Shown here in pieces: positions 1 to 64,000 of a stretch of 64,000 bases of DNA. Within the stretch, counting starts at the first letter, position 1. Every line of letters starts with the position of its first letter. Source of the DNA: Leucothrix arctica (GTDB lineage Bacteria > Pseudomonadota > Gammaproteobacteria > Thiotrichales > Thiotrichaceae). Made by a program: the position numbers and the translations under genes. The DNA is taken from the NCBI RefSeq assembly GCF_003172895.1, contig NZ_QGKL01000035.1, positions 1-64,000 of the forward strand, read 5' to 3'. Below the pieces are notes generated by a model. It ran no database searches. It was not told the DNA's origin and saw only the letters and a list, made by a program, of their open reading frames with translations.

Positions 1-148
1 GAAACAGTTTTAGATGGTTTGCACCAGTAACGGTAAATACTTCGGTTGACCGCCAATACTCGACATAAACGGCTGACACTGTGGCTCTCTTGCTGCTGAC
101 GGATCAGCGCAAACCTTTGATTGAGTCCTGCATCAAGAGAGCTGAAGC
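1..148 (-). CDS. IS3-family transposase OrfB, N-terminal fragment (runs off left edge)
   Basis: Reading in the -1 frame after the slippery site gives an open frame with GLNQRFALIRQQQESHSVSR, then LCRVLAVNRSIYRYWCKPSK, to the window edge. The pattern of SVSRLCRVLxVxRSxYYxW is the standard beginning of IS3 OrfB, ahead of the DDE integrase core, which lies outside the window. It is made as an OrfAB fusion by frameshifting at 155-149, so no separate start codon is needed. The fragment was read directly from the reverse strand, and only its N-terminal part can be judged. Confidence 0.8.
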
Positions 149-415
149 CTTTTTTAGGATGTCGTTATCGCCTTCCAACCGTTTGATTTTACGTTCAAGC
201 TCACGAATTTTAAGTTGATCAGAGGTCAGTGGTGCAGCGCTAGAAAGCTGACCGTTACGCGCTTGTTTAAGCTGTCTTGCCCATTTATCGACCGTCGATT
301 TTCCTAATCCTAAACTCTCTGAGACGTCCTTAACATTGCGCCCTTTATCGACGACCTCTTGAGCAACTTCAAGGCGGAACTCGGGTGAGTAGGTTGGTCT
401 GGTTCGTTTTGTCAT
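104..415 (-). CDS. IS3-family transposase OrfA
   Basis: This 103-residue protein is the DNA-binding OrfA of an IS3-group element. Residues 8-50 form the helix-turn-helix (YSPEFRLEVAQ, then LGLGKSTVDKWARQ), and residues 68-95 form a leucine-zipper-like coiled coil (IRELERKIKRLEGDNDILKK) of the kind that joins OrfA to the OrfAB transposase. Codons 88-89 (Lys-Lys) sit on the heptamer A_AAA_AAG at 155-149, the usual site of programmed -1 frameshifting in this family. OrfB follows in the -1 frame. The length is normal for OrfA, and the gene looks intact. Confidence 0.93.
   Translation of the reverse strand: MTKRTRPTYSPEFRLEVAQEVVDKGRNVKDVSESLGLGKSTVDKWARQLKQARNGQLSSAAPLTSDQLKIRELERKIKRLEGDNDILKKASALLMQDSIKGLR
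149..155 (-). promoter_or_regulatory. Programmed -1 ribosomal frameshift heptamer (A AAA AAG)
   Basis: On the minus strand the bases are A_AAA_AAG, in phase with orfA codons 88-89. Slipping by -1 here joins OrfA directly to the open OrfB frame, giving LKK followed by GFSSLDAGLNQ. This is the canonical IS3-family slippery site. Confidence 0.85.
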
Positions 416-480
416 ATTTACACCTGCTTAGTTAAAGTGAGTTTATCACCTCTAATCAGGTGGCCAAATTTAGTGTGCCA

Positions 481-1063
481 CTACACAGAGAGCGACATCG
501 AAAAAGTCGTAGCTATTACAAGGCGTCCTGTCGAATACAAGTCTGACAAAATCGTCAATGAAGTGGTTAACTTTGATGAGCTGGAAAAGCACAGCGACAT
601 TTTTAGAGGAGACATCCTTTTTTCATGTCTTGGGACAACGGCTAAGCAAGCGGGGTCTATCGCAAATCAAAGGAAGGTCGATTTTGAATACCAGTATCAA
701 GCAGCAAAAACCGCATCTGAAAACGGGATAGGTCATTACGTTCTGGTTTCATCTAGCGGTGCCGACGCAAGCAGTAGAAGTCCGTATTTAAAAATGAAAG
801 GTGAGTTAGAGGATGAGGTTTCATCGTTAGCTTTCCAGCGGATAAGCATCTTACAACCTTCACTCCTTATCGGAGAGCGTGAGAGCTTTCGCTTAGGAGA
901 AACGCTGGGGAGTTGGATATTGCCATTATTATGTAAACTGCCATTCCTTAAAAAATACCGTCCGATATCTGGCGATGAAGTTGCTAAGAAAATGGTATCG
1001 GTAAGCTCATCGGCAGGTAACTCCAATGAAACATATCGTCTCGATGAGCTTTTTCTTAGTTAG
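481..1063 (+). pseudogene. NAD(P)-binding SDR-like oxidoreductase (YbjT/HIM1-type), 5' end removed by IS element
   Basis: The readable protein runs from ESDIEKVVAITRRPVEYKS to YRLDELFLS. It resembles atypical short-chain dehydrogenases of the YbjT/HIM1 type, with VLVSSSGADASSRSPYLKMKGELE (SSSGA then YxxxK) as the catalytic region. The N-terminal Rossmann motif (GATGxxG) expected about 25 residues further upstream is absent, because the IS3 end stops at about 480. An apparent GTG start at 437 lies inside the IS, so the open frame 437-1063 is an artificial fusion. The gene is probably non-functional since the nucleotide-binding loop is lost. The substrate is unknown. Confidence 0.75.
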
Positions 1064-1250
1064 TAGAGCGAAATACGACAGGCTATCATCTGTAAAAAGA
1101 GCTTATTTGCGACGTTATAAAAACAGTTAGTTAGTACATCATGGCTGAACGATGATCTTGAATCTACCATGTTTGAGTTATGAACGGGATTTAAAACCTA
1201 TAGCTAATAATTTGTATTATATTACCCCTAATCAAACAGAGAAAATCGTT

Positions 1251-1892
1251 ATGAACATTGACCTTATCCCCTATCTGCCTGAACTAATTTCGGTCAGTAT
1301 TATTGCTATTTTTATGGCCATTAGTCCGGGGGCTGATTTTGTCATGGTGACAAGAAACAGTGTTTTTTATAGTAGGAAGGCAGGTTTATATTCTGCGCTT
1401 GGAGTGAGTTTAGCCATTTGGATACATGTTGCTTATTCTATAGCGGGTTTAGCGATTATTATTTCTAACTCCATCGTTCTGTTTTCTATCATAAAATACT
1501 TAGGTGCTGCATATTTGATCTATATCGGATGGAAAACTCTTCAGTCAAAGTCTAATGTAGATATGGAGCGTCAGCTTGACAGTGAAGGGCTATCAAACGT
1601 TGCTGCATTTAAAATAGGCTTCATAACAAATGCGCTAAACCCAAAAACGACTATCTTTTTCCTTAGTATCTTTACACAGGTTGTTAACCCTCAAACTCCT
1701 GTGTGGTTACAGGTCGTCTATGGCGCCATTATTTCACTATCTCATTTACTATGGTTTTGCTCAGTCTCTATCTTTCTGAGTCAGCCAGTCTTGTTAAAAA
1801 AATTCCATACTTATCAAAATGCTATTGAAAAAGTAGTTGGAAGCCTTTTAATAGGTTTTGGGCTTAAAGTAGCTATGACTAGTAATGACTAA
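1251..1892 (+). CDS. LysE/RhtB-family amino-acid exporter
   Basis: This 213-residue membrane protein belongs to the LysE/RhtB translocator family, which exports amino acids or homoserine lactones through the inner membrane. The start at 1251 (MNIDLIPYLPEL) gives the usual family length; the frame extends 33 codons upstream, but that part is hydrophilic and unlike the family. Family signatures are MAISPGADFVMVTRNS near residues 22-38, GxYxALGVSLAIWIHVAYS, YLGAAYLIYIGWKTL, and FITNALNPKTTIFFLSIF. There are six hydrophobic segments. It stands alone, and the substrate cannot be told from the sequence. Confidence 0.88.
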   Translation: MNIDLIPYLPELISVSIIAIFMAISPGADFVMVTRNSVFYSRKAGLYSALGVSLAIWIHVAYSIAGLAIIISNSIVLFSIIKYLGAAYLIYIGWKTLQSKSNVDMERQLDSEGLSNVAAFKIGFITNALNPKTTIFFLSIFTQVVNPQTPVWLQVVYGAIISLSHLLWFCSVSIFLSQPVLLKKFHTYQNAIEKVVGSLLIGFGLKVAMTSND

Positions 1893-2157
1893 AAAGATGG
1901 TTAAAAGCCACAGACTAGGTAGGTTGAGCTCCGCTACCTTGGATTAGTAGATAGTTGCTTATAGGCTGAATACAACAAAGAAATAGACTCTGAGACAACT
2001 AGTAACGTGAAAAATGGACTGTGTGGGTTAGTGATGCTGCGCAAGAAACGAGATAATGCTCTACCCGCACCGTCAATGGCTCCACGTATGAATATCGAAG
2101 AGTAGTACGGGATGTGTTAGATCATTCAGCAGTAATTAACTTAAACAGGAAAATGCA

Positions 2158-2451
2158 ATGAGCGTAAATGTAATATTAGAAGTTCAATCAAAGCCTGAAA
2201 GTATTGATGAGTTGAAATCAACCTTTGAAAAAATCCTTCCCGACACTCGTAGCTATGATGGCTGCTTAAGTGTAGAGGTTATGGTCAATCAAAATAACCC
2301 TTTAAATATCATGCTTTTTGAGGTTTGGGAATCGCGTGAAAAGCAAGAAAAGTACTTTCAATGGCGAGGTGAAACAGGTGCATTAGACGCTTTAGGTGCC
2401 ATTTTATCTCAGCCAGCTAGCCTTCAATTTTATGATAATTTAAGTATCTAA
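2158..2451 (+). CDS. Small antibiotic-biosynthesis-monooxygenase (ABM/YgiN-like) domain protein
   Basis: The 97-residue product has the pattern of a single ABM ferredoxin-like fold: a first strand VNVILEVQSKPESIDELKSTF, a middle RSYDGCLSVEV, then IMLFEVWESREKQEKYFQW and a C-terminal helix. Members include quinol monooxygenase YgiN and small haem- or quinone-handling enzymes that need no bound cofactor. A good ribosome-binding site (AGGAAA) precedes the ATG. The gene is monocistronic, and a bidirectional terminator follows at 2530-2552. The reaction is not predictable. Confidence 0.75.
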   Translation: MSVNVILEVQSKPESIDELKSTFEKILPDTRSYDGCLSVEVMVNQNNPLNIMLFEVWESREKQEKYFQWRGETGALDALGAILSQPASLQFYDNLSI

Positions 2452-2529
2452 AATTTATAGCCTGAGGGTTAAGCAATGCTCTAATCCTAAATCAACGAAG
2501 CGCTGTCTGTATTGACGTTGGGCATAAAA

Positions 2530-2552
2530 AAAGCAGCCACAAAGGCTGCTTT
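2530..2552. terminator. Bidirectional intrinsic terminator
   Basis: A perfect 9-bp stem, AAAGCAGCC / GGCTGCTTT, with a 5-base loop. It is flanked by an A-run on the left, which gives a strong U-tract for the leftward symporter transcript. It lies between two convergent genes. Confidence 0.85.
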
Positions 2553-2586
2553 CTCATACCACTAAATCACTCATCAAGACGTGATC

Positions 2587-4353
2587 TTAAGCACTGGCAG
2601 TTTCCACTGTCTCATCAACTGCTTTCACAAGCAGCAAACCAACAGCCATTACAATACCACCACACAGTAGGAAGATCGCGCGTCCCCACAGTGGGTTAGG
2701 CAGTAAGAACATCGCCATGATCGCAACACCTGCAATAGCAATCAACGTACCCAACATCTTACGCTGCTTGTTATCAAGCTTCTGCTGCTCAGTACCTTCA
2801 GACACTAGCGGTGTCGCAAGGTTATTAAAGAACAGATCAACGTTCTTCTCACGCTCATCTGACAGCTTCTTGTAGAACAGCGTAGAAAGCATGAAGAAAC
2901 CACCGGTAAACACGATGTGAGACATCAAACCAATCGCAACTTTAATATCAGACCATTCACGCTTAGTGAGCTCTTCAAGACTGAATAGGTTTGAAACCAT
3001 CTCTGATGTGATTAGGAAACCTACTACATAAGAAACGATACCACCGACTAGCAGCGTACCCCAGCCAGCCCAGTCCGGCGTCTTACGAATGAAGAAGCCT
3101 AAGAATGCAGGGATAGTCATTGGGAAGCCGATGAGTGCACCGATATACATCATCGCGTCAAATAAGCTCAGACCCTTGAGAGAGTTAATGAACAGTGCGA
3201 CTAAAATGATCAGAATACCGAATACAGTAGACGTAACTTTAGAGACAAATACTAGCTCATTTTCTGATGCGGCAGACTTACGAATAATCGGATCGTAGAA
3301 GTTCTTAACAAAGATACCTGAGTTACGGTTAAGACCTGAGTCCATTGATGACATCGTTGCAGCAAACATCGCCGCAATCAGTAGACCAACCATACCAAGA
3401 GGCATGTACTCTTGTACGAAGTATAGGTATGCAAAGTCAGCAGCCTTACTTCCAGCATCAGGGTATATCGTAGCAAGATCAACACCTTGACCGGCAACAA
3501 ACCAGCTTGGTGTAAACCAGATCAAAGGACCCATTGTCATAAGAATACACGCAAGTAATGCGGCTTTCTTTGCGTTTTTAGAGTCTTTTGCAGCAAGATA
3601 ACGATAAGAGTTCAACATGTTATTAGTGATGCTGAACTGCTTGAAGAAGATGAAAATAGCCCAAATACCAAAGATGCTGAAGTAGTTCAGGTTGTTACCT
3701 GCTAGGAAGCTACCGCCTTCATCAAGTGGGAAGTTGTTAATGATCTCAGTGATACCGCCACCTTGAACCATCGCAACCACCGCACAGGTAATTGTTACTG
3801 CCATGATGATAACCATCTGCATAAAGTCAGATGCGATAACCGCCCAAGAGCCGCCTGTCACAGACATAAGCAATACAACAAGACCCGTCACAACGATGGT
3901 CGTCATCATATCCACACCAAAGATGCTTGATGCGATGATCGCGAGCCCGTTAAGCCAAACACCCGCAGAGATCATGCTTGTAGGCATGCTCGACCACGTG
4001 AATACTTGCTCATTCGTATTACCAAAGCGCATGCGAATGGCTTCAATGATGGTAACAACACGCAGCTGACGAAACTTCGGTGCAAAGTACACGTAGTTCA
4101 TCAAGTAACCAAATGCATTGGCAATGAAGATAATCGCGACAGCAAATCCATCGTTGTACGCTTTACCTGCAGCACCTGTGAACGTCCACGCACTAAACTG
4201 TGTCATGAATGCAGTTGCACCCACCATCCACCAAAGCATGTTTCCGCCACCACGGAAGTAGTCACTTGTGGTTGTGGTGAACTTTCTGAACATCCACCCG
4301 ATAGCTATCAAAAATAGGAAGTACATTCCTACTATGATCGTATTTAAATCCAT
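2587..4353 (-). CDS. Sodium:solute symporter (SSS family), probable alginate-oligosaccharide or uronate importer
   Basis: This 588-residue protein has the SSS fold, with about 13-14 hydrophobic segments. Family landmarks are TTTTSDYFRGGGNMLWWMVGA near residues 26-46, TGGSWAVIASDFMQM, and the long conserved FAATMSSMDSGLNRNSGIFVKNFY region. It moves a solute into the cytoplasm with Na+. It follows the PL17 lyase gene on the same strand with a short gap (about 38 bases) and its own AAGGAA ribosome-binding site. This pairing is common in marine alginate loci, so unsaturated uronate or short alginate oligomers are the likely cargo (inference). The terminator at 2530-2552 closes the operon. Confidence 0.88.
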   Translation of the reverse strand: MDLNTIIVGMYFLFLIAIGWMFRKFTTTTSDYFRGGGNMLWWMVGATAFMTQFSAWTFTGAAGKAYNDGFAVAIIFIANAFGYLMNYVYFAPKFRQLRVVTIIEAIRMRFGNTNEQVFTWSSMPTSMISAGVWLNGLAIIASSIFGVDMMTTIVVTGLVVLLMSVTGGSWAVIASDFMQMVIIMAVTITCAVVAMVQGGGITEIINNFPLDEGGSFLAGNNLNYFSIFGIWAIFIFFKQFSITNNMLNSYRYLAAKDSKNAKKAALLACILMTMGPLIWFTPSWFVAGQGVDLATIYPDAGSKAADFAYLYFVQEYMPLGMVGLLIAAMFAATMSSMDSGLNRNSGIFVKNFYDPIIRKSAASENELVFVSKVTSTVFGILIILVALFINSLKGLSLFDAMMYIGALIGFPMTIPAFLGFFIRKTPDWAGWGTLLVGGIVSYVVGFLITSEMVSNLFSLEELTKREWSDIKVAIGLMSHIVFTGGFFMLSTLFYKKLSDEREKNVDLFFNNLATPLVSEGTEQQKLDNKQRKMLGTLIAIAGVAIMAMFLLPNPLWGRAIFLLCGGIVMAVGLLLVKAVDETVETASA

Positions 4354-4391
4354 TATCTATTCCTTGTTAGGGTCGTAAGTTTTGGAGGGGA

Positions 4392-6542
4392 TTAAAGCAG
4401 AGCAAATGCTCCTGACCATGTGTACGCCTTTCCACCAAACTCGACGCTGTGTGTGGCTAGCTGCGCGTCTCCTTCTTGGTTAGAAATACCGTACTCATAG
4501 GTGTTGTCTGTTGTGGTCTTTATGCTAACAACGGTGGCTATATCGTTGTCGCCCACAACCTTGACTGACTCAACTAAACCACGAGCATCAGTTGATGCTT
4601 CGAAGCTTTCGTTGCGATAGCCGTGTGTCTCAAGTACCGATGCAAAGACATGATCTTTACCTGATTGGCGTAAGATAAATGCAGGCTCAGTGCGTAGGTT
4701 GAAGTCAGGATCATTTGCGCCCAATCGTGCAAAAATCACTTCACTACCAGCGACTGCGCTGCTGATTAAAGAGTAATAGCTGTTGCCGTGTAACCAGCTC
4801 ACTAGCGAGCCATTATCTGTTTTTCCAGAGCCAACATTGAACAGGTGCTGATAACCATTATCTTCACCCAGTGGCTTCCAGATAGTCTCAGCATCGTACT
4901 CAAAATCAGTACGCATGATCTGACCAGAGTGGTGTACGGGTAAGTCGTACTGGTGCTCAACGTCAGACTTAATGCGGTATATGTCGATAACTAACGGCTT
5001 CTCGAACTCTTCGATATCCGCCATGATCACGCTACGCTGCATATCAATGCCATCGTAGTAGTCTGAAATAGAGCCGCTCATGCCTTGCAGTTTTTGATCA
5101 TCTGCAACGAAGAAGTGCTTCTTTCCAAACTTAGTTTCAGCAAGTGCTGTGTTGAAATGGTTCTGTGTTTTCTGGTCAACGACAACCGTATTGTGTGCAA
5201 CGGTTTGCTTGCAGTAAGACTTATTTTCTGGAATGTAACGACCACCAAACTTAGGCTCAATATTTACCCAGCGACCATAACCATAGTCGTGTAGTACTTC
5301 TTGGCCACGGTTAAATACGCTCAGGTGTAGTCCGTCATAATGACCGTGGTCTAGTGCTGAGTGATACTGGTGATCACTACCGTGCTGACCAAACCAGATC
5401 AGTGCCATGGTGTCGTCATCTTTTTTGTCACGGTGACGTAGAATGCTTACGCCGCCTTTTTCACCTTTTGGCCCATCCGTTAGGAATATGCTACCCCAGT
5501 TAAACGGCTTAATGTCTGTTGCACTTTCAACTGCATCAGACAGCGTTTTTCCAGCGGCATGTACCCAGACATTTTGCTGGTGGTTTGCCATGCTAAGAAG
5601 CGTGTCGTTTTTCTCATAGCGGTGGTAGCAAACGCTAGTCGCCATAATCACGCCTTCATCATCAATACTGATCGACTTAGAAGAATCATTTAGCGCAGGT
5701 AATGTACCGTCAGGGAATGCCGTTGCGAACACTGCATAAGAAGTTGTCTTGATCACAGAGTCGTTAAACTTATAGATCTCTAACTCAGGCTGGCGACGCT
5801 CGATTGACTCTGCAAACAAGTAAATAGGTCGCAGTGAGAAACGGTGGTAGTACGGGCCTTCCATGTAATAGCCGTCTGGTGAAAATAGCTGGTCTAGTTG
5901 CGCCAAGAAGCCACCGCTGACCTTGTCTAGTTTCAAGCCGTACAGTGCTTTATCAACGGACGCTTGGTCGTTGATTGCATAGCCACAAATACCAACGGCT
6001 GCAACCGCCCAAAGACCGTGGTTATGTACGATGTCGAAGTCATGTGCATAAGTCACTACGAACATTTCGATCATGTGCTTAAACAAGTCGTCTTCAATAT
6101 GACGCTTTTGTTCTTCTGATAGCGTGTGGTAAATGCAGCTGTAGGCGCATGATGAGTACAGCATCCACATGTTTTCATTCAATGTTTGGTGGAACAACTT
6201 ACCCGGAGGGTTAGTGTCACGACTAACATTACTTTCAAGAGTAGGGTAGACCGTTGCATAGGCCGTTAACATATCAACGATATAATCACGGTACTTTGTC
6301 TCTTCCGTGATTAGAAATAAACGACCTGCAGTATCGATTTGCATGTAGTTTTCTTTATGACGGTTATGCTCATAACCACCACCTTCACCATGGCCAGGTA
6401 CTTCGATTCCCACTTCTGCCATGTATGTGTCGACTTTCTTAATGTCACGGCTCAGTGCTTCGCCTAGTAAGCTTGTTTTGCCAAGCTCTTTGCGCAACTC
6501 AGCTGCCTCTTCAAAGTTCATTAATAGAGGTTGATAACTCAT
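4392..6542 (-). CDS. Oligoalginate lyase, polysaccharide lyase family 17
   Basis: The 716-residue enzyme matches PL17 exo-lyases, which cut alginate oligomers by beta-elimination and release the monomer that becomes DEH. Residues 1-320 form the alpha-barrel domain and 380-716 the heparinase II/III-like beta-sheet domain. Visible motifs are PGHGEGGGYEHNRHKENY (49-66), HQTLNENMWMLY (118-129), VHNHGLWAVAAVGICGYAI (from 172) and SPDGYYMEGPYYHRFSLRPI (221-240). Asn174, His175 and Tyr231 fall at a constant offset from the catalytic Asn201, His202 and Tyr258 described for Alg17C. No clear signal peptide is seen, so action is probably cytoplasmic after import by the neighbouring symporter. The ribosome-binding site is TAGGAG. 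Confidence 0.92.
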   Translation of the reverse strand: MSYQPLLMNFEEAAELRKELGKTSLLGEALSRDIKKVDTYMAEVGIEVPGHGEGGGYEHNRHKENYMQIDTAGRLFLITEETKYRDYIVDMLTAYATVYPTLESNVSRDTNPPGKLFHQTLNENMWMLYSSCAYSCIYHTLSEEQKRHIEDDLFKHMIEMFVVTYAHDFDIVHNHGLWAVAAVGICGYAINDQASVDKALYGLKLDKVSGGFLAQLDQLFSPDGYYMEGPYYHRFSLRPIYLFAESIERRQPELEIYKFNDSVIKTTSYAVFATAFPDGTLPALNDSSKSISIDDEGVIMATSVCYHRYEKNDTLLSMANHQQNVWVHAAGKTLSDAVESATDIKPFNWGSIFLTDGPKGEKGGVSILRHRDKKDDDTMALIWFGQHGSDHQYHSALDHGHYDGLHLSVFNRGQEVLHDYGYGRWVNIEPKFGGRYIPENKSYCKQTVAHNTVVVDQKTQNHFNTALAETKFGKKHFFVADDQKLQGMSGSISDYYDGIDMQRSVIMADIEEFEKPLVIDIYRIKSDVEHQYDLPVHHSGQIMRTDFEYDAETIWKPLGEDNGYQHLFNVGSGKTDNGSLVSWLHGNSYYSLISSAVAGSEVIFARLGANDPDFNLRTEPAFILRQSGKDHVFASVLETHGYRNESFEASTDARGLVESVKVVGDNDIATVVSIKTTTDNTYEYGISNQEGDAQLATHSVEFGGKAYTWSGAFALL

Positions 6543-7297
6543 GCTAATTCTCCTATTGGGCGATGCTGAGTTGTTAAGAACAACGGCCTGCCAAGTAATG
6601 TGTGACGATTATTAAAGACAAATAGCTCAGGTAAACGATTGATTAGAAGCGCTTAAATAGCTTTTTCTGACTTTTGGGGTATGTTTATACTGCTTTTCTG
6701 TAGCGACAATGTTGTAAACATTTGTAATGTAACTTTCTACAGAGAGCATAATTCTGATGGGGATAATACTAGGAAAATCTAACCGAGCGTTAATATTTTA
6801 TAAACTAATATATTAGTTTTTTAGATCCGAACTAGGCTTGGAGTGTTTCTTGGTGTTTTTGTTTTTACCGACTTATGTGTTCAATTGTTGTTATTTTTGC
6901 AGTTAGTTGGTTTTAAATGGCTATAAGTTTATTTATTTTTAGTTGGTAAGTAGTCAATTTATTTTTCGGCGGAAGGTATGGGAATGGTGTTCGATGGTTT
7001 ATCTGGGAGCTAGTATCTTAGATTTATAGGGCCTGATGGCCTCTAAATGTACCTAAAATATTGTAAATAATTGTTCTTGGGCGAGCTAGAGTAAACCTAT
7101 TGTGGTAATCGCAAAGTAACCAGATCAGTTCCTACGACGATGTTGCCGCTGAAACCACGTTTTCGTTTTTAGGGAATTAATACGAGTTTCTATTAAATAA
7201 GACACCCGTTAAATGATAGTCATAACACTAAAAGACACCCATAAAAAACATAATAAGTGCTATATTTACTGAGTTAGAGACTATTTAGGTTTGGTAT
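6543..7297. other. AT-rich 755-base intergenic region between divergent units
   Basis: No convincing gene is seen here. It should hold the leftward promoter of the alginate pair and the rightward promoter of the ATPase gene. Dyads seen are TTGTTAAGAACAA at 6571-6583, TGTTGTAAACA at 6710-6720, and a perfect 18-base palindrome at 6802-6819 (listed separately). No Fur box was recognised. Confidence 0.6.
6802..6819. promoter_or_regulatory. Perfect 18-bp palindrome, possible operator
   Basis: AAACTAATATATTAGTTT reads the same on both strands and lies about 260 bases upstream of the oligoalginate lyase start. A symmetrical site of this length with no spacer suits a dimeric regulator. It could also be a weak AT-rich hairpin. 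No cognate regulator is encoded next to it. Confidence 0.35.
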
Positions 7298-8674
7298 ATG
7301 TACCGTCATCAACTCCAACTTCTTGAGAACTGGTTACAGAAAAAAAACAGAAAGCCACTGATTATCAGAGGAGCGCGTCAAGTGGGTAAATCGACGCTAG
7401 TTGAGTTGTTTGCTCAGAGAAGTGAGATGGTTTTGCAGAACGTCAACTTGGAGCGTTTTCCAGAGCTAAATGACGTTTTTGCGACTAAAGACCCAGACAA
7501 AATTATGGCTCAGATTGAGTTTTTGCCGGGTATGCCAGAGACCAATGATGACCTTTTGTTATTTTTAGATGAGATTCAATCTGTACCAGAAGCAATTCCA
7601 GCTTTGCGTTATTTTTATGAAGATAAGCCCAAGCTACCCGTCGTTAGCGCAGGATCGTTGCTGGAGTTTGCTCTGAGTGAACATCAGTTTTCCATGCCTG
7701 TTGGACGTGTCCAGTACTTACATATGGGGCCAATGACGTTCAGTGAGTTTCTCTTGGCAGTTGGGGAAGACAGATTAGCCAAGTTGATTATGACTTACCA
7801 GTATGGCGATAGCATTCCTGACATTGCAAACAAGCGCCTGTTGGAATTACTTCGCAGTTACTATTTTGTGGGAGGCATGCCAGAAGCTGTTCAAGTCTTT
7901 GCTGAAACGAAAAGCTACCGTGAAGTCAGTGATGTGCATAATTCGATTATCGACACCTATCGAGATGACTTCCCCAAATATGGGGGATCTCGCAATCTTA
8001 ATCGGATGCTAAATGTATTTAACTTTGCGGCCAGAAATGTGGGCGCAAAAGTAAAGTACTCCAATATTTCAGCACAGGACCAGAGCGCAACGCTAAAGAA
8101 AGACTTAGAGCTGCTAATGATGGCGAGAGTGATTAGTAAAGTGGTTCACAGTCATTGCTCTGGCTTACCATTACAAGCAGATATGGAAGAAAAGGTCTTC
8201 AAATTACTGTTTTTGGATGTTGGACTAATGAATGCCATAAGCGGCTTGAACTGGCGTGTGATTTCTCAGTTAGATGAAATGAAGCTAATCAACGAAGGTA
8301 CGATGGCTGAGCAGTTTATTGGACAGCACCTGCAAGGGATTTTGTCTGATACACCGAATCGGGAGCTCACTTACTGGCTTAGAGAAGGCCGTGCGTTGAA
8401 TGCCGAAGTGGATTTTGTGATTGGTTTACAAGGTCAAATTTTGCCTATTGAAGTTAAGGCAGGTGCTACTGGCAGCATGAAATCGCTGCATCAATTTATG
8501 GGTGAAAAAGGGGGCGATCTAGCGATTCGTTTTGATGCTAGTTTACCGGGGGAGTTTGAGGTGAATACGACTATTCGCAGAGGTAATGAGTCGAAGCCAG
8601 TGAAATACCGACTTTTGTCATTACCTATTTATTTGGTGGAGCGGTTGGATGAGGTTATTTCGTCTCAAGCTTGA
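7298..8674 (+). CDS. AAA ATPase with DUF4143 C-terminal domain
   Basis: This 458-residue protein belongs to the AAA_14/DUF4143 family, widespread and often horizontally moved, whose function is poorly known. Walker A is GARQVGKST at residues 25-33 and Walker B is LLLFLDEIQ with Asp91-Glu92. The C-terminal region has an E..D....EVK pattern (LNAEVDFVIGLQG, then PIEVKAG), which recalls the PD-(D/E)XK fold of nuclease-like domains. The gene is alone and convergent with the NACHT-LRR gene. Its placement near that gene hints at an accessory region, but nothing shows that they work together. Confidence 0.85.
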   Translation: MYRHQLQLLENWLQKKNRKPLIIRGARQVGKSTLVELFAQRSEMVLQNVNLERFPELNDVFATKDPDKIMAQIEFLPGMPETNDDLLLFLDEIQSVPEAIPALRYFYEDKPKLPVVSAGSLLEFALSEHQFSMPVGRVQYLHMGPMTFSEFLLAVGEDRLAKLIMTYQYGDSIPDIANKRLLELLRSYYFVGGMPEAVQVFAETKSYREVSDVHNSIIDTYRDDFPKYGGSRNLNRMLNVFNFAARNVGAKVKYSNISAQDQSATLKKDLELLMMARVISKVVHSHCSGLPLQADMEEKVFKLLFLDVGLMNAISGLNWRVISQLDEMKLINEGTMAEQFIGQHLQGILSDTPNRELTYWLREGRALNAEVDFVIGLQGQILPIEVKAGATGSMKSLHQFMGEKGGDLAIRFDASLPGEFEVNTTIRRGNESKPVKYRLLSLPIYLVERLDEVISSQA

Positions 8675-8743
8675 AATTAAAACCTCACAGTTCTTTAGGG
8701 GAGTGATTTAGATGAGGTAGTTTACTATCTGGCTTATACTGGC

Positions 8744-8803
8744 TTAAAAGTCATCTAGAATAACCATATGTAAAAACTTCTGGCCATGAGGCACTGTCTA
8801 TAC
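8744..8803 (-). repeat. Diverged duplicate of the lutC 3' end, directly behind the NACHT-LRR stop codon
   Basis: On the minus strand, the bases after the NACHT-LRR stop (TAG at 8800-8798) read in the same frame as TVPHGQKFLHMVILDDF-stop. The end of lutC (11501-11560) reads QGAHGPEFLHLVIVDDL-stop. From His-Gly to the stop codon, 34 of 45 bases match by hand count and 9 of 14 residues are identical. The copy has no start of its own. It is best read as the displaced 3' end of a lutC gene, left when the 2.7-kb segment carrying the NACHT-LRR gene was inserted. Confidence 0.7.
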
Positions 8804-11440
8804 AAGTATTCTCAGATTTTTTATATCTACTATGCTTCTGAAATCTGTGACTTGTGTCTCACGAAGGTCCAGTGTTGTAAGGTTGGGTAGGTTTGCAATG
8901 CTTCTGATATCAATAACTTTAGTGCCACTAAGGTTTAATGATGTCAATTTGGTTAGAGTCTCAAGGCTACTGATATTACTTACTGGGGTATTACTAAGGT
9001 TCAATGATATTAGGTTTGTTAGAGTTGAAAGTGGGGTGATATCTCTAATTTTAAAACCAGAAATATCTAATGACGTCAGTTTCGTGAGGTGACCAAACAC
9101 ATTCGTCATGTAGCCAGTAGGGTTTCGAGCAAACTTTATGGATTGTACAATGCTTTGTCGAACACCGTGTCTAGAGTCTACAGCATAAGCTTTTAATGTG
9201 TTATGTGCAGATTCAGAGCCGATCAGTGCAAGTGTTCTTATTGATGCAGCAGCTTCCTTCACCATCATTTTTCGATATTCTAAGTGTGGAACTACAAGAT
9301 CACCAGCGATGGCTAATTGGGTAGCAGCAGCAATATTTTTTGGTGGAACAATTCTGCTTAGTCGCTCTGCTACTTTGACTTCTATTTCAGAGTTCTCTTC
9401 ACCCGCGACGAGTAAGTCCAGAGCAGCAACGGAAACTAGATAAAGGGAGTGGTACTCTTCTGCGCTATCACCTCTAGCCAAAAGTTCCAAAATTAGAGCT
9501 GATGCTCGTTTCGGCGACAGGAGACCAGCTGCTAATATTACAACTTCACGCCACTGATCATTGTGGGCATTCTTCACAAGAGTTCCTAGATCATCTTCTT
9601 CTATCGCAGCTTTAGCAGCGAGATACTCCTGAAATGTTCGATGTGGGAAATCAATTTTTTGATGCGCTAATTGTCGGATGATACCAATGCGCTGCATAAA
9701 GAGTTTAGTGACCGCTTTTCCGTCGCAATCTTCCGGAGCGCGATTAAGTCGCTTTGAGTGACGTTGAAAACAATTTATTGTTTCTGTGGGTGTAGCTGTG
9801 GTTTTTTCATTACGAATCATCCACCATGCAAAATTTTGTAACAGACTTTCTTTCTGGCGTGTCCCCAATTTAACATAGTCTGTGGCATCAATACTTCGCT
9901 CTTCGTCTCTCCGCATGAACATTTCGATGCACAGATCATATAATTCAATTCTATCTGAAGGTAAGTTTTGAATTCTTTGTCGGTGTAACGCACATAACAA
10001 AGCACACAATAATGGACTTGTGGCTAGGCGACAAATTGCTGCGTTCTTGAGTAGCTTCGATTTCAGTGAGTCTGAGAGTTTTTGGAGTGCTAATTTTTCG
10101 TTGTCATTATTGGTTGTTTCTGCAACGGCAGCATGCCAGTGTTCGATGAATTCGTGAGTATCATCTAGACCCATGTCTTGCAACTCAGCATCAATAAACT
10201 TATCTGTATTTAGCCATCCTTCTTCAGCAGCATGAGGACGAGACGTAATCAGAAATCGCGACTTAGGGAATGATTCTGTCAAATCATTAAGCCATCGACG
10301 GACGTCGCCACGACGAACTTCAGCTACTTCGTCAAGACCATCTACTAAGATTAGAGCATTTCCCGACTGCAGTTTTTCATGAACCCAACGATCAGGCATG
10401 TTGCCAGCAATAGCTGTTGATGCCTCTTTTGGGAAATCTTCTGGAGCGGGTAGTTCACTATCGGAGAAGTTTCGCAATTTAATCAGAAAGGGTACGCAAC
10501 CATTTAATTCAGCAAGATTTCCTTCCAATCTGCGAGCAGCTGCGAAAACGGCAAACCATTGTAATAGTGTAGTTTTACCTGACCCCGCTGGACCTCTAAC
10601 AAAGAGACGCTCGAACTGAGACAAAGCCTCGTCTGCTTGCATTGAGTCACGAATGTCAACTTGGTTTTCTTCTACCTCAGAATCCACGCTGAGGCGTTCA
10701 ATCATCAGCGTCACGTAGGCAACACTAAGGTTGTATCGTCTGTTGGTTTCGTTTAGATCGACACCGAATAGCTCTAAATGGTCCCATCTACGGACGCAGG
10801 CACTGCGATAATCCGCTTCGAAGGCATCGCTCTGATCATTGACTATGCGATTCATACCTTCGATGACTTGTTCGGCCATTGACTCGGTACGTTTTAATAG
10901 TTCACTGCTGACTGCAGCGTCAAATTTCGGAAACGAACTACTCATATCCACAATGAGTTGTGAGGCGTGAGAAAGTACGCGGCGATAAATTACCTGTTCT
11001 GCTTCTGGAAAGATCTTGTTATCTGTATCTTTACCCGCTAAAGCAGGGTTACCACCTTGTGCACCAGTGCGTTCTAACAAGTAATTAACTAACCGATCCT
11101 TATCGAGATTTCGACCGACCAGAAGTTCGATATCGATAGGTGTATTGCTTAGTGTTTCTGCTGCAGCATTGGAGATGATTCTGAGGCGGCTTTCATCTAC
11201 ACCTTCAGTCTCCTTATGCAGCATTTTTTCGATACTATCGGCAGATAAGTCACGTATTTCATCAAATGTACGTTCCGTTTTTCGTCGACTGAGAACGTCG
11301 GGGACCTTTTTACTCAACAGGTCAGCTATGGTATTGCCCGCTGCATCTACAATTGCTGAGTCGTCTTCCAGCCAAAGTTTGAGAGTCGATTTGGCTACAG
11401 TTGCGCCAATGCCTGCAATAAGTGCTTCAATAAGTATCAT
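8798..11440 (-). CDS. NACHT NTPase with C-terminal leucine-rich repeats (bacterial NLR-like, possible antiphage protein)
   Basis: The 880-residue protein has an N-terminal helical region (1-265, beginning with the hydrophobic stretch ILIEALIAGIGATVA). A NACHT module follows, with Walker A GPAGSGKTT (283-291, Lys289), Walker B ALILVDGLDE (362-371; Asp367, Asp370, Glu371) and sensor RFLITSRPH (395-403). The winged-helix signature is FPHRTFQEYLAAKA (598-611), followed by a HEAT-like helical part (about 620-770) and four 22-residue leucine-rich repeats starting near 788, 810, 832 and 854. No nuclease, TIR or protease motif is recognised at the N-terminus. Bacterial NACHT proteins of this build include proven antiphage proteins; that role here is inferred. 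The gene lies 60 bases behind lutC and before a lutC-tail duplicate. No clear ribosome-binding site is seen. Confidence 0.88.
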   Translation of the reverse strand: MILIEALIAGIGATVAKSTLKLWLEDDSAIVDAAGNTIADLLSKKVPDVLSRRKTERTFDEIRDLSADSIEKMLHKETEGVDESRLRIISNAAAETLSNTPIDIELLVGRNLDKDRLVNYLLERTGAQGGNPALAGKDTDNKIFPEAEQVIYRRVLSHASQLIVDMSSSFPKFDAAVSSELLKRTESMAEQVIEGMNRIVNDQSDAFEADYRSACVRRWDHLELFGVDLNETNRRYNLSVAYVTLMIERLSVDSEVEENQVDIRDSMQADEALSQFERLFVRGPAGSGKTTLLQWFAVFAAARRLEGNLAELNGCVPFLIKLRNFSDSELPAPEDFPKEASTAIAGNMPDRWVHEKLQSGNALILVDGLDEVAEVRRGDVRRWLNDLTESFPKSRFLITSRPHAAEEGWLNTDKFIDAELQDMGLDDTHEFIEHWHAAVAETTNNDNEKLALQKLSDSLKSKLLKNAAICRLATSPLLCALLCALHRQRIQNLPSDRIELYDLCIEMFMRRDEERSIDATDYVKLGTRQKESLLQNFAWWMIRNEKTTATPTETINCFQRHSKRLNRAPEDCDGKAVTKLFMQRIGIIRQLAHQKIDFPHRTFQEYLAAKAAIEEDDLGTLVKNAHNDQWREVVILAAGLLSPKRASALILELLARGDSAEEYHSLYLVSVAALDLLVAGEENSEIEVKVAERLSRIVPPKNIAAATQLAIAGDLVVPHLEYRKMMVKEAAASIRTLALIGSESAHNTLKAYAVDSRHGVRQSIVQSIKFARNPTGYMTNVFGHLTKLTSLDISGFKIRDITPLSTLTNLISLNLSNTPVSNISSLETLTKLTSLNLSGTKVIDIRSIANLPNLTTLDLRETQVTDFRSIVDIKNLRILV

Positions 11441-11500
11441 AGTTCAATCGTACACAGAGAGGGACAGTAGTACAACGAATAAGCATGAAACTAAAGTTGC

Positions 11501-12184
11501 TTATAGATCATCCACAATAACAAGATGCAAAAACTCCGGTCCATGCGCGCCTTGTACCAAAACCCCTTCAATATCCGTCGTACCACTAGCCCCAGAAATA
11601 ATACAGATATTACGAGGCGTCGTACCTTGCTTAGCAATGTCATTTGCAATCAGCGCGTAGTCATCCATAAACGCCAACACCTTCGACTTAGGCGCAGCCA
11701 CCACCAAATACAGCGGTAGGAAGTTTAATAAAATCGGCATGTCCTTGCTTGAGCTAACAACAAACGACCCTGTCTCAGCGATACCGTATTCCGCTAAACA
11801 AACGCCCACCGTGTCATCTTCTATAATGTCAGCATTAATCCCAATACCGTTCCAATCCAGTGACTGCAACTGCTCAGTTTCTTGCACCTTAGCTACTTTT
11901 GGCAGCTTGTGCTTTGCGAAAAACGTTTTCACAGCATTTGGCAAGTCAGCTAAGGTCGCGATTCGCTCGCAACTAGTGCCTATGACCAGACCTTTTTCTA
12001 CTCGCATTTCCAGCGCAATACTCGGGTCATCATGCAGTGCGGCAGGGCGTGCGTCTTCATTCAACGATAGCAACTCAAGTGCTTCTTTTTGAATAGCATC
12101 AATATTCGCAGGTGCAGTGGGTGAAGCTTGCTTTATCGCATCAAAAATCTTCTGCCTACTGATAGCTTCTTGTTGCTTATTCAT
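11501..12184 (-). CDS. lutC: Lactate utilisation protein LutC (LUD domain)
   Basis: This 227-residue protein is the LUD-domain (DUF162) subunit of the LutABC/LldEFG complex, which oxidises L-lactate to pyruvate with iron-sulfur partners in the cytoplasm. Typical features are the middle DDTVGVCLAEYGIAETGSFVV and the end ICIISGASGTTDIEGVLVQGAHGPEF, including the GASxTxDIE motif. It is the last gene of regulator-lutA-lutB-lutC, and its start overlaps the lutB stop by 4 bases (ATGA). Its final 20 codons have a diverged second copy at 8744-8803, on the far side of the NACHT-LRR gene. Confidence 0.9.
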   Translation of the reverse strand: MNKQQEAISRQKIFDAIKQASPTAPANIDAIQKEALELLSLNEDARPAALHDDPSIALEMRVEKGLVIGTSCERIATLADLPNAVKTFFAKHKLPKVAKVQETEQLQSLDWNGIGINADIIEDDTVGVCLAEYGIAETGSFVVSSSKDMPILLNFLPLYLVVAAPKSKVLAFMDDYALIANDIAKQGTTPRNICIISGASGTTDIEGVLVQGAHGPEFLHLVIVDDL

Positions 12185-13617
12185 TGCTGTTTCTCCGCCG
12201 TATTGCTCGATTTTCTCTGTTTTTTATACTGCTGCATGAAGGTTTTTGACTCTGGCGCAATCAAGTCACGGTTGCTCGTCCAACCACTGGTAAATGGCAT
12301 AGATTGTATCCAGCCTTTGCGACTAAACAGTTTCATCATCACAACGCCCATCGAAGACGACAGCTGGAATAACTTAGGTCGACTCGCTAGCATCGCGTAA
12401 GCAGACACCACAAAACGGTTAGTTATTGGCTCGTACTTTTTTGACCAAGACTTTGCGCGAAGTGCGCGTAGCAACTTAGGCAGTGGGATATTGACAGGGC
12501 AGACTTCTTCACAGCGTCCATTAAGCGTGCAGGCGTGTGTTTGTTTATTAGCGACCTCTAAGCCTTCGATGTGAGGCGTCAGTACTGAACCCATCGGGCC
12601 AGGATAAACTGAGCCATACGCATGACCACCGATATGTTTGTAAACCACACAATGATTCATGCAAGCACCGCAACGGATGCAGCGCAGCATTTCTTCCATA
12701 CCGTCAGCCAGCATTTTTGTGCGTCCATTATCGACGAGTACGATGTGTGACACTTCTGGACCATCTGCATCGCCTTCTCGTTTAGCCCCGTTGTGAAAGG
12801 TGATGTACTGGGTGATTTCAGCACCAGTTGCCGAGCGTGTTAGCAGACGAAGTAGGGGAACAGCATGCGCCATCGATGGAACGAGCTTCTCAATCCCCGC
12901 GGTTACTATATGTACTTTAGGCGGTGTGATGGTCAGCTCAGCGTTACCTTCGTTGGTGACCGTGCAAGACGAACCACTGTCTGCGAGTAGAAAGTTAGAG
13001 CCACTGATGCCAATATCAGACGTTAAAAATTTAGTACGTAAGTCACGACGTGCACTACGAACGAGGTCGATAATTTCTTCAGATTGAGTCGGTGATTTAT
13101 GGTTGCTGCGGAACAACTTCACCACGTCTTCACGACTACGGTGCATGGCTGGCCACACGATGTGTGATGGTGGGTCGCCTGCAAGCTGGATAATATGCTC
13201 AGCTAAATCAGTCTCAATTCGCTCCATATCCGAATGATCAAGCGCATGAGATAAGCCGATTTCTTCGCCTAACATCGACTTACTGCGTGTGATTTTCTTT
13301 GCTTCATGCTGCTTGCAAATATCCATCACAATTTTGGTCGCTTCCTCACCAGTACTTGCCCAGTGAACAATCGCGCCCTGTGCTTTGGCGTTTTTTTCAA
13401 ACTCCGCTAGGTAATGATCCATGTGTTTAATGACATGGTCTTTTATTTTCTGACCTTGCGTACGGGCATTTTCAAAACCGGGGAAGTTACTGACCGCTTC
13501 CGCACGTTTCGCATCCGCCTTGTCTGTGGTTCTACGAATGATGGCTTTTAAGTTTGGCTGGGCCAGCGCTTCGCTCACATTTTTGTAGAAGTTCTGAGGC
13601 TTATTTGCTTGCATCAT
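12181..13617 (-). CDS. lutB: Lactate utilisation iron-sulfur protein LutB
   Basis: The 478-residue protein combines a LUD domain (about 65-295) with two 4Fe-4S cluster motifs, CIRCGACMNHC (Cys313, 316, 319, 323) and CTLNGRCEEVCPVNIP (Cys363, 369, 373), followed by a C-terminal helical tail. It is the electron-transfer core of the LutABC L-lactate oxidation complex. It overlaps lutA by 17 bases. GGAGG lies 2 bases before the first ATG and 5 before the second, so initiation at the second Met (13614) is slightly more likely. The length is normal for LutB/LldF. Confidence 0.92.
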   Translation of the reverse strand: MMQANKPQNFYKNVSEALAQPNLKAIIRRTTDKADAKRAEAVSNFPGFENARTQGQKIKDHVIKHMDHYLAEFEKNAKAQGAIVHWASTGEEATKIVMDICKQHEAKKITRSKSMLGEEIGLSHALDHSDMERIETDLAEHIIQLAGDPPSHIVWPAMHRSREDVVKLFRSNHKSPTQSEEIIDLVRSARRDLRTKFLTSDIGISGSNFLLADSGSSCTVTNEGNAELTITPPKVHIVTAGIEKLVPSMAHAVPLLRLLTRSATGAEITQYITFHNGAKREGDADGPEVSHIVLVDNGRTKMLADGMEEMLRCIRCGACMNHCVVYKHIGGHAYGSVYPGPMGSVLTPHIEGLEVANKQTHACTLNGRCEEVCPVNIPLPKLLRALRAKSWSKKYEPITNRFVVSAYAMLASRPKLFQLSSSMGVVMMKLFSRKGWIQSMPFTSGWTSNRDLIAPESKTFMQQYKKQRKSSNTAEKQQ

Positions 13618-14416
13618 TGCCTCCTGAGTTTTCCATTGCTTTATTTTGCATGGCTTCAGGACGTTGACCAGTGAGTAATTCAGCAGTGTGCAGAGTTTTA
13701 ATTTCGGTATGACCTTCGCGGTTTAACTTACCCGCCATATTCATCAGGCAACCCATGTCGCCACCGAGTAAATAGTCTGCTTTTGTCGCGACGATATTTT
13801 CAGTTTTTTCACCAACAATGGCGTTAGATATGTCGGTGTATTTCACGCAAAATGTACCACCAAAACCGCAGCACTCGGTACTGGCAGTTAGCTGTTTATG
13901 CTCCAAACCTTCGACAGAGGACAGTAACTTTCGTGGTTGCTCATAAACACCCAATGAGCGTAAACCAGAGCAACTATCGTGGTAGGTATAAGACCCGTCG
14001 AGCGACACATTTTTTGGTTCGAAATCACATATATCAACCAGAAAAGACAGCAGTTCATGAGTGATGCTGGCAAGGTGTTCCGCTCTTGTTAACCATTCTG
14101 GTTGATCTTGAAAGACTTCCACAAAGTGCTTCTTAATCATTGATGCACAAGACCCCGACGGCACAACGAGGTAGTCGAAATGCTCAAAGTGCTGAATGAC
14201 TTGTTTGGCAACTTGCCGCGTGCCTTCATCGTCACCTGAGTTAAACGACGGTTGGCCACAGCATGACTGTAGCTCGGGTACTTCAACGGAGCAGCCAGCT
14301 TCTTCGAGCAGTTGCACAGAGGCAAAACCAACGGAAGGGCGCATGGTGTTCACTAGGCAGGTAACAAACAGTCCAACTTTCTTGTCAGATATTTGTGAGT
14401 CTTTCGTATTCATCAT
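13601..14416 (-). CDS. lutA: Lactate utilisation protein LutA (CCG-domain Fe-S oxidoreductase)
   Basis: This 271-residue protein has the two cysteine-rich CCG domains of LutA/LldE: ELQSCCGQPSFNSGD near residue 50 and ECCGFGGTFCVKY near residue 180, with VPSGSCASMIKKH and YHDSCSGLRSLG as the partner Cys motifs. In this family such domains hold a non-cubane iron-sulfur cluster and act with LutB and LutC in lactate oxidation. The N-terminal KVGLFVTCLVNTMRPSVG is typical. Its start overlaps the regulator's stop by 4 bases, so translation is coupled. The C-terminal tail is a little longer than usual. Confidence 0.92.
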   Translation of the reverse strand: MMNTKDSQISDKKVGLFVTCLVNTMRPSVGFASVQLLEEAGCSVEVPELQSCCGQPSFNSGDDEGTRQVAKQVIQHFEHFDYLVVPSGSCASMIKKHFVEVFQDQPEWLTRAEHLASITHELLSFLVDICDFEPKNVSLDGSYTYHDSCSGLRSLGVYEQPRKLLSSVEGLEHKQLTASTECCGFGGTFCVKYTDISNAIVGEKTENIVATKADYLLGGDMGCLMNMAGKLNREGHTEIKTLHTAELLTGQRPEAMQNKAMENSGGNDASK

Positions 14417-15168
14417 GATTGGTCTCCAAGAACTTGAGTGTATTGAAGCGAGCGTATTTTCCGCGCCTCATCAGCATCTATTTCTTTGATCTTATCTTCA
14501 ACAAATGCGAGGTGATTTTGTGCAGCACAACGCGCATCTTCAGGTCGGCCTTCCACCACTGCTTCCATCAATGCTTTGTGCTGCGCGCTAAGTGGGGCAA
14601 AGGTGCGAGGTAAGGTGTAAAGCTTGTCGAGGTTATGGGAAATGCTGTTTTGCAATAGTTCAAACAAACCACGCATAACGTGCAACAACACAAGGTTATG
14701 CGACGCTTCTACGATGGATAAGTGAAAGGCCGAGTCAGCACGCGCTTCATCCATAGGATCTTCACTGCCATGAACGGCAATCATTTTGTCGTAGTTACTG
14801 CGGATTTTTTCTTTGTCTTCGTCGGTCGCTCGCAGCGCTGCATAGTAAGCCGCGTTACCTTCTAAGGCATGACGAATCTCTAGCACGTCAAACCGGTACT
14901 CTGGGTTTTCACGAAACATTGCCAGCATTGGGTCATTGAAGTTCGTCGCGATGGTAGTCTTCACAAAGGTGCCACCACCTGGGCGAGTAAACAGCAAACC
15001 CTTACTAATGAGCTTTTGTATTGCCTCACGTAACGAGGGGCGCGACACGCCAAATTCTTCAGAAAGTGCACGCTCGGCAGGCAGTCGATCACCTGGGGTT
15101 AAACTGCCATCGGCAATCATACGCTCAAGTTTTTCGGCTATTTTTTCTGAAAGGCGTTGTTTCTTCAT
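14413..15168 (-). CDS. FadR-subfamily GntR regulator, LldR-like
   Basis: The 251-residue protein has a winged-helix GntR domain at 5-70 (LERMIADGSLTPGDRLPAER, then FGVSRPSLREAIQKL) and an FCD ligand domain (about 90-215) with FHLSIVEASHN and metal-binding His residues. It is the first gene of the lut operon, so it probably senses lactate and controls that operon and the divergent D-lactate dehydrogenase. Two TTGGT/ACCAA dyads in the intergenic region match the kind of site that LldR/PdhR-type regulators bind. Whether it represses or activates cannot be told here. A glycolate-type GlcC role is less likely given the neighbours. Confidence 0.85.
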   Translation of the reverse strand: MKKQRLSEKIAEKLERMIADGSLTPGDRLPAERALSEEFGVSRPSLREAIQKLISKGLLFTRPGGGTFVKTTIATNFNDPMLAMFRENPEYRFDVLEIRHALEGNAAYYAALRATDEDKEKIRSNYDKMIAVHGSEDPMDEARADSAFHLSIVEASHNLVLLHVMRGLFELLQNSISHNLDKLYTLPRTFAPLSAQHKALMEAVVEGRPEDARCAAQNHLAFVEDKIKEIDADEARKIRSLQYTQVLGDQS

Positions 15169-15187
15169 AAATCCTCAATGTTGCTAT

Positions 15188-15200
15188 TTGGTCTTACCAA
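15188..15200. promoter_or_regulatory. LldR/FadR-family operator 1
   Basis: TTGGTCTTACCAA is a 5-3-5 dyad 19 bases upstream of the regulator gene start. It fits autoregulation of the lut operon by its first gene product. Confidence 0.65.
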
Positions 15201-15383
15201 TTAGTCAAATAAGTGTAAGCATAGTCAAATGGGATTGCAAGTTAACTCGTTAGATAAGTTTCCCATTGAACCGTCTAAAAACGGTTTTTATGAGATTTTC
15301 ACAAGTACTTTCAATAGGTTTGGACGGTAATTTATATTGACAAAATAGGGTGTTTCAGTCGATTATTGGAAGATAGTCTTACT

Positions 15384-15404
15384 TACCAATTTGGTGTATT
15401 GGTA
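15384..15404. promoter_or_regulatory. LldR/FadR-family operator 2
   Basis: The arms TACCAAT and ATTGGTA, 7 bases each with a 7-base centre containing a further TTGGT, lie about 70 bases upstream of the D-lactate dehydrogenase start. They share the TTGGT/ACCAA half-sites of operator 1, which suggests that one regulator controls both divergent units. Confidence 0.65.
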
Positions 15405-15473
15405 ATATTTTAAAGTTTTTTAATCAAGTTTATACGACAGTAGAGCTTGATGAAGTGATGTGGAGTGTGATCA

Positions 15474-18350
15474 ATGACCGCTGTAAATTATGATGGCTTT
15501 TGCCAGTCTCTGACGAAGTTCGTGCCTGAAAGTCGTCAGTTTCGTGATGACCTACATCGCTTAACCTATGGTACCGACGCGAGTTTTTATCGCTTAATAC
15601 CTGAAGTGGTTGTAAAGGTAATCAACGAAGCAGAAGTGATCGAGGTTTTACGCTTAGCGCATCAATTCAATATATCAGTTACCTTCCGTGCAGCTGGCAC
15701 AAGTTTGTCAGGGCAAGCCGTGACAGATGCGGTGCTGGTGGTGCTTGAAGGGAATAGCTGGAGAGACTTTGAGATACTAGACGGTGGTAATCAAATTGCG
15801 CTACAGCCTGGTATTATTGGTGCACAGGTTAATAAATACCTAGCGCCACATGGTCGAAAAATAGGCCCAGACCCCGCATCGATTGGAACCGCAAAGATTG
15901 GTGGCATCGCTGCGAATAACGCTAGCGGTATGTGCTGCGGTACTGCGCAAAACAGTTATCGTACGGTAGAAGGCATGCGCATGGTCATGGCGGATGGGAC
16001 GGTGCTTGATACGCGAGATGAAGCCAGTCGTGTCGCTTTTGCTAAGTCACATACTTCGTTATTGCAGGGCTTGTCTGACTTATCGCATCAAGTGAAGTCT
16101 AACCTTGTGCTATTGGAAAAAATTACCCACAAATTTCGCCTCAAAAACACCACGGGCTATAGCTTGAATGCGCTGGTTGATTTTGATGAGCCTATCGAAA
16201 TACTTGAACATCTCATGATTGGTTCGGAAGGTACGCTCGGTTTCATCTCAGAAATTACTTACAACACCGTACCTGACTACGCGAACAAAGCGACTGCATT
16301 GGTATTATTTCCAGATGTAGAAGCTGCATGTAATGCCGTTATCGCGTTAAAGAAACAGCCAGTTGATGCCGTCGAATTGATGGATCGTGCGGGGTTACGC
16401 TCTGTTGAAGACAAGCCCGGCATGCCTGAACACTTAAAAACATTGGGCAATGATGTTGCAGCCTTATTGGTTGATGTACGTGGTGAAACGGCAGACTCAC
16501 TGGCTGACCGAATTGCTCAAGTTCAACAATGCTTAGGTTCACAAACCTTGTTAATGCCTGCACAGTTCAGCACAGACCCTGATGAATACGCACGCTTGTG
16601 GGGTATCCGAAAAGGGCTATTTCCAGCGGTTGGTGCGGTTCGAGAAAAGGGCACGACCGTTATTATTGAAGACGTGGCATTCCCTATTGAGTCGTTGGCG
16701 AAGGGTACGCGCGAGCTACAAACATTATTTAGTAAGTATAACTATGACGAAGCGATTATCTTTGGTCATGCCTTAGAAGGTAATCTGCATTTTGTGTTTA
16801 CCCAAGACTTTAGCACTCAAGCTGAAGTCGACCGTTACTCCGGTTTTATGCACGATGTGGCTGAGTTGGTCGCGGTTAAATATGGCGGCTCACTAAAAGC
16901 AGAGCATGGTACTGGCCGTAACATGGCGCCTTTTGTAGAGTTGGAATGGGGTAAAGATGCGTACCTTCTAATGTGGGCGTTGAAGAAATTATGCGACCCA
17001 CACAACATACTTAACCCAGGTGTGGTGTTAAACGAAGACCCAGAAGTTCACTTGAAAAATCTCAAGCCAATGCCTGCGGCCAATGAGCTGGTTGATAGCT
17101 GTATTGAGTGTGGTTTCTGCGAGCCGATTTGTCCGTCACGACATTTAACACTGACGCCTCGCCAACGGATTGTTGCCGTGCGTGAGCAAGCACGTTTAGA
17201 AGCAGATGGTCAGGATGAGGCTGCAACTGCATGGGCTAAGTCGATTGATTATGATGCGATTGATACCTGTGCAGTGGATGGTTTATGTGCGACGCGTTGT
17301 CCTGTTGGGATAAATACAGGTGAGTTGATGCGTGAGTTACGCACTGACCGACGTGGCGATAGGTCCAAGTCAGTGGCCGCTAAAGCGCAACAACATATGG
17401 CAGGCATGACGAGTGCGACGCGTGTGGGACTAAAGTCTGCCGACCTTGCTTATAAAGTGATGGGTGAAAAAGCACTGGGCGCGGTCAGTCGCGGTATGAC
17501 AAAAGTCACTGGTGGTATTGTCCCTACTTGGCATCCATATCTACCTCGTAGTGTGAAAAGTGTAGAGCCACGCATCACTGAAGACGATGCAGTGAACGGT
17601 AAGGTGGTTTATTTTCCTTCCTGTGTGACTCGCAGTATGGGGACGGCTGAAAATGATGACACAGAAACGCGTGATATAAGATCGGTGATTGATTCACTGC
17701 TGTTTAAAGCAGGTTTTGGAGCGATTACACCGCCGTCAATTGACAAGCTTTGCTGTGGTTTGCCTTTCGCAAGTATGGGCTTTCCAGATAGTGCAGGTTC
17801 TTCTATCAAACAACTTGAAGCGGTGCTTTGGGAAGCCAGTGAGCAGGGCAAATACCCTGTGCTGTGCGACACGAGTCCTTGTACTTTAAGAATGATTGAG
17901 CAGTTTGAAAAGCCGATGAAACTTGTCGAAACAGCAGGCTTTATTGAGCAATACTTACTGCCGTTTTTAGAGATTTCACCGAAGTCAGAGCCCATTGCTT
18001 TGCACATTACGTGTAGTGCTAGAAAAATGGGTCTAGATGCTACCTTACGTAAGTTAACTAACCTTTGCTCTGGTGCGGTACTTGAGCCAGAAGAAGAGGG
18101 CTGTTGTGGTTTTGGTGGGGATAAAGGCTTTACCGTGCCAGAGTTAAATGCCGCGTCATTGGCGCGTTTGAAAGAGCAGCTACCAGAAAATTGTACGCAA
18201 GGTGTGAGTAATAGCCGAACGTGTGAGATTGGTTTATCGCTACATTCTGGCAGACAGTATCGCTCAATTGCGTACTTGGTGGATGAGTGTGCGAGTAATG
18301 AATTTACGAAGACTGATGAGCAAGTTAAAGAGTTGATTGCTGAAGCTTAA
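15474..18350 (+). CDS. FAD/4Fe-4S D-lactate dehydrogenase (Dld-II/YdiJ-type)
   Basis: The 958-residue protein fuses an FAD_binding_4 domain (about 35-250; VTFRAAGTSLSGQAV, then GPDPASIGTAKIGGIAANNASGM) and FAD-oxidase C domain (to about 525; EHGTGRNMAPFVE) with two 4Fe-4S motifs (CIECGFCEPICPSR near 542 and CAVDGLCATRCPVGI near 599) and two CCG domains (LCCGLPFAS near 760; GCCGFGGDKGF near 876). Such enzymes oxidise D-lactate to pyruvate and feed electrons to the respiratory chain; some relatives act on D-2-hydroxyglutarate. Context with LutABC and an LldR-like regulator supports D-lactate. A bidirectional terminator follows. Confidence 0.9.
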   Translation: MTAVNYDGFCQSLTKFVPESRQFRDDLHRLTYGTDASFYRLIPEVVVKVINEAEVIEVLRLAHQFNISVTFRAAGTSLSGQAVTDAVLVVLEGNSWRDFEILDGGNQIALQPGIIGAQVNKYLAPHGRKIGPDPASIGTAKIGGIAANNASGMCCGTAQNSYRTVEGMRMVMADGTVLDTRDEASRVAFAKSHTSLLQGLSDLSHQVKSNLVLLEKITHKFRLKNTTGYSLNALVDFDEPIEILEHLMIGSEGTLGFISEITYNTVPDYANKATALVLFPDVEAACNAVIALKKQPVDAVELMDRAGLRSVEDKPGMPEHLKTLGNDVAALLVDVRGETADSLADRIAQVQQCLGSQTLLMPAQFSTDPDEYARLWGIRKGLFPAVGAVREKGTTVIIEDVAFPIESLAKGTRELQTLFSKYNYDEAIIFGHALEGNLHFVFTQDFSTQAEVDRYSGFMHDVAELVAVKYGGSLKAEHGTGRNMAPFVELEWGKDAYLLMWALKKLCDPHNILNPGVVLNEDPEVHLKNLKPMPAANELVDSCIECGFCEPICPSRHLTLTPRQRIVAVREQARLEADGQDEAATAWAKSIDYDAIDTCAVDGLCATRCPVGINTGELMRELRTDRRGDRSKSVAAKAQQHMAGMTSATRVGLKSADLAYKVMGEKALGAVSRGMTKVTGGIVPTWHPYLPRSVKSVEPRITEDDAVNGKVVYFPSCVTRSMGTAENDDTETRDIRSVIDSLLFKAGFGAITPPSIDKLCCGLPFASMGFPDSAGSSIKQLEAVLWEASEQGKYPVLCDTSPCTLRMIEQFEKPMKLVETAGFIEQYLLPFLEISPKSEPIALHITCSARKMGLDATLRKLTNLCSGAVLEPEEEGCCGFGGDKGFTVPELNAASLARLKEQLPENCTQGVSNSRTCEIGLSLHSGRQYRSIAYLVDECASNEFTKTDEQVKELIAEA

Positions 18351-18359
18351 GTTTATACG

Positions 18360-18386
18360 AGTGGGCTGGTGTTAGATCAGCCCACT
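18360..18386. terminator. Bidirectional intrinsic terminator
   Basis: A 9-bp stem, AGTGGGCTG / CAGCCCACT, with a 9-base loop and TTGCTTT behind it. It lies between the convergent dehydrogenase and Fe(III)-binding-protein genes. Confidence 0.8.
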
Positions 18387-18398
18387 TGCTTTACAGTT

Positions 18399-19403
18399 TT
18401 AACGCCAACCTGCCTGATCCATCACCTTAATCGCATGAGTATTAAATCGGCCTAACTCCGACAAGTTTAATGAGTCACTTTTAAACGCGCCCCAAGCCTG
18501 AATCCTTGGGTCAGCCGGTATGCTTTTTTTCACCGGATACTCGCCATTAACCGTGGCATACCAACGCTGTGCATCATCATTTAACAAGTAATTTAACAGT
18601 CGAATAGCATTCGCTTTATTCTTTGACGACGCAGTAACACCTGCACCACTGATATTAATGTGTGTGCCTCTGTCATTTTGGTTAGGCCAAAAAATCCCAA
18701 CCTTACTCGCAGCCACTCGCAATGTCCGATCACCACCAAATGCCATTTGCGCATAGTAATAGCTATTAGCGATAGCCACATCACAACGCCCAGAAGCAAC
18801 TGCTGTTATCTGGTCTTTATCGCCGCCCACAGGTCTTCTGGCAAAGTTACGCACTAAGCCATTTGCCCATTGCTGTGTTTTTGGTAAACCCACACTAGAG
18901 ATCATAGAGGCGATAAGTGATTGGTTATAAATGCTGTTAGATGAGCGCACGCAAACACGGTTTCTCCACTGCGGATCAGTCAGTGATTCATAGGTTGATA
19001 ACTGCTGAGGACTCACGCGGTTCTTAGCATAAAAGATCGCACGCGCACGATACGTCAGCCCAAACCATGTATTGCCAGGATCACGTAAGTGGGCAGGAAT
19101 TACTTTAAACAAAGACGGCGAGTTAATCGCTTGTAACAAGCCCATTGTTTTAGCTTTAGACAAACGCCCAGCATCGGCTGTGAGTAGGATGTCAGCGGGA
19201 CTATTTAGACCTTCGCTTTTAAGTCGTTTAATTAATTGGTCATCTGAGCCAGTAATCAAGTTGACCTGTATGCCCGTGTCAGCTTGAAATGCGTCGAGTA
19301 GTGGTTTGATCAGTTGAGACTGTCGTGCCGAGTAAACATTGACGCTGTCAGCCAGTGCAGAGCCAGTGAAGAAAAGCAGTGTTACAACGAGTAATTTATA
19401 CAT
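18399..19403 (-). CDS. Periplasmic Fe(III)-binding protein of an ABC transporter (FbpA/FutA-type)
   Basis: This 334-residue protein has a signal peptide (LLVVTLLFFTGSALA, cleavage near residue 18) followed by VNVYSARQSQLIKPLLDAF, as in FbpA-type ferric-ion-binding proteins. The tyrosine cluster NSYYYAQM (Tyr215-217) matches the paired tyrosines that hold Fe(III), and DNTWFGLTYRAR-like family text is seen near 110-121 (DPGNTWFGLTYRAR). It is the last gene behind a Fiu-like receptor and piuC. The permease and ATPase genes that normally accompany it are absent from the window, so it must use a transporter encoded elsewhere or have another periplasmic role. Confidence 0.88.
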   Translation of the reverse strand: MYKLLVVTLLFFTGSALADSVNVYSARQSQLIKPLLDAFQADTGIQVNLITGSDDQLIKRLKSEGLNSPADILLTADAGRLSKAKTMGLLQAINSPSLFKVIPAHLRDPGNTWFGLTYRARAIFYAKNRVSPQQLSTYESLTDPQWRNRVCVRSSNSIYNQSLIASMISSVGLPKTQQWANGLVRNFARRPVGGDKDQITAVASGRCDVAIANSYYYAQMAFGGDRTLRVAASKVGIFWPNQNDRGTHINISGAGVTASSKNKANAIRLLNYLLNDDAQRWYATVNGEYPVKKSIPADPRIQAWGAFKSDSLNLSELGRFNTHAIKVMDQAGWR

Positions 19404-19426
19404 ATTAGAAAGCCTTTTGAGTGCGA

Positions 19427-20110
19427 CTAGGTGTCTGCCCAGCGGCGAATTAGGTTGTGGTACACGCCCGTTAAACGAATGACGTCGTCATCTTTCATGC
19501 CTTTTTCGGCAGCGATGGATTGGATGCTTTGGTCCATTTGGTACAGCAAGTCACGTTGTGCATCGTCACGTACCATGCTTTGCATCCAGAAGAATGAGCA
19601 GAGGCGTTTGCCGCGAGTGACGGGGTTAACGTGGTGGTAGCTAGTCGACGGGTAGAGCACCATGTCGCCCGCTGCGAACTTGATTGATTGCTTGCCGTAG
19701 ACATCATCAATCTCTAATTCTCCGCCGTCATACTCGTCAGGCTCGCTAAAAAATAGCGTGGCAGATAGATCAGTTCTCACGCGAACAACACTGTTTGGAA
19801 CAATGCGAATGGCGTTGTCGATGTGCTTGCCAAAGTGACCGCCATTTTCATAACAGTTAAACAGTGGCGGGAAGATTTTTCCAGGCAGTGCTGAAGAGAT
19901 GAACGAGTTGTTATTGGCTAACGCACCTAAAATCATGTCGCCTAATTGCTGCGAAGTGACTGACGACTCGGGTAGTTGGGTGTTGTTTTTTACTGTGGCT
20001 GACTGCTCGCCAGCGGTAACTTTGCCATCGGTCCAGTCTGCGGCATCGAGTAGCTGTCGTGCGACTTGCACCTGTTCTGCGCTGAGTACTTTGGGTAAGT
20101 GAATGAGCAT
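19427..20110 (-). CDS. piuC: PKHD-type 2-oxoglutarate/Fe(II) hydroxylase PiuC
   Basis: The 227-residue protein is a PiuC/YbiX-family dioxygenase. Fe(II) ligands are His96 and Asp98 (FGKHIDNAI) and His159 ([12 protein letters not shown]), with the 2-oxoglutarate-binding Arg in the last motif; these positions are the same as in YbiX. Family members are found beside catecholate siderophore receptors (fiu-ybiX, piuA-piuC) and are iron-regulated, but their substrate is not settled. Here it follows such a receptor on the same strand, with a terminator-like hairpin between them (20141-20189), so it may be expressed at a lower level than the receptor. Confidence 0.92.
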
Positions 20111-20140
20111 TGGGTTTGGCCTTATGCTTTAAGTAGAAAA

Positions 20141-20189
20141 GCCCTGCAATGTTGAGCGGTAAGGGAATACGGCAACAACATTACAGGGC
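20141..20189 (-). terminator. Hairpin terminator or attenuator between receptor and piuC
   Basis: On the minus strand GCCCTGTAATGTTG pairs with CAACATTGCAGGGC (14-base arms, one mismatch), followed by TTTTCT. It sits 15 bases after the receptor stop and 31 before the piuC start. It would end or reduce transcription into piuC. Confidence 0.75.
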
Positions 20190-20203
20190 ACAAAGGAACT
20201 AAC

Positions 20204-22384
20204 TTAGAACGAGTAGTTCATTGTTAGGCTTGCAGAGCGACCTTCTCCAACGTAAACAAACGGGCTACCACTACGATAAAGTGCATCGTAAGCTGGCTCG
20301 TCTGTTGCATTAATGACGTTCGCTTGGAAGCTAAGTGAGTTATTCACTTTTAGCTCCGCCATAAGGTCTAAACGGTTGCTTGCTTCTAGGGAGTTACCTG
20401 TCGTTGCAGCAAATGTTCCACCTAGAATTTCACCTGTGTGTGTCAGAGAGGCACCGACAGCAAAGCGTGGCGTAACATCGTATTTGGCTTGAACGAAAGC
20501 ACTTTTACTTGCAACGTTAGCTAGCTTCAGGCCTACATTTTCTGCTGTAGAAGACTCCGTTACTTTTGTGTCTAAGTAGCTAGCACCGGCTGTTAAGGTC
20601 AATCTAGGTGTTGCTTTACCTGATATGCTAATTTCAGCACCTTGAACTTTAGCAGCACCCGTTTGTGATACGACAGCAGAGTCACCTCGTCCACTTGACT
20701 CTAGTTGGTTGCTTTTCTCTGTTTGGAAAATAGCAGCGACTAGAGCTAAGTTATCATTTGCAATATTCCACTTCGTACCCAGCTCAATAGTCACGTTACG
20801 CTCAGGCTTTGTGTAGTCAGCAGACAGTTCAGTTAGTCCACCATAAGCAACTGCACCCGCATCTAATAGTTCGCCAGGTACATTTGATGATGAGCTTGCT
20901 GATGCGTAAATGCTGCCATTAGGGCGTGGTTTGTAAGTGAAGCCTACGTGACCATTTAAGAAGTCAGTGTCTAGCTTTGCTACAGTTGCATCATCGTATT
21001 CGTTGATGTCGCTATCTCGTGTGATGTCATAGTAGTCATAACGCAATCCACCCGATACTTGGAACTTCTCGGTAAACTTTGCTGTATCCATGATGTAGAG
21101 AGCAAGCGTTGACACTTCTGCCAGACTACCATCACTATTTTTAACAGCGGTACCACATCCTGTTTGGAAGTTATTTGGGTTATAAACGTCCTGACCAGTA
21201 CACTCGTCAGTTATGCCGACAATGTCATAACCTAGTTTTTCTACTTCTTCCTTACTTGCTTCGAAACCGACAGCAAAGGTGTGCTCTACAGTACCAATAT
21301 GACGCTCATGTGTTAGTTGCGTGTTAAGACCAACAAATTTATTGGTATAAGCAGCAGTCTTTGGGTTAGTTACAGAGATAACACCATCACGTGCCTGCGG
21401 TGCAACTGCAACATAGTCGTTTGTTGTTTCACCTGTACGTACTTTAGTCGTTAGGCGAGTATTATCGGTGAAGTCAGTGCTCAAGGTCGCAGTGAAAATA
21501 TCAGCGCCTGTATCCTGAAAATCACGTCCTGCAATACCGTACCAGCTAGAACCAACGTCAGCGGGAGCACCTGCCTCAGAGTCCCAAGGAATACCGTAGT
21601 CAGAAGTGCCTTCAGTTCTTAGGTGATAAAAGTCGACTAATAACTCAGTACGCTCCGTTGCTTTGTAACCGACGGCAAATGCAAAACCTTGGCGTTTGTC
21701 TTCACTTTCGTCACGGCCTGCGACCTTCGAGTCTTGAACCAATACATTTGCACGGACTGTTAGCTTGTCATTGATGACTTTATTGCCGTCAAATGTCAGA
21801 CGCTTATCGTATTCACCGCCTGTTACAGACACTTTTCCGAAGTTATCTTCTTGAGGTTTTTTACTCACGCTGTTGACCGCCCCACCACTTGTACCGCGGC
21901 CTGCAAATGTCGAGCTAGCGCCTTTAGCGATCTCAACTTGCTCTGTGTTAAATACTTCACGATTACTAGAACCCGGATCACGCATGCCATCCATAAAGAC
22001 ATCACCACGTGCTTCAAAACCACGAATAATGAAACGGTCACCGTAAGCATTACCACCTTCACCAGTACCCAGTGTAATACCGGGTTGTGTACGCATAAGT
22101 TCCTTTAGAGCAGTGACGTTGCCGTCAGCCATTTCTTCTTTACCGATTACTTTGATCGTTTTAGACACGTCTAAAAGTGGCTGTGTAAATTTCTCATTGC
22201 CAGATTGGTCTATTTTATAAGGTGCGTCAGGGTCAGCGTTTGGGTTAACGCCAGCGACTTGCTTAGTGTCTGAAACAGTGACGGTATCTAGTGTAACGAC
22301 TTCATCAGCAGCATTGGCTATTGAAGTGAATGACGCGACTGCGACGAGAGCGGCAGATGTTAGTTGTAGCGTATTGTTGCTCAC
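20204..22384 (-). CDS. TonB-dependent siderophore receptor, Fiu/catecholate-type
   Basis: This outer-membrane receptor is 726 residues from the GTG at 22384. That start is preceded by AAGGAG at a good distance and gives a clean signal peptide (NNTLQLTSAALVAVASFTS, cut after ANA). The open frame reaches an ATG at 22465, but that lies at the edge of the Fur box and upstream of any likely transcript start. After the TonB box (LDTVTVSD) come the plug (SKTIKVIGKEEMADGN, RFIIRGFEARGDVFMDGMRD, GRGTSGGAVNSVSKKP) and a 22-strand barrel ending SASLTMNYSF. Position before piuC and similarity to Fiu/PiuA point to catechol-type ferric siderophores. Confidence 0.9.
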   Translation of the reverse strand: MSNNTLQLTSAALVAVASFTSIANAADEVVTLDTVTVSDTKQVAGVNPNADPDAPYKIDQSGNEKFTQPLLDVSKTIKVIGKEEMADGNVTALKELMRTQPGITLGTGEGGNAYGDRFIIRGFEARGDVFMDGMRDPGSSNREVFNTEQVEIAKGASSTFAGRGTSGGAVNSVSKKPQEDNFGKVSVTGGEYDKRLTFDGNKVINDKLTVRANVLVQDSKVAGRDESEDKRQGFAFAVGYKATERTELLVDFYHLRTEGTSDYGIPWDSEAGAPADVGSSWYGIAGRDFQDTGADIFTATLSTDFTDNTRLTTKVRTGETTNDYVAVAPQARDGVISVTNPKTAAYTNKFVGLNTQLTHERHIGTVEHTFAVGFEASKEEVEKLGYDIVGITDECTGQDVYNPNNFQTGCGTAVKNSDGSLAEVSTLALYIMDTAKFTEKFQVSGGLRYDYYDITRDSDINEYDDATVAKLDTDFLNGHVGFTYKPRPNGSIYASASSSSNVPGELLDAGAVAYGGLTELSADYTKPERNVTIELGTKWNIANDNLALVAAIFQTEKSNQLESSGRGDSAVVSQTGAAKVQGAEISISGKATPRLTLTAGASYLDTKVTESSTAENVGLKLANVASKSAFVQAKYDVTPRFAVGASLTHTGEILGGTFAATTGNSLEASNRLDLMAELKVNNSLSFQANVINATDEPAYDALYRSGSPFVYVGEGRSASLTMNYSF

Positions 22385-22466
22385 AGACGTGAACTCCTTA
22401 AGTAATAAAAGAGGGACATCTGTGGCTGTGGGGAGGGGGCTATATGATGTAGGGAATAATTTCAAT

Positions 22467-22487
22467 GAATGATAATTATTCCCATTC
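22467..22487. promoter_or_regulatory. Fur box
   Basis: The core ATGATAATTATTCCCATT lies about 85 bases upstream of the chosen GTG start of the Fiu-like receptor. It is symmetrical at GAATG/CATTC, and fits Fur repression of the receptor-piuC-binding-protein unit. Confidence 0.8.
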
Positions 22488-22531
22488 GCACTTGCAAGCT
22501 TTAAAGTTAATTTTTTGCAATGTACTCGATG

Positions 22532-23632
22532 TTAGCGCGCAGCCTGCATAATAATCTGCTCAATACTCATCTTCTGATGCTGGTAAGCGTGCTTCATGAG
22601 CGACGCTTCACTGTCGTTAGTCTCAAGCTTTTCAAGTAAGCAGTCCAAGTGATGGCGCTCGCTTTCAGGTAGCGCAAGTTGTGCCGCTTGAGTCGCAATT
22701 AACGCATGTTCTTTGATAAGTGGGTCACTAAAACCATCAATCGCAGAGCGCTTATGCATTGCTTCATCGGGCGTAGTGGTCGCACCGGTGAGTTGAGTAT
22801 CTAGCACGATACCTTTTAACAGGTAGAGCAACGATTGGTACAGTGTGAATTCGCCGCAGCTATCAAACGCTTTAAACTCAATACGACCGACTTCTGCGGG
22901 TACGCGCGCAATTTGAGTGAGTGAGGGCGTTGACTCAATACTATATGTGTCGTCTTTGAGGAAGGCCATTACCGCTGGACGTGCGCCTGTACGTTGCCAT
23001 GTACGAGCGGATAAACCCTGCCAAGCAGTCCCTTCATAAAACGGTGAGCTAAAACTAAATGGCACAATAAATGGGCTGTAGTACGTCAGTTTTTTCGCAG
23101 CAGTAATGATTTGAGGCTCTGATAAGTCAGCGCATGACAGGCTCAAGTCTGGGCCTTGAGTCAGCATCGGAATGTCTGCCGTGATCATTTCAGGAGAGCT
23201 TTGGCGACGCTTTTCTTCAAAGTCACTTAACGGTGGAACAGGGTCAAACTTATTCTTAAACGGGTTAAAACTCACCAGCGCAGGTTTGTAACCAACCTTA
23301 TCTGCTGCTGTTTTTAGCAGCTCATAACTTTCTTCTAATTCTTGAATCGTGCTCTCCACACTTGAGTGGATGGTGGTGCGTATTTCGATGCCCTTTGGGC
23401 TACAAGCAGTGACTTCCTCTTGATCATTAAAGCGCTCATAGCCTTCGATGTACCAACGCTTTAGCTTAATACCAGAGTCGCCGATACGTAGCTGTGGGTA
23501 GTCACTTTCATAAAGCGGCAGTGTCTCGATAATGTTTTCAAAGTCTTCAAAGGGTGTGTTGCTGAAGTCAGCAAAGTCGCCATTGGGGTTAATGAAGGCA
23601 GTCTCGTGTTCAATACCAAACTGAAATTTCAT
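22532..23632 (-). CDS. Glutamate-cysteine ligase-like (GCS2/YbdK-type) carboxylate-amine ligase
   Basis: The product is 366 residues from the ATG at 23632, whose ATGA overlaps the stop of the upstream nitroreductase. The frame extends 17 codons further, but inside that gene. It opens with FQFGIEHETAF, the ATP-grasp-like substrate motif of the GCS2 family, and carries GIEIRTTIHSS and GRIEFKAFDSCGEFTLYQSL downstream. Such enzymes join glutamate, or another carboxylate, to an amine using ATP. Whether glutathione precursor, another thiol or a different gamma-glutamyl amide is made cannot be said. Translational coupling to a nitroreductase under a Fur box is unusual for a housekeeping gshA. Confidence 0.78.
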   Translation of the reverse strand: MKFQFGIEHETAFINPNGDFADFSNTPFEDFENIIETLPLYESDYPQLRIGDSGIKLKRWYIEGYERFNDQEEVTACSPKGIEIRTTIHSSVESTIQELEESYELLKTAADKVGYKPALVSFNPFKNKFDPVPPLSDFEEKRRQSSPEMITADIPMLTQGPDLSLSCADLSEPQIITAAKKLTYYSPFIVPFSFSSPFYEGTAWQGLSARTWQRTGARPAVMAFLKDDTYSIESTPSLTQIARVPAEVGRIEFKAFDSCGEFTLYQSLLYLLKGIVLDTQLTGATTTPDEAMHKRSAIDGFSDPLIKEHALIATQAAQLALPESERHHLDCLLEKLETNDSEASLMKHAYQHQKMSIEQIIMQAAR

Positions 23633-24330
23633 GCGGTATACCTGATAGGTTTTACGGGGGAAAGTGTGCGCCAAGTGCGCCATTGATCTGGGTCACCACG
23701 TTTATCATGCAGTGAGCCGGGTTTAGCTTTTGAGCTGCGAACAGCGGCTTGTGGGAACATAAAAATAGCCCCCAATAGCTTTTCGCGAGGTGCAATGCCG
23801 CATAAGTCGTAGCAAGTTTTACCGCCCAGTGCGCCACCAGAAGACCAATAAGTTTGTACGTTGCGTGCAGTTGCCGCGAGTAATAGGTTTTGTATTGCGG
23901 CAGATGCAGCGGCAATATGTTCGGTGTTTTTATGCTCAGTGATTATTTCAGGCAGGGTGCTAGGTTCTGGCAACCATGTAGTGAGAACCAAGGTGCCTGC
24001 GGCAGACAACATGCGAATAATACCGGCTTGCTCACTGCTCACATCGCCATTTGCGATTAGGTGCTCGGCTAAATTTAAACAGTCGTTTTGTTGTAGCGCG
24101 TAAAAACGCCAAGGAACGGGGGAGTCCATCGCCGAGTTTAGGTGAATAGCGTTAGCAGGATAGTGGTAAGGGGCTTCTCCAGCGACTTTCATGGCTTGCT
24201 CAATACGTTGCGCAAACCCTTTTGGGATTGGCGTTGGCGCGTTGAAGTCACCCATGACTTTAAATGTACGACGTTTTTTTATAACGGTATCCACTGCGCT
24301 AGCTAAGGAATGGGGTTTGTGGAAATTCAT
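23629..24330 (-). CDS. Nitroreductase-family flavoprotein
   Basis: This 233-residue protein looks like an FMN-dependent nitroreductase-fold oxidoreductase. It has an N-terminal KKRRTFKVMG (the RRTxR-like FMN/phosphate motif), a central NSAMDSPVPWRFYAL and the C-terminal half with AIQNLLLAATARNVQTYWSSGGALG, then LLGAIFMFPQ. It may reduce a flavin, quinone or ferric complex. It is the first gene of a two-gene unit with the GCS2 ligase and has a strong Fur box about 55 bases upstream, so it is probably made under iron limitation. Ferric-siderophore reduction is one possible role (inference). Confidence 0.8.
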   Translation of the reverse strand: MNFHKPHSLASAVDTVIKKRRTFKVMGDFNAPTPIPKGFAQRIEQAMKVAGEAPYHYPANAIHLNSAMDSPVPWRFYALQQNDCLNLAEHLIANGDVSSEQAGIIRMLSAAGTLVLTTWLPEPSTLPEIITEHKNTEHIAAASAAIQNLLLAATARNVQTYWSSGGALGGKTCYDLCGIAPREKLLGAIFMFPQAAVRSSKAKPGSLHDKRGDPDQWRTWRTLSPVKPIRYTA

Positions 24331-24383
24331 GCAGGTCTCCTAGCGGTTAGATTTCTTGGTGTTTATTTATACTAATTTATAGT

Positions 24384-24404
24384 AAATGATAATTATTAGC
24401 ATTT
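24384..24404. promoter_or_regulatory. Fur box
   Basis: The site AATGATAATTATTAGCATT matches the Fur consensus in nearly all symmetrical positions and lies 54-74 bases upstream of the nitroreductase start. Confidence 0.85.
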
Positions 24405-24495
24405 GAAGCTTTATCGATATTCGAACTTTTTTTGCCGTTAATTAAATAAACTAATTAGCGGGTTTTTCCTTAATATTTACCAAATTAAGGTGTTT

Positions 24496-24957
24496 TTAGT
24501 GAAGGTTAATACCGCTATTTCGAAGGTCAGACAGGTTGTTTATGGATGACTGAAACTGACTGCGTTTGGTATCGGATATGTCGATTCTGTGTGCGTTGAT
24601 AAACTCACACCATTCTCTATAGATAAGCGATGCACCTCGAAAAATGGCTGTCTGCTGTTGTATTTTCAAATGAGGTTTTACTTTTTCGCCATGCAAAAAG
24701 TTCAGCGCGCTATTGAATAAGTTCTGCGCTTTTGGGTAGTCAGAGAGTGTTTCGCAATTATCAATGGCACTAAAGTAACTCACTAATACGGTCGCGATAG
24801 CTTGCTCAGCATTGTTTTCAAAGAGTGCAGGAAAGTTCTTTTTAGAGAGCGCCAATGCTGAGTTATTTAGCTCAAGTGAATACTCAAACTGTGCGTTTGC
24901 GTAGGCTGCATGGGCATCATCCATAAGATTTTCCCAAAGTTGTACGAGATTTTTCAT
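24496..24957 (-). CDS. Uncharacterised helical (TPR-like) protein beside exbBD-tonB
   Basis: The start at ATG 24957 gives 153 residues; the longer frame begins at a TTG. The protein is predicted to be all-helical, with a first pair LWENLMDDAHAAYANAQFEYSLELNNSALAL that looks like a tetratricopeptide unit, and a second pair around PKAQNLFNSALNFL. There is no signal peptide or membrane segment, so it should be cytoplasmic. It is divergent from exbB-exbD-tonB across a region with two Fur-like sites, so co-regulation by iron is likely. I do not recognise the family, and no function is proposed. Confidence 0.7.
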   Translation of the reverse strand: MKNLVQLWENLMDDAHAAYANAQFEYSLELNNSALALSKKNFPALFENNAEQAIATVLVSYFSAIDNCETLSDYPKAQNLFNSALNFLHGEKVKPHLKIQQQTAIFRGASLIYREWCEFINAHRIDISDTKRSQFQSSINNLSDLRNSGINLH

Positions 24958-25083
24958 AGGCCGTATTCTCAAAGTTATTGATATGACGTTAGTCGAACTG
25001 TGAGTCTGGCTATACTTAGCACTAGAGAAATGCTGTGGCTGGACTGTCTGAATAAAATCATAAAGGTTACTTGTTGATAATTC

Positions 25084-25105
25084 AAGTGAGAATCATTAGC
25101 ATTTG
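25084..25105. promoter_or_regulatory. Fur box (left of a divergent pair)
   Basis: AGTGAGAATCATTAGCATTT lies about 130 bases upstream of the leftward helical-protein gene and is well placed to control it. Confidence 0.7.
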
Positions 25106-25148
25106 AGTGTGTCATATTTTTGCAGTGTAAAGGCGCCGTTTTACATTG

Positions 25149-25178
25149 CAAATCTTAATGAGATTAATTATCATTTGC
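25149..25178. promoter_or_regulatory. Fur box upstream of exbB
   Basis: The core AATGAGATTAATTATCATTT is flanked by outer arms GCAAAT and ATTTGC, making a long dyad. It ends about 70 bases before the exbB ATG. Confidence 0.8.
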
Positions 25179-25248
25179 AAAGTATACCCCCAGCCAATTC
25201 CAGTGTGTTAGTAGCCCGGGTCTAGTTGCAAATCGACGGAAGATAAAC

Positions 25249-25704
25249 ATGGATTGGATGGTATTTTTAACCGAGCACTTGGATCACATGGTGCTGGGTG
25301 TTTTGGGCTTGATGAGTTTTTTAATGGTTGCGTTTAGTCTTGAACGTTACTTCTACTACAAGCGTGTGAAGCTGGGGCAATTTCAGCATATCGAGTTACT
25401 GCAAAGTGACTTAACTAATAATCTCACCATGATTTCAAGCATCGCCGCAAATGCCCCTTATGTTGGTTTGTTAGGCACTGTTATCGGCATACTGCTCACG
25501 TTTAACGCGATGGGCCAGGGCGATATTGATGTGAATAAAATCATGGTCGGTTTGGCTATGGCACTTAAAGCTACGGCGGCAGGCTTGTTGGTCGCTATCC
25601 CTGCGATTTTGTTTTACAACGGCCTTATGCGCCGTGTTGATGTGTTGACGGCACAGTGGAGAGCTGAGCAGAAAACATCAGGGCTGAATCATGAAGCGCT
25701 TTGA
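25249..25704 (+). CDS. exbB: ExbB proton-channel subunit of the TonB system
   Basis: At 151 residues this is the short ExbB type seen in Haemophilus-like TonB systems. It has three membrane segments: about 10-30 (VLGVLGLMSFLMVAFSL), 65-90 (ANAPYVGLLGTVIGILLTFNAMG, the conserved channel motif) and 105-130 (MALKATAAGLLVAIPAILFYNGL). With ExbD it uses the proton gradient to energise TonB for the many receptors in this window. Its end overlaps exbD by 14 bases, so it is translationally coupled. Confidence 0.93.
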   Translation: MDWMVFLTEHLDHMVLGVLGLMSFLMVAFSLERYFYYKRVKLGQFQHIELLQSDLTNNLTMISSIAANAPYVGLLGTVIGILLTFNAMGQGDIDVNKIMVGLAMALKATAAGLLVAIPAILFYNGLMRRVDVLTAQWRAEQKTSGLNHEAL

Positions 25705-26077
25705 TCAAATTAATATGATTCCTTTTATCGATATTATGTTGGTGTTGTTGGCTATAGTGCTGACGACGGCCAGCTTTGTATCGACTGGATTGATTGAGGT
25801 AGATCTTCCTAAGGCAGGTGAGGTGAGTGAAGCACCACGTAACGAAAAGCCTGTCGAGATTTCGATTGATGCTGAGAATCAGTTGTATTTTGCTAAAGAG
25901 AAATTACTGATTGATGAATTAGGTACTCGGTTAGACCCGTTGCCTAAAGATCAGTTTATTGTTTTGCGTGTGGATAAGGTGGCGGTTTTTGAGCACTTTA
26001 TTGCATTACTGGATGAGTTGAAGTCTAGGAAGTTTACTAACCTTTCTATTCAAACAGAGCAGGGTGCAGAGAGATGA
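25691..26077 (+). CDS. exbD: ExbD subunit of the TonB system
   Basis: This 128-residue protein has one N-terminal membrane segment ([21 protein letters not shown]) with the conserved Asp of the [13 protein letters not shown] motif (about residue 14), which is essential for proton use in the family. A periplasmic domain follows ([35 protein letters not shown]). It overlaps exbB upstream, and its stop overlaps the tonB start (ATGA at 26074). Confidence 0.93.
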
Positions 26078-27510
26078 ATAAGTTTCTTGGCTTTTTAGTT
26101 TCGGGCGTTCTTCATGGTTTATTAGTTTGGCTGTATTTTCCGATGTCCGCCGAGAAGGCTCCTGAGATTAAACCGCCAGAACTGATGCCTTTAGAGTTGG
26201 CGATGTTTGTTGACCAAACTGAGCCTGTAGTAGAGTCTGAGGCCGTAGTCGAGCCAGAACCTATTCCAGAGCCTGTAGTAGAGCCGGAACCTACTCCAGA
26301 GCCAGAGCCTGTAGTTGAGCCGGAACCAATTCCAGAGCCAGCGCCTGAGCCTGTAGTTGAGCCAGAACCTACTCCTGAGCCTGCGCCTGCGCCTGTAGTT
26401 GAGCCAGAACCTACTCCTGAGCCCGAGCCTGTAGTAGAACCTGAGCCGACTCCAGCACCAGAACCTCAGCCTAATGTTGCGCAACAAAGAGCTGATGCTG
26501 CGCAGCAAAAAGCGCAAGTGGCTTGGCTAAAAGCACAGGAGAGAAAGAAACTTGAAGAGCAGAAACTTATAGCAAAGCGTCGGCAAGAGTGGGAGCAGCT
26601 GCAGCGTCAGAAAAAAGAGCAGGCACTGATAGCTAAGCGCCGATTAGAGTTGCAAAAGCAGCAGTTAATCAAGCAGCAGCAAGAGAAAAAAATATCTGAC
26701 CAACGTCGCAGAGAGTGGCAAGAAAAGAAACGATTTGAGACCGAGCAACTCGCCGCTAAGAAGCGTGCGGAAGTTTGGGAAAAGCAGCAACAGGTAAAGC
26801 GTGACCAACTCGCAGCCAAAAAACGAGCTGGAGAGTGGGAAGCCAAGCAACGTCAGTTAAAAGCAACAGCTTTAGCTGAGAAGCGAAAAAAAGAGTGGGA
26901 TGCTAAGCAGCAACAAATTAGACAAAAGCAAATAGCGGATCAAAAGCGTAAGGAATGGAATGATAAGCAAAAGCAGATTAAACAACAGCAGCTAGCAGAT
27001 CAAAAACGTAAGCAGTGGGAAAATCAGCAGCGTCAGAAGGTAGCCGCTGAGCAAAATAAGCAGCGCCAATTGGCTGCTCAAAGGCAGCGTCAAGCAGTTG
27101 CAGCGAGAGCTGAAGCGCAGGCTTCTCAAGCAGCAGCCCAAGCAAGAGCACGTGCGGCCCAAACACAGAGAGTTGTTGCTAAAGCAGCCCCTAGTAAGCC
27201 AAAAGCGGCAGCTGGGCCAGCTTCTGAGGGTGTGCCTTTGATTACAAAACCTAATTACCGTTCACGTTCTGCACTAAAGTACCCACGTATAGCACGTCGT
27301 CGAGGTATAGAAGGAACTGTAATCGTGAGGGCAAATGTGAATGCTGTCGGTGGCGTAATGCGTGTGGTTGTCTATCGCTCATCAGGTAATGAGTCGTTAG
27401 ATCGTTCGGCGCTAAGCTCGGTTAAAAACTGGATATTTGTACCTGCAAAACGTAATGGAAAGAATATCCCATCCATTGTTCAATTGCCGGTGCAGTTTCG
27501 CTTGAAGTAA
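26074..27510 (+). CDS. tonB: TonB with extended Pro-rich and 20-residue-repeat spacer
   Basis: This TonB is 478 residues, about twice the usual size. An N-terminal anchor ([19 protein letters not shown], with the conserved Ser-x3-His) is followed by a Pro-Glu-rich stretch at 51-133 (repeats like EPEPTPEP and PVVEPEP). Residues 165-330 hold about eight copies of a 20-residue basic, Gln-rich helix with the pattern LAxKRKxEWxxKQxQ. An Ala/Arg/Gln-rich linker leads to the TonB C-terminal domain (396-478; [20 protein letters not shown], then [17 protein letters not shown]). The repeats probably form a long helix that spans a thick periplasm or contacts peptidoglycan (inference). TolA-like spacers are similar in style. 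Confidence 0.93.
26566..27064 (+). repeat. Tandem coding repeat (about 60 bp, degenerate) inside tonB
   Basis: About eight degenerate units of 20 codons encode LAxKRxxEWxxKQ-type helices. Start residues are near 165, 185, 207, 226, 246, 267, 287 and 307. The last two units are the most alike ([13 protein letters not shown] and [13 protein letters not shown]), which suggests recent duplication. Length polymorphism between strains would be expected. Confidence 0.8.
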
Positions 27511-27517
27511 TTAATAT

Positions 27518-27552
27518 ATCTGGCAGTCACCTTTCAGAGGTAACTGCCAGAT
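27518..27552. terminator. Long hairpin, probable bidirectional terminator
   Basis: Arms ATCTGGCAGTcACCT and AGGTaACTGCCAGAT pair over 15 bases with one internal mismatch and a 5-base loop. It lies between the convergent tonB and HmuY-like genes. There is no strong T-run, so termination efficiency is uncertain. Confidence 0.65.
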
Positions 27553-27566
27553 GTTGCATAACTAAA

Positions 27567-28703
27567 TTAGTCAGTCACAGAGTGACGTACTAACAACGTA
27601 CCTGATGGCGCAGTACCATCTTCCCCGTAGTAACCAAGCAGCTGAAGTTTGAAGTGGTTTTCGCCGTCTTTCACAATATATGTTGCATAGTTTGGCCACA
27701 TTTTATGACCCCCAGCAATATTGTACTCAAAGCCGCCGTAGCTACCTGGGTTATCAAACGCGCTGCTTGAACCATCTTGATACCAGTTGTAGATATCGCC
27801 ACCATCAGTATAAGAGTCAAGGTTATCGACATCTGAAGCGGAGGAGTTCTCAATAGCCGCACCGCTATCATCTTGTGCATAGATATAAGCGACCGCGGCA
27901 TCACCTGAGCCTGATGCGCCACCATTTACTTGAATCACAGTGTCACGACCAGAGGTTGTGGTGCTTAAATCCCAGTCATCATTTTCGGTCACGATAGTAT
28001 TCGTATCGAGATCCCAATAGGTTTTACCGTCAGATGAAACACTCAGTGCAGGTGAGTCCATTACCGCATCAAAGCCTGTGCCATTCCATAGTTCTGACTG
28101 AAGTACGATGTTTAGTGTGTGGTTGGTTGAGTCATAGTTGTACTCTGAAACCTTTACACGCGCGTAGTTATCGGCTGTTGATGAGCGAATAATCCAGCCA
28201 TTCGAGATCGAAGTACTAGCCGTGTAGGTTGCTGAGTCTAACCACTCATCTTCAGTGATACGTGTTTCTAATGAATCGGTTTGGTAGTCCTCTTCCACAC
28301 AGTAGGTGCTGTTAACCGCATCAAAGTCAGCCAAGGTGTTTTCAGCAGAATAACTTTCAAAAACACTTTGTACAGCAGCGCCATCGACATACATGTCATC
28401 GTAAGTATGAGCTACGCAGGCAGAGACTTCACCATCACCAGAGCTACCGCCGTTGGCTTGTATAGCATATCGGCGCAATGCGACTTGCCAATTGCCATCC
28501 GTTGCGAGTTCACCTGTCGATAAATCAACGTTTACCCAATCGCTGTAGCCTGACGCATCATACGTCGTGCTGGAGGTTGTTTCACGCTCAGCCGTTTCTT
28601 CTTCCTTGTCTGAGTCAGAGCTGCCGCCACATGCTGCAAGTGTCAGTGCTAATAGGCTTACCGAGCACATATTGAGTAGATTTTTACCCTTCGATATTTT
28701 CAT
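27567..28703 (-). CDS. HmuY-like outer-membrane lipoprotein with two domains, putative haemophore
   Basis: The chosen start (ATG 28703, behind AAAGAGAGAG) gives 378 residues with a lipoprotein signal: LLALTLAAC, lipid on Cys25. The mature part carries two similar HmuY-type segments. Near residues 60-95 is WVNVDLSTGELATDGNWQVALRRYAIQANGGSSGDG. Near 230-265 is YWDLDTNTIV, followed by WDLSTTTSGRDTVIQVNGG and then ASGSG. The NGGxSGxG turn is a hallmark of HmuY. HmuY proteins bind haem outside the cell and pass it to a TonB receptor, and a receptor gene lies just upstream (37-base gap). The ligand, haem or another iron complex, is inferred. Confidence 0.78.
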   Translation of the reverse strand: MKISKGKNLLNMCSVSLLALTLAACGGSSDSDKEEETAERETTSSTTYDASGYSDWVNVDLSTGELATDGNWQVALRRYAIQANGGSSGDGEVSACVAHTYDDMYVDGAAVQSVFESYSAENTLADFDAVNSTYCVEEDYQTDSLETRITEDEWLDSATYTASTSISNGWIIRSSTADNYARVKVSEYNYDSTNHTLNIVLQSELWNGTGFDAVMDSPALSVSSDGKTYWDLDTNTIVTENDDWDLSTTTSGRDTVIQVNGGASGSGDAAVAYIYAQDDSGAAIENSSASDVDNLDSYTDGGDIYNWYQDGSSSAFDNPGSYGGFEYNIAGGHKMWPNYATYIVKDGENHFKLQLLGYYGEDGTAPSGTLLVRHSVTD

Positions 28704-28740
28704 TTTAACTCTCTCTTTATAATATAAATTGTCGCTACTG

Positions 28741-30735
28741 TTAGTTTTTGAAGCGAATCCCTGTGTAAATAAAGCGGCCTTTTTCTGGTCTGAAATCAGA
28801 GCCCGCATTATTAATGTCCTTATGTTCGTTCAAGATATTGTCGATACCGACAAACCATGTTTTGCCTTTGCTAAAGTTTTTATTAAGCTTCAAATCGATA
28901 CTTCCCCATGCCGGAGACTCTCTCTCATTGGCGTCATCTACGTATTCTTCTGACTGCCAGCTGGCAAATAGCGACACGTCAGTGTCGAGTCGCGGAAGGT
29001 GCCAATCGAGCTCTGCTTTAACTTCATGCTCGGGGCGTCGCGTCAGTTGTTTGTTGGTATTGGTGTTTTTCGCATCAAGGTAGTTGTAGGAGCCTTTGAT
29101 CTTGAGATTGTTTGTGACAGGAACGGTTAGCGCCATCTCCACCCCTTGTAGTCGGGCTTCATCTACATTGGCATAGCGGTACATCGCGACGCCTTCTTCA
29201 TAGCCAGATAGGGTAGTTGCGATTAGGTCTTCAACATTGTTGTGAAATAGGTTGATGTCATAGCCGAGGCCGTCGTTTCGATAGAAGTCGACACCTGCTT
29301 GATAGGTCAATGAGGTTTCAGGAGTGACACTAGGATCACCGAGTACCATGTAGCCCAGAGCACTGTGGTCAAATACGTAATGGCGCTCTTTTAAGTTAGG
29401 CGTTCGATAACCCGCACCGATGCCAACTCTAAACTTCATATCCCAATTGTCATTGAGCTGAGTGTCGTACATCGCATTGACCTTTGGCGCAGAGTGGAAG
29501 CCAAAGTCAGAGTCTTGTTGGAGGCGAATGCCGGGAAGGATTTCTAGATTATCGCCAATAAAGAAATCATCTTGAAGATAGAGGTCATAATTCGTTCTAG
29601 TCGTGTGTGGTACTTCAACAATGTATTCCGTTTCAGTCGCTGAGCGCTTAGTCTGATGTTGTTCTAAGCCAGCCTGATAGGCAGAGAAACCAGCGGTTAG
29701 CAGGTGGTTTTTACCAACGGGAAAGTCATACTGAAGATCTAACGTGGTGTACTCTAGTTCACCGTTGCGCTCCTGATCCACGCGGTCAGTTGAGACGGTA
29801 TCTTGAGAGGTGTCATCTTTAAATATTTCATGTGCGATATGGCCCGATAGACGTCGCTTGTTAGTCATCGTTTTTTGAAAAGAAATGGTATTGTTAATGC
29901 GTGTTGCTAGCTCTGTTTTTTCGTTGAGAATATCGCCATAACCGGGTGCAAAGGTGGAGAAGTTTCTCGATAGATCTTCACGGTAAAAACTGGGCGTGTA
30001 TTGGATCCAGTTATCTTTACTAAAGTCCTTGCGGAAGGTGCCATCCACATTTACTTTGTTGCCAGAGTCACCGTCAAAATCCCACTCATCAGGTTGTAGG
30101 TCGATACCTTGAGTATCTCTGATCGATGCTGAGACCTTACCGATCACCCCTCCAGCTAGCAGACCTCCTAATTCAAACGAACCATGTACGTCGTTGATTG
30201 GGCTATCACCCGCGTTAAACTCGTCATAAGTACCTGCATCTAGCGTGACTTTATACTTACGTGCTTTACCGGGTTTATTGGTAATGATGTTTACAACACC
30301 GCCCATGGCAGCGCTACTATGAAGTGCGGATACCGCGCCTTTAACGACTTCAATACGATCAATGTTTAATGTGCCTATTTGCGTCACATCTACAGTCGAC
30401 CCCGTTGAGGCGGAGACGGGTCTTCCATCAATCAGGATGAGAACACGATCACCGCTCATTCCTTGAATCCAAAGCTCATAACCCGACTTACCGTGAATCT
30501 TTTTCAGCGATAAACCTGGGATGTTTTTTATCGACTCCCCAAGGTCACGGGCATGTTTCTTTTCAATGTCGGCTTGCGTTACGACCTCTGTTTTAACGGG
30601 GACGTCTTGTAACCGTTTTGGTGTTTTTGTACCTGTAATGACGATGGTGTCTAACAAAGAGACGGGTTCATTTGCATGACTAGTCAATGGCAGGGTAATG
30701 ACCATGAGCGCTAACAAGTGTATTCGGGGATTCAT
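28741..30735 (-). CDS. TonB-dependent receptor partnered with the HmuY-like lipoprotein
   Basis: The 664-residue protein has a signal peptide (LLALMVITLPLTSHA), a TonB box (LLDTIVITGTKT), a plug with LWIQGMSGDRVLILIDGRPVS and GGVVNIITNKP, and a beta-barrel ending in FIYTGIRFKN. It resembles haem/colicin-type (FepA/HmuR-like) receptors more than the Fiu group. It heads a two-gene unit with the HmuY-like lipoprotein, and paired inverted Fur-like sites lie upstream. Substrate: haem or a haem carrier is the best guess from the partner. It could also be a small ferric complex. Confidence 0.87.
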   Translation of the reverse strand: MNPRIHLLALMVITLPLTSHANEPVSLLDTIVITGTKTPKRLQDVPVKTEVVTQADIEKKHARDLGESIKNIPGLSLKKIHGKSGYELWIQGMSGDRVLILIDGRPVSASTGSTVDVTQIGTLNIDRIEVVKGAVSALHSSAAMGGVVNIITNKPGKARKYKVTLDAGTYDEFNAGDSPINDVHGSFELGGLLAGGVIGKVSASIRDTQGIDLQPDEWDFDGDSGNKVNVDGTFRKDFSKDNWIQYTPSFYREDLSRNFSTFAPGYGDILNEKTELATRINNTISFQKTMTNKRRLSGHIAHEIFKDDTSQDTVSTDRVDQERNGELEYTTLDLQYDFPVGKNHLLTAGFSAYQAGLEQHQTKRSATETEYIVEVPHTTRTNYDLYLQDDFFIGDNLEILPGIRLQQDSDFGFHSAPKVNAMYDTQLNDNWDMKFRVGIGAGYRTPNLKERHYVFDHSALGYMVLGDPSVTPETSLTYQAGVDFYRNDGLGYDINLFHNNVEDLIATTLSGYEEGVAMYRYANVDEARLQGVEMALTVPVTNNLKIKGSYNYLDAKNTNTNKQLTRRPEHEVKAELDWHLPRLDTDVSLFASWQSEEYVDDANERESPAWGSIDLKLNKNFSKGKTWFVGIDNILNEHKDINNAGSDFRPEKGRFIYTGIRFKN

Positions 30736-30769
30736 GATGTCGCCGGAGGAGAGTATGAAAGATGGTAAT

Positions 30770-30820
30770 GCTAATAATAATGATTCTCAAATGCAAGTGT
30801 TTTTGAGAATCATTACTATT
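30770..30820. promoter_or_regulatory. Two Fur-like half-dyads in inverted orientation
   Basis: AATGATTCTCAAA at 30779-30791 and its exact inverse TTTGAGAATCATT at 30802-30814 are separated by 10 bases. Each arm is a Fur-type site (GAGAATCATT). They lie 45-80 bases upstream of the receptor gene and just beyond the 3' end of the esterase gene. Confidence 0.75.
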
Positions 30821-30850
30821 TAGATTGTTTTACGCTGATTTATTCACCGT

Positions 30851-31759
30851 TTAAGGTGTGATGGTCTTCTTGGAGAAAATAAAGCGCACCGCACGACTTA
30901 TTGCGGCGGGAATGACAGAGCCGTGATTTTCACCAGTAATCAACGCAAATTTGCTGTTGATGCTTGGTTGCTCATCCAGCCAATGTGCGTATTCACGTGC
31001 GTTATCAACCAACTTTGCGGCTTTTAATCGCTTTATTGAAGGATGCGGAAAGTCAGGGTCATCTTTTTGCTCATATTCCCCGACAGTAATAAGCGTTCGT
31101 GGTGTGCTTTGTAACTGTGTGCTTAATTGGCCTCGAAGACTCGGTAAGGTGAGTAACTTGTTTTCAAACCAAATGGATGGGCTAGCTGCAATATAAGTAT
31201 CAAATAAGCTTGGTTTTTTGATCAATGAGTAGAGGACAAAAAGCCCACCAAAAGAGTGGCCAAAAATGCTTTCCTGCTGCTGGTTTATCTTGAAGCGCTT
31301 ATTGATGTGAGGCTTTAGGTCATCTTTTATAAACCGTAAAAAATCCTCAGCACCACCCGTTCCTACCATTGCATTAGGCGTTGAGCCTAGTCGTGGCGTT
31401 AAATCCAAAGCGCGCTCTTTTTTTCTTTCTTTATTATTGTTATAGCCTATGCCAACGATGAGAGAGCCGTCTTGTTTATTGCGATTCTCCATCATGCGTG
31501 CGGCCTCAACCATTGTGGCAAACATGATGTTGGCATCAAGTATGTAGATGACGGGCCAACCTTCTTTGGGAGCAGGGTGACTTGGCCAAGCGGTAAATAT
31601 TTTGTATTCACGTTCTGTGTCACTAGCGATGAGTAGTTGTGTGTCAGTATTGTTTAGCACAGCGTCCGCTTGGCAGAGTGGAGAAATGAATAAGGCAGAA
31701 AAAGTAACGATGATTAGCTTGCTGAATTTCTTTAACTTAAACATAAGAGGTTTTTCCAT
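30851..31759 (-). CDS. Periplasmic alpha/beta hydrolase, IroE/Fes-like putative siderophore esterase
   Basis: This 302-residue hydrolase has an N-terminal signal sequence (LIIVTFSALFISPLCQA) and the fold of IroE/BesA-type trilactone esterases: WPVIYILDANIMF, then IVGIGYNNN, nucleophile GHSFGG (Ser169) and GENHGS (His279). Such enzymes open ester-linked siderophores to release iron. The start overlaps the stop of the LLM monooxygenase gene (TAATG), so they are coupled; Met6 is a second possible start. Context in a receptor-monooxygenase-esterase operon supports siderophore processing. The exact ester is unknown. Confidence 0.83.
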   Translation of the reverse strand: MEKPLMFKLKKFSKLIIVTFSALFISPLCQADAVLNNTDTQLLIASDTEREYKIFTAWPSHPAPKEGWPVIYILDANIMFATMVEAARMMENRNKQDGSLIVGIGYNNNKERKKERALDLTPRLGSTPNAMVGTGGAEDFLRFIKDDLKPHINKRFKINQQQESIFGHSFGGLFVLYSLIKKPSLFDTYIAASPSIWFENKLLTLPSLRGQLSTQLQSTPRTLITVGEYEQKDDPDFPHPSIKRLKAAKLVDNAREYAHWLDEQPSINSKFALITGENHGSVIPAAISRAVRFIFSKKTITP

Positions 31760-33078
31760 TAGTTCTGTGAGTTACCTTCTTGAAGGTGAGATAAGAAAGT
31801 CGCGCCGGTATATTCACGTCGAAACCAACCCTGATTGGCTAAGGCTGGCATGAGTTGTTGGCAAACTAAGTTAAAGCACTCTTCACTACCACCCGGTAGT
31901 GCGATAAAACCATCAATAGCGCCAGCTTCTGCCCACTCGATAATGCAGCGCAGCGCATCGTCTACTGTTCCCACGATTTGCCAATGCCCTGAGGCTGACA
32001 CTTCGGAGCGATTGAGTAGCGCTTTTAGTGTCATGGTTTCGCGGTGTACTAAGCGACGGACTAACAGGCTGTGGCTTTTGCTGCGGACACTTCCCATCTC
32101 TCCCATCATTGACGCGGAAATGAGATCATCGTCACTGACGTTAGTAAGGTTTAGCCCTAGTGAGGTGCTAATAAAAGCGCGTTGGCGTTCGCGCATTTTG
32201 TCAGTGCGCGTGGCTTGGTAAAGTGCTTGGGCTTGTTCGTGAGTGGGCGCGAGATAAAGGTTTAGCCCAGGTAAAATGCGAATGTCATTTGGGTTTCGCC
32301 CCATCGCTGTTGCACGTTCTCTTAACTCACTGCGCAATGTTTTTGCTGAGTTTTTATCAGGTGTTGCAGCGAAGCTGCCAGCGGCGATTTTTGCTGCGAA
32401 GGCTTTACCTTTGTCTGAGGCGCCAGCTTGAAAAAAAGGAATATCGCCAGCAGGGTGACTAGGTAAGGATAAAGGGCCTTTGGTTGAAAGGTGTTTACCG
32501 TGGTAGTTAGCGGGTTGAATCAGTGACGGGTCAGCATACTGCCCTTGTTCTCGGTCTTGTTTTAGCGCTTCACTTGGGAAGCTATGCCATAGCTGTTGAA
32601 CGGCTGCGGTAAACTCATCCGCTCGTGCATAACGGGTGTCGGTATCAGGCATGTTAGGCAGGCCGAAGTTTTCATGACCTTCTAAACCAGTGACCACATT
32701 CCAACCCGCGCGGCCTTTACTGATGTAGTGTAATGACTGTAATTGGCGAGCGACGATGTAAGGCTCGTAAAAGGTTGTAGAGGCAGTGGTTAACAGCCCG
32801 ATTGAGTGCGTGCTATGGGCAATGGCTGTTAACAAGAGTGTGGGGTCTAACCCACTAAAACCAGCTGAGTGTGCCAGTACTGTTGGATCGAGGTACAAAG
32901 AGTCTGGGCAAAAGACAAAGTCCATTTTTGCCTGTTCTGCTTTGTTAGCTAGTTCAATGTAGTAATCGATATTGAAAATATCTTCGACGCGGCTGTCATT
33001 CCGTCGCCAAGCGTTTCCAGAAAGCCATGTAGTGGCCAGAGACATGCCTACGCATAGTTGCCTAGTTTTTGTGTTCAT
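31759..33078 (-). CDS. LLM-class flavin-dependent monooxygenase (NtaA/SnaA/DszA family)
   Basis: From ATG 33078 the protein is 439 residues; the frame is open to ATG 33165, but the extra 29 residues do not resemble the family. It has the NtaA-type pattern: GMSLATTWLSGNAWRR, KMDFVFCPDSLYLDPT, HSIGLLTTASTTFYEPYIVARQLQSL, GRAGWNVVTGLEGHENFG and PFFQAGASDKGKAFAA. Family members use FMNH2 and O2 on chelators such as nitrilotriacetate or EDTA, or on sulfur and nitrogen compounds. Set between a TonB receptor and an esterase, it may modify or break down an imported chelator (inference). Neither start has a strong ribosome-binding site. Confidence 0.82.
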   Translation of the reverse strand: MNTKTRQLCVGMSLATTWLSGNAWRRNDSRVEDIFNIDYYIELANKAEQAKMDFVFCPDSLYLDPTVLAHSAGFSGLDPTLLLTAIAHSTHSIGLLTTASTTFYEPYIVARQLQSLHYISKGRAGWNVVTGLEGHENFGLPNMPDTDTRYARADEFTAAVQQLWHSFPSEALKQDREQGQYADPSLIQPANYHGKHLSTKGPLSLPSHPAGDIPFFQAGASDKGKAFAAKIAAGSFAATPDKNSAKTLRSELRERATAMGRNPNDIRILPGLNLYLAPTHEQAQALYQATRTDKMRERQRAFISTSLGLNLTNVSDDDLISASMMGEMGSVRSKSHSLLVRRLVHRETMTLKALLNRSEVSASGHWQIVGTVDDALRCIIEWAEAGAIDGFIALPGGSEECFNLVCQQLMPALANQGWFRREYTGATFLSHLQEGNSQN

Positions 33079-33186
33079 GATTGATTGGACTAATTGTTGG
33101 GTTTGCACGGGGAAGGTGCTATCCAAGTGACTACCGCACCTCTTGTGAGTCAATACGGTAGCCATTTGGTGTATTGCAGAGGGTTA

Positions 33187-35265
33187 TCAGAACGAGTAAG
33201 TCACTGATAAGCCAGCACTGCGTGGAGCTAGGATATCGGAGTAACCATCAGGATAAAAAGTGCTTGATGCACCTTGGCTAACAATGCCTTGTACGTCCGT
33301 GACGTTGTTGACGAAAGCGGCTATATCGAAGTCCCGTACTTTATATTGCAGCTTTAAGTTTGTATAACCATAACCACCGGCAATAGTGTCTTCTGAGTTA
33401 GAGAGGTCACTGTAGTACTCATCAATATAGTTATAATTCAAACCAATGTTGAGCTTTTCGGTCATTGCATACTTTAGGTCGACATTGGCAGTAAATGCCG
33501 GAGCCATATTGAGCTCATTGCCATTAACATCTGCATAAGTGTCGCCAGCGTCTTTGATGTCGGTTTTGAGTAAACCAAGGCCACCATTTACGGTTAGTTT
33601 AGGTGATACTTTGGCAATGGCCTCTATCTCAGCGCCATAAGAAACGGCTTTGTCCATATTCACAATACGGCGAGAAGAGTTTACGGCTTGATAGCCATCG
33701 TAGTCGTTATAGAACAGGTTGCTATTCACTTGGTACTTGCCACCCGCGTAGTCACTACGCACACTGACTTCATACGTGTTGACTCTTTCTTCGTCGTAAT
33801 AGTAGTAGTCATCACTTAAATCAAGCGCGCCACCTGCTGAGTTGTAACCTTGTCTAGCACTAAACCCAAGCGTGGTTTGATCAGAGACATAATACTGCAA
33901 CGCGATTTTTGGCAGCGTGATTGTCTTGCTCTCATCAAGCGAATAGGTGACGTCACGGAAGGTGAAGTTTCGGTCTTGAGACTCACGTTCGAGACGTAAG
34001 CCAGCTGTAATAGTGAAGCGGTCGTTAAGGTCATAGTTAACCTCACCAAAAGCGGCTTTAGAGCTGCTTTCATCATCACCGTTATATATAGAGGAGCCAG
34101 CACTAACAAACTCTTGCTCACGTTTTGAGTAAGCTAAACCAACAATACCATTAAGTCGCTGACCACCTTCTCCAAAGCTGAGCTTACCCTCAAGTGTTTT
34201 GTCATTTTCATCAAAGTCTAATTGCTGTTCTGACGCTGCGGTGGCTGTGTAGCTGTCAAAACCCCACTCGTAGTCGGTGTTAGCGGCTAGTATTTCAAAA
34301 GACGTGTGGTCACTTATTTGAAAGCTGGACTTTAAAGTGGTTGTGTCTGATTTTGTTGTCATGTCGCGGAAATAAATACGATTATATGACCATGGGTCTT
34401 CACCTGAGTAGAAAATTCTTCCCGTATCACCACGCTCATCGGCGCTTGAGTGTGATAGCAATACATCGACTTTTTCGTTAGGCGTCCACAGTAACTTTCC
34501 ACGAATACGTTGTGAATTCAGTTCGTTTAGATCGTAATCTGCTGCGTTATCCGCATAACCTTGTTCGCTGGTGACTGTCTGTCCGTCAGTGTTTTGCATA
34601 GAAAGGCGAAACGCTAACTTGTCTTTAATAAGTGGGCCAGACACAACCGCTGACGCATTTTTGTATTCTTCTTGATTGCGCAAGCCCAACCTGACTGCAC
34701 CTTCCCAGTCAACGGTCGGGTCTTTACTTTTTAAGTTGATGGATCCACCAATGCTGCTTCGACCATTAGTAGTTGATTGAGGGCCACGAAACACTTCGAT
34801 TTGTTCAAAGTCCCACAGGTCAGAGTCACCGGTCCAATCCGCAACAAATGGTTCTGCTACCCCATCAATTAATAGGGATACACGAGGCTTTGCACCTCCT
34901 GTGATTGAGTTAAATCCACCCGCTGCACCATCACCCGAAATGCCCCGTATGCTCGGCGTATTACCTGACGTTGTAACAACGTTTGGAATCGTATCAATCG
35001 CGTCGGTAATGGTTTGGTTTTCAGTGGTTGCAAGCGCATCTTCGGTAATGACCGAGACCGATGACGTTGTGTCTTTTAGAGATCGCTCAATCTTTTCGCC
35101 ACTTACAATAATGCTATCGAGCACAGTGACGTTATTGGGATTGCTACCTTCTGCAAAAGCATTAGCCGATAGTAGTGAGACACCTAAGACGATATTTAAT
35201 GCTAGCACTAAACGTTTAACGGGTAGGTGGTCTGCTGGATAGGGGTTTTTAGAGTGAGCAGCCAT
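33187..35265 (-). CDS. TonB-dependent receptor of the receptor-monooxygenase-esterase operon
   Basis: The 692-residue receptor starts at ATG 35265 behind TGGAGAAAA. It has a signal peptide (LVLALNIVLGVSLLSANAFA), a TonB box (VLDSIIVSGEK), a plug with SIRGISGDGAAGGFNS, RVSLLIDGVAEPF, IEVFRGPQSTTNGRSSIGGSI, and a barrel ending SAGLSVTYSF. It is followed by the flavin monooxygenase and esterase genes on the same strand with short gaps, and lies divergent from an AraC-type (PchR-like) regulator. A Fur-type dyad stands upstream. The ferric ligand is not identifiable. Confidence 0.9.
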   Translation of the reverse strand: MAAHSKNPYPADHLPVKRLVLALNIVLGVSLLSANAFAEGSNPNNVTVLDSIIVSGEKIERSLKDTTSSVSVITEDALATTENQTITDAIDTIPNVVTTSGNTPSIRGISGDGAAGGFNSITGGAKPRVSLLIDGVAEPFVADWTGDSDLWDFEQIEVFRGPQSTTNGRSSIGGSINLKSKDPTVDWEGAVRLGLRNQEEYKNASAVVSGPLIKDKLAFRLSMQNTDGQTVTSEQGYADNAADYDLNELNSQRIRGKLLWTPNEKVDVLLSHSSADERGDTGRIFYSGEDPWSYNRIYFRDMTTKSDTTTLKSSFQISDHTSFEILAANTDYEWGFDSYTATAASEQQLDFDENDKTLEGKLSFGEGGQRLNGIVGLAYSKREQEFVSAGSSIYNGDDESSSKAAFGEVNYDLNDRFTITAGLRLERESQDRNFTFRDVTYSLDESKTITLPKIALQYYVSDQTTLGFSARQGYNSAGGALDLSDDYYYYDEERVNTYEVSVRSDYAGGKYQVNSNLFYNDYDGYQAVNSSRRIVNMDKAVSYGAEIEAIAKVSPKLTVNGGLGLLKTDIKDAGDTYADVNGNELNMAPAFTANVDLKYAMTEKLNIGLNYNYIDEYYSDLSNSEDTIAGGYGYTNLKLQYKVRDFDIAAFVNNVTDVQGIVSQGASSTFYPDGYSDILAPRSAGLSVTYSF

Positions 35266-35300
35266 TGCATTTTCTCCATGCAGTTGGATTTTAGGTTAAA

Positions 35301-35333
35301 TGCAAACATAAATGATAGTGATTCTCGTTTGCA
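35301..35333. promoter_or_regulatory. Fur box with extended arms
   Basis: The core AATGATAGTGATTCTCGTTT lies within outer arms TGCAAAC and GTTTGCA. It is 36-68 bases upstream of the receptor gene and in the shared region with the divergent AraC regulator. Confidence 0.78.
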
Positions 35334-35445
35334 GTAATTTACGTGTTGGCTGTAAGATACATCAAGCAGTTTTGTTTAGAGTTAATGAGTGGTTTGCTAA
35401 ATCGTCAAATCACTATCCCGAATCGCCAAGTTTAAAAAACTACAA

Positions 35446-36414
35446 ATGTGTGCCACGACTATGAATGCCCAAGTAATCGATATAGAAGAAGACACCGCAC
35501 CTTTTTGTGCGCCCATTGGAAAGGGGCTGAGTTATAACTCTTCGGAAAAAGAGATAAAAGCGTTGCTATCGGGTCATGTTTCTTTCGATTGTATTCAGGA
35601 GGGGCTACGGGTGCACTTTGGCGAGTTTACTGAGCTAGAGGCAAGAACGATAGAAGGCAAGATGCAACCTGGGCTAAGCTTCAATTTAGTCTTTGAAGGG
35701 CAGGCCATTTTTTCACTGGCAGATAAGTACTACCAAATTGGTAGTGATAGTGCGGATGTTGAATATTCGTTGTTTGCAGTGAGCAAAGTTGAAAACTTTA
35801 AACGCTTATTACGACCGGGTATGAAGATTAAGAAACTAAATATTTTTGTTGAAAAGAAATGGTTTGAAACACGTAGCCAGACTGATAAACAGAAGCAGCA
35901 AATCGATACGCTATTTAGTCAACACGCGGTTGTGCATGCGTGTAAAGCACCAAAGCAAATGCTGGATATCGCGAGCAACTTAATGCAAGTCAGTGCCCAG
36001 TCCAGTTTAGGCGGACAAATGCTGACAGAAGCTTATGTGTTACAAATACTATCTATGTTGATAGAGCAAAACTCGCTTAAGGTGCTGTCAGATTCGTCAT
36101 TGGGTCAGCAGGTGAGTCAGCTGATCTGGGAGGAAAGTAAAGGCAGTACGCTCACGTTACAAGAAATAGCTGATCATATAGGGGTGAGTATTAGCACCTT
36201 GCAACGACGTTTTAAGCAGCAGGTTGGTACAACGGTAATAGAGTTCTGTCGAAGTGAGCGCTTAGAGAAAGCGAGATATGCCTTGGTGAGTGATCATTTA
36301 ACGATCGGAGAAGTGGCTTACTTGTCGGGGTATCAGCATGTTTCTAACTTTATATCCGCCTTTACCAAGCAATACGATATATCGCCAGGGCAGTATGTTA
36401 AGGAGCAAGGTTAA
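35446..36414 (+). CDS. AraC-family regulator, PchR-like
   Basis: This 322-residue protein has an N-terminal sensing region (to about 215) and a C-terminal double helix-turn-helix: LTLQEIADHIGVSISTLQRR, then LTIGEVAYLSGYQHVSNF, ending SAFTKQYDISPGQY. The N-terminal MQPGLSFNLVFEGQA pattern matches PchR/AlcR-type activators, which respond to an imported ferric siderophore and switch on their receptor gene. It is divergent from the receptor of the monooxygenase-esterase operon, its likely target. It is clearly paralogous to the regulator at 38609-39592. Confidence 0.88.
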   Translation: MCATTMNAQVIDIEEDTAPFCAPIGKGLSYNSSEKEIKALLSGHVSFDCIQEGLRVHFGEFTELEARTIEGKMQPGLSFNLVFEGQAIFSLADKYYQIGSDSADVEYSLFAVSKVENFKRLLRPGMKIKKLNIFVEKKWFETRSQTDKQKQQIDTLFSQHAVVHACKAPKQMLDIASNLMQVSAQSSLGGQMLTEAYVLQILSMLIEQNSLKVLSDSSLGQQVSQLIWEESKGSTLTLQEIADHIGVSISTLQRRFKQQVGTTVIEFCRSERLEKARYALVSDHLTIGEVAYLSGYQHVSNFISAFTKQYDISPGQYVKEQG

Positions 36415-36454
36415 AATTGGCAGCCACCATTTCAAGCGTGATAACTGCCAATTT
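36414..36454. terminator. Hairpin with long loop, possible bidirectional terminator
   Basis: Arms AAATTGGCAG and CTGCCAATTT (10 bp) enclose a 21-base loop, between the convergent AraC and receptor genes. The T-tract is short, so this call is moderate. Confidence 0.55.
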
Positions 36455-36473
36455 AAGTCTAAGCTAACAACGA

Positions 36474-38459
36474 TTAGAACTTGTAGTTAACCGATAAACG
36501 AACGTCACGTCCTGCTTCGTTCGCGCCAGCGATAGACTCCCATCCAGCAATATCTCCGTAGTCACCTACGCTAGAGTGATCACGGTAGTTTTCATCAAAT
36601 AGGTTTTGTACTGCGAAGTTCACTGAAAGATTCTTGTATCGGTTTGGTGTCCAACGTAGGTAAACATCATGTACGTTATAGCCTTTTTTATCGATAAACT
36701 GAGTTTCATCGATCCAGCCAGCAGCAACATCGTCATAAAGTACTTCAATATCATTTAATGACTTCACATGCGCAAAATTCCACCCCAGTTGGAACTGGCT
36801 AGAAAATTCATAAGTCGCTTTAACATTGAATGTGTCGCCACGTACATTACCGATAGCGCTATGCTCGTAGCCTTCAACCACATTGCCATTTAGGGTAGGG
36901 TCGTTGTGACTGAAGCTTGCCGCTAGTTCTAGCTTACCGAAGTCATAAGAAGCACCAAGCTCGAAACCATCGCTTTCAAGGTTTCCGATGTTTTCATAAG
37001 TGCCTCCCCAGCCATTAACCGCATGGATGACATCCTTTACTTCTGATTGATAAACAGAGGCTGTTAGGTTTAGTTTACCCGTATTGTATTCAAGGCCAAT
37101 TTCGGTATTTGTTACCTTCTCTGCTCGAAGATCTTCGCCTAGCGTAAACCCGTCAACCGTAAAAGAGTCACTAATCTCTTTACCACGCATTGCTTTAGCA
37201 TGACCAACTTTAACGGTTAGCTTGTCGTTGATATCGTAACTCAAACCAATATTAGGGCTGACAGCATCACTTTTAGCACTGTCATCAAGGTCTGTCTGGT
37301 CAAGCTTATAGTCATCAAAGCGTAACCCATAACTGACTAATAGTTTGTCCGATAACTGCCAGTGGTCTTGAGCATAAGCACCAAACACAGTGCCTTTTTC
37401 TTTAAATGTTTCACCGTTATCAGAAGAAGCGCCTGCTGTGACGATGTCCTTTCGGTAATCTATTCCGTAGGTAACTGTGTGGTTTCCTAGATGACTTTTA
37501 TTTTTAAGGTCAAGCCCCGTTGATTGAGTGTGGCCTTCATACTCGCCGAATCTGCCATTGTTCCATAGGCTGTTGTTTGTGCGATAAACCGTTGTTTCTA
37601 AATTGAATAAGTCACTTGCCGTGTACTTGTGGTTTACTGTAAATGTGGTGCGGTCTCTCTCCATAGGATAAAGCGCGTCGCCTTCACTCACAAACCAGTT
37701 TGGTTTAGAGCTAAATTCTCCAGACTCTTCTCGCTTCTCAGCACTGATAGATAGCTCTTGCTTGTCTGAAATATCCGCATTCACTTTAACAAAGGCAAGA
37801 TTTTGCTTTGAGTTTGTTGCAAGAATTTCATCACCATTACCGTCAGTCATGTTGTCACGGTTAGTTTTGCTGAATGAGCCAATCACACCGACGTTGTCAT
37901 TCACTTTACCGTACAGTGACACATTGCCTTTTTCACCCTCGTTACTAAAAGCGCTGCCTTTGATTAAACCGCCAAACTTTTTACCAGTCTCTAAAAGGTC
38001 TTCCACATCTTTAGTTTCAAAACGGATAGCACCACCAATTGCACCTGCACCACTGGTTGCTTCACCAGCACCTGCTTGTACTTCCACAGACTTGAGAAGC
38101 TCAGGCTCTATTTGTATGCGCCCAATATGGTGAAACAATGTTCCTGTCTGTGGAGCGCCATCAACTGATACGTTGAGCATGGTATCTTCCATGCCGCGAA
38201 CATAAACTTTTTGCGCGATACCGACAGAGCCACCGACCGACACAGAAGGGACGTGGCGGAAAATATCTTCTAAGTCATTTGCTTGATAGTTATCAAGCTC
38301 TTCAGGTGTGACTTCTGTGTTGGTGGTTTCCCCAACAACGACGATAGTGTCAAATGTAGTGACTTCTTCAGCGCTGGCATGTGTCGTCATCAGCGCTAAT
38401 GAAATGCTGGCAGCCAATAGGGTTGTTTTACCTAAGGTACTTTTTTTGGTATTAACCAT
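36474..38459 (-). CDS. TonB-dependent receptor paired with second PchR-like regulator
   Basis: The 661-residue receptor has a signal peptide (LLAASISLALMTTHASA), a TonB box (TFDTIVVVGET), a plug with VPSVSVGGSVGIAQKVYVRG, LNVSVDGAPQTGTLFHHIGR and GAGAIGGAIRFETKD, and a barrel ending EAGRDVRLSVNYKF. The VYVRGMEDTMLNVSVDGA text is typical of BfrD/PirA-like or haem-type receptors; the ligand is not certain. It lies alone, divergent from the AraC gene at 38609, with GAAGAG before its ATG and a Fur-like site upstream. Confidence 0.88.
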   Translation of the reverse strand: MVNTKKSTLGKTTLLAASISLALMTTHASAEEVTTFDTIVVVGETTNTEVTPEELDNYQANDLEDIFRHVPSVSVGGSVGIAQKVYVRGMEDTMLNVSVDGAPQTGTLFHHIGRIQIEPELLKSVEVQAGAGEATSGAGAIGGAIRFETKDVEDLLETGKKFGGLIKGSAFSNEGEKGNVSLYGKVNDNVGVIGSFSKTNRDNMTDGNGDEILATNSKQNLAFVKVNADISDKQELSISAEKREESGEFSSKPNWFVSEGDALYPMERDRTTFTVNHKYTASDLFNLETTVYRTNNSLWNNGRFGEYEGHTQSTGLDLKNKSHLGNHTVTYGIDYRKDIVTAGASSDNGETFKEKGTVFGAYAQDHWQLSDKLLVSYGLRFDDYKLDQTDLDDSAKSDAVSPNIGLSYDINDKLTVKVGHAKAMRGKEISDSFTVDGFTLGEDLRAEKVTNTEIGLEYNTGKLNLTASVYQSEVKDVIHAVNGWGGTYENIGNLESDGFELGASYDFGKLELAASFSHNDPTLNGNVVEGYEHSAIGNVRGDTFNVKATYEFSSQFQLGWNFAHVKSLNDIEVLYDDVAAGWIDETQFIDKKGYNVHDVYLRWTPNRYKNLSVNFAVQNLFDENYRDHSSVGDYGDIAGWESIAGANEAGRDVRLSVNYKF

Positions 38460-38488
38460 AATTAATTCTCTTCAAAACAGTAGTTGTT

Positions 38489-38508
38489 GCAAGTGATTAT
38501 TATTTCGC
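38489..38508. promoter_or_regulatory. Fur-like site
   Basis: GCAAGTGATTATTATTTCGC lies 30-49 bases upstream of the receptor gene. It keeps the GCAA...(T/C)GC flanks and ATTATT centre seen in other Fur sites of this window, but is weaker. Confidence 0.55.
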
Positions 38509-38608
38509 TTTATGGTAATTTAGTCAGATAAGTAAATTCTTCAAAAAATACAGTTAAAATCGTCAAAGTGTTGTGCGTAATCGTCACGCTTTTTGGTAAT
38601 AGGCAAAG

Positions 38609-39592
38609 ATGGTTAATTTAAAAACACCCCTACAAATACTGGCCGTCGATACGTGTCAGAAACTTCAAGGCGACGCAACTTTCACCATGGATACATCCCC
38701 CACAAATGAAGGTAGTTTTACCTATCAAAGTAACTTTGATGGTTTGTCTGTGCATTACTGTGATGTGGTGGAGTCTAAGCCGCTCACGATAACCGAGCAG
38801 TTACCCGCAGGCTTAAGTATTGATCTTATACTTAACGGTGGAATATCTTTTGAGCTGGAAAATCAGCAATATACGTTGAAGAGTGACCCGTCTGACTTAG
38901 CGTGCTCTGTTTGTGTTTTTTCTCGACCATCATCGTTTAAACTTTATCTTCAGCAAGACTTGCGCATAAAAAAGGTCAATATATTTGCTGAGTTGTCATG
39001 GTTTAAAAAGCGCTTTGCTAACCAAGTGCAGCTGTCATTGTTAAACCAGTTATTTACGACACATGCTCAAGTAGGGGGCTTGGTTGTTTCTTCTGAGATG
39101 CTCTCCGTCATTTCAGCGTTAGCAGCCATTGCAGCTAAACAAGATGTTAGGCAAGACACCGTATTAAAAGAAAAAGCGATACAGTTCCTAGCGCTTTGCG
39201 TTCAACAGTTTTTGAGTACTGACTGTGGTGTATTTTCTAACAAGCCAACTCAGTCATCTTCAAGTAGCTTAAGCGAGCAGGTGAGTCAGCTGATTGCGAA
39301 TGAATCAGCGGGTCAGGCGGTATCACTTCAAGATATTGCAAACCATGTAAACTTGAGTATCAGTACCTTACAGCGTCGTTTCAAGTCGGTATTTGGTATG
39401 ACGGTCATCGAATATGCTCGCACAGAGCGCTTAGAGAAAGCGAAGCGAGCATTAGTTGATGAGGGCTTGAGTATCGGTGAAGCAGCTTACTTATCCGGCT
39501 ACCAACACGCTTCCAGTTTTGTTTCAGCGTTTACTAAGCACTTTGATATTTCACCATCACGCTATAAAAACACGCAGAAGTTAGTGCCTTAG
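38609..39592 (+). CDS. AraC-family regulator, PchR-like (paralogue)
   Basis: The 327-residue protein has the same design as the regulator at 35446: N-terminal sensing domain with LPAGLSIDLILNGGISFELENQQY, and C-terminal helix-turn-helix pair (VSLQDIANHVNLSISTLQRR, LSIGEAAYLSGYQHASSF, ending HFDISPSRY). The DNA-binding halves are much more alike than the sensing halves, as expected for duplicated regulators that came to sense different ferric siderophores. It is divergent from the receptor at 36474-38459, its likely target. Confidence 0.88.
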   Translation: MVNLKTPLQILAVDTCQKLQGDATFTMDTSPTNEGSFTYQSNFDGLSVHYCDVVESKPLTITEQLPAGLSIDLILNGGISFELENQQYTLKSDPSDLACSVCVFSRPSSFKLYLQQDLRIKKVNIFAELSWFKKRFANQVQLSLLNQLFTTHAQVGGLVVSSEMLSVISALAAIAAKQDVRQDTVLKEKAIQFLALCVQQFLSTDCGVFSNKPTQSSSSSLSEQVSQLIANESAGQAVSLQDIANHVNLSISTLQRRFKSVFGMTVIEYARTERLEKAKRALVDEGLSIGEAAYLSGYQHASSFVSAFTKHFDISPSRYKNTQKLVP

Positions 39593-39594
39593 TA

Positions 39595-39885
39595 TCAGGT
39601 TTGGTCTGTCCAAGTCACGGTGACTTCTTTCAGTTCTCCGTACTTGATGATGTGAGAACCAATCACATCTTTAACGATTTCTAAGTCATCGCTACTGTTT
39701 GCAGCACATACAAAGTTCATCTCCTCGCCTGCGGCTGACATGGTGCAAATGCCCATTTCAAAGCGAATAATGATTTCATTTTCTTCAAAATCGACCGGTA
39801 TTTTGCGGGCGAAGTGCTTGCCTAGTGAGTTGATGTAGCGTTGTGATTTTTCTGCGGAAACTTGTGTGTTTGATAAGTATTTCAT
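39595..39885 (-). CDS. DUF2218-family small protein
   Basis: From ATG 39885 the product has 96 residues, the usual size of DUF2218 proteins; the frame extends 43 codons upstream into the Fur-box region and is not needed. Family features are KYLSNTQVSAEKSQRYINSLGKHFA, then VDFEENEIIIRFEMGICTMSAAGEEMNF and a C-terminal LEIVKDVIGSHIIKYG. DUF2218 genes are often found beside siderophore transport genes, but the function is unknown. It is divergent from a siderophore ABC transporter across a shared Fur site. Confidence 0.82.
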   Translation of the reverse strand: MKYLSNTQVSAEKSQRYINSLGKHFARKIPVDFEENEIIIRFEMGICTMSAAGEEMNFVCAANSSDDLEIVKDVIGSHIIKYGELKEVTVTWTDQT

Positions 39886-39943
39886 AGGTTCATTGAGTCG
39901 TTTTGTATAGTGAATAAAGGTTATAGAGCTGTTGTCGCTTTGT

Positions 39944-39967
39944 ATATGATAATGCGAATTATTCTTG
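39944..39967. promoter_or_regulatory. Fur box between DUF2218 gene and siderophore ABC operon
   Basis: GATAATGCGAATTATTC forms the core dyad. It lies about 60 bases upstream of the DUF2218 start and about 105 upstream of the binding-protein gene, so it may serve both. Confidence 0.7.
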
Positions 39968-40072
39968 TTTTTCTTAGCATTTACATAATACACTACCCTG
40001 ATATTTAGACTCAAATTTAATTTTAAACGCGAGTTTATGGCCTCTTAACTTATTAATTTATATTGAATAATT

Positions 40073-40984
40073 ATGATTAATTATGCTCGACTAAAAGCAG
40101 CTGCTCTGTCTTTAATGATATTTTCCAGCCCGCTATTCGCAGAAGAAATAAGCGTTGAAACCGCTCGCGGAGCGGTTTCTGTTACAAAAATACCAAAGAC
40201 GATTGCTGTGTTTGATATTCCCGCTGTTGATACGTTACATGCATTGGGCGTCCCTATCGCAGGTACTGTCGGCAAGATGTATGTCGACTACTTAGATGAT
40301 GTGACTGACTCAGCGAAAGTGGTGGGTAGTTTGTTTGATCCAGACTTTAAAGCGCTCTCGATCATGCAGCCTGACTTAATCATTGTTGGTGGGCGCTCTT
40401 CTACATCGATAGACAAAGTTTCTAAAATAGCACCAGCCATTGATATGACAATTACGGGTGATGCGTTATTAGACCTGACTCGTCAGCGTTTAAAAACCTA
40501 TGGAGAACTGTTTGATAAAGAAGAAAAGGCAAAAAGTTTGACTGCAGAGTTGGATGAGGCAATAAAAGCAGCCCAAGAGGCCGTTGCCGGCAAAGGGAAT
40601 GGACTCATCATTATGACCAATGGCGCGAAGCTATCTGCATTTGGAGTGGGTTCTCGTTTTGGATGGATTTACCCTGCGCTGAACTTGCCGGCTTCAACAG
40701 ATGACATCACAGTGGCGAACCATGGTGACTCCGTGTCTTTTGAGTTTATTCTTCAGCAAAACCCAGACTGGTTGTTGGTTGTGGATCGTGGTCAGGCCAT
40801 TGGTCAAGAGGGTAATAGCGCCAACCAAACCTTGGATAATGAAATTATTCACAAAACAAAAGCATGGAAAAATAAGCAGATAGTTTATCTAAACAGTGCC
40901 GATATTTACATCTCAAGTGGTGGTATTCAGTCACAGCTGAGAACGCTTAAACATATTACAAAGTTGTTTAACAAAGAAAAGTGA
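40073..40984 (+). CDS. Periplasmic siderophore-binding protein (FatB/CeuE/VctP-type)
   Basis: This 303-residue protein has a signal peptide (LKAAALSLMIFSSPLFA, cleavage before EEIS) and the class III binding-protein fold: KIPKTIAVFDIPAVDTLHALG, then FKALSIMQPDLIIVGGRSS and LSAFGVGSRFGWIYPAL. The last motif is characteristic of FatB/CeuE/VctP proteins, which bind catecholate or mixed ferric siderophores. It heads a four-gene operon with two permeases and an ATPase; its stop overlaps the next start (GTGA). Confidence 0.9.
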   Translation: MINYARLKAAALSLMIFSSPLFAEEISVETARGAVSVTKIPKTIAVFDIPAVDTLHALGVPIAGTVGKMYVDYLDDVTDSAKVVGSLFDPDFKALSIMQPDLIIVGGRSSTSIDKVSKIAPAIDMTITGDALLDLTRQRLKTYGELFDKEEKAKSLTAELDEAIKAAQEAVAGKGNGLIIMTNGAKLSAFGVGSRFGWIYPALNLPASTDDITVANHGDSVSFEFILQQNPDWLLVVDRGQAIGQEGNSANQTLDNEIIHKTKAWKNKQIVYLNSADIYISSGGIQSQLRTLKHITKLFNKEK

Positions 40985-41964
40985 TTGCCTCATTGAATGT
41001 ATTACAGCCATATAAGTGTTATATGGCTGTTTTTTTGTTGCTGTTATTTTCATTTGCGAGTTTGTTTGTTGGCGTGATTGAGCTGACGCCTGCAAGTCTA
41101 TGGAGTGATCCTGAAGCCGCTTGGCTGTTAGCGGCTAGCCGTTTGCCGCGCGTGTTATCGGTATTGTTAACGGGTACTTCACTCGCGATTGCTGGATTAG
41201 TGATGCAGGTATTGGTGCAAAACAGGTTTGTTGAACCTGCGACTGCGGGCAGTGGTCAGTCAGCGGTATTGGGCATCATTCTTGTGACGTTATTTATTCC
41301 TGGCGCGTCATTGATGACAAAAATGGGCTTAGCAAGCGTCACTGCATTGCTAGGAACGGGATTATTCCTGCTAATCGTTCGACGCTTACCGGTGCAAGAG
41401 ACCTACTTAGTGCCGCTAGTGGGTATTGTCTATGGCGGTGTCGTGGGTGCGGTTGCTACATGGTTGGCATGGCAAGCAGATCTAATACAGCTCATCGATA
41501 TTTGGCTAACGGGTGAGTTTTCAGGAATGATCCGTGGACGCTATGACTTCCTTTGGATTGCGGGCGCATTGGCCGTCTTCTCTTACTTTTTAGCAGACCA
41601 ATTCACCATTGCTAGTTTGGGTGAAGACCAAGCGCGTAACTTGGGTTTGAATTACAACGTAATGATGGCCATCGGATTGGTCTTGGTTTCTATCGTTACA
41701 GCGGTGACAGTCGTAACCGTGGGTGTTATTCCGTTTATTGGGCTTATCGTTCCGAATATTGTGAGCCGTTGGCGTGGCGATAATCTCCGTCATTCTCTGC
41801 CCTTAGTCGCTTACTCTGGCGCCATGTTGACCTTACTGTGTGATGTGGTCGGTCGTGTTGTTATTTTCCCGTACGAAGTACCCGTCGGTTCGGTGTTTGG
41901 GGTGGTTGGTGCATTTATTACACTGTGGCTGCTTTATAGCTCGCCGTCAGCTAAGCGAGCGTGA
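40981..41964 (+). CDS. Siderophore ABC transporter permease 1 (FecCD family, FatD/VctD-type)
   Basis: The 327-residue protein is a FecCD-type inner-membrane permease with about nine or ten helices. Visible family text includes LWSDPEAAWLLAASRLPRVLSVLLTGTSLAIAGLVMQVLVQNRFVEPATAGSG split over its first third and GEDQARNLGLNYN plus VIPFIGLIVPNIVSRWRGDNLR, the ATPase-coupling loop. It starts at GTG 40981, overlapping the binding-protein stop. It works with the following permease as a heterodimer. Confidence 0.9.
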   Translation: MIASLNVLQPYKCYMAVFLLLLFSFASLFVGVIELTPASLWSDPEAAWLLAASRLPRVLSVLLTGTSLAIAGLVMQVLVQNRFVEPATAGSGQSAVLGIILVTLFIPGASLMTKMGLASVTALLGTGLFLLIVRRLPVQETYLVPLVGIVYGGVVGAVATWLAWQADLIQLIDIWLTGEFSGMIRGRYDFLWIAGALAVFSYFLADQFTIASLGEDQARNLGLNYNVMMAIGLVLVSIVTAVTVVTVGVIPFIGLIVPNIVSRWRGDNLRHSLPLVAYSGAMLTLLCDVVGRVVIFPYEVPVGSVFGVVGAFITLWLLYSSPSAKRA

Positions 41965-41968
41965 TGGC

Positions 41969-42928
41969 GTGATTTATCTAAACTTTTTAAAACGATTTCG
42001 TGTACTGACGTTAACCGTTTTTGTGATCACTCTGTGTCTTGTCTATTTATGGCAGGGAGCAGATGGAAGCACCCAATTTATTCTGATGTTTAGACTGCCA
42101 ACCCTGATCGGTTTGATTATTGCAGCCGCTGCGATTGGTGTCTCAACACTGTTATTTCAGACCTTGAGTGGTAATAGGATTTTGACACCATCGTTGATGG
42201 GGTTTGATTCTTTATATGTATTGCTCCAGACCAGTATGATTTTCTTCTTTAGCACGTTGGATTACGTCACCTTGTCGGTTCACTGGAAATTTTTTGGTGA
42301 GTTGGCGCTGATGACCGTCTTGTCAGTGTTACTTTTTAGTACTTTATTAGTGCGCTTACAGTCTGACTTTTCCCGCATGATACTGACGGGAATTATTTTT
42401 GGTGTGCTATTTCGGTCAGTGTCTGGGTTTATGACACGTGTCATGTCACCCAATGAATACGCGGTTGTACAGGCATCCAGCTATGCACGGTTTAGCAATA
42501 TCAATGAAGCCTTATTAGGGTATGCCTCTGTGATTGTGATAGTTTGCCTAGTGTTGGTTTATCTCATTAGCCGTAAGTTAGATGTGATGGCGCTGGGTCG
42601 TGATATGGCCATTGGTTTGGGCGTCAATTACAACATGACCGCTTTTCAAGTGCTCACGATTATTGCTGTAATGGTCGCTACTGCAACCGCATTAGTTGGG
42701 CCGGTTGTGTTCTTAGGGTTATTGATTACAAGCTTGGTTTATCGAGTCAGTGCGACTCAACGACATGCGAGTTTATTGCCATTGAGTGTGTTGTTGGGGG
42801 TGCTAGTACTGGTCGGTGGGCAAGTCTTGTTAGAGCGTGTGTTACAGATGCAGGTGACGCTGAGTATTGTGATCGAGCTTTGCGGTGGACTAGTCTTTCT
42901 TTATCTTATTTTGAGGCAAAAACGATGA
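41969..42928 (+). CDS. Siderophore ABC transporter permease 2 (FecCD family, FatC/VctG-type)
   Basis: The likely start is GTG 41969 (VIYLNFLKRFRVLT), four bases after the first permease ends; the open frame back to 41840 overlaps that gene and encodes no family sequence. The 319-residue product has FecCD features: MFRLPTLIGLIIAAAAIGVSTLLFQ, GNRILTPSLMGFDSLY, and LGRDMAIGLGVNYN followed by VGPVVFLGLLITSLVYR. It pairs with permease 1. Its stop overlaps the ATPase start (ATGA). Confidence 0.88.
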   Translation: MIYLNFLKRFRVLTLTVFVITLCLVYLWQGADGSTQFILMFRLPTLIGLIIAAAAIGVSTLLFQTLSGNRILTPSLMGFDSLYVLLQTSMIFFFSTLDYVTLSVHWKFFGELALMTVLSVLLFSTLLVRLQSDFSRMILTGIIFGVLFRSVSGFMTRVMSPNEYAVVQASSYARFSNINEALLGYASVIVIVCLVLVYLISRKLDVMALGRDMAIGLGVNYNMTAFQVLTIIAVMVATATALVGPVVFLGLLITSLVYRVSATQRHASLLPLSVLLGVLVLVGGQVLLERVLQMQVTLSIVIELCGGLVFLYLILRQKR

Positions 42929-43677
42929 TCAGGGCAGTCGATTTAACGCTCACAATCAGTGGGCATACCATCTTAAATAAAGTATCGGTTGACGTGCCTA
43001 AAAACAAAGTCACGGCATTAATTGGGCCTAACGGAGCAGGGAAGTCGACACTGTTGCACACCATTGCTCGTTTAACTAAGCAAGATAGTGGACAAGTGTT
43101 GTTAGATAACCGTTCCATTACCGACTTTGAGAATAAAGAGCTGGCGCGTCACATGTCTATTTTGCGACAGGATAGTGCTATTGGCTCTCGTTTGAAAGTT
43201 AGAGATCTCGTTAGCTTTGGTCGTTACCCTCATAACCAAGGTCGCCATAGCGCTAGTGATGATCTAGTGGTTGATAAAGTGCTTGTGGATTTTGAGCTTG
43301 ATGCATTGGCTGAACGCTTTTTAGATACCCTCTCAGGTGGGCAGCGACAGCGTGCTTTATTGGCAATGAATTTTGCTCAAGATGCGGAGGCAATACTGCT
43401 AGATGAGCCACTGAATAACCTTGATTTAAGTCATGCGCGACAACTGATGCATACTGTTAAGCACTATGTGGGTAGGGGAAAGACCTTTGTGGTGGTGCTG
43501 CATGATTTGAACTACGCGGCACGCTATGCAGACCACATTATCGCGATGAAGCAGGGTGAAGTGTTTGCCGCTGGAGATACCAGCAGTATTTTTAACGAGG
43601 GTCTACTGTCCGACCTATACGAGACACCTATTGAGATCGTAAAAGTGAACGGTTTGCCAATGGCGCTGAGCTATTAA
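42925..43677 (+). CDS. Siderophore ABC transporter ATPase (FatE/VctC-type)
   Basis: From ATG 42925 (overlapping the permease stop, with GAGG upstream) the protein is 250 residues. It shows Walker A GPNGAGKST near residue 35, the Q-loop SILRQD, signature LSGGQRQRA, Walker B ILLDEPLNNLD and the H-loop VLHDLNYAARY. It powers import of the ferric siderophore. The operon ends here; the stop codon is interlocked with that of the convergent ATPase gene at 43674. Confidence 0.92.
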   Translation: MIRAVDLTLTISGHTILNKVSVDVPKNKVTALIGPNGAGKSTLLHTIARLTKQDSGQVLLDNRSITDFENKELARHMSILRQDSAIGSRLKVRDLVSFGRYPHNQGRHSASDDLVVDKVLVDFELDALAERFLDTLSGGQRQRALLAMNFAQDAEAILLDEPLNNLDLSHARQLMHTVKHYVGRGKTFVVVLHDLNYAARYADHIIAMKQGEVFAAGDTSSIFNEGLLSDLYETPIEIVKVNGLPMALSY

Positions 43678-44444
43678 TCCTCCACAATGCACATAGGCGT
43701 GCCAGACACAGGGTCTTTGTGAACCTGCGCTTTCAAATCAAATACCGCTTGTAACATCTCAGTCGTGAGTACTTCGCTCGGTGTGCCTTGGCAAATCAAT
43801 ACGCCCGCTTTCATCACAATCAAATGGTCACAGTATCGAGCCGCTTGATTAATATCATGCAATACTGTGACGACTGTTTTACCCTGATTATTCAGCGCTC
43901 TAAGCGTGTGCATTAGCTCAACTTGATGGTTGATGTCCATGTAAGTGGTGGGCTCATCCAGTAACAAATACGGTGTTTCTTGCGCTAAAATCATGGCTAA
44001 CCAAACACGCTGGCGTTGACCGCCTGATAACTCACTGACCAACTTGTCAGCCAACTCATCCACGTTGGTTTGCACCATCATCGACTGAACAATAGCTAAG
44101 TCAGTTGTACTTAGATTTCCCCAAAAACCAGTGTGTGGGCTACGACCATACGCCACTAAGTCTTTTACTTTAATGCCTTCAGGGATTGGTTGGGTTTGAG
44201 GCAGTAATGCCAACTGCGTTGATAGGTGTTTGGCACTCAACTCTTGTAAAGGTTGGTTTTCCCAATAAACATCGCCACTCATGGGCTTTAATATATTGGC
44301 AAAGGCTTTGAGTAAGGTCGATTTACCACAGCCATTAGGGCCTAACAGGGCGGTAATTTTTCCATGAGGAACGGTTAACTTAACCGACTGAACAATCGCT
44401 GTGCCATGGTAGCCAACGGTTAACGCATCTGTAGAAATAGTCAT
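43674..44444 (-). CDS. Siderophore ABC transporter ATPase (FepC/FecE-type)
   Basis: The 256-residue protein has Walker A GPNGCGKST, Q-loop LLPQTQ, signature LSGGQRQRV, Walker B LLLDEPTTYMD and H-loop VLHDINQAARY. It is the last gene of a leftward receptor, two binding proteins, two permeases and ATPase operon. It begins 3 bases after the preceding permease. Its stop codon shares bases 43675-43676 with the stop of the convergent ATPase of the neighbouring operon. Confidence 0.92.
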   Translation of the reverse strand: MTISTDALTVGYHGTAIVQSVKLTVPHGKITALLGPNGCGKSTLLKAFANILKPMSGDVYWENQPLQELSAKHLSTQLALLPQTQPIPEGIKVKDLVAYGRSPHTGFWGNLSTTDLAIVQSMMVQTNVDELADKLVSELSGGQRQRVWLAMILAQETPYLLLDEPTTYMDINHQVELMHTLRALNNQGKTVVTVLHDINQAARYCDHLIVMKAGVLICQGTPSEVLTTEMLQAVFDLKAQVHKDPVSGTPMCIVED

Positions 44445-44447
44445 AAG

Positions 44448-45410
44448 TTAACGTAGTGAAAAAAGTAGCCAGAGGAAATACGGTGCGCCAATAATCGCAG
44501 TCATTAGACCTGCGGGGAGCTCTATCGGAGGGTTGATGGTACGTGCAACCAAGTCAGCAATAACCAGCAGCAAAGCACCCACAAACAAGGTCGCTGGTAA
44601 CAATACTTGATGGCGTCCGCCTATTAGTCGTCGTGTTAGGTGTGGTGCGATCAAGCCTAGAAAGCCAATCGGTCCACAAATAGCCACACATGAAGCAGTT
44701 AAGCCAACGGCTGTTGCAAGGCTAATCAAGCGGATAATATTAGGCTTAGTCCCAAGGCAGACTGCGCTATCATCGCCAAGGTCAATAAGGTTTAAATGCT
44801 TAGCTAGTCCAAGCCCTAAGGGAATAAGTAATAGCCACGGTAACAGAGAGGTTAGCTGTGGCCAGCCTCTGCCCCACAAACTACCAGTCAACCAAAGCAG
44901 GGCATTATTCACTTCCAATGGTTTAACCAGCAGCACAAAATCAATCGCGCTGCCATAAAGTGCTGCCATTGCCACACCTGTGATAGCCAGCTTGATAGCG
45001 CTACTACTTGTGCCGCACAGCAACCACAAAACTATTGCGGCGAGTAGGCCGCCCACTAAGGCAACTTCTGGTAGCCAGTTAGTTGAAGCGTCAGGTAAAA
45101 ACGTCATATACAGCACTGCGGCCAAGCCAGCACCATGACTCACACCAAGCACATCAGGTGACGCCAGTGGGTTACGAATAACACCTTGTACCAGTGCGCC
45201 GGACAGCGCCATCATCGCACCAACGACAATGGCGAGTAATGTTCGCGGGAGACGATATTCATGAATAGTGAAGTAGTGTTCTGAATCTTCAAAGAAACCA
45301 TTGATCACGTCTAAAAAGGATAGTGAAACAGCGCCAAAACTTAAGCTAGTGAGTGCTAAAAAAACGAGTAGCAGAGTGCTAAACAAAAAGAAGCGTGAAG
45401 GGGTAATCAT
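44448..45410 (-). CDS. Siderophore ABC transporter permease (FecCD family, FepG-like)
   Basis: This 320-residue FecCD permease has HEYRLPRTLLAIVVGAMMALSGALVQGVIRNPLASPDVLGVSHGAG in its first third, split over two helices, LGDDSAVCLGTKPN, and the coupling loop GFLGLIAPHLTRRLIGG. The C-terminal ELPAGLMTAIIGAPYFLWLL is typical. It overlaps the next-upstream permease gene by 4 bases. It forms the channel with that protein. Confidence 0.91.
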   Translation of the reverse strand: MITPSRFFLFSTLLLVFLALTSLSFGAVSLSFLDVINGFFEDSEHYFTIHEYRLPRTLLAIVVGAMMALSGALVQGVIRNPLASPDVLGVSHGAGLAAVLYMTFLPDASTNWLPEVALVGGLLAAIVLWLLCGTSSSAIKLAITGVAMAALYGSAIDFVLLVKPLEVNNALLWLTGSLWGRGWPQLTSLLPWLLLIPLGLGLAKHLNLIDLGDDSAVCLGTKPNIIRLISLATAVGLTASCVAICGPIGFLGLIAPHLTRRLIGGRHQVLLPATLFVGALLLVIADLVARTINPPIELPAGLMTAIIGAPYFLWLLFSLR

Positions 45411-46408
45411 AAGGTGCGCTTTCTAACGAGGTAGATAAAGAATGGTGCCCCAAACAGTGCCAATAAAGCCCCTGCAGGCGTTTCTATTGGGAAGATAATA
45501 CTGCGGCTAATAATGTCCGATGCAATGATCAAACACGCGCCTAATAACATGGCAATCGGCATAAACTTACGATGGTCATATCCCGATAACATACGTGCAA
45601 TGTGTGGAATCAATAGCCCTATGAAGCCCATGCTGCCAACGGCTGCTAGAGAGCCGCCGACTAACAATAACACCAACACACTACTGCCTAACTTAGTCCA
45701 TAACAACGACACACCAAGGTTTTGCGCGTTGTCTTCGCCAAGTTGGAATAGGTTTAAAATAGGTGAGATTAAAACAGCAAAAAATAGGCTGATAATTGTG
45801 ACGGGGAGTAAGGTGTAAAAGACATCCCAGCTAGCACCTGCAAGGCTACCTGCAAGCCACGCCATTACCGCAGAGGCTTGATCTTCTGCAAGAATGACCA
45901 TTGCTTTGGTCAGTGCAGCACATAGGGCTGAAATTGCAACACCCGCCAGCACTAAGCGACCATGCTCGCCACCACCTTTCCATGCACTGCCTAACAACAT
46001 CACTAACAGCCAAGCGACACCGCCACCAACCATTGCGGCCGCGGAGGTGCTAAATAGCCCTAACCAAGGCGTGATAGTGGAGACTGTTGCCATACCCAAA
46101 GCCGCACCCGCCTTCACCCCCAATACAGAGGGTGACGCCAGTGGGTTTTGTGTTAGTGCTTGCATAATAGCACCTGCGGTCGCAAGACTAGCCCCCACTA
46201 AAATCCCTGTGAGAAGCCGTGGAACACGAATATCCCAAACAATATGATGCGAAATTTTGTCATCATCCATATTGATTAATGCCATCAACGCATCCGTCGG
46301 TGTCACTGGCACGGCAGACCATGCAAAGAGACTGACCCACGCTAGGACCAGCAGCAATGAACATAATAACGTGCACTGTGCGGTGTAAGACTGTTTGAGA
46401 TATTGCAT
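45407..46408 (-). CDS. Siderophore ABC transporter permease (FecCD family, FepD-like)
   Basis: The 333-residue permease has WDIRVPRLLTGILVGASLATAGAIMQ, NPLASPSVLGVKAGAALG, LGEDNAQNLGVSL, and GFIGLLIPHIARMLSGYDHR as the ATPase-contact loop, ending GALLALFGAPFFIYL. It starts 3 bases after the stop of the first-listed binding protein gene. It is the partner of the FepG-like permease. Confidence 0.91.
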   Translation of the reverse strand: MQYLKQSYTAQCTLLCSLLLVLAWVSLFAWSAVPVTPTDALMALINMDDDKISHHIVWDIRVPRLLTGILVGASLATAGAIMQALTQNPLASPSVLGVKAGAALGMATVSTITPWLGLFSTSAAAMVGGGVAWLLVMLLGSAWKGGGEHGRLVLAGVAISALCAALTKAMVILAEDQASAVMAWLAGSLAGASWDVFYTLLPVTIISLFFAVLISPILNLFQLGEDNAQNLGVSLLWTKLGSSVLVLLLVGGSLAAVGSMGFIGLLIPHIARMLSGYDHRKFMPIAMLLGACLIIASDIISRSIIFPIETPAGALLALFGAPFFIYLVRKRTL

Positions 46409-46411
46409 GTA

Positions 46412-47302
46412 TTAAGGCGTGAGTATTTTCACTAGGTCTTTAGCCATTTGCTCTGCGGCCATGATGCCTCTACAGCGCGACCAAGTATTTGGGTCAACGT
46501 TGAAGATACGGTTGTTTTTGACAGCCTTGAGCACATTCCAGAGTGGCTCTTTTTCCCAGTCGTTAAGCACATTTGGTTTTGAGTATTCACCAATAATAAG
46601 GTAGTCAGGGTTTACCGCTAGTAGCTGCTCAAGACTGACGCGACGAGATGCGCCATCTTTTGCACCTGTTTTTGCATTTTCTAAACCAAGTGCTTTGATA
46701 ACGCCGCCAGCATAAGCCGCTTCTGGGTGTAATGACAGTAGGTCATGGCGCGCTACACCAAACTGAAATGATCCACCTTTAGGCAGTTTTTCTTTGTAGC
46801 TTTGCATAAACTCACGATGCTGAGTGAGTCGTGCCTGCATAGCTTCATGTTTACCGACCACTTTGCCGATGATCGCTGACGCTTTAAGGTTGTCCTCGTA
46901 AGTCTCGCGGCGTGAACGAAGAATCAATGTCGGCGCAATCTTTTTCAAGTCTTCGTAGACTGCTTCGTGACGACCAATATCTGCGATAATGAGGTCTGGT
47001 TTTAATGACGCGATGACTTCTAGGCTGGGTTGTGAACGCATACCCACAGACTCCCAGTCACCAATGACCTCACGTACCGCAGGGAGTACCCGTGCTTTTT
47101 CTTTATCATCCGCAATACCAACAGGGCTAATGCCTACCGCTGCCAATGCATCTGCAAAAGAAAACTCTAAAACGACAATGCGCTTCGGTGTGTATTCTAT
47201 TGAAAAGGTACCTTTTTCATCCTCTACATCGACAGCAGAAGCGAGTGCGGGAAGTGCGACAATAAGCAAACTTAACCCTAATAGTTTTAATGAACGTAAC
47301 AT
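46412..47302 (-). CDS. Siderophore-binding protein, paralogue A
   Basis: This 296-residue protein has a signal peptide (LKLLGLSLLIVALPALASA) and the class III binding-protein fold (YTPKRIVVLEFSFADALAAVG, LEVIASLKPDLIIADIGRHE, LLAVNPDYLIIGEY). It passes a ferric siderophore to the adjacent permeases. It is a tandem duplicate of the gene at 47409: about 89% identical over the first 159 residues but about 71% over the rest, counted by hand. The changed C-terminal lobe, including LPKGGSFQFGVARHD, faces the ligand in this fold, so the two may bind different complexes. Confidence 0.9.
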   Translation of the reverse strand: MLRSLKLLGLSLLIVALPALASAVDVEDEKGTFSIEYTPKRIVVLEFSFADALAAVGISPVGIADDKEKARVLPAVREVIGDWESVGMRSQPSLEVIASLKPDLIIADIGRHEAVYEDLKKIAPTLILRSRRETYEDNLKASAIIGKVVGKHEAMQARLTQHREFMQSYKEKLPKGGSFQFGVARHDLLSLHPEAAYAGGVIKALGLENAKTGAKDGASRRVSLEQLLAVNPDYLIIGEYSKPNVLNDWEKEPLWNVLKAVKNNRIFNVDPNTWSRCRGIMAAEQMAKDLVKILTP

Positions 47303-47354
47303 AAGAAATCCTGAGGGAAGGGATTGTTAGAAAGTTAGGCTAACCCTAGCTAAA

Positions 47355-47382
47355 CCGCAGCACGCATAAATACGCACTGTGG
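47355..47382 (-). other. Hairpin between the two binding-protein genes
   Basis: On the minus strand CCACAGTGCGTA pairs with TGCGTGCTGCGG around a TTTA loop (12 positions with one mismatch and three G-T pairs). There is no T-tract. It could stabilise or process the mRNA and so set different levels for the two paralogues. Confidence 0.5.
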
Positions 47383-47408
47383 TAAGGCTGTGTTAGATAT
47401 TATTTACT

Positions 47409-48299
47409 TTAGATGGTCAGTATTTTCACTAGATCTTGAGCCATTTGCTCAGCCGCCATGATGCCTCTACAGCGTGACCAAGTATTTGGGTTAACGTATG
47501 AAATATGGTCATTTTTGACTGACTTTAAGATCTTCCAAAGAGGCTCTTTTTTCCAATTACTTAACGCATTGGGCTGTGTATATTCACCGACAATAAGGTA
47601 GTCAGGGTTTACGCCAAGTAACTGCTCAAGGCTAACAGGTAGGTATGCTTTATCTTTTGCCCCCGTTTTGGCATTCTCTAGTCCCATTGCTTTTATGACG
47701 CCAGCGGCATAAGAGTCTTCTGTGTGTAAGTAAAGTAGATCGCTATTTACAACACCAAACTGGAATGACGCAGAGACAGTTAACGTTTGTTTATAGCTTT
47801 GCATCAACTCATGGTGTTTAGCTAACCTTGCTTGCATCGCTTCATTTTTATTAACGACTTTGCCAATAATAGCTGCGGCCGCAAGATTGTCCTCGTAAGT
47901 TTCCGTACGTGAGCGGAGCATCAATGTCGGCGCAATCTTTTTCAAGTCTTCGTAGACCGCTTCGTGACGACCAATATCCGCAATAATGAGGTCTGGTTTT
48001 AATGACGCGATGACTTCTAGGCTTGGTTGTGAGCGCATACCAACCGACGTCCAGTCACCAATGGCTTCACGCACAGCAGGTAACACGCGCGATTTTTCTT
48101 TATCATCAGCAATACCAATAGGGCCAAGACCAACCGCTGCTAATGCGTCTGCAAAAGATAACTCTAAAACGACAATGCGCTTGGGTGTGTATTCTATTGA
48201 AAAGGTACCTTTTTCATCCTCCACATCGACAGCAGAAGCTAACGATGGGAGGGCGAAAATAAGCACACTTAAACATAAAAGTTTAAATGAACGTAACAT
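47409..48299 (-). CDS. Siderophore-binding protein, paralogue B
   Basis: The 296-residue protein has a signal peptide (LKLLCLSVLIFALPSLASA) and the same fold as paralogue A, including GMRSQPSLEVIASLKPDLII and NPNTWSRCRGIMAAEQMAQD. It is the gene nearest the receptor in the operon. Differences from A cluster in the second half (LTVSASFQFGVVNSDLLYLH, KDKAYLPVSLEQL). Both copies are intact with equal lengths, so neither looks like a decaying pseudogene. Confidence 0.9.
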   Translation of the reverse strand: MLRSFKLLCLSVLIFALPSLASAVDVEDEKGTFSIEYTPKRIVVLELSFADALAAVGLGPIGIADDKEKSRVLPAVREAIGDWTSVGMRSQPSLEVIASLKPDLIIADIGRHEAVYEDLKKIAPTLMLRSRTETYEDNLAAAAIIGKVVNKNEAMQARLAKHHELMQSYKQTLTVSASFQFGVVNSDLLYLHTEDSYAAGVIKAMGLENAKTGAKDKAYLPVSLEQLLGVNPDYLIVGEYTQPNALSNWKKEPLWKILKSVKNDHISYVNPNTWSRCRGIMAAEQMAQDLVKILTI

Positions 48300-48327
48300 A
48301 ATAAATCCTGAAATGAGTGAGTGCTAT

Positions 48328-50445
48328 TTAGAAATCAATACTTGCAGTGAGTGACAGTTGGAGAGGGTCACCTGCATAAATACGCGAATCATTGGTGCCA
48401 CCGATATAGTAAGTTTCGTCAGTGATATTGCCAATATTCAACGCGTACTTGGCATTTTTACGCTCATAGTGCAGACCAACGTCGATGACTGTGTAGTCAG
48501 GTAGTAACACGCGCTTGCTAGTTTCCTCGTCGGTATAACGCTCACCTTTATAAGTAACACCAGCGCTCGCACCGACGTTTCCGCCAAGGACTGATTTAGG
48601 GTAGTTATAACGTCCCCAAGCAAATGCGGCATGTTTGGCTACTGCGCCCGGTACATTGCCTAATGCATCGTCATTGAAGGTATCTGTGACTTCAGCATCG
48701 GTGTAGGTGTAGCCTGTTTGTAGCTGCAAATTATCGGTAATTTGGTATTGGAGGTTAGCTTCTAATCCACGACTCTCTATGGTGCCGATCAACTCATCAA
48801 AGCCCGTAACATCACTTTCCTCAGCGACATTCGCCTTAGTAATATCAAACAAAGCAAGGTTAAGGTTTAAGCGTTCATTGGCAGAGCTAAACTTAACACC
48901 CACTTCAAACTGCTCGCCTTCTTCAGGGGCTAACTGATCACCACTTGCATCAAAGGTAGGAATACTTTGAGGGTTAAACGACTCAGCATAGCTGCCGTAT
49001 ACCGATAGTGAGTCATTCACGCGATATACTGCACCCGCATTAAAACTAGTGTTAGACGAGTCAGCTTCTTCATCTTGAACCGTGTCACTATCTAAGAAAG
49101 AAAGGTGGTAATCTCCCTTTTGTATGTCATGGCGAATACCTGCTGTGAGGCTAAGTGCTTCATTAACATAAATCTGATCACTTAAATAAAGCGCCTTACT
49201 GTACAGGTTCCAATGACGGAAACTACCAGGGTCATCAGCGAGTATATCCCCCGTGTAAACAGGGTTGTTAATATTGATAAACGCGCCTCTTTCATCAAAA
49301 GCTAGGCGGTCAAACTGTCGGTACTCTTTACCTACGGTTAAACCCACAAGAATATTCTGCTCGACAGCGCCATCGATTTTGTAATTTAAGTTGGCATCTA
49401 AGGTATGTGCATCACGTTCGTTGTATTGGTGCCTATTGCGACGTCGTAGCGTGCCATCATCGTCACTAACAGCATTGCTTTCGTACAGATCTCTTTCATC
49501 AGTATGCTTGACGCTGCGTAGTTTTACATTGGCTGTTAGCTGGTCGTTAAATTTGTGCTTGAGTGATGCTGAGATAGCAGTCCCTTCATCCTTATCAGAG
49601 TCACCGGGTTCTTGGTAATAGGTCTCGATAGGTGCGATGGTGTTGATATCATTATTCAGTACAAATAGGCCATTATCCGCTTTTCGGTCTTCCTTTAGGT
49701 ATTCAGCCTGTACGTCTAGCTGAGTGTTATCGTTTGGCTTGTAGGTCAAGCTAGGGTAAAGGTAGATATTGTCGCTATCGACATGGTTACGAAAACTGTC
49801 TTTACTTTCGCCACCTGCAATAAATCGGTATAAGACGGTACCTGAGTTATTAAGCGGGCCTGTTAGATCCAAAGAGGCTTCATAGCCACCTTTTGATTGC
49901 TCTGTAAAATACTGGTAGCCAACATCAATGGTACGTTTTGCCTCAGCTTCTGGCTTTTTAGTGACGATATTGACGAGACCACCGGGATCCATTGCACCAT
50001 AAAGTACTGACGATGGCCCTTTAAGGACTTCAACCCGTTCAATATTGGCAGTAACAGGTGATCCGAATCGAGAGGTGAGGCCGGGTAGACCATCGGTTTG
50101 GATATTAGTTAAGTCAGCCGACATACCGCGAATGGTGAACGCATTGGCATTTGTACCTGAGCGGTTGAAGCCTGTGATGTAGTCGTATGAATCTTCTAGC
50201 GTGTTAGCTTTCAGGTCTTTTAATAGGGTGTCATTGATGACACTGGTACTGAAAGGCGTATCTAAGTCGCTTGTCTCAGTTTTTAGTGCGGTTTCACGAG
50301 ACTTCTCGAAGTAAGAGTCTTGTTTGCCGTTGACGAAAACGGTGTCTAATTCAACGACAGCATTCGTTTCAGCAGCGACTATTGTGTGTGATACAACACA
50401 GCAGGAGACAATACCTAACAGCGTTAGGTTTGTTTTAATTTTCAT
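48328..50445 (-). CDS. TonB-dependent siderophore receptor, FhuA/FhuE-like
   Basis: The 705-residue receptor has a signal peptide (LTLLGIVSCCVVSHTIVAAE), a TonB box (ELDTVFVNGKQ) and the FhuA-type plug (TPFSTSVINDTLLKDLKANT, GFNRSGTNANAFTIRGMSAD, VEVLKGPSSVLYGAMDPGG, VNIVTKKP). The barrel contains YKPNDNTQLDVQAEYLKEDR and ends LQLSLTASIDF. This group takes up hydroxamate or mixed ferric siderophores; catecholates are less likely. It heads the operon with two binding proteins and a complete ABC importer, and a Fur box stands about 140 bases upstream. Confidence 0.9.
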   Translation of the reverse strand: MKIKTNLTLLGIVSCCVVSHTIVAAETNAVVELDTVFVNGKQDSYFEKSRETALKTETSDLDTPFSTSVINDTLLKDLKANTLEDSYDYITGFNRSGTNANAFTIRGMSADLTNIQTDGLPGLTSRFGSPVTANIERVEVLKGPSSVLYGAMDPGGLVNIVTKKPEAEAKRTIDVGYQYFTEQSKGGYEASLDLTGPLNNSGTVLYRFIAGGESKDSFRNHVDSDNIYLYPSLTYKPNDNTQLDVQAEYLKEDRKADNGLFVLNNDINTIAPIETYYQEPGDSDKDEGTAISASLKHKFNDQLTANVKLRSVKHTDERDLYESNAVSDDDGTLRRRNRHQYNERDAHTLDANLNYKIDGAVEQNILVGLTVGKEYRQFDRLAFDERGAFININNPVYTGDILADDPGSFRHWNLYSKALYLSDQIYVNEALSLTAGIRHDIQKGDYHLSFLDSDTVQDEEADSSNTSFNAGAVYRVNDSLSVYGSYAESFNPQSIPTFDASGDQLAPEEGEQFEVGVKFSSANERLNLNLALFDITKANVAEESDVTGFDELIGTIESRGLEANLQYQITDNLQLQTGYTYTDAEVTDTFNDDALGNVPGAVAKHAAFAWGRYNYPKSVLGGNVGASAGVTYKGERYTDEETSKRVLLPDYTVIDVGLHYERKNAKYALNIGNITDETYYIGGTNDSRIYAGDPLQLSLTASIDF

Positions 50446-50583
50446 GAGGTTAACTTCCAGTAATTAGCCAATACCACAATTCAAAACACAGTGACGCCTA
50501 GGTCACTAACCGTTAAGAAAGTGATGATTTCGGAATAAGGTACTTGAGAGTGGCTTCATGCATAGGGTATGCATGTGGCTATT

Positions 50584-50604
50584 AAATGAAAGTGAATCTC
50601 ATTT
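50584..50604. promoter_or_regulatory. Fur box upstream of receptor-ABC operon
   Basis: AATGAAAGTGAATCTCATT lies about 140 bases before the FhuA-like receptor start. It matches the Fur consensus at the outer AAATG/CATTT positions. Confidence 0.68.
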
Positions 50605-50721
50605 ACAATAAGGGTTTTCGGATACTAGCATACGAAAAGTTAATAAATCAATAAGGCTGATTATCAACTATTTAATATTTTGCCCAGTACGCCAAAGTAC
50701 GCGGGTATAAATGCTTTTATT

Positions 50722-51783
50722 TCAGTGGCTTTTAAGTTGCTCATTGATGTCTTCTTTTGAGGTTTGTTCATATTGTAAAATGTCGGTTAGCTCTACCCAT
50801 AGCAATGACTCTTGTTCACCTTTAGCGCGGTTGTCGGTCATGGTCAGCACTTCGTTATTGCTTTTATCAAAGGCATTCAGAGAATGAACAAAGCCATTAT
50901 CTGAAGGCTTTTTGATTAGCCATACTTGGCTGAGTTGTTCTGTGTTTAGGTGTAGGTTAAAACGATCATTTAGCACGTTAAACCAAGGGCCAGTGCGCAG
51001 CAGACGGTTTACGGGGCCAGCGAAAGACTGCACGCAACTATTGTTTGAAACAAACACCATGGTTTCTGCTTTTTTCTCTAACAAGCTACACAGAGCGGAC
51101 TCAATAACGCTGCTGGGAAGTTTGATTGCGTATTCATTGCCAAGTGCTTCGTAGACGTTCAAGCGGTGGCTGTTGTGGGCGTTAATGATTTGCTGCCCTT
51201 CATGCACATTTTTTATTTGTGACCAACGCTCACGTAATACTTGGACATCGATACCAGTATTTGCTTTAGGCTCAGCCAGCGTTGCTTTCATTGGTTGCAC
51301 GTGAGATTGAATAGTGTTTTTAAACTCGGTAACAAGGTGCAGGTAGTTGTCGAGATGACTGTCATTGACCAAATACACTTTATGTACAGCCACACCATAA
51401 TGGTCAAAGAACTGTAAGCTTCTACGCTCATCTTCGTTCACCGCAAAGGCATAAGCCCATTGGTTCGTGAAGAAGCGAGTGTCTTGGCCCGGTCGAAGGT
51501 AGAGCGCTGTTTGTTTCCTCATTTTCATAGAGGAGAACGTTGCGGTAACTTCGTGAACGACGGCTTCATTTCGAGTCAGTGCCATTACATTACCGAGTGA
51601 AGGTAGTGCTTCTAATATGGCAAGTATGTCGGACTTTAGGCGGATACAGTTTTCACTTAAATCGCTGTTTAATAGCTCCATTTCACTGACGCCAAGCTCG
51701 GCGGCCGCATTACGAATACGTACTTTTGGGTTGTCGGCTTTATAAGCAGCCCATGAAAGAGCAGTGTGTGTTTGTGGCTTCAT
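50722..51783 (-). CDS. hmuS: Haem-handling protein HmuS (HemS/ChuS family)
   Basis: This 353-residue cytoplasmic protein has the two-repeat HemS fold: a first half with LGVSEMELLNSDL, LPSLGNVMALTRNEAVVHEV and FFTNQWAYAFAVNEDERRSLQFFDHYGVAVHKVYLV, and a second with VFVSNNSCVQSFAGPVNRLLRTGPWFNVLNDRFNLHL and VHSLNAFDKSNNEVLTM. These proteins store, transfer or open haem after import. It is the last gene of hutZ-hmuT-hmuU-hmuV-hmuS, 24 bases behind hmuV. The length is typical. Confidence 0.93.
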   Translation of the reverse strand: MKPQTHTALSWAAYKADNPKVRIRNAAAELGVSEMELLNSDLSENCIRLKSDILAILEALPSLGNVMALTRNEAVVHEVTATFSSMKMRKQTALYLRPGQDTRFFTNQWAYAFAVNEDERRSLQFFDHYGVAVHKVYLVNDSHLDNYLHLVTEFKNTIQSHVQPMKATLAEPKANTGIDVQVLRERWSQIKNVHEGQQIINAHNSHRLNVYEALGNEYAIKLPSSVIESALCSLLEKKAETMVFVSNNSCVQSFAGPVNRLLRTGPWFNVLNDRFNLHLNTEQLSQVWLIKKPSDNGFVHSLNAFDKSNNEVLTMTDNRAKGEQESLLWVELTDILQYEQTSKEDINEQLKSH

Positions 51784-51807
51784 ATTAAAAATCTCGGTTG
51801 CAAAGGG

Positions 51808-52629
51808 TTAGTAGCTTTGCTGTATATGCTTGGAGGTGGTGGCAGTGTTTCGGTTGGAGATAATCAGTTGGCAGTCGTGACTGGGGTGCGGTGCGACATC
51901 AACTGAAATATCAAACACATCACGGATATTGGTTGCTTGCAGAATTTCATCGGGGGCACCGTAATGACTGATACCGCCGTCTTTCAAAACGGCAATGTGA
52001 TCAGCGTAGAGCGCTGCAAGGTTAAGATCATGAAGAATAATCATTACCCCGACATTGTATTTTTCTGCTAATAATCGAACGATTTGCAGCACTTGATGTT
52101 GATGCGAAAGGTCGAGTGCTGAGGTTGGCTCGTCTAGTAACAGGTAGCGTTTTTCATTGGATGAGTTAAGCACTTGGCAAAGCACTCTTGCGAGTTGAAC
52201 GCGTTGTCGTTCGCCACCCGAAAGGTAAGTGATAGAGCGGTGCTTGAGGTGTTCTATTTGAACAATCGCCATCGCTTCTGCAACGATGCGTTTGTCTTCT
52301 GCATTTAGTGAGCGGCCTGAGTGGGGCACTCGACCCATTTCAACGATTTCACGTACAGAAAAGGGAAAGTGCAAACTGGCACTTTGTGGTAACACGGCGC
52401 GCACTTGAGCCAGTTGCTTTTTGCTGTATTGATGCAAAGGTTTGCCATCTAGCTGGATGAGGCCAGAAGTAGGGTGCAGGTCAGCACTGAGCGTTTTCAG
52501 TAGGGTGCTTTTACCTGAGCCATTGGGGCCAATAACGGCTAATACATTACCCGCAGTCACTTCTAAGGAGATGTCGTTTAGCAGCTTTTTACCAAGGTGC
52601 TGCACACAAATATTTTGTAGTTTAAACAT
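51808..52629 (-). CDS. hmuV: Haem ABC transporter ATPase HmuV
   Basis: The 273-residue ATPase has Walker A GPNGSGKST, the Q-loop VLPQSA, signature LSGGERQRV, Walker B LLLDEPTSALD and H-loop ILHDLNLAALYAD. The text RAVLPQSASLHFPFSVREIV EMGR is characteristic of HmuV. It starts inside the hmuU stop (TAATG, one-base overlap). A short Ser/Thr-rich tail follows the conserved part. Confidence 0.93.
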   Translation of the reverse strand: MFKLQNICVQHLGKKLLNDISLEVTAGNVLAVIGPNGSGKSTLLKTLSADLHPTSGLIQLDGKPLHQYSKKQLAQVRAVLPQSASLHFPFSVREIVEMGRVPHSGRSLNAEDKRIVAEAMAIVQIEHLKHRSITYLSGGERQRVQLARVLCQVLNSSNEKRYLLLDEPTSALDLSHQHQVLQIVRLLAEKYNVGVMIILHDLNLAALYADHIAVLKDGGISHYGAPDEILQATNIRDVFDISVDVAPHPSHDCQLIISNRNTATTSKHIQQSY

Positions 52630-53690
52630 TAGATAATACTTCCTTGCCGCTTAAAGCGAAGCAGTAACCAAAGGAAGAAAGGACCACCAATAATTGTAGT
52701 GATAATTCCGATGGGGAGTTCAGCAGGCGCAACTAATGTGCGTGCGATGAGGTCGGACAGGAGTAATAGTGATGCACCGAGTATGGCTGACAATGGCAGT
52801 AGCTTACTGTGGTTGGGGCCAATAAATAATCGCAATAAATGTGGGATCACTAGGCCAATAAAGCCAATCGTGCCAGACAGTGCCACCGACGTTCCTACGG
52901 CTAGCGCCACTAATACAATTAAGCGTCGTTTGATGCTTTCAAGGTTGTAACCAAGGTGACCAGCTTCCGCTTCACCTAAGGCAATGGCGTTGAGCGCTTT
53001 GGCGTAAAAGTAGATACCAATGAGCGCTGTGATAATGATTGGCGCAGCAAAGAACAGTTGGGCCCAGTTGGCGCTGCCTAAACTCCCCATTGACCAAAAC
53101 GTCAGTATGCGAAGCTGCGTGTCATCGGCCATATACGTTAGTAAGCCAGTTCCCGCACCAGCAATGGCATTAATCGCGATACCAGCCAGTAATAAGGTCG
53201 ACACCTCCGTTTTACCATGCACTTGAGAGAGTTGGTGAACCAAGAGTGTCACTAATAAACTGCCGATAAATGCTGCAAGAGGAATCAGGTAAATATTGAG
53301 CGACTTAGGAATGGTTGCAATGCTCGGGACTAACACAATCACAATAACTGCTGCTAGAGCCGCACCACTGGAGATGCCCACTAAGCCTGGGTCGGCCAGT
53401 GGGTTTCTAAATAATCCTTGCATGGCGGCACCCGATACCGCCAATGCCGCCAATGCCGCGCCTACAATAATCGCTAAGATCACTCGCGGTAGGCGAATAT
53501 CTAACAAAATACTCTGGTAGCGCCCCGGTTCATGGTCGGTGATGTGTAGGTAGTTTGTTAACGCACTGAGTACATCCTGTGGTGCGATTTTTACTGCACC
53601 GATATATAAGGATAAGGCACTCACAACGACTAGTAATAAGGTACACACTATTAGGTAGAAGCGGAACGTTAAGCGTGACTCAGCTTGCAT
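52629..53690 (-). CDS. hmuU: Haem ABC transporter permease HmuU
   Basis: This 353-residue FecCD-family permease has DIRLPRVILAIIVGAALAAL, GLFRNPLADPGLVGISSGAAL, FWSMGSLGSANW (a HmuU-type signature), LGEAEAGHLGYNLE and GFIGLVIPHLLRLFIGPNHS as the coupling loop. It forms the haem channel in the inner membrane. Five bases separate it from hmuT, and it overlaps hmuV by one base. Confidence 0.93.
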   Translation of the reverse strand: MQAESRLTFRFYLIVCTLLLVVVSALSLYIGAVKIAPQDVLSALTNYLHITDHEPGRYQSILLDIRLPRVILAIIVGAALAALAVSGAAMQGLFRNPLADPGLVGISSGAALAAVIVIVLVPSIATIPKSLNIYLIPLAAFIGSLLVTLLVHQLSQVHGKTEVSTLLLAGIAINAIAGAGTGLLTYMADDTQLRILTFWSMGSLGSANWAQLFFAAPIIITALIGIYFYAKALNAIALGEAEAGHLGYNLESIKRRLIVLVALAVGTSVALSGTIGFIGLVIPHLLRLFIGPNHSKLLPLSAILGASLLLLSDLIARTLVAPAELPIGIITTIIGGPFFLWLLLRFKRQGSII

Positions 53691-53695
53691 CGTTA

Positions 53696-54586
53696 TTACT
53701 CAGCTGCCTGGGCGGCGGTTGGGTAAATAGACTGGTAGATAGTATTGGCTGCTTCCGCTAGCCGTGGTGTAAAGCCTAGCGTTGACATATCTTCAAGCAC
53801 TGCAACTTGCTTGTTTTTGGCGGCATCGGTCATCGTAAGACCAGGGATTTTCATAATCTCATCCATGCCGCCTAGGCCTTCCATTGTGCGCTTGGTGACA
53901 ATGATTACCTCAGGGTTAATATTAACTAATGACTCTATATTAATCGGCTTATAGCCTTGGTAGCTGGTCATTGGGTTGATGCCGCCCGAAATATTAATCA
54001 TTGCATTAGCAGCCGTATGTAAACCTGCAACCATGGGAGAACCACCACCCATACTCATAATGAAGATTGTGCGTTTAGGCTCTGAAACGTTCGCTTTTAT
54101 CTTTGTATCAAGTGCAGCCATTTTTGCTTCTAGCTTTGCAATTAATGTTTGCCCGGCACTTTCTTTACCAACGGCTTTGGACACGGCGCGTATTTTCTTA
54201 GCAACCCCTTCTGTGGTGTACTCTATAGGAATAATCATGATAGGCAGCTTTGTTGATTGAAGTTGATCGATAACGGCGGGAGGGCCGGCTTCTTCGGTGG
54301 CTAGTAAGATACTGGGACTGAGCGATAAAATACCTTCTGCTGATAAGGCGCGTTGATAACCTACCTGAGGTAACTCAGTCGCGGCTTTTGGAAAGATACT
54401 CGTGGTATCCACGCCAACCAGTTTATCTTCAGCCCCTAGCTCATAAATTATTTCTGTTAGCGCACCAGCAGCGGATACGATACGCATTGCTTCGTCAGTG
54501 TCTTTTGCATGCACGGAGGATGACAGCAATAAAACACCACTTAAAAGAATACGGGTAAAGGACCGCTTATTTAATGTAATCAACAT
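53696..54586 (-). CDS. hmuT: Periplasmic haem-binding protein HmuT
   Basis: The 296-residue protein has a signal peptide (ILLSGVLLLSSSVHA) and HmuT features: RIVSAAGALTEIIYELGAED, then VGYQRALSAEGILSLSPS. Tyr77 in that motif corresponds to the haem-iron ligand of ShuT/HmuT. Further text TEEAGPPAVIDQL and NISGGINPMTSYQGYKPIN is typical. It lies between hutZ (2-base gap) and hmuU. Confidence 0.93.
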   Translation of the reverse strand: MLITLNKRSFTRILLSGVLLLSSSVHAKDTDEAMRIVSAAGALTEIIYELGAEDKLVGVDTTSIFPKAATELPQVGYQRALSAEGILSLSPSILLATEEAGPPAVIDQLQSTKLPIMIIPIEYTTEGVAKKIRAVSKAVGKESAGQTLIAKLEAKMAALDTKIKANVSEPKRTIFIMSMGGGSPMVAGLHTAANAMINISGGINPMTSYQGYKPINIESLVNINPEVIIVTKRTMEGLGGMDEIMKIPGLTMTDAAKNKQVAVLEDMSTLGFTPRLAEAANTIYQSIYPTAAQAAE

Positions 54587-54588
54587 GG

Positions 54589-55119
54589 TTAAGCAGTCTC
54601 TTTAGTCGGGGACTTACGGTGCCCACCTTCATTTTGATGCTTTACCGTTTTTAAATCGCCACCTGTCAACGTAAATGCTTTCGCAAATCCTGATATGTAA
54701 CGTCCTGCGACGGGGTGTAATCGAAACAAATGGAAATCGGTCATGTCTCTAAGGTTATTCATTACAAAGCCAAAGCGCTCTGTTAGCTTATCAAGCGTTT
54801 GATTAAATACGTGAGATGATCGACTTACTTCAGTCACTTCGCAGGTGTAAGTCAGTCGCTTACGCGCAAGTAGATGGCTTGCAGAGTGTTCATTTTCAAT
54901 AAATAAAATACTGCAGTTGGGGTTGTCTATAAGGTTACCCGTGTGTTTCGCAAGTTCACTGGTATAGATGTAGTAATCACCTTCATCCTCTATATAACCC
55001 GCGTAGCTTGCTTCAGGTATGCCCGCGCCATTGGAAGTAGACATCAGTAGTGTTTCAAAGCTTTCTCTGAATAGCAAAATCTCGTTATATGTCTGAATAC
55101 GTTCATCTTGTTGAGTCAT
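54589..55119 (-). CDS. hutZ: Haem utilisation protein HutZ/HugZ family
   Basis: This 176-residue protein has the split-barrel (pyridoxamine-phosphate-oxidase-like) fold of HutZ/HugZ: LLMSTSNGAGIPEASYAGYI, ELAKHTGNLIDNPNCSILFIE, and the C-terminal FRLHPVAGRYISGFAKAF that sets HugZ proteins apart. Members bind haem and can degrade it to release iron. It opens the haem operon with AAAGGAAC before its ATG. HutX and HutW, often next to hutZ, are not in this window; HmuS may fill a partner role. Confidence 0.9.
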   Translation of the reverse strand: MTQQDERIQTYNEILLFRESFETLLMSTSNGAGIPEASYAGYIEDEGDYYIYTSELAKHTGNLIDNPNCSILFIENEHSASHLLARKRLTYTCEVTEVSRSSHVFNQTLDKLTERFGFVMNNLRDMTDFHLFRLHPVAGRYISGFAKAFTLTGGDLKTVKHQNEGGHRKSPTKETA

Positions 55120-55133
55120 GTCGATAGTTCCTT

Positions 55134-55162
55134 TGTACGCTTTAGAGGGTATTAAAAGTGGC
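55134..55162. repeat. Direct repeat, copy 1 (partner at 55194-55221)
   Basis: The bases TGTACGCTTTAGAGGGTATT and then AAAAGTGGC recur at 55194-55221 with about four differences, including one single-base gap. The copies are exactly 60 bases apart, upstream of hutZ. Confidence 0.7.
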
Positions 55163-55193
55163 TAATTACGACGACATTAAGATGAGCAGGTGC

Positions 55194-55221
55194 TGTGCGC
55201 TTTAAGGGTGTTAAAAGCGGC
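55194..55221. repeat. Direct repeat, copy 2 (partner at 55134-55162)
   Basis: TGTGCGCTTTAAGGGTGTTA followed by AAAGCGGC. See copy 1. The pair could be a duplicated regulator site or the trace of a small local duplication. Confidence 0.7.
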
Positions 55222-55420
55222 AAGTATTGGAGTGCGTAAATGTTGCTTAGCCATGTCTATGTATCAAAATTAGCTTGTGCAGTAGTGCACAAAAATATTA
55301 AGCGATGGTGGCTAGTAGAGATTTGGCTTCTTCGCGTTGGAAATGGTTGTTATTCAGCAATGGAATGATTCTTATTAAGCCTATCTTGTTAATAAATAGG
55401 GCTATTTTATGGAAAAAACC

Positions 55421-55639
55421 CTAGTTAGTTAGAGCATAAGCTTGTGGCATTTGGTAGAGTACGTGGGTGTTTTTTTCGTTAAGCGCTTCACTGACAACCT
55501 CACGAGCATGATCTTTACAGCGACCGCAGCAAGTGGCGACATTTAGCTTTTTGCAAACTTTGTCGAAGTTATGACAGCCATTATTGACCGCTTTTTTGAT
55601 GGCTTTATCAGTTACCGCATTACAAATACAAACATACAT
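55421..55639 (-). CDS. bfd: Bacterioferritin-associated ferredoxin Bfd
   Basis: The 72-residue protein is a [2Fe-2S] BFD-like ferredoxin with ligands Cys4, Cys6, Cys38 and Cys41 (YVCICNAVTD at the start; CCGRCKDHA), the same numbering as in Pseudomonas Bfd. It passes electrons to bacterioferritin to release stored iron. It is divergent from the two bacterioferritin genes. Bfd genes are normally repressed by Fur, and two Fur-like sites lie between it and bfr. Confidence 0.95.
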   Translation of the reverse strand: MYVCICNAVTDKAIKKAVNNGCHNFDKVCKKLNVATCCGRCKDHAREVVSEALNEKNTHVLYQMPQAYALTN

Positions 55640-55653
55640 AAATACACCTAGTT

Positions 55654-55698
55654 AGGAATGATTCCCATCAACTTAAGAGAATAATAACCATTCCTATT
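55654..55698. promoter_or_regulatory. Two Fur-like sites between bfd and bfr genes
   Basis: GGAATGATTCCCATC at 55655-55669 and AATAATAACCATTCC at 55680-55694 form an inverted pair with GGAATG/CATTCC outer arms. Placement suits repression of bfd and iron-dependent control of bfr. Confidence 0.6.
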
Positions 55699-55767
55699 TA
55701 TATTGGCAAGTGTTTCTCGCACATTTATACCTACTGGTAGCGAGCACCTGCTGTAAGGAGCTTAAAC

Positions 55768-56241
55768 ATGCAAACAAGTGTAACAATCAAGCAGGCGCTA
55801 AATGCGTCGTTGAAAAACCAATTAACGGTGATTAATCAATACTTTCTACATGCAAGAATGTGTGGAAGCTGGGGCCTAGAAGGTCTAAATAGTCAAGAAT
55901 TTAAGCGTTCAATTAAGGCAATGAAGCAGGCAGATGAGATCATCGAGCGTATTTTATTCCTTGAAGGTTTGCCTAACTTACAAGACTTAGGAAAGCTATA
56001 CATCGGTGAAGATGTTCCTGAGATTCTTGAAAATGATACACGTGCAAGTAATGAAGTGATCGCGCAATTGCGTGAGGCTATTACTGTGTGTGAGTCAGAG
56101 CAGGACTACGTAAGTCGTGACATGTTGACTGAGATCTTGGAAGAAGAAGAAGAGCAGTTGGATTGGTTGGAAGCGCAGCAGTGGGCGATTGAAAATACTA
56201 ATTTGCCAAACTACATTCAGACAATGATGGAAAAAGGTTAA
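55768..56241 (+). CDS. bfr: Bacterioferritin subunit with haem ligand but no ferroxidase centre
   Basis: The 157-residue protein is bacterioferritin by length and text ([38 protein letters not shown]). The axial haem ligand Met52 is present. Of the six ferroxidase ligands, five are changed: Glu18 to Gln, Glu51 to Ala, His54 to Gln, Glu94 to Ser and His130 to Gln; only Glu127 remains. It therefore should bind haem but not oxidise iron. It is followed 10 bases later by a complementary subunit. Neisseria-type two-subunit bacterioferritins show the same division. Confidence 0.92.
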
Positions 56242-56251
56242 GGAGCGTCTC

Positions 56252-56719
56252 ATGAAAGGTTCTACAAAAGTTATTGACCACTTAAAGTCTTTGTTAGCGT
56301 GCGAGTTGGCGGCAAGAGACCAGTACTTCATTCACTCTAGAATGTATGAAGATTGGGGCTTAACGAAGTTATTTGAGCGTATTAGCCACGAGGCTGAAGA
56401 AGAGACGGAGCATGCTGACTTACTTATCAAGCGTATTTTGTTCCTTGAAGAAACGCCTGATGTAAACATGCAGGATAAAGTGAACGTTGGTTCAGATGTG
56501 CCAAGTATGCTTAAGAGCGACTTGCAAATTGAATATGACGTAGGTGCAGCATTGAAAGAAGCGATGAAAGTGTGCGAAGAAGAGAAGGACTTCGTGACAC
56601 GTGAGATTCTTTATAAGCTGCTAGATGATACTGAAATGGATCACACGTGGTGGCTAGAAAAGCAGTTACGTTTGATTGATATGATTGGGTTACCAAACTA
56701 CTTGCAGACTCAAATGTAA
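56252..56719 (+). CDS. bfr: Bacterioferritin subunit with ferroxidase centre but no haem ligand
   Basis: The 155-residue protein keeps Glu18, Glu51, His54, Glu94, Glu128 and His131 ([50 protein letters not shown]; one-residue shift after 94), so the di-iron ferroxidase site is complete. At the haem-ligand position Met52 is replaced by Thr. It should oxidise and store iron, and depend on the preceding subunit for haem. Both are probably in one shell, with electrons for release coming from Bfd. Confidence 0.93.
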
Positions 56720-56732
56720 GTAGTTAGTGGTC

Positions 56733-56795
56733 GTTACTGATACCGTGCTCGCTTTATAAGCAGTGGTAGCTAAAAGTGAGTACAGTATCAGCAAC
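56733..56795. other. Strong imperfect hairpin behind the bacterioferritin genes
   Basis: Arms at 56733-56755 and 56773-56795 pair over 23 positions (19 Watson-Crick, two G-T, two mismatches) around a 17-base loop; the best block is CTGATAC/GTATCAG. There is no T-run on either side, so a classical terminator is not certain. It could be an mRNA 3' stabiliser, a small inverted-repeat element, or the 3' end of a leftward RNA started at 56875-56895. Confidence 0.6.
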
Positions 56796-56874
56796 TACTT
56801 CGCGACATAAGTTCAAAACAGATCTGGAGAAAGGCTTGAATATCTCTGTATCGGCAAAGCTGGGAATAATTTAA

Positions 56875-56895
56875 TGCAAATGATTCTTGTTTGCA
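56875..56895. promoter_or_regulatory. Fur-type dyad with no adjacent downstream protein gene
   Basis: TGCAAATGATTCTTGTTTGC is symmetrical at TGCAAA/TTTGCA and looks like the other Fur sites here. It lies between the 3' ends of bfr and the leftward small gene. Leftward promoter-like hexamers TTGCAA (56896-56891) and TAAATT (56873-56868) are 17 bases apart and overlap it. Confidence 0.6.
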
Positions 56896-56903
56896 AGTGT
56901 TTT

Positions 56904-56929
56904 AAATAAAAAGTCTACTCTTTTTATTT
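56904..56929 (-). terminator. AT-rich hairpin, possible terminator of the leftward small gene
   Basis: AAATAAAAAG and CTTTTTATTT form a perfect 10-bp stem with a 6-base loop. It touches the stop codon of the gene at 56928. Confidence 0.5.
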
Positions 56930-57248
56930 AGTGAAGGGCTCCGCTTTGCTTGGCTTCTCTCATCAGCGTTTGATTTGCTGGATGTTCAGACTCCGCATGG
57001 CTCGCCAAAAGCTCCCAATTCATCTGTAGTTGCATATAGGTGTCTCTTAAGGTGCTAGATGAGCTTACTTTTGGATGAGCTAATATTAGGTTCAAATGTT
57101 CCACAATAGTCACTGCGAAACACGCTGCGCAGTCAGGCAGCTTAAAAGTGATAATAGAGCTATAACGTGTCATCAAGTATGTTAGAGTCGTTTGAAGTTG
57201 TTCGACAGGGGTATCATTTGGGTTAGCCAGCATGGTTAAGGTACTCAT
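56928..57248 (-). CDS. Uncharacterised small protein under a Fur-like site
   Basis: The open frame encodes 106 residues with no signal peptide and mostly helical character (VEQLQTTLTYLMTRY, CFAVTIVEHLNLILA, STLRDTYMQLQMNWELLAS). A pair of cysteines (DCAAC, residues 39-42) could hold a metal or be chance. A Fur-like site lies 58-77 bases upstream. Its place beside bacterioferritin and its regulation suggest an iron-response role, but I do not recognise the family. The codon pattern looks genuine, and the opposite strand has no competing frame. Confidence 0.6.
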   Translation of the reverse strand: MSTLTMLANPNDTPVEQLQTTLTYLMTRYSSIITFKLPDCAACFAVTIVEHLNLILAHPKVSSSSTLRDTYMQLQMNWELLASHAESEHPANQTLMREAKQSGALH

Positions 57249-57305
57249 TTTAGTCAGTTAATAAAGTTGGCTATTCCGATATTTCAGGCTTTGGCTTTTA
57301 ATTTA

Positions 57306-57345
57306 AATAATAACCATTTGCATTTAGATTATCAAGCGTTATACT
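57306..57345. promoter_or_regulatory. Fur-like site overlapping a rightward promoter
   Basis: AATAATAACCATTTGCATTT (57306-57325) resembles the other Fur sites. On the plus strand TTGCAT (57318-57323) and TATACT (57340-57345) are 16 bases apart, a good sigma-70 arrangement reading towards the Cys-rich gene at 57526. The site may also control the leftward gene starting at 57248. Confidence 0.6.
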
Positions 57346-57346
57346 G

Positions 57347-57432
57347 GTCCCACATTTCAGTGGTTAGTGACTCACACTGCTCCCGTGGGACACTAAGCCT
57401 CAGCGAATGAAAAAAATAAACTCTTAGAGTTT
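57347..57432 (+). other. Structured 5' leader or small RNA
   Basis: Just behind the TATACT box the strand can fold into an outer 7-bp stem GTCCCAC/GTGGGAC (57347-57353 with 57385-57391) enclosing a 5-bp stem CAGTG/CACTG (57358-57362 with 57375-57379). A second hairpin AAACTC-TTA-GAGTTT follows at 57418-57432. No known riboswitch class was recognised. It precedes the gene at 57526. Confidence 0.45.
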
Positions 57433-57525
57433 CTGAAATGTATTACCAAGCCCGCATCGTTTTTTCACTCATATCTTTCGATGTCAGCCAGGTTATTTTT
57501 TCTCTTTTCTATACAGGAGTTAGAT

Positions 57526-57795
57526 ATGACCTTTTATATTGATGCATGGCTAGACTGCCCACAGCCTTATGTGCAAGTTAAAAATAAACTCAACAGCAAA
57601 GTAGTTGCCGACTTTTCATCTGACGAATTAACACGCGCCATTGAACAGGGTGATATCTGCTTGTGCGACTTTTTTGATGCAAGCCTGGAGACTCAAGTAG
57701 AGCTGGTTAAGTCCTTACTATTGCTCCGATGCTGTGTTGATTTGGGTAAAAAGTATTGCGCAGACTTGTTTACACCGCCTACTTCATACCACTAA
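57526..57795 (+). CDS. Uncharacterised Cys-containing small protein
   Basis: The start at ATG 57526 behind AGGAG gives 89 residues; the frame extends 15 codons upstream without need. The sequence begins TFYIDAWLDCPQPYVQVKN and has six cysteines, Cys11, Cys45, Cys47, Cys69, Cys70 and Cys77 (DICLCDFFDA, then LRCCVDLGKKYC). No membrane segment. The spacing is not a standard iron-sulfur motif, so metal binding is only a possibility. A Fur-like promoter and structured leader lie upstream, and a JmjC-like oxygenase gene follows 89 bases later. Confidence 0.65.
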   Translation: MTFYIDAWLDCPQPYVQVKNKLNSKVVADFSSDELTRAIEQGDICLCDFFDASLETQVELVKSLLLLRCCVDLGKKYCADLFTPPTSYH

Positions 57796-57884
57796 TCCAT
57801 ATATCTCTGCCGACAAGCGTGCTCTTAGCAGTAAACTGGTTATAGAACGTAATGTTTATAATTAATTAAAAAAGAGCTCAGATC

Positions 57885-58853
57885 ATGTCTACACAGTATT
57901 CGGATTGCATTGCTTGGACTCAGGAAGAGCACCAAAACTTTGGTGTGAAACCTCAGATATCGCAGCACAAATTCCATGAGTTGGACCTATTTAGTGATGA
58001 AGCGCTAGTGACTTTGCTGGATAATTATCCACGAGAATGGTTGCAGTGTTACACCATGGGGACTAACCCTGAAAACCACAACGAGTGGACGCCTGTCCAT
58101 ATTGCCGAGAGCTCTGGTCGTCAGATTTTGAGTGCTTTGCAGAAAGGTCGTATGTGGGTGAATGTGATCAATATTGACCGATACAATGGCGAATATGCTG
58201 AGTTGATTGAACAAATGTACCAAGTGATCAATGCTGGATCTGACCACATCACTAATGCCAAATCATCGTTTAGTGCTTTATTGATTTCATCGCCAGGTAT
58301 TCAGGTGTATTGCCATGTGGATGCGGACGCTAATATGCTTTGGCACTTGAAAGGTCGTAAGCGTGTTTGGGTTTATCCTGCACGAGACACTCGCTTTGCG
58401 CCGCAGACGTATGTCGAAGAGATTATTGGCGAGTCACGTCACGAAAATGTGCCGTTTGAGCGCTGGTACGACGACCACGCCTTTAGTCATGAGTTGAAAG
58501 CGGGCGAGGTCGTCAGTTGGCCGCAGCACTCGCCACATCGTGTTGAAAATATTGGTTTTAATGTGTCACTCACGACGAGTTATGGCTCGAAAGAAAGCCG
58601 TCGCCAACTGGGTGTGCATGGGTTTAACCATTACATTTTAAAGCCACTAGGCTTTAAGAACAGATCTATCGAGCGGGTAGGGTTGGTCGCTGAAGTTAAG
58701 TCGTTTACTTACTTTGTGCTGAAGAAACTGAAAGTACTAAAACGGGGTGAGCGAACGGCTAGTTACACGACTGATTTACAGTTGGATGATAGTCATCCAG
58801 AAGGTATGTCGAAACGTGATGAAGCTAGTTTGCCGGAGTTTGCTAAGGCCTAG
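57885..58853 (+). CDS. JmjC/cupin-like Fe(II)-dependent oxygenase
   Basis: The 322-residue protein has a double-stranded beta-helix core with a His-x-Asp...His triad: QVYCHVDADANMLWHLKGRKR (His144, Asp146) and WPQHSPHRVENIG (His218). The text HxDADANxLWHLKGxKRVWVYPA places it with cupin-like/JmjC hydroxylases. It probably hydroxylates a protein or small molecule using 2-oxoglutarate. The substrate is unknown. It is convergent with a CelD-type acetyltransferase gene, a combination that may point to modification of a polymer or natural product (weak inference). Confidence 0.75.
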   Translation: MSTQYSDCIAWTQEEHQNFGVKPQISQHKFHELDLFSDEALVTLLDNYPREWLQCYTMGTNPENHNEWTPVHIAESSGRQILSALQKGRMWVNVINIDRYNGEYAELIEQMYQVINAGSDHITNAKSSFSALLISSPGIQVYCHVDADANMLWHLKGRKRVWVYPARDTRFAPQTYVEEIIGESRHENVPFERWYDDHAFSHELKAGEVVSWPQHSPHRVENIGFNVSLTTSYGSKESRRQLGVHGFNHYILKPLGFKNRSIERVGLVAEVKSFTYFVLKKLKVLKRGERTASYTTDLQLDDSHPEGMSKRDEASLPEFAKA

Positions 58854-58859
58854 TTAGCC

Positions 58860-58897
58860 AAAGCGTAATACTGAGGATTACCTTGGTTTTACGCTTT
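58860..58897. terminator. Bidirectional intrinsic terminator
   Basis: AAAGCGTAA and TTACGCTTT (9 bp) enclose a 20-base loop, with a T on the right side (CTTTTCC). It overlaps the stop codon of the leftward acetyltransferase gene. Confidence 0.65.
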
Positions 58898-60037
58898 TCC
58901 TCTGCCAAGTAACGACTTAACCTTTTGCTTAAGTGGACCATGAACATATTGGTGTAGCTGTGTACGTCGGTTATTGGGGAAGAACTCCAAGTTGTACATA
59001 GCTTCAGTGTAAGCGCTGTAACTTAGCTTGTATGAGTTTTCATCTTCCGAAAACATAAAGTTGAAGTGATCCAGTTCAGGGTTATCAATACAGTGAGATA
59101 TTTCCTGCGTAATCATCATTGTCTGAAGTGCATAGCGATGCCCTAACTCAGCTTCAAAGCCACACTGGTAAGCATGCAATATGCCCTTATCAATCAAACT
59201 ATAAAGTGCCGCAACTGGCTCGTCCTTTATACGCAATACGCGAATCTCTACCTTATTCAATGGCAATAGTCGCTTAACTACTAAACGGTGAAAAGCTTCA
59301 AACTTAGGATAGTGAAAAGCACTGTCTTGCTTCATGTCTGAGCGACGTGCACGGTTTAAGTCTGCTACCGCATCAAGTGCAACATCAGCATCTAAGCCGT
59401 CTGATAAGTTTTCAATGTTGTATTCCTGTTCCGTTTCTAGGCGGGTAAGCATACGTGTGATGTTGTTGCGTTTTTTCTTCTTAAGACTCATCAAGTAGTC
59501 TTTATAAGTGTCAGGCAAGTTGATTAGCGTACGGAAGCCATACTCTTTTTTAACGGCTTTGATCGACAGATTTTGTCCTGAAAATAAATGCTCTAAATGC
59601 GAGTCAGCTAAGATTTGAGGGAAGCTTGCGGCTTGCCATAGTTTTTGCTGTTGCATGAGTGAGTGAGTAAATGCACCAATCACTGGGGAAGCATCTTCAG
59701 CCATTATTATTAGGTCTAAATACTCTGTTAGCACTAAGCCACCGTCAGTCTCGCCAGTTCCTAAAAGCATTAATTGCTTGCTGCATGGGAAGTAACGGGT
59801 TGGGTGGTTAAGTATTTGAAACGGTGCAATACCGACTAAGGTGTCGTCTTGATAGCAACATAGGATGTGCAATGAGCGTTTAGCATCATGTTGATACACT
59901 TCCCACCAGCTAAATAACCACTCCCAAGATGAGAAGAGTGTGCCTTTATCTGATGTATCATTTAATTCATTCCATTGCTGACGCATTGAACGAAACGTAT
60001 CAATATCGTTTACAAGGCTAACGGTTAAGTTATGCAT
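58889..60037 (-). CDS. GNAT-fold acetyltransferase, CelD/BcsL (FemAB-like) family
   Basis: This 382-residue protein matches the CelD-type GNAT family: an N-terminal half with TLFSSWEWLFSWWEVYQ and LVGIAPFQIL, a basic linker (YKDYLMSLKKKKRNNITR, a hallmark of the family) and a C-terminal GNAT domain with EIRVLRIKDEPVAALYSLID and AYQCGFEAELGHRYALQTMM, ending FNFMFSEDENSYKLSYS. Relatives act on cell-envelope polysaccharides or lipids. It is cytoplasmic. No pathway neighbours reveal its substrate. Confidence 0.82.
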   Translation of the reverse strand: MHNLTVSLVNDIDTFRSMRQQWNELNDTSDKGTLFSSWEWLFSWWEVYQHDAKRSLHILCCYQDDTLVGIAPFQILNHPTRYFPCSKQLMLLGTGETDGGLVLTEYLDLIIMAEDASPVIGAFTHSLMQQQKLWQAASFPQILADSHLEHLFSGQNLSIKAVKKEYGFRTLINLPDTYKDYLMSLKKKKRNNITRMLTRLETEQEYNIENLSDGLDADVALDAVADLNRARRSDMKQDSAFHYPKFEAFHRLVVKRLLPLNKVEIRVLRIKDEPVAALYSLIDKGILHAYQCGFEAELGHRYALQTMMITQEISHCIDNPELDHFNFMFSEDENSYKLSYSAYTEAMYNLEFFPNNRRTQLHQYVHGPLKQKVKSLLGRGKA

Positions 60038-60181
60038 GGGGGTAAGTGTCCGTAGTCGCTAATTTTTTAATTATTTGATGGTTGAAGTGTACGGAGAGGC
60101 TTGGTGGTGCGGATAGCGGGACGTTTCTGAAAGGGCGGTGCTTGACGACAAACGGGTGAACCTTGACGTGCTTAATGTGAA

Positions 60182-60218
60182 AAAGCCGCCTACCTAAAAT
60201 GAATAGGCAAGCGGCTTT
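60182..60218. terminator. Bidirectional intrinsic terminator
   Basis: AAAGCCGC / GCGGCTTT with an inner CCT/AGG pairing, and A-runs that give a U-tract for the leftward peroxiredoxin transcript. It begins 12 bases behind that gene's stop. Confidence 0.8.
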
Positions 60219-60229
60219 AGTACTTCTAC

Positions 60230-60763
60230 TTAGCTTAACTCACCACGTGATGGGTAGTCATTAGCAATAGCGAAGTCAATAGAGCCTAGTAGCTCTTTGA
60301 AGCTTGGGCGTGCGAAAGGCATTGTGCTGATGCAAGAGTAGAACAATGTCTGGTCTGCACGTGTCATGAATAAGCCTGGCTCGCTGAACTCAGCTGGCTC
60401 TTCGATACCGATAGACGTCTTACCGCGACCTGCAGAACGGTGTAAACCAAGTGAACGCGCTTGCTCAACCGTTAGGCCGTAAGCAACGTCGATGTTAGGT
60501 AGTTTCCAGTCAGCTTTTGCTGCTTCGCCACGTTCTTGAGTGTCGCTACTTACAGCGATTACATTAACGCCGCGCTCAGCAAAATCTTCTTTCATGCGCT
60601 CTAGTTCTTTCAACTGCATAGAGCAAACTGGGCAATGAAGACCGCGATAGAAAACCATCATTGTGAAGTTTCCAGGTGTTTGATCTTCAAGAGACCAAGT
60701 TCCACCACCAACAAGGTTAAGTTCAATATTTGGTACTACTTCGCGCGGCTTTAAAACAACCAT
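60230..60763 (-). CDS. Peroxiredoxin-like redoxin (AhpC/TSA family)
   Basis: The 177-residue protein has the thioredoxin-like peroxiredoxin fold: MMVFYRGLHCPVCSMQLKELERM, with Cys44 and Cys47 in a CPVC motif, followed by VNVIAVSSDTQERGEAAKADW. It should reduce peroxides or act as a thiol oxidoreductase in the cytoplasm. CPVC in place of the usual T/S-x-x-C suits the PRX-like 2 subgroup. It is divergent from an AraC-type regulator, which probably controls it. Confidence 0.85.
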   Translation of the reverse strand: MVVLKPREVVPNIELNLVGGGTWSLEDQTPGNFTMMVFYRGLHCPVCSMQLKELERMKEDFAERGVNVIAVSSDTQERGEAAKADWKLPNIDVAYGLTVEQARSLGLHRSAGRGKTSIGIEEPAEFSEPGLFMTRADQTLFYSCISTMPFARPSFKELLGSIDFAIANDYPSRGELS

Positions 60764-60871
60764 GGTAAATTCCTAATAGGGTTTATAAATATGTAAAGTG
60801 GATCTAGTATAGTCATATAAGTTGAACTAGTGATACACTAATTATTCATTTTTTAGTGTAGATAGTTCAAT

Positions 60872-61726
60872 ATGGATCGTCTAACAACCTTATTACGTCA
60901 CTTCAATCCAGAAATAGAAAACGTTCATTACTACCAGTTAGATGCGCATGAGTGTGCCGAACGTAGTAGCTCGCCAGCGGCTGATATCTACATATTAACT
61001 AGAGGTAGCTTGTTGGTGACACTGGAGAGTGGTGAGTCGAAACAGCTGACTGACCAAGGTTTGTTTTGGTTGCCATCAGGCAAAGAGCATCGAGTCGAAG
61101 CGGCCGATACCAGCACCGAATATATTCATGGAATGCTGCAGTTCGGTTCTGCCAACCTAAACCCATTAATAGACTCTCTCGGTCATATCATCTCACTAAA
61201 ATCAGAAGAGATTACCACTCAAGAAATGCAGCCTGTGATCGCTATGATTACCAGTGAGTCACGCTCGCCACGATGCGGTAAAGCGCTAATCCTTAATCAT
61301 TTAATGGAAGTGTTACTTGTTAAGTTGCTTCGTTTCTTAATGTCTACAATGGTGTTTGGAACAGGCTTAATGGGTGGTCTCAGTGATCCACGTTTATCGC
61401 GTTCATTAACGGCTATGCATGACAGTCCAGAAACACCTTGGACAGTGAAAAGTTTAGCGCAAGAAGCAGGGATGTCGCGGACTGCGTTTAGTATTTACTT
61501 TCGTGAAGTGGTTCACTACCCACCGATGGAATACTTGGGGCTGTGGCGTATGCGGTTAGCCAGTGACTGGCTGTCTAGCGGCACAGAATCAATTGCTCAA
61601 ATAGGCGAGAAACTGGGGTATGGAAATGAGGCAGCATTTCGCCGTGCGTTTCGGAAGATCGTTGGTTGTCCACCGGGTAAGTTACGGAAGAAAGTGGTGG
61701 GGGAGGTTGTGGAGTCGTTGGTTTGA
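60872..61726 (+). CDS. AraC-family regulator with N-terminal cupin domain
   Basis: The 284-residue protein has a cupin-type sensing domain (residues 1-110: AADIYILTRGSLLVTLESGE, LFWLPSGKEHRVE; the AraC_N/cupin_6 type) and a C-terminal double helix-turn-helix (WTVKSLAQEAGMSRTAFSIY, then SIAQIGEKLGYGNEAAFRRA and FRKIVGCPPGKLRK). It lies divergent from the peroxiredoxin gene, 108 bases away, a pairing commonly seen for oxidative or electrophile stress regulators of this group. The ligand is unknown. Confidence 0.88.
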   Translation: MDRLTTLLRHFNPEIENVHYYQLDAHECAERSSSPAADIYILTRGSLLVTLESGESKQLTDQGLFWLPSGKEHRVEAADTSTEYIHGMLQFGSANLNPLIDSLGHIISLKSEEITTQEMQPVIAMITSESRSPRCGKALILNHLMEVLLVKLLRFLMSTMVFGTGLMGGLSDPRLSRSLTAMHDSPETPWTVKSLAQEAGMSRTAFSIYFREVVHYPPMEYLGLWRMRLASDWLSSGTESIAQIGEKLGYGNEAAFRRAFRKIVGCPPGKLRKKVVGEVVESLV

Positions 61727-61848
61727 GATTGGACTGGTTTCGTGCTTTGAGAGTAATCGAACAGAAAGTTCTAGATGATTAAGATGGCACTCGATAGATA
61801 TATAAGTTGTGGTAACTCTTTTATTCACACGAGCGTATAAGTTTAAAA

Positions 61849-62289
61849 ATGGAAATTGGCGGTCTTATAAGAGTAACAGTAAACAGAGTTGAGGAAGGTT
61901 TTGCATTGGTAGATTACAAAGGCCATGAGGCAACACTTCAACAAACTGAGTTTACTTGGGATGCTGGTCTAGTTGAGCCGAGCGACTTTGTTAAGAAAGG
62001 AGATGAAATAACAGTCAAAGTTATTGCTCTCAAAAACGAACGGTTTAGCATTTCTTTAAAACAAGTGATTGAAAGTCCTTGGAATAGTTCTCCCAAAATA
62101 AACAATGAATATAACTCCCCTGTAATTATGGTGGCTGAGTATGGTTATTTCGTGAAAATAGAACAACATTGTAATGCCTTGCTTCAAATTGAAAACTCAA
62201 AGCAGAAGCACTCTCTTCACGATAGAGTTAATGTAAAAGTAATTGGTGTAGATATCTCAAAGGAAAAGGTGTTAGTGGTTGAAATATGA
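61849..62289 (+). CDS. Small protein with two S1-like RNA-binding domains
   Basis: This 146-residue product consists of two S1/OB-fold segments: residues 3-73 (GGLIRVTVNRVEEGFALVDY, then FVKKGDEITVKVIALKNERFSISLKQ) and 85-146 (NSPVIMVAEYGYFVKIEQHCNALLQIENS, ending VNVKVIGVDISKEKVLVVEI). The order of strands, with GYFVKIEQ in place of the usual GxFVxL, supports an S1 fold. There is no catalytic domain. It is AT-rich compared with neighbours and lacks an obvious ribosome-binding site, which may mean recent arrival. Function not predicted beyond possible RNA binding. Confidence 0.6.
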   Translation: MEIGGLIRVTVNRVEEGFALVDYKGHEATLQQTEFTWDAGLVEPSDFVKKGDEITVKVIALKNERFSISLKQVIESPWNSSPKINNEYNSPVIMVAEYGYFVKIEQHCNALLQIENSKQKHSLHDRVNVKVIGVDISKEKVLVVEI

Positions 62290-62318
62290 TGCGGATAGCA
62301 GATAAATTCTTGAGAAAA

Positions 62319-64000
62319 CTACCCGCTGAGCAAAACCTTAAAACAATCTTCCAACTGACTAATCCCGAGCCCATTCATTTTCTGCACTTTAATCTGCACA
62401 GGAATGCGCTCTTTCATTGCCTCAACATGACTGATCACGCCAATCATCTTGCCTGAGGCATTTAAGCTATCCAGCGTATTGAGTGCAGCATCCAGCGTTT
62501 CACTGTCCAGTGTCCCAAAACCTTCATCTAAGAACAGCGAATCAATACTGTTTTTGTGACTCACTAGGTCAGACAGCGCAAGCGCTAAAGACAAACTCAC
62601 CAAGAAGCTTTCACCACCAGACAATGTTTTGGTGTCTCGCTCAGAGTCGGCTTGCCATGTATCAACCACCTGCAACTCCAGCGCTTCATTATCTTTACGC
62701 TTAAGTAAGTAACGACCATCTAAACGATTCAGCTGCACATTCGCCAAATGTACCAAGTGATCCAGCGTTAAACCCTGTGCAAACTTACGGAACTTGTCAC
62801 CTTTTTGCGAACCGATCAGTGAGTGCAAATAAGCAATATCATCGTATTGTTGCTGACTCGTGTCGATCTCTGCAAAAAGTGAGGTTTGGTTGGCGCGACG
62901 AGTTATATCATCTGTCAGGCTGCGTTTAATCTCACCTTGTTGTTGATTGATTTGCTTTAAGTGTTGGCTTGCATCGTTTAACGCTTCGGCAACCTCTGCT
63001 TGTGGAGTTGCCGCAAAGCCTTGTTGCTCAGTGGTTGCTTGTAAACTAGCAAGGTCTTTAGCCGCTTGATCTTGTAGCGCTTTGCTGCGTGCCAGCGCGT
63101 TACTTATGCTTTCCTTTAGCTCGGTCAGTTGTTGGCGTTCTGCCTCACTTAACAGCGACTGTTCAAACGTTGCTTGGTCGCTAAATGGACTACTGCTTAG
63201 TTGAGACTGCCATGTTGTTTGCTTGTCGCTGAGGTCTTGTTGTAGCTCTGACTGTTGTGCGGTTGCAGTGGTCAGTTGACCTTTTAAGACTTGCAGCGCA
63301 TCACTCGTTTGTTGACGTAATGTGTCTAAACGCTGCTTTTCTTGTTGTGCTGTTTGGCTACGTGCCTGTGCGGTTTCACGTTCCGTCGTTACCGACTTCT
63401 CCCCAAATAACTCAATACGTTTTTGTTGTTTCTCGTGAAGACTGTCGCTTATCGTTTTATGCTCGGTCATTTCTAGCGTTAGTTTCTTTTCGAGTTCGCT
63501 CTGCTTTTCTGTCAGTGTTTTGACTTCAACTTCAAGCCCTTTTAGCTGGTCATTACAACTTGATAATAGCGCTACAGACTCAGTCCATTTTTTCGCTGCC
63601 AGTTGCTTATCAGTTATCCATGAAGCCTGTTCTTCGGCAAGAGGAAGCGACATGCCCAGTGTTGATAATTGATCAGATAACTTGCTGTTTAGCGTTTGTT
63701 GTTCAGCATTTAACAGCTGAGTATCTTTAGTATTTTGCGTTAGTTTTTCAGTCCATTGCTTAGACTCTGTGTTTTGCAGGTCTAACTGATGTTGCTGGTC
63801 TTTAAGTTGCTGTTGAATAAGCGTGAGTGACTTCTCTGCCGCTTGCTTATTTGCTTCAAGCTGCTTGAGTTCGGTAAGCTTTTTAGTCAGTGTTGAGCGC
63901 TGGTTTTCTTCGTCGCTGAGGTAAGTGTCTAGTGCTTCACCGTCATTAATAGCAAGACTCAAACCTAAGGCTTTTGAGTGATGCGACCATTTAGTATTTA
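62319..64000 (-). CDS. sbcC: Nuclease SbcC, C-terminal part (runs off right edge)
   Basis: The frame is open from the stop at 62319 to the window edge, so the gene is partial; the apparent TTG start at 63962 is internal. The visible part is a long coiled coil (about 350 residues rich in Gln, Lys, Glu) followed by the C-terminal ATPase lobe: FAQGLTLDHLVHLANVQLNRLDGRYLL, signature TLSGGESFLVSLSLALALSDL, Walker B SIDSLFLDEGFGTLDSETLD and ISHVEAM. SbcC works with SbcD to process hairpins and broken DNA ends. The N-terminal Walker A lobe and zinc hook lie outside. Confidence 0.92.
   Translation of the reverse strand, partial: NTKWSHHSKALGLSLAINDGEALDTYLSDEENQRSTLTKKLTELKQLEANKQAAEKSLTLIQQQLKDQQHQLDLQNTESKQWTEKLTQNTKDTQLLNAEQQTLNSKLSDQLSTLGMSLPLAEEQASWITDKQLAAKKWTESVALLSSCNDQLKGLEVEVKTLTEKQSELEKKLTLEMTEHKTISDSLHEKQQKRIELFGEKSVTTERETAQARSQTAQQEKQRLDTLRQQTSDALQVLKGQLTTATAQQSELQQDLSDKQTTWQSQLSSSPFSDQATFEQSLLSEAERQQLTELKESISNALARSKALQDQAAKDLASLQATTEQQGFAATPQAEVAEALNDASQHLKQINQQQGEIKRSLTDDITRRANQTSLFAEIDTSQQQYDDIAYLHSLIGSQKGDKFRKFAQGLTLDHLVHLANVQLNRLDGRYLLKRKDNEALELQVVDTWQADSERDTKTLSGGESFLVSLSLALALSDLVSHKNSIDSLFLDEGFGTLDSETLDAALNTLDSLNASGKMIGVISHVEAMKERIPVQIKVQKMNGLGISQLEDCFKVLLSG

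What the first reader, a model, noticed from the sequence alone, without database searches (positions are those of the whole stretch)
8744..11560. Single-gene insertion scar: the NACHT-LRR gene is flanked by two copies of the lutC 3' end
The 3' end of intact lutC (11501-11560) and the bases just behind the NACHT-LRR stop (8744-8803) encode the same C-terminus: HGPEFLHLVIVDDL-stop against HGQKFLHMVILDDF-stop, with 34 of 45 bases equal by hand count. The second copy is in the same frame as the NACHT-LRR gene, separated from it only by TAG. This pattern is expected if a 2.7-kb segment entered at the lutC tail and brought a replacement tail with it, as many integrated elements do for their target gene. 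No integrase is present, so the 3' end of lutC may be a docking site for interchangeable single-gene cargo.
Basis: partly seen in the sequence, partly recalled or inferred. Interest (0 to 1): 0.82.

Follow-up and report, generated by a model that had tools for sequence, protein, structure and literature searches.

The report
NACHT-LRR gene inserted behind lutC
A probable phage-defence gene sits just behind a lactate-use gene and is followed by a worn-out second copy of that gene's last 45 bases, a scar of DNA insertion that also occurs, with different cargo, in a relative of Neptunomonas.

Summary
Window 8742-8788 and 11499-11545 (both minus strand) match at 36 of 47 bases without gaps. None of 60,000 random 200-base stretches scored as high. 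A LUD-tail profile built without this genome's own LutC ranks HGQKFLHMVILDDF second of 61,977 window peptides, behind only the true lutC tail. The second tail has Q where all 137 LutC reading frames examined have P, so it is a displaced, decaying remnant.

No relative carrying this exact locus is held, so the window's own empty site could not be shown. The closest lutC orthologues lie in Neptunomonas and Colwellia relatives. Eight with enough downstream sequence have one tail. One genome, G872, has the same geometry with other cargo: intact lutC, cupin/TetR/broken umuDC, then a decayed lutB-lutC fragment 97% identical to the first copy. Sister genomes lack that cargo.

The insertion reading is therefore the likeliest. 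'Replacement tail by an integrated element' and 'docking site for interchangeable single genes' are not shown: duplicated lengths differ (47 versus about 309 bases), no integrase was found, and the NACHT LRR array stops mid-repeat at the junction. The likeliest mechanism is homologous recombination at the lutC end, a known kind of event.

The parts
11501..12184 (-). lutC, intact LUD-domain protein (227 aa), last gene of lutABC
   Evidence: Pfam LUD_dom 1.4e-19; nearest orthologues about 58-64% identical in Neptunomonas/Colwellia relatives
11499..11545 (-). tail copy 1: lutC 3' end, CATGGACCGG...CTATAAGC, HGPEFLHLVIVDDL-stop
   Evidence: 36/47 identical to tail copy 2
11441..11498 (-). 58-base gap between lutC and the NACHT gene; no terminator-like site and no sigma-70-like promoter by consensus scan, so co-transcription with lutABC is possible
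8798..11440 (-). NNH1-NACHT-LRR protein, 880 aa (bacterial NLR type); LRR array stops mid-repeat (IKNLRILV-stop) 9 bases before tail copy 2
   Evidence: Pfam NNH1 4.3e-31, NACHT 1.9e-20, LRR_4 8.1e-14; no PADLOC model; nearest plasmid-borne hits are Streptomyces NACHT proteins, about 35% over residues 200-753, without the LRR part; LRR end compared
8742..8788 (-). tail copy 2: displaced, decaying lutC 3' end, HGQKFLHMVILDDF-stop
8675..8741 (-). short stretch behind tail 2 with a weak hairpin (CCTCATC/GTGAGG) followed by TTTT; candidate original end of the lut operon (inference)
   Evidence: fold; not called by the terminator scan
7298..8674 (+). convergent AAA_14/DUF4143 ATPase, outer flank of the insertion
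   Evidence: Pfam
12181..13617 (-). lutB
   Evidence: Pfam LUD_dom and Fer4
13601..14416 (-). lutA
   Evidence: Pfam CCG

Best explanation
The window shows an integrase-free insertion at the 3' end of lutC. DNA carrying an NNH1-NACHT-LRR gene next to a related lutC end recombined with the resident lutC. This left one complete lutC, then the NACHT gene, then a second lutC tail that has no function and is decaying. Shown: the two tails, their orientation and frame, the non-functional state of the second, a second case with other cargo, and sister loci with one tail. Inferred: that the cargo and the duplication arose in one event, and that the event was homologous recombination, for example a single crossover by a circle or exchange with transforming DNA. 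The NACHT protein is probably an anti-phage sensor, inferred from its domains only.
For: Tail similarity is far beyond chance by DNA and by profile. HGP is invariant in 137 of 137 LutC reading frames (some from overlapping loci), but tail 2 reads HGQ. Differences between the tails fall 4/1/6 on codon positions 1/2/3, as in diverged coding sequence. The NACHT gene is foreign-looking by distribution: nearest matches 35% in Streptomyces plasmids, no close relative in the genus or family. G872 shows the same geometry with cupin/TetR/broken umuDC: copy 2 is 97% identical to copy 1 over 310 bases and is preceded by a 51-base lutB 3' piece. What follows copy 2 (OprD, AraC) is what follows the only lutC in G871. 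The cupin and TetR genes are absent from G871 and G877, and umuDC homologues elsewhere are only 64-71% identical. G877 and G871 are 94.8% identical up to 12 bases past the lutC stop, then differ by 0.23 versus 5.2 kb before 98% identity resumes near thrS; G874/G876 (88%) break 2 bases before the stop.
Against: No empty allele of the window's own locus is held, so simultaneity of cargo and duplication is not shown. The tails differ by 23%, against 3% in G872, so this event is old or joined diverged alleles. Tail 1 is about as close to Neptunomonas tails (30-36 of 45) as to tail 2 (34 of 45), so tail origins cannot be resolved. Only two tail-duplicated cases are known. Base composition and codon use of the NACHT gene are not sharply different from its neighbours.
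Confidence: 0.6

Rival explanations
1. Two unconnected events: lutC (or lutBC) was first duplicated in tandem, the second copy decayed, and the NACHT gene later landed between the copies.
For: Tandem duplication with decay of one copy is common; copy 2 in G872 looks like a decayed lutBC duplicate with an internal deletion; the tails of the window are old (23% different).
Against: Needs two events in each of two lineages, both ending with foreign cargo exactly between the copies. 8 of 8 close lutC loci with enough downstream sequence have no second copy. In G872 most of the nine copy differences are synonymous by reading and six lie within 32 bases, as if two alleles met rather than one copy decaying.
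Confidence: 0.22
2. Site-specific integration: a recombinase supplied in trans or since lost used the lutC 3' end as attachment site and restored the gene tail.
For: Direct repeat at a gene 3' end with the gene kept intact is the classic outcome; the conserved HGPxxLH codons would make a stable site.
Against: No integrase among the Pfam-scanned genes around the site or in the G872 cargo; repeat lengths differ, 47 versus about 309 bases plus lutB sequence; no other second tail in 137 lutC reading frames.
Confidence: 0.1
3. Chance similarity behind the NACHT gene.
For: Only 47 bases long; some unrelated GC-rich loci give gapped scores of 31-36.
Against: 0 of 60,000 random stretches; second of 61,977 peptides by an independent profile, with the third being a true LUD homologue; same strand, in frame, same stop.
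Confidence: 0.02

Closest known systems
Insertion with long target duplication (Nobusato et al. 2000, as described in PMC1643837 and PMC3031569)
   Same: Inserted gene flanked by long direct repeats of variable length made from the target; no integrase; first seen with restriction-modification genes, another defence function.
   Different: There the repeats were found by comparing two strains with and without the insert. Here the window repeat is short and 23% diverged, the cargo is a NACHT-LRR gene, and no same-species empty allele is held.
[quoted passage not shown] 2017, PMC5635113)
   Same: Different accessory genes at one junction between conserved neighbours (lutC and thrS in the Neptunomonas family), without integrases.
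   Different: The published model is a double crossover in both flanks and needs no duplicated tail; recombination rates were not measured here.
Prophages and islands integrated at gene 3' ends that restore the tail (for example e14 at icd; from memory, not tested)
   Same: Target gene stays intact and a displaced tail remains at the far end.
   Different: No integrase, no fixed core, variable duplicated length.
Bacterial NACHT proteins and bona fide bacterial NLRs (bNACHT; PMC12169576 and references there)
   Same: Central NACHT ATPase with LRR; NNH1 N-terminal domain by Pfam.
   Different: No PADLOC model matches; antiphage activity untested; LRR array short and apparently cut at its end.

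Membership tests
Insertion with long target duplication | Long direct repeat of target sequence flanking the inserted gene | tested here: met
   47 bases at 77% here; about 309 bases at 97% in G872
Insertion with long target duplication | Related genome with a single copy and no insert at the same place | tested here: inconclusive
   Met for G872 (G871 and G877 single, cargo absent); not testable for the window's own locus
Insertion with long target duplication | Repeat length varies between events | tested here: met
   47 versus about 309 bases
Homologous-recombination hotspot | Different accessory genes between the same conserved flanks | tested here: met
   lutC to thrS: about 0.2-0.3 kb in G877 and G876, 5.3 kb in G871, 8.8 kb in G872; the window itself has no thrS flank
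Homologous-recombination hotspot | No mobility genes in the cargo | tested here: met
   Pfam on the window neighbours and G872 cargo; cargo ORFs of G871 read only
Homologous-recombination hotspot | Raised recombination in flanking genes | not tested
   Too few genomes
Integrase-borne island at a gene 3' end | Integrase gene inside the element | tested here: not met
   The cargo between the tails is one gene and it is not an integrase
Integrase-borne island at a gene 3' end | Fixed crossover core shared by independent insertions | tested here: not met
   Upstream boundary of the second copy differs: codon 214 of lutC here, codon 125-126 in G872
Bacterial NLR (NACHT-LRR) | NACHT domain with Walker motifs plus LRR | tested here: met
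   Pfam NACHT and LRR_4; GPAGSGKTT and LILVDGLDEV in the sequence
Bacterial NLR (NACHT-LRR) | Antiphage activity | not testable with these tools
   Needs a bench test

The most novel reading that the evidence does not exclude
The lutC 3' end is a recurrent place in marine Gammaproteobacteria where small cargo, including single defence genes, is added by integrase-free, tail-duplicating recombination that keeps lutC intact and can put the cargo under the lactate operon's promoter.
Probability: 0.22. Interest if true: 0.62.

Novelty: new member of a known kind. Interest (0 to 1): 0.42.

Why it matters
How defence genes reach chromosomes without an integrase is mostly inferred from population statistics. 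A locus that keeps the scar, with related genomes showing empty and differently filled states, lets the step be dated and its junctions read. It also suggests a search: look behind intact metabolic genes for short decayed copies of their own 3' ends.

Tried and rejected
Chance match: rejected. Empty site in the genus or family: none of 63 family genomes has this lutC apart from the window's own; a first genome-contig scan with LutC alone found nothing. Second tails behind other lutC genes: scores of 31-36 in Paracoccus, Roseomonas and others are gapped, GC-rich matches without the tail peptide, rejected. Isolated lutC tail in G103 (L073): lies after unrelated repeat sequence in a contig, possible rearrangement or assembly artefact, not counted. 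G1166 lutC split between two contig ends: an assembly gap, not an insertion. AAA_14 gene behind lutC in G1166 as shared flank: only 29% identical to the window gene, rejected. Deciding which window tail is native from 45 bases: not possible. NACHT relatives in phages, viral contigs, E. coli: nothing close. lutC in viral contigs: none. A paper naming lutC as an integration site: none seen. One tail comparison used a frame shifted by a base and was redone.

Full report
1. What is there. On the minus strand the order is lldR, lutA, lutB, lutC (11501-12184), a gap of about 60 bases, an 880-codon gene (8798-11440), and then 9 bases after its stop a copy of the lutC 3' end (8742-8788). A convergent AAA_14/DUF4143 gene (7298-8674) follows. 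The 880-aa protein is NNH1-NACHT-LRR by Pfam, so it has the build of a bacterial NLR. PADLOC has no model for it.

2. The repeat is real. Random stretches do not reach its score (0 of 60,000; 0 of 60 shuffles). The strongest test uses no DNA comparison between the two copies. A profile of 83 LUD tails from other genomes ranks HGPEFLHLVIVDDL first and HGQKFLHMVILDDF second among 61,977 peptides of the window. The third is the LUD domain of LutB, a true homologue, and the fourth is far below. The copy is a lutC tail.

3. Its state. All 137 LutC reading frames examined (some from overlapping loci) have HGP; the copy has HGQ. It has no gene body. It is a remnant. Its differences from the intact tail fall 4/1/6 on codon positions 1/2/3, a mild sign that the two tails diverged in part as coding sequence, so two alleles may have met.

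4. Relatives. The other genomes of the genus and family (63 searched, own included) lack this lutC type; their LutC is 26-37% similar over part of the protein. In GTDB contigs the nearest are a Colwellia MAG (64%) and Neptunomonas qingdaonensis (62%). Searching the families of those two genomes gave further close orthologues, 58-64% identical to the window LutC. Eight of these loci have at least 5 kb behind lutC and only one tail.

5. The second case. In G872, of the family of N. qingdaonensis, intact lutC is followed by a cupin gene, a TetR regulator and a broken umuDC, then a 51-base piece of the lutB end and the last 309 bases of lutC, 97% identical to the first copy. Behind this second copy come OprD and AraC genes; in G871 the same sequence follows the only lutC (80.7% and 99%). 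The cupin and TetR genes are absent from G871 and G877. So the second copy sits where the lutC end was before, and cargo came in between. Of nine differences between the copies most are synonymous by reading and six lie within 32 bases, which fits two alleles rather than decay of one.

6. The junction changes often in that clade. G877 and G871 are 94.8% identical through lutABC up to 12 bases beyond the lutC stop, then wholly different (0.23 versus 5.2 kb), then 98.4% identical into thrS. G874 and G876 (88%) part 2 bases before the stop. More distant pairs also part there, but that only shows that spacers diverge fast. The sequence behind lutC in G871 and G874 holds no second tail, so tail duplication is not the rule.

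7. Mechanism. A site-specific integrase is not favoured: none was found in or near either cargo, and the two second copies start at different codons of lutC. Recombination with DNA that carries a lutC end beside other genes explains one complete gene, cargo and a truncated copy, with length set by the homology on the incoming DNA. A single crossover by a circle would do it. This is inference; the products fit, the event was not observed. The cargo's right boundary here falls within an LRR repeat, so the NACHT gene probably lost its own end.

8. What is known. Insertion with long and variable target duplication was described for restriction-modification genes in Helicobacter pylori (Nobusato et al. 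2000, cited in PMC1643837 and PMC3031569). [quoted passage not shown]). The finding belongs with these. What is new is the place, the NACHT-LRR cargo, and the pair of independent scars.

9. Verdict. The scar reading is the best account, about 0.6. The docking-site reading rests on two tail-duplicated cases and one variable clade and remains open.

Noticed in passing
L193, L194, L196, L192 (Neptunomonas-family genomes G877, G871, G876, G872): The lutC-thrS interval varies from about 0.2 to 8.8 kb with different genes and different terminators directly behind lutC. The terminator behind G872's first lutC copy resembles that of G876, and the one behind its second copy resembles that of G871.
   Followed up: partly
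L073 2094-2230 (G103:C52): A lutC 3' fragment of the other LutC type stands alone behind unrelated repeat sequence and directly before a D-lactate dehydrogenase-like gene; rearrangement or assembly artefact.
   Followed up: partly
G1166:C126 end and G1166:C180 end (L212, L213): Assembly breaks inside lutC between residues about 118 and 172, near the point where G872's second copy begins; a repeated lutC segment could cause such a break.
   Followed up: no
window 46412-48299: Two adjacent, very similar genes for iron-siderophore binding proteins (296 aa each), a recent tandem duplication within a large TonB/siderophore uptake cluster (20-55 kb).
   Followed up: no
window 8801-9100: The internalin-like LRR part of the NACHT protein is poorer in G+C (36%) than the rest of the gene (44%) and its relatives differ from those of the NACHT part, suggesting a composite gene.
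   Followed up: partly
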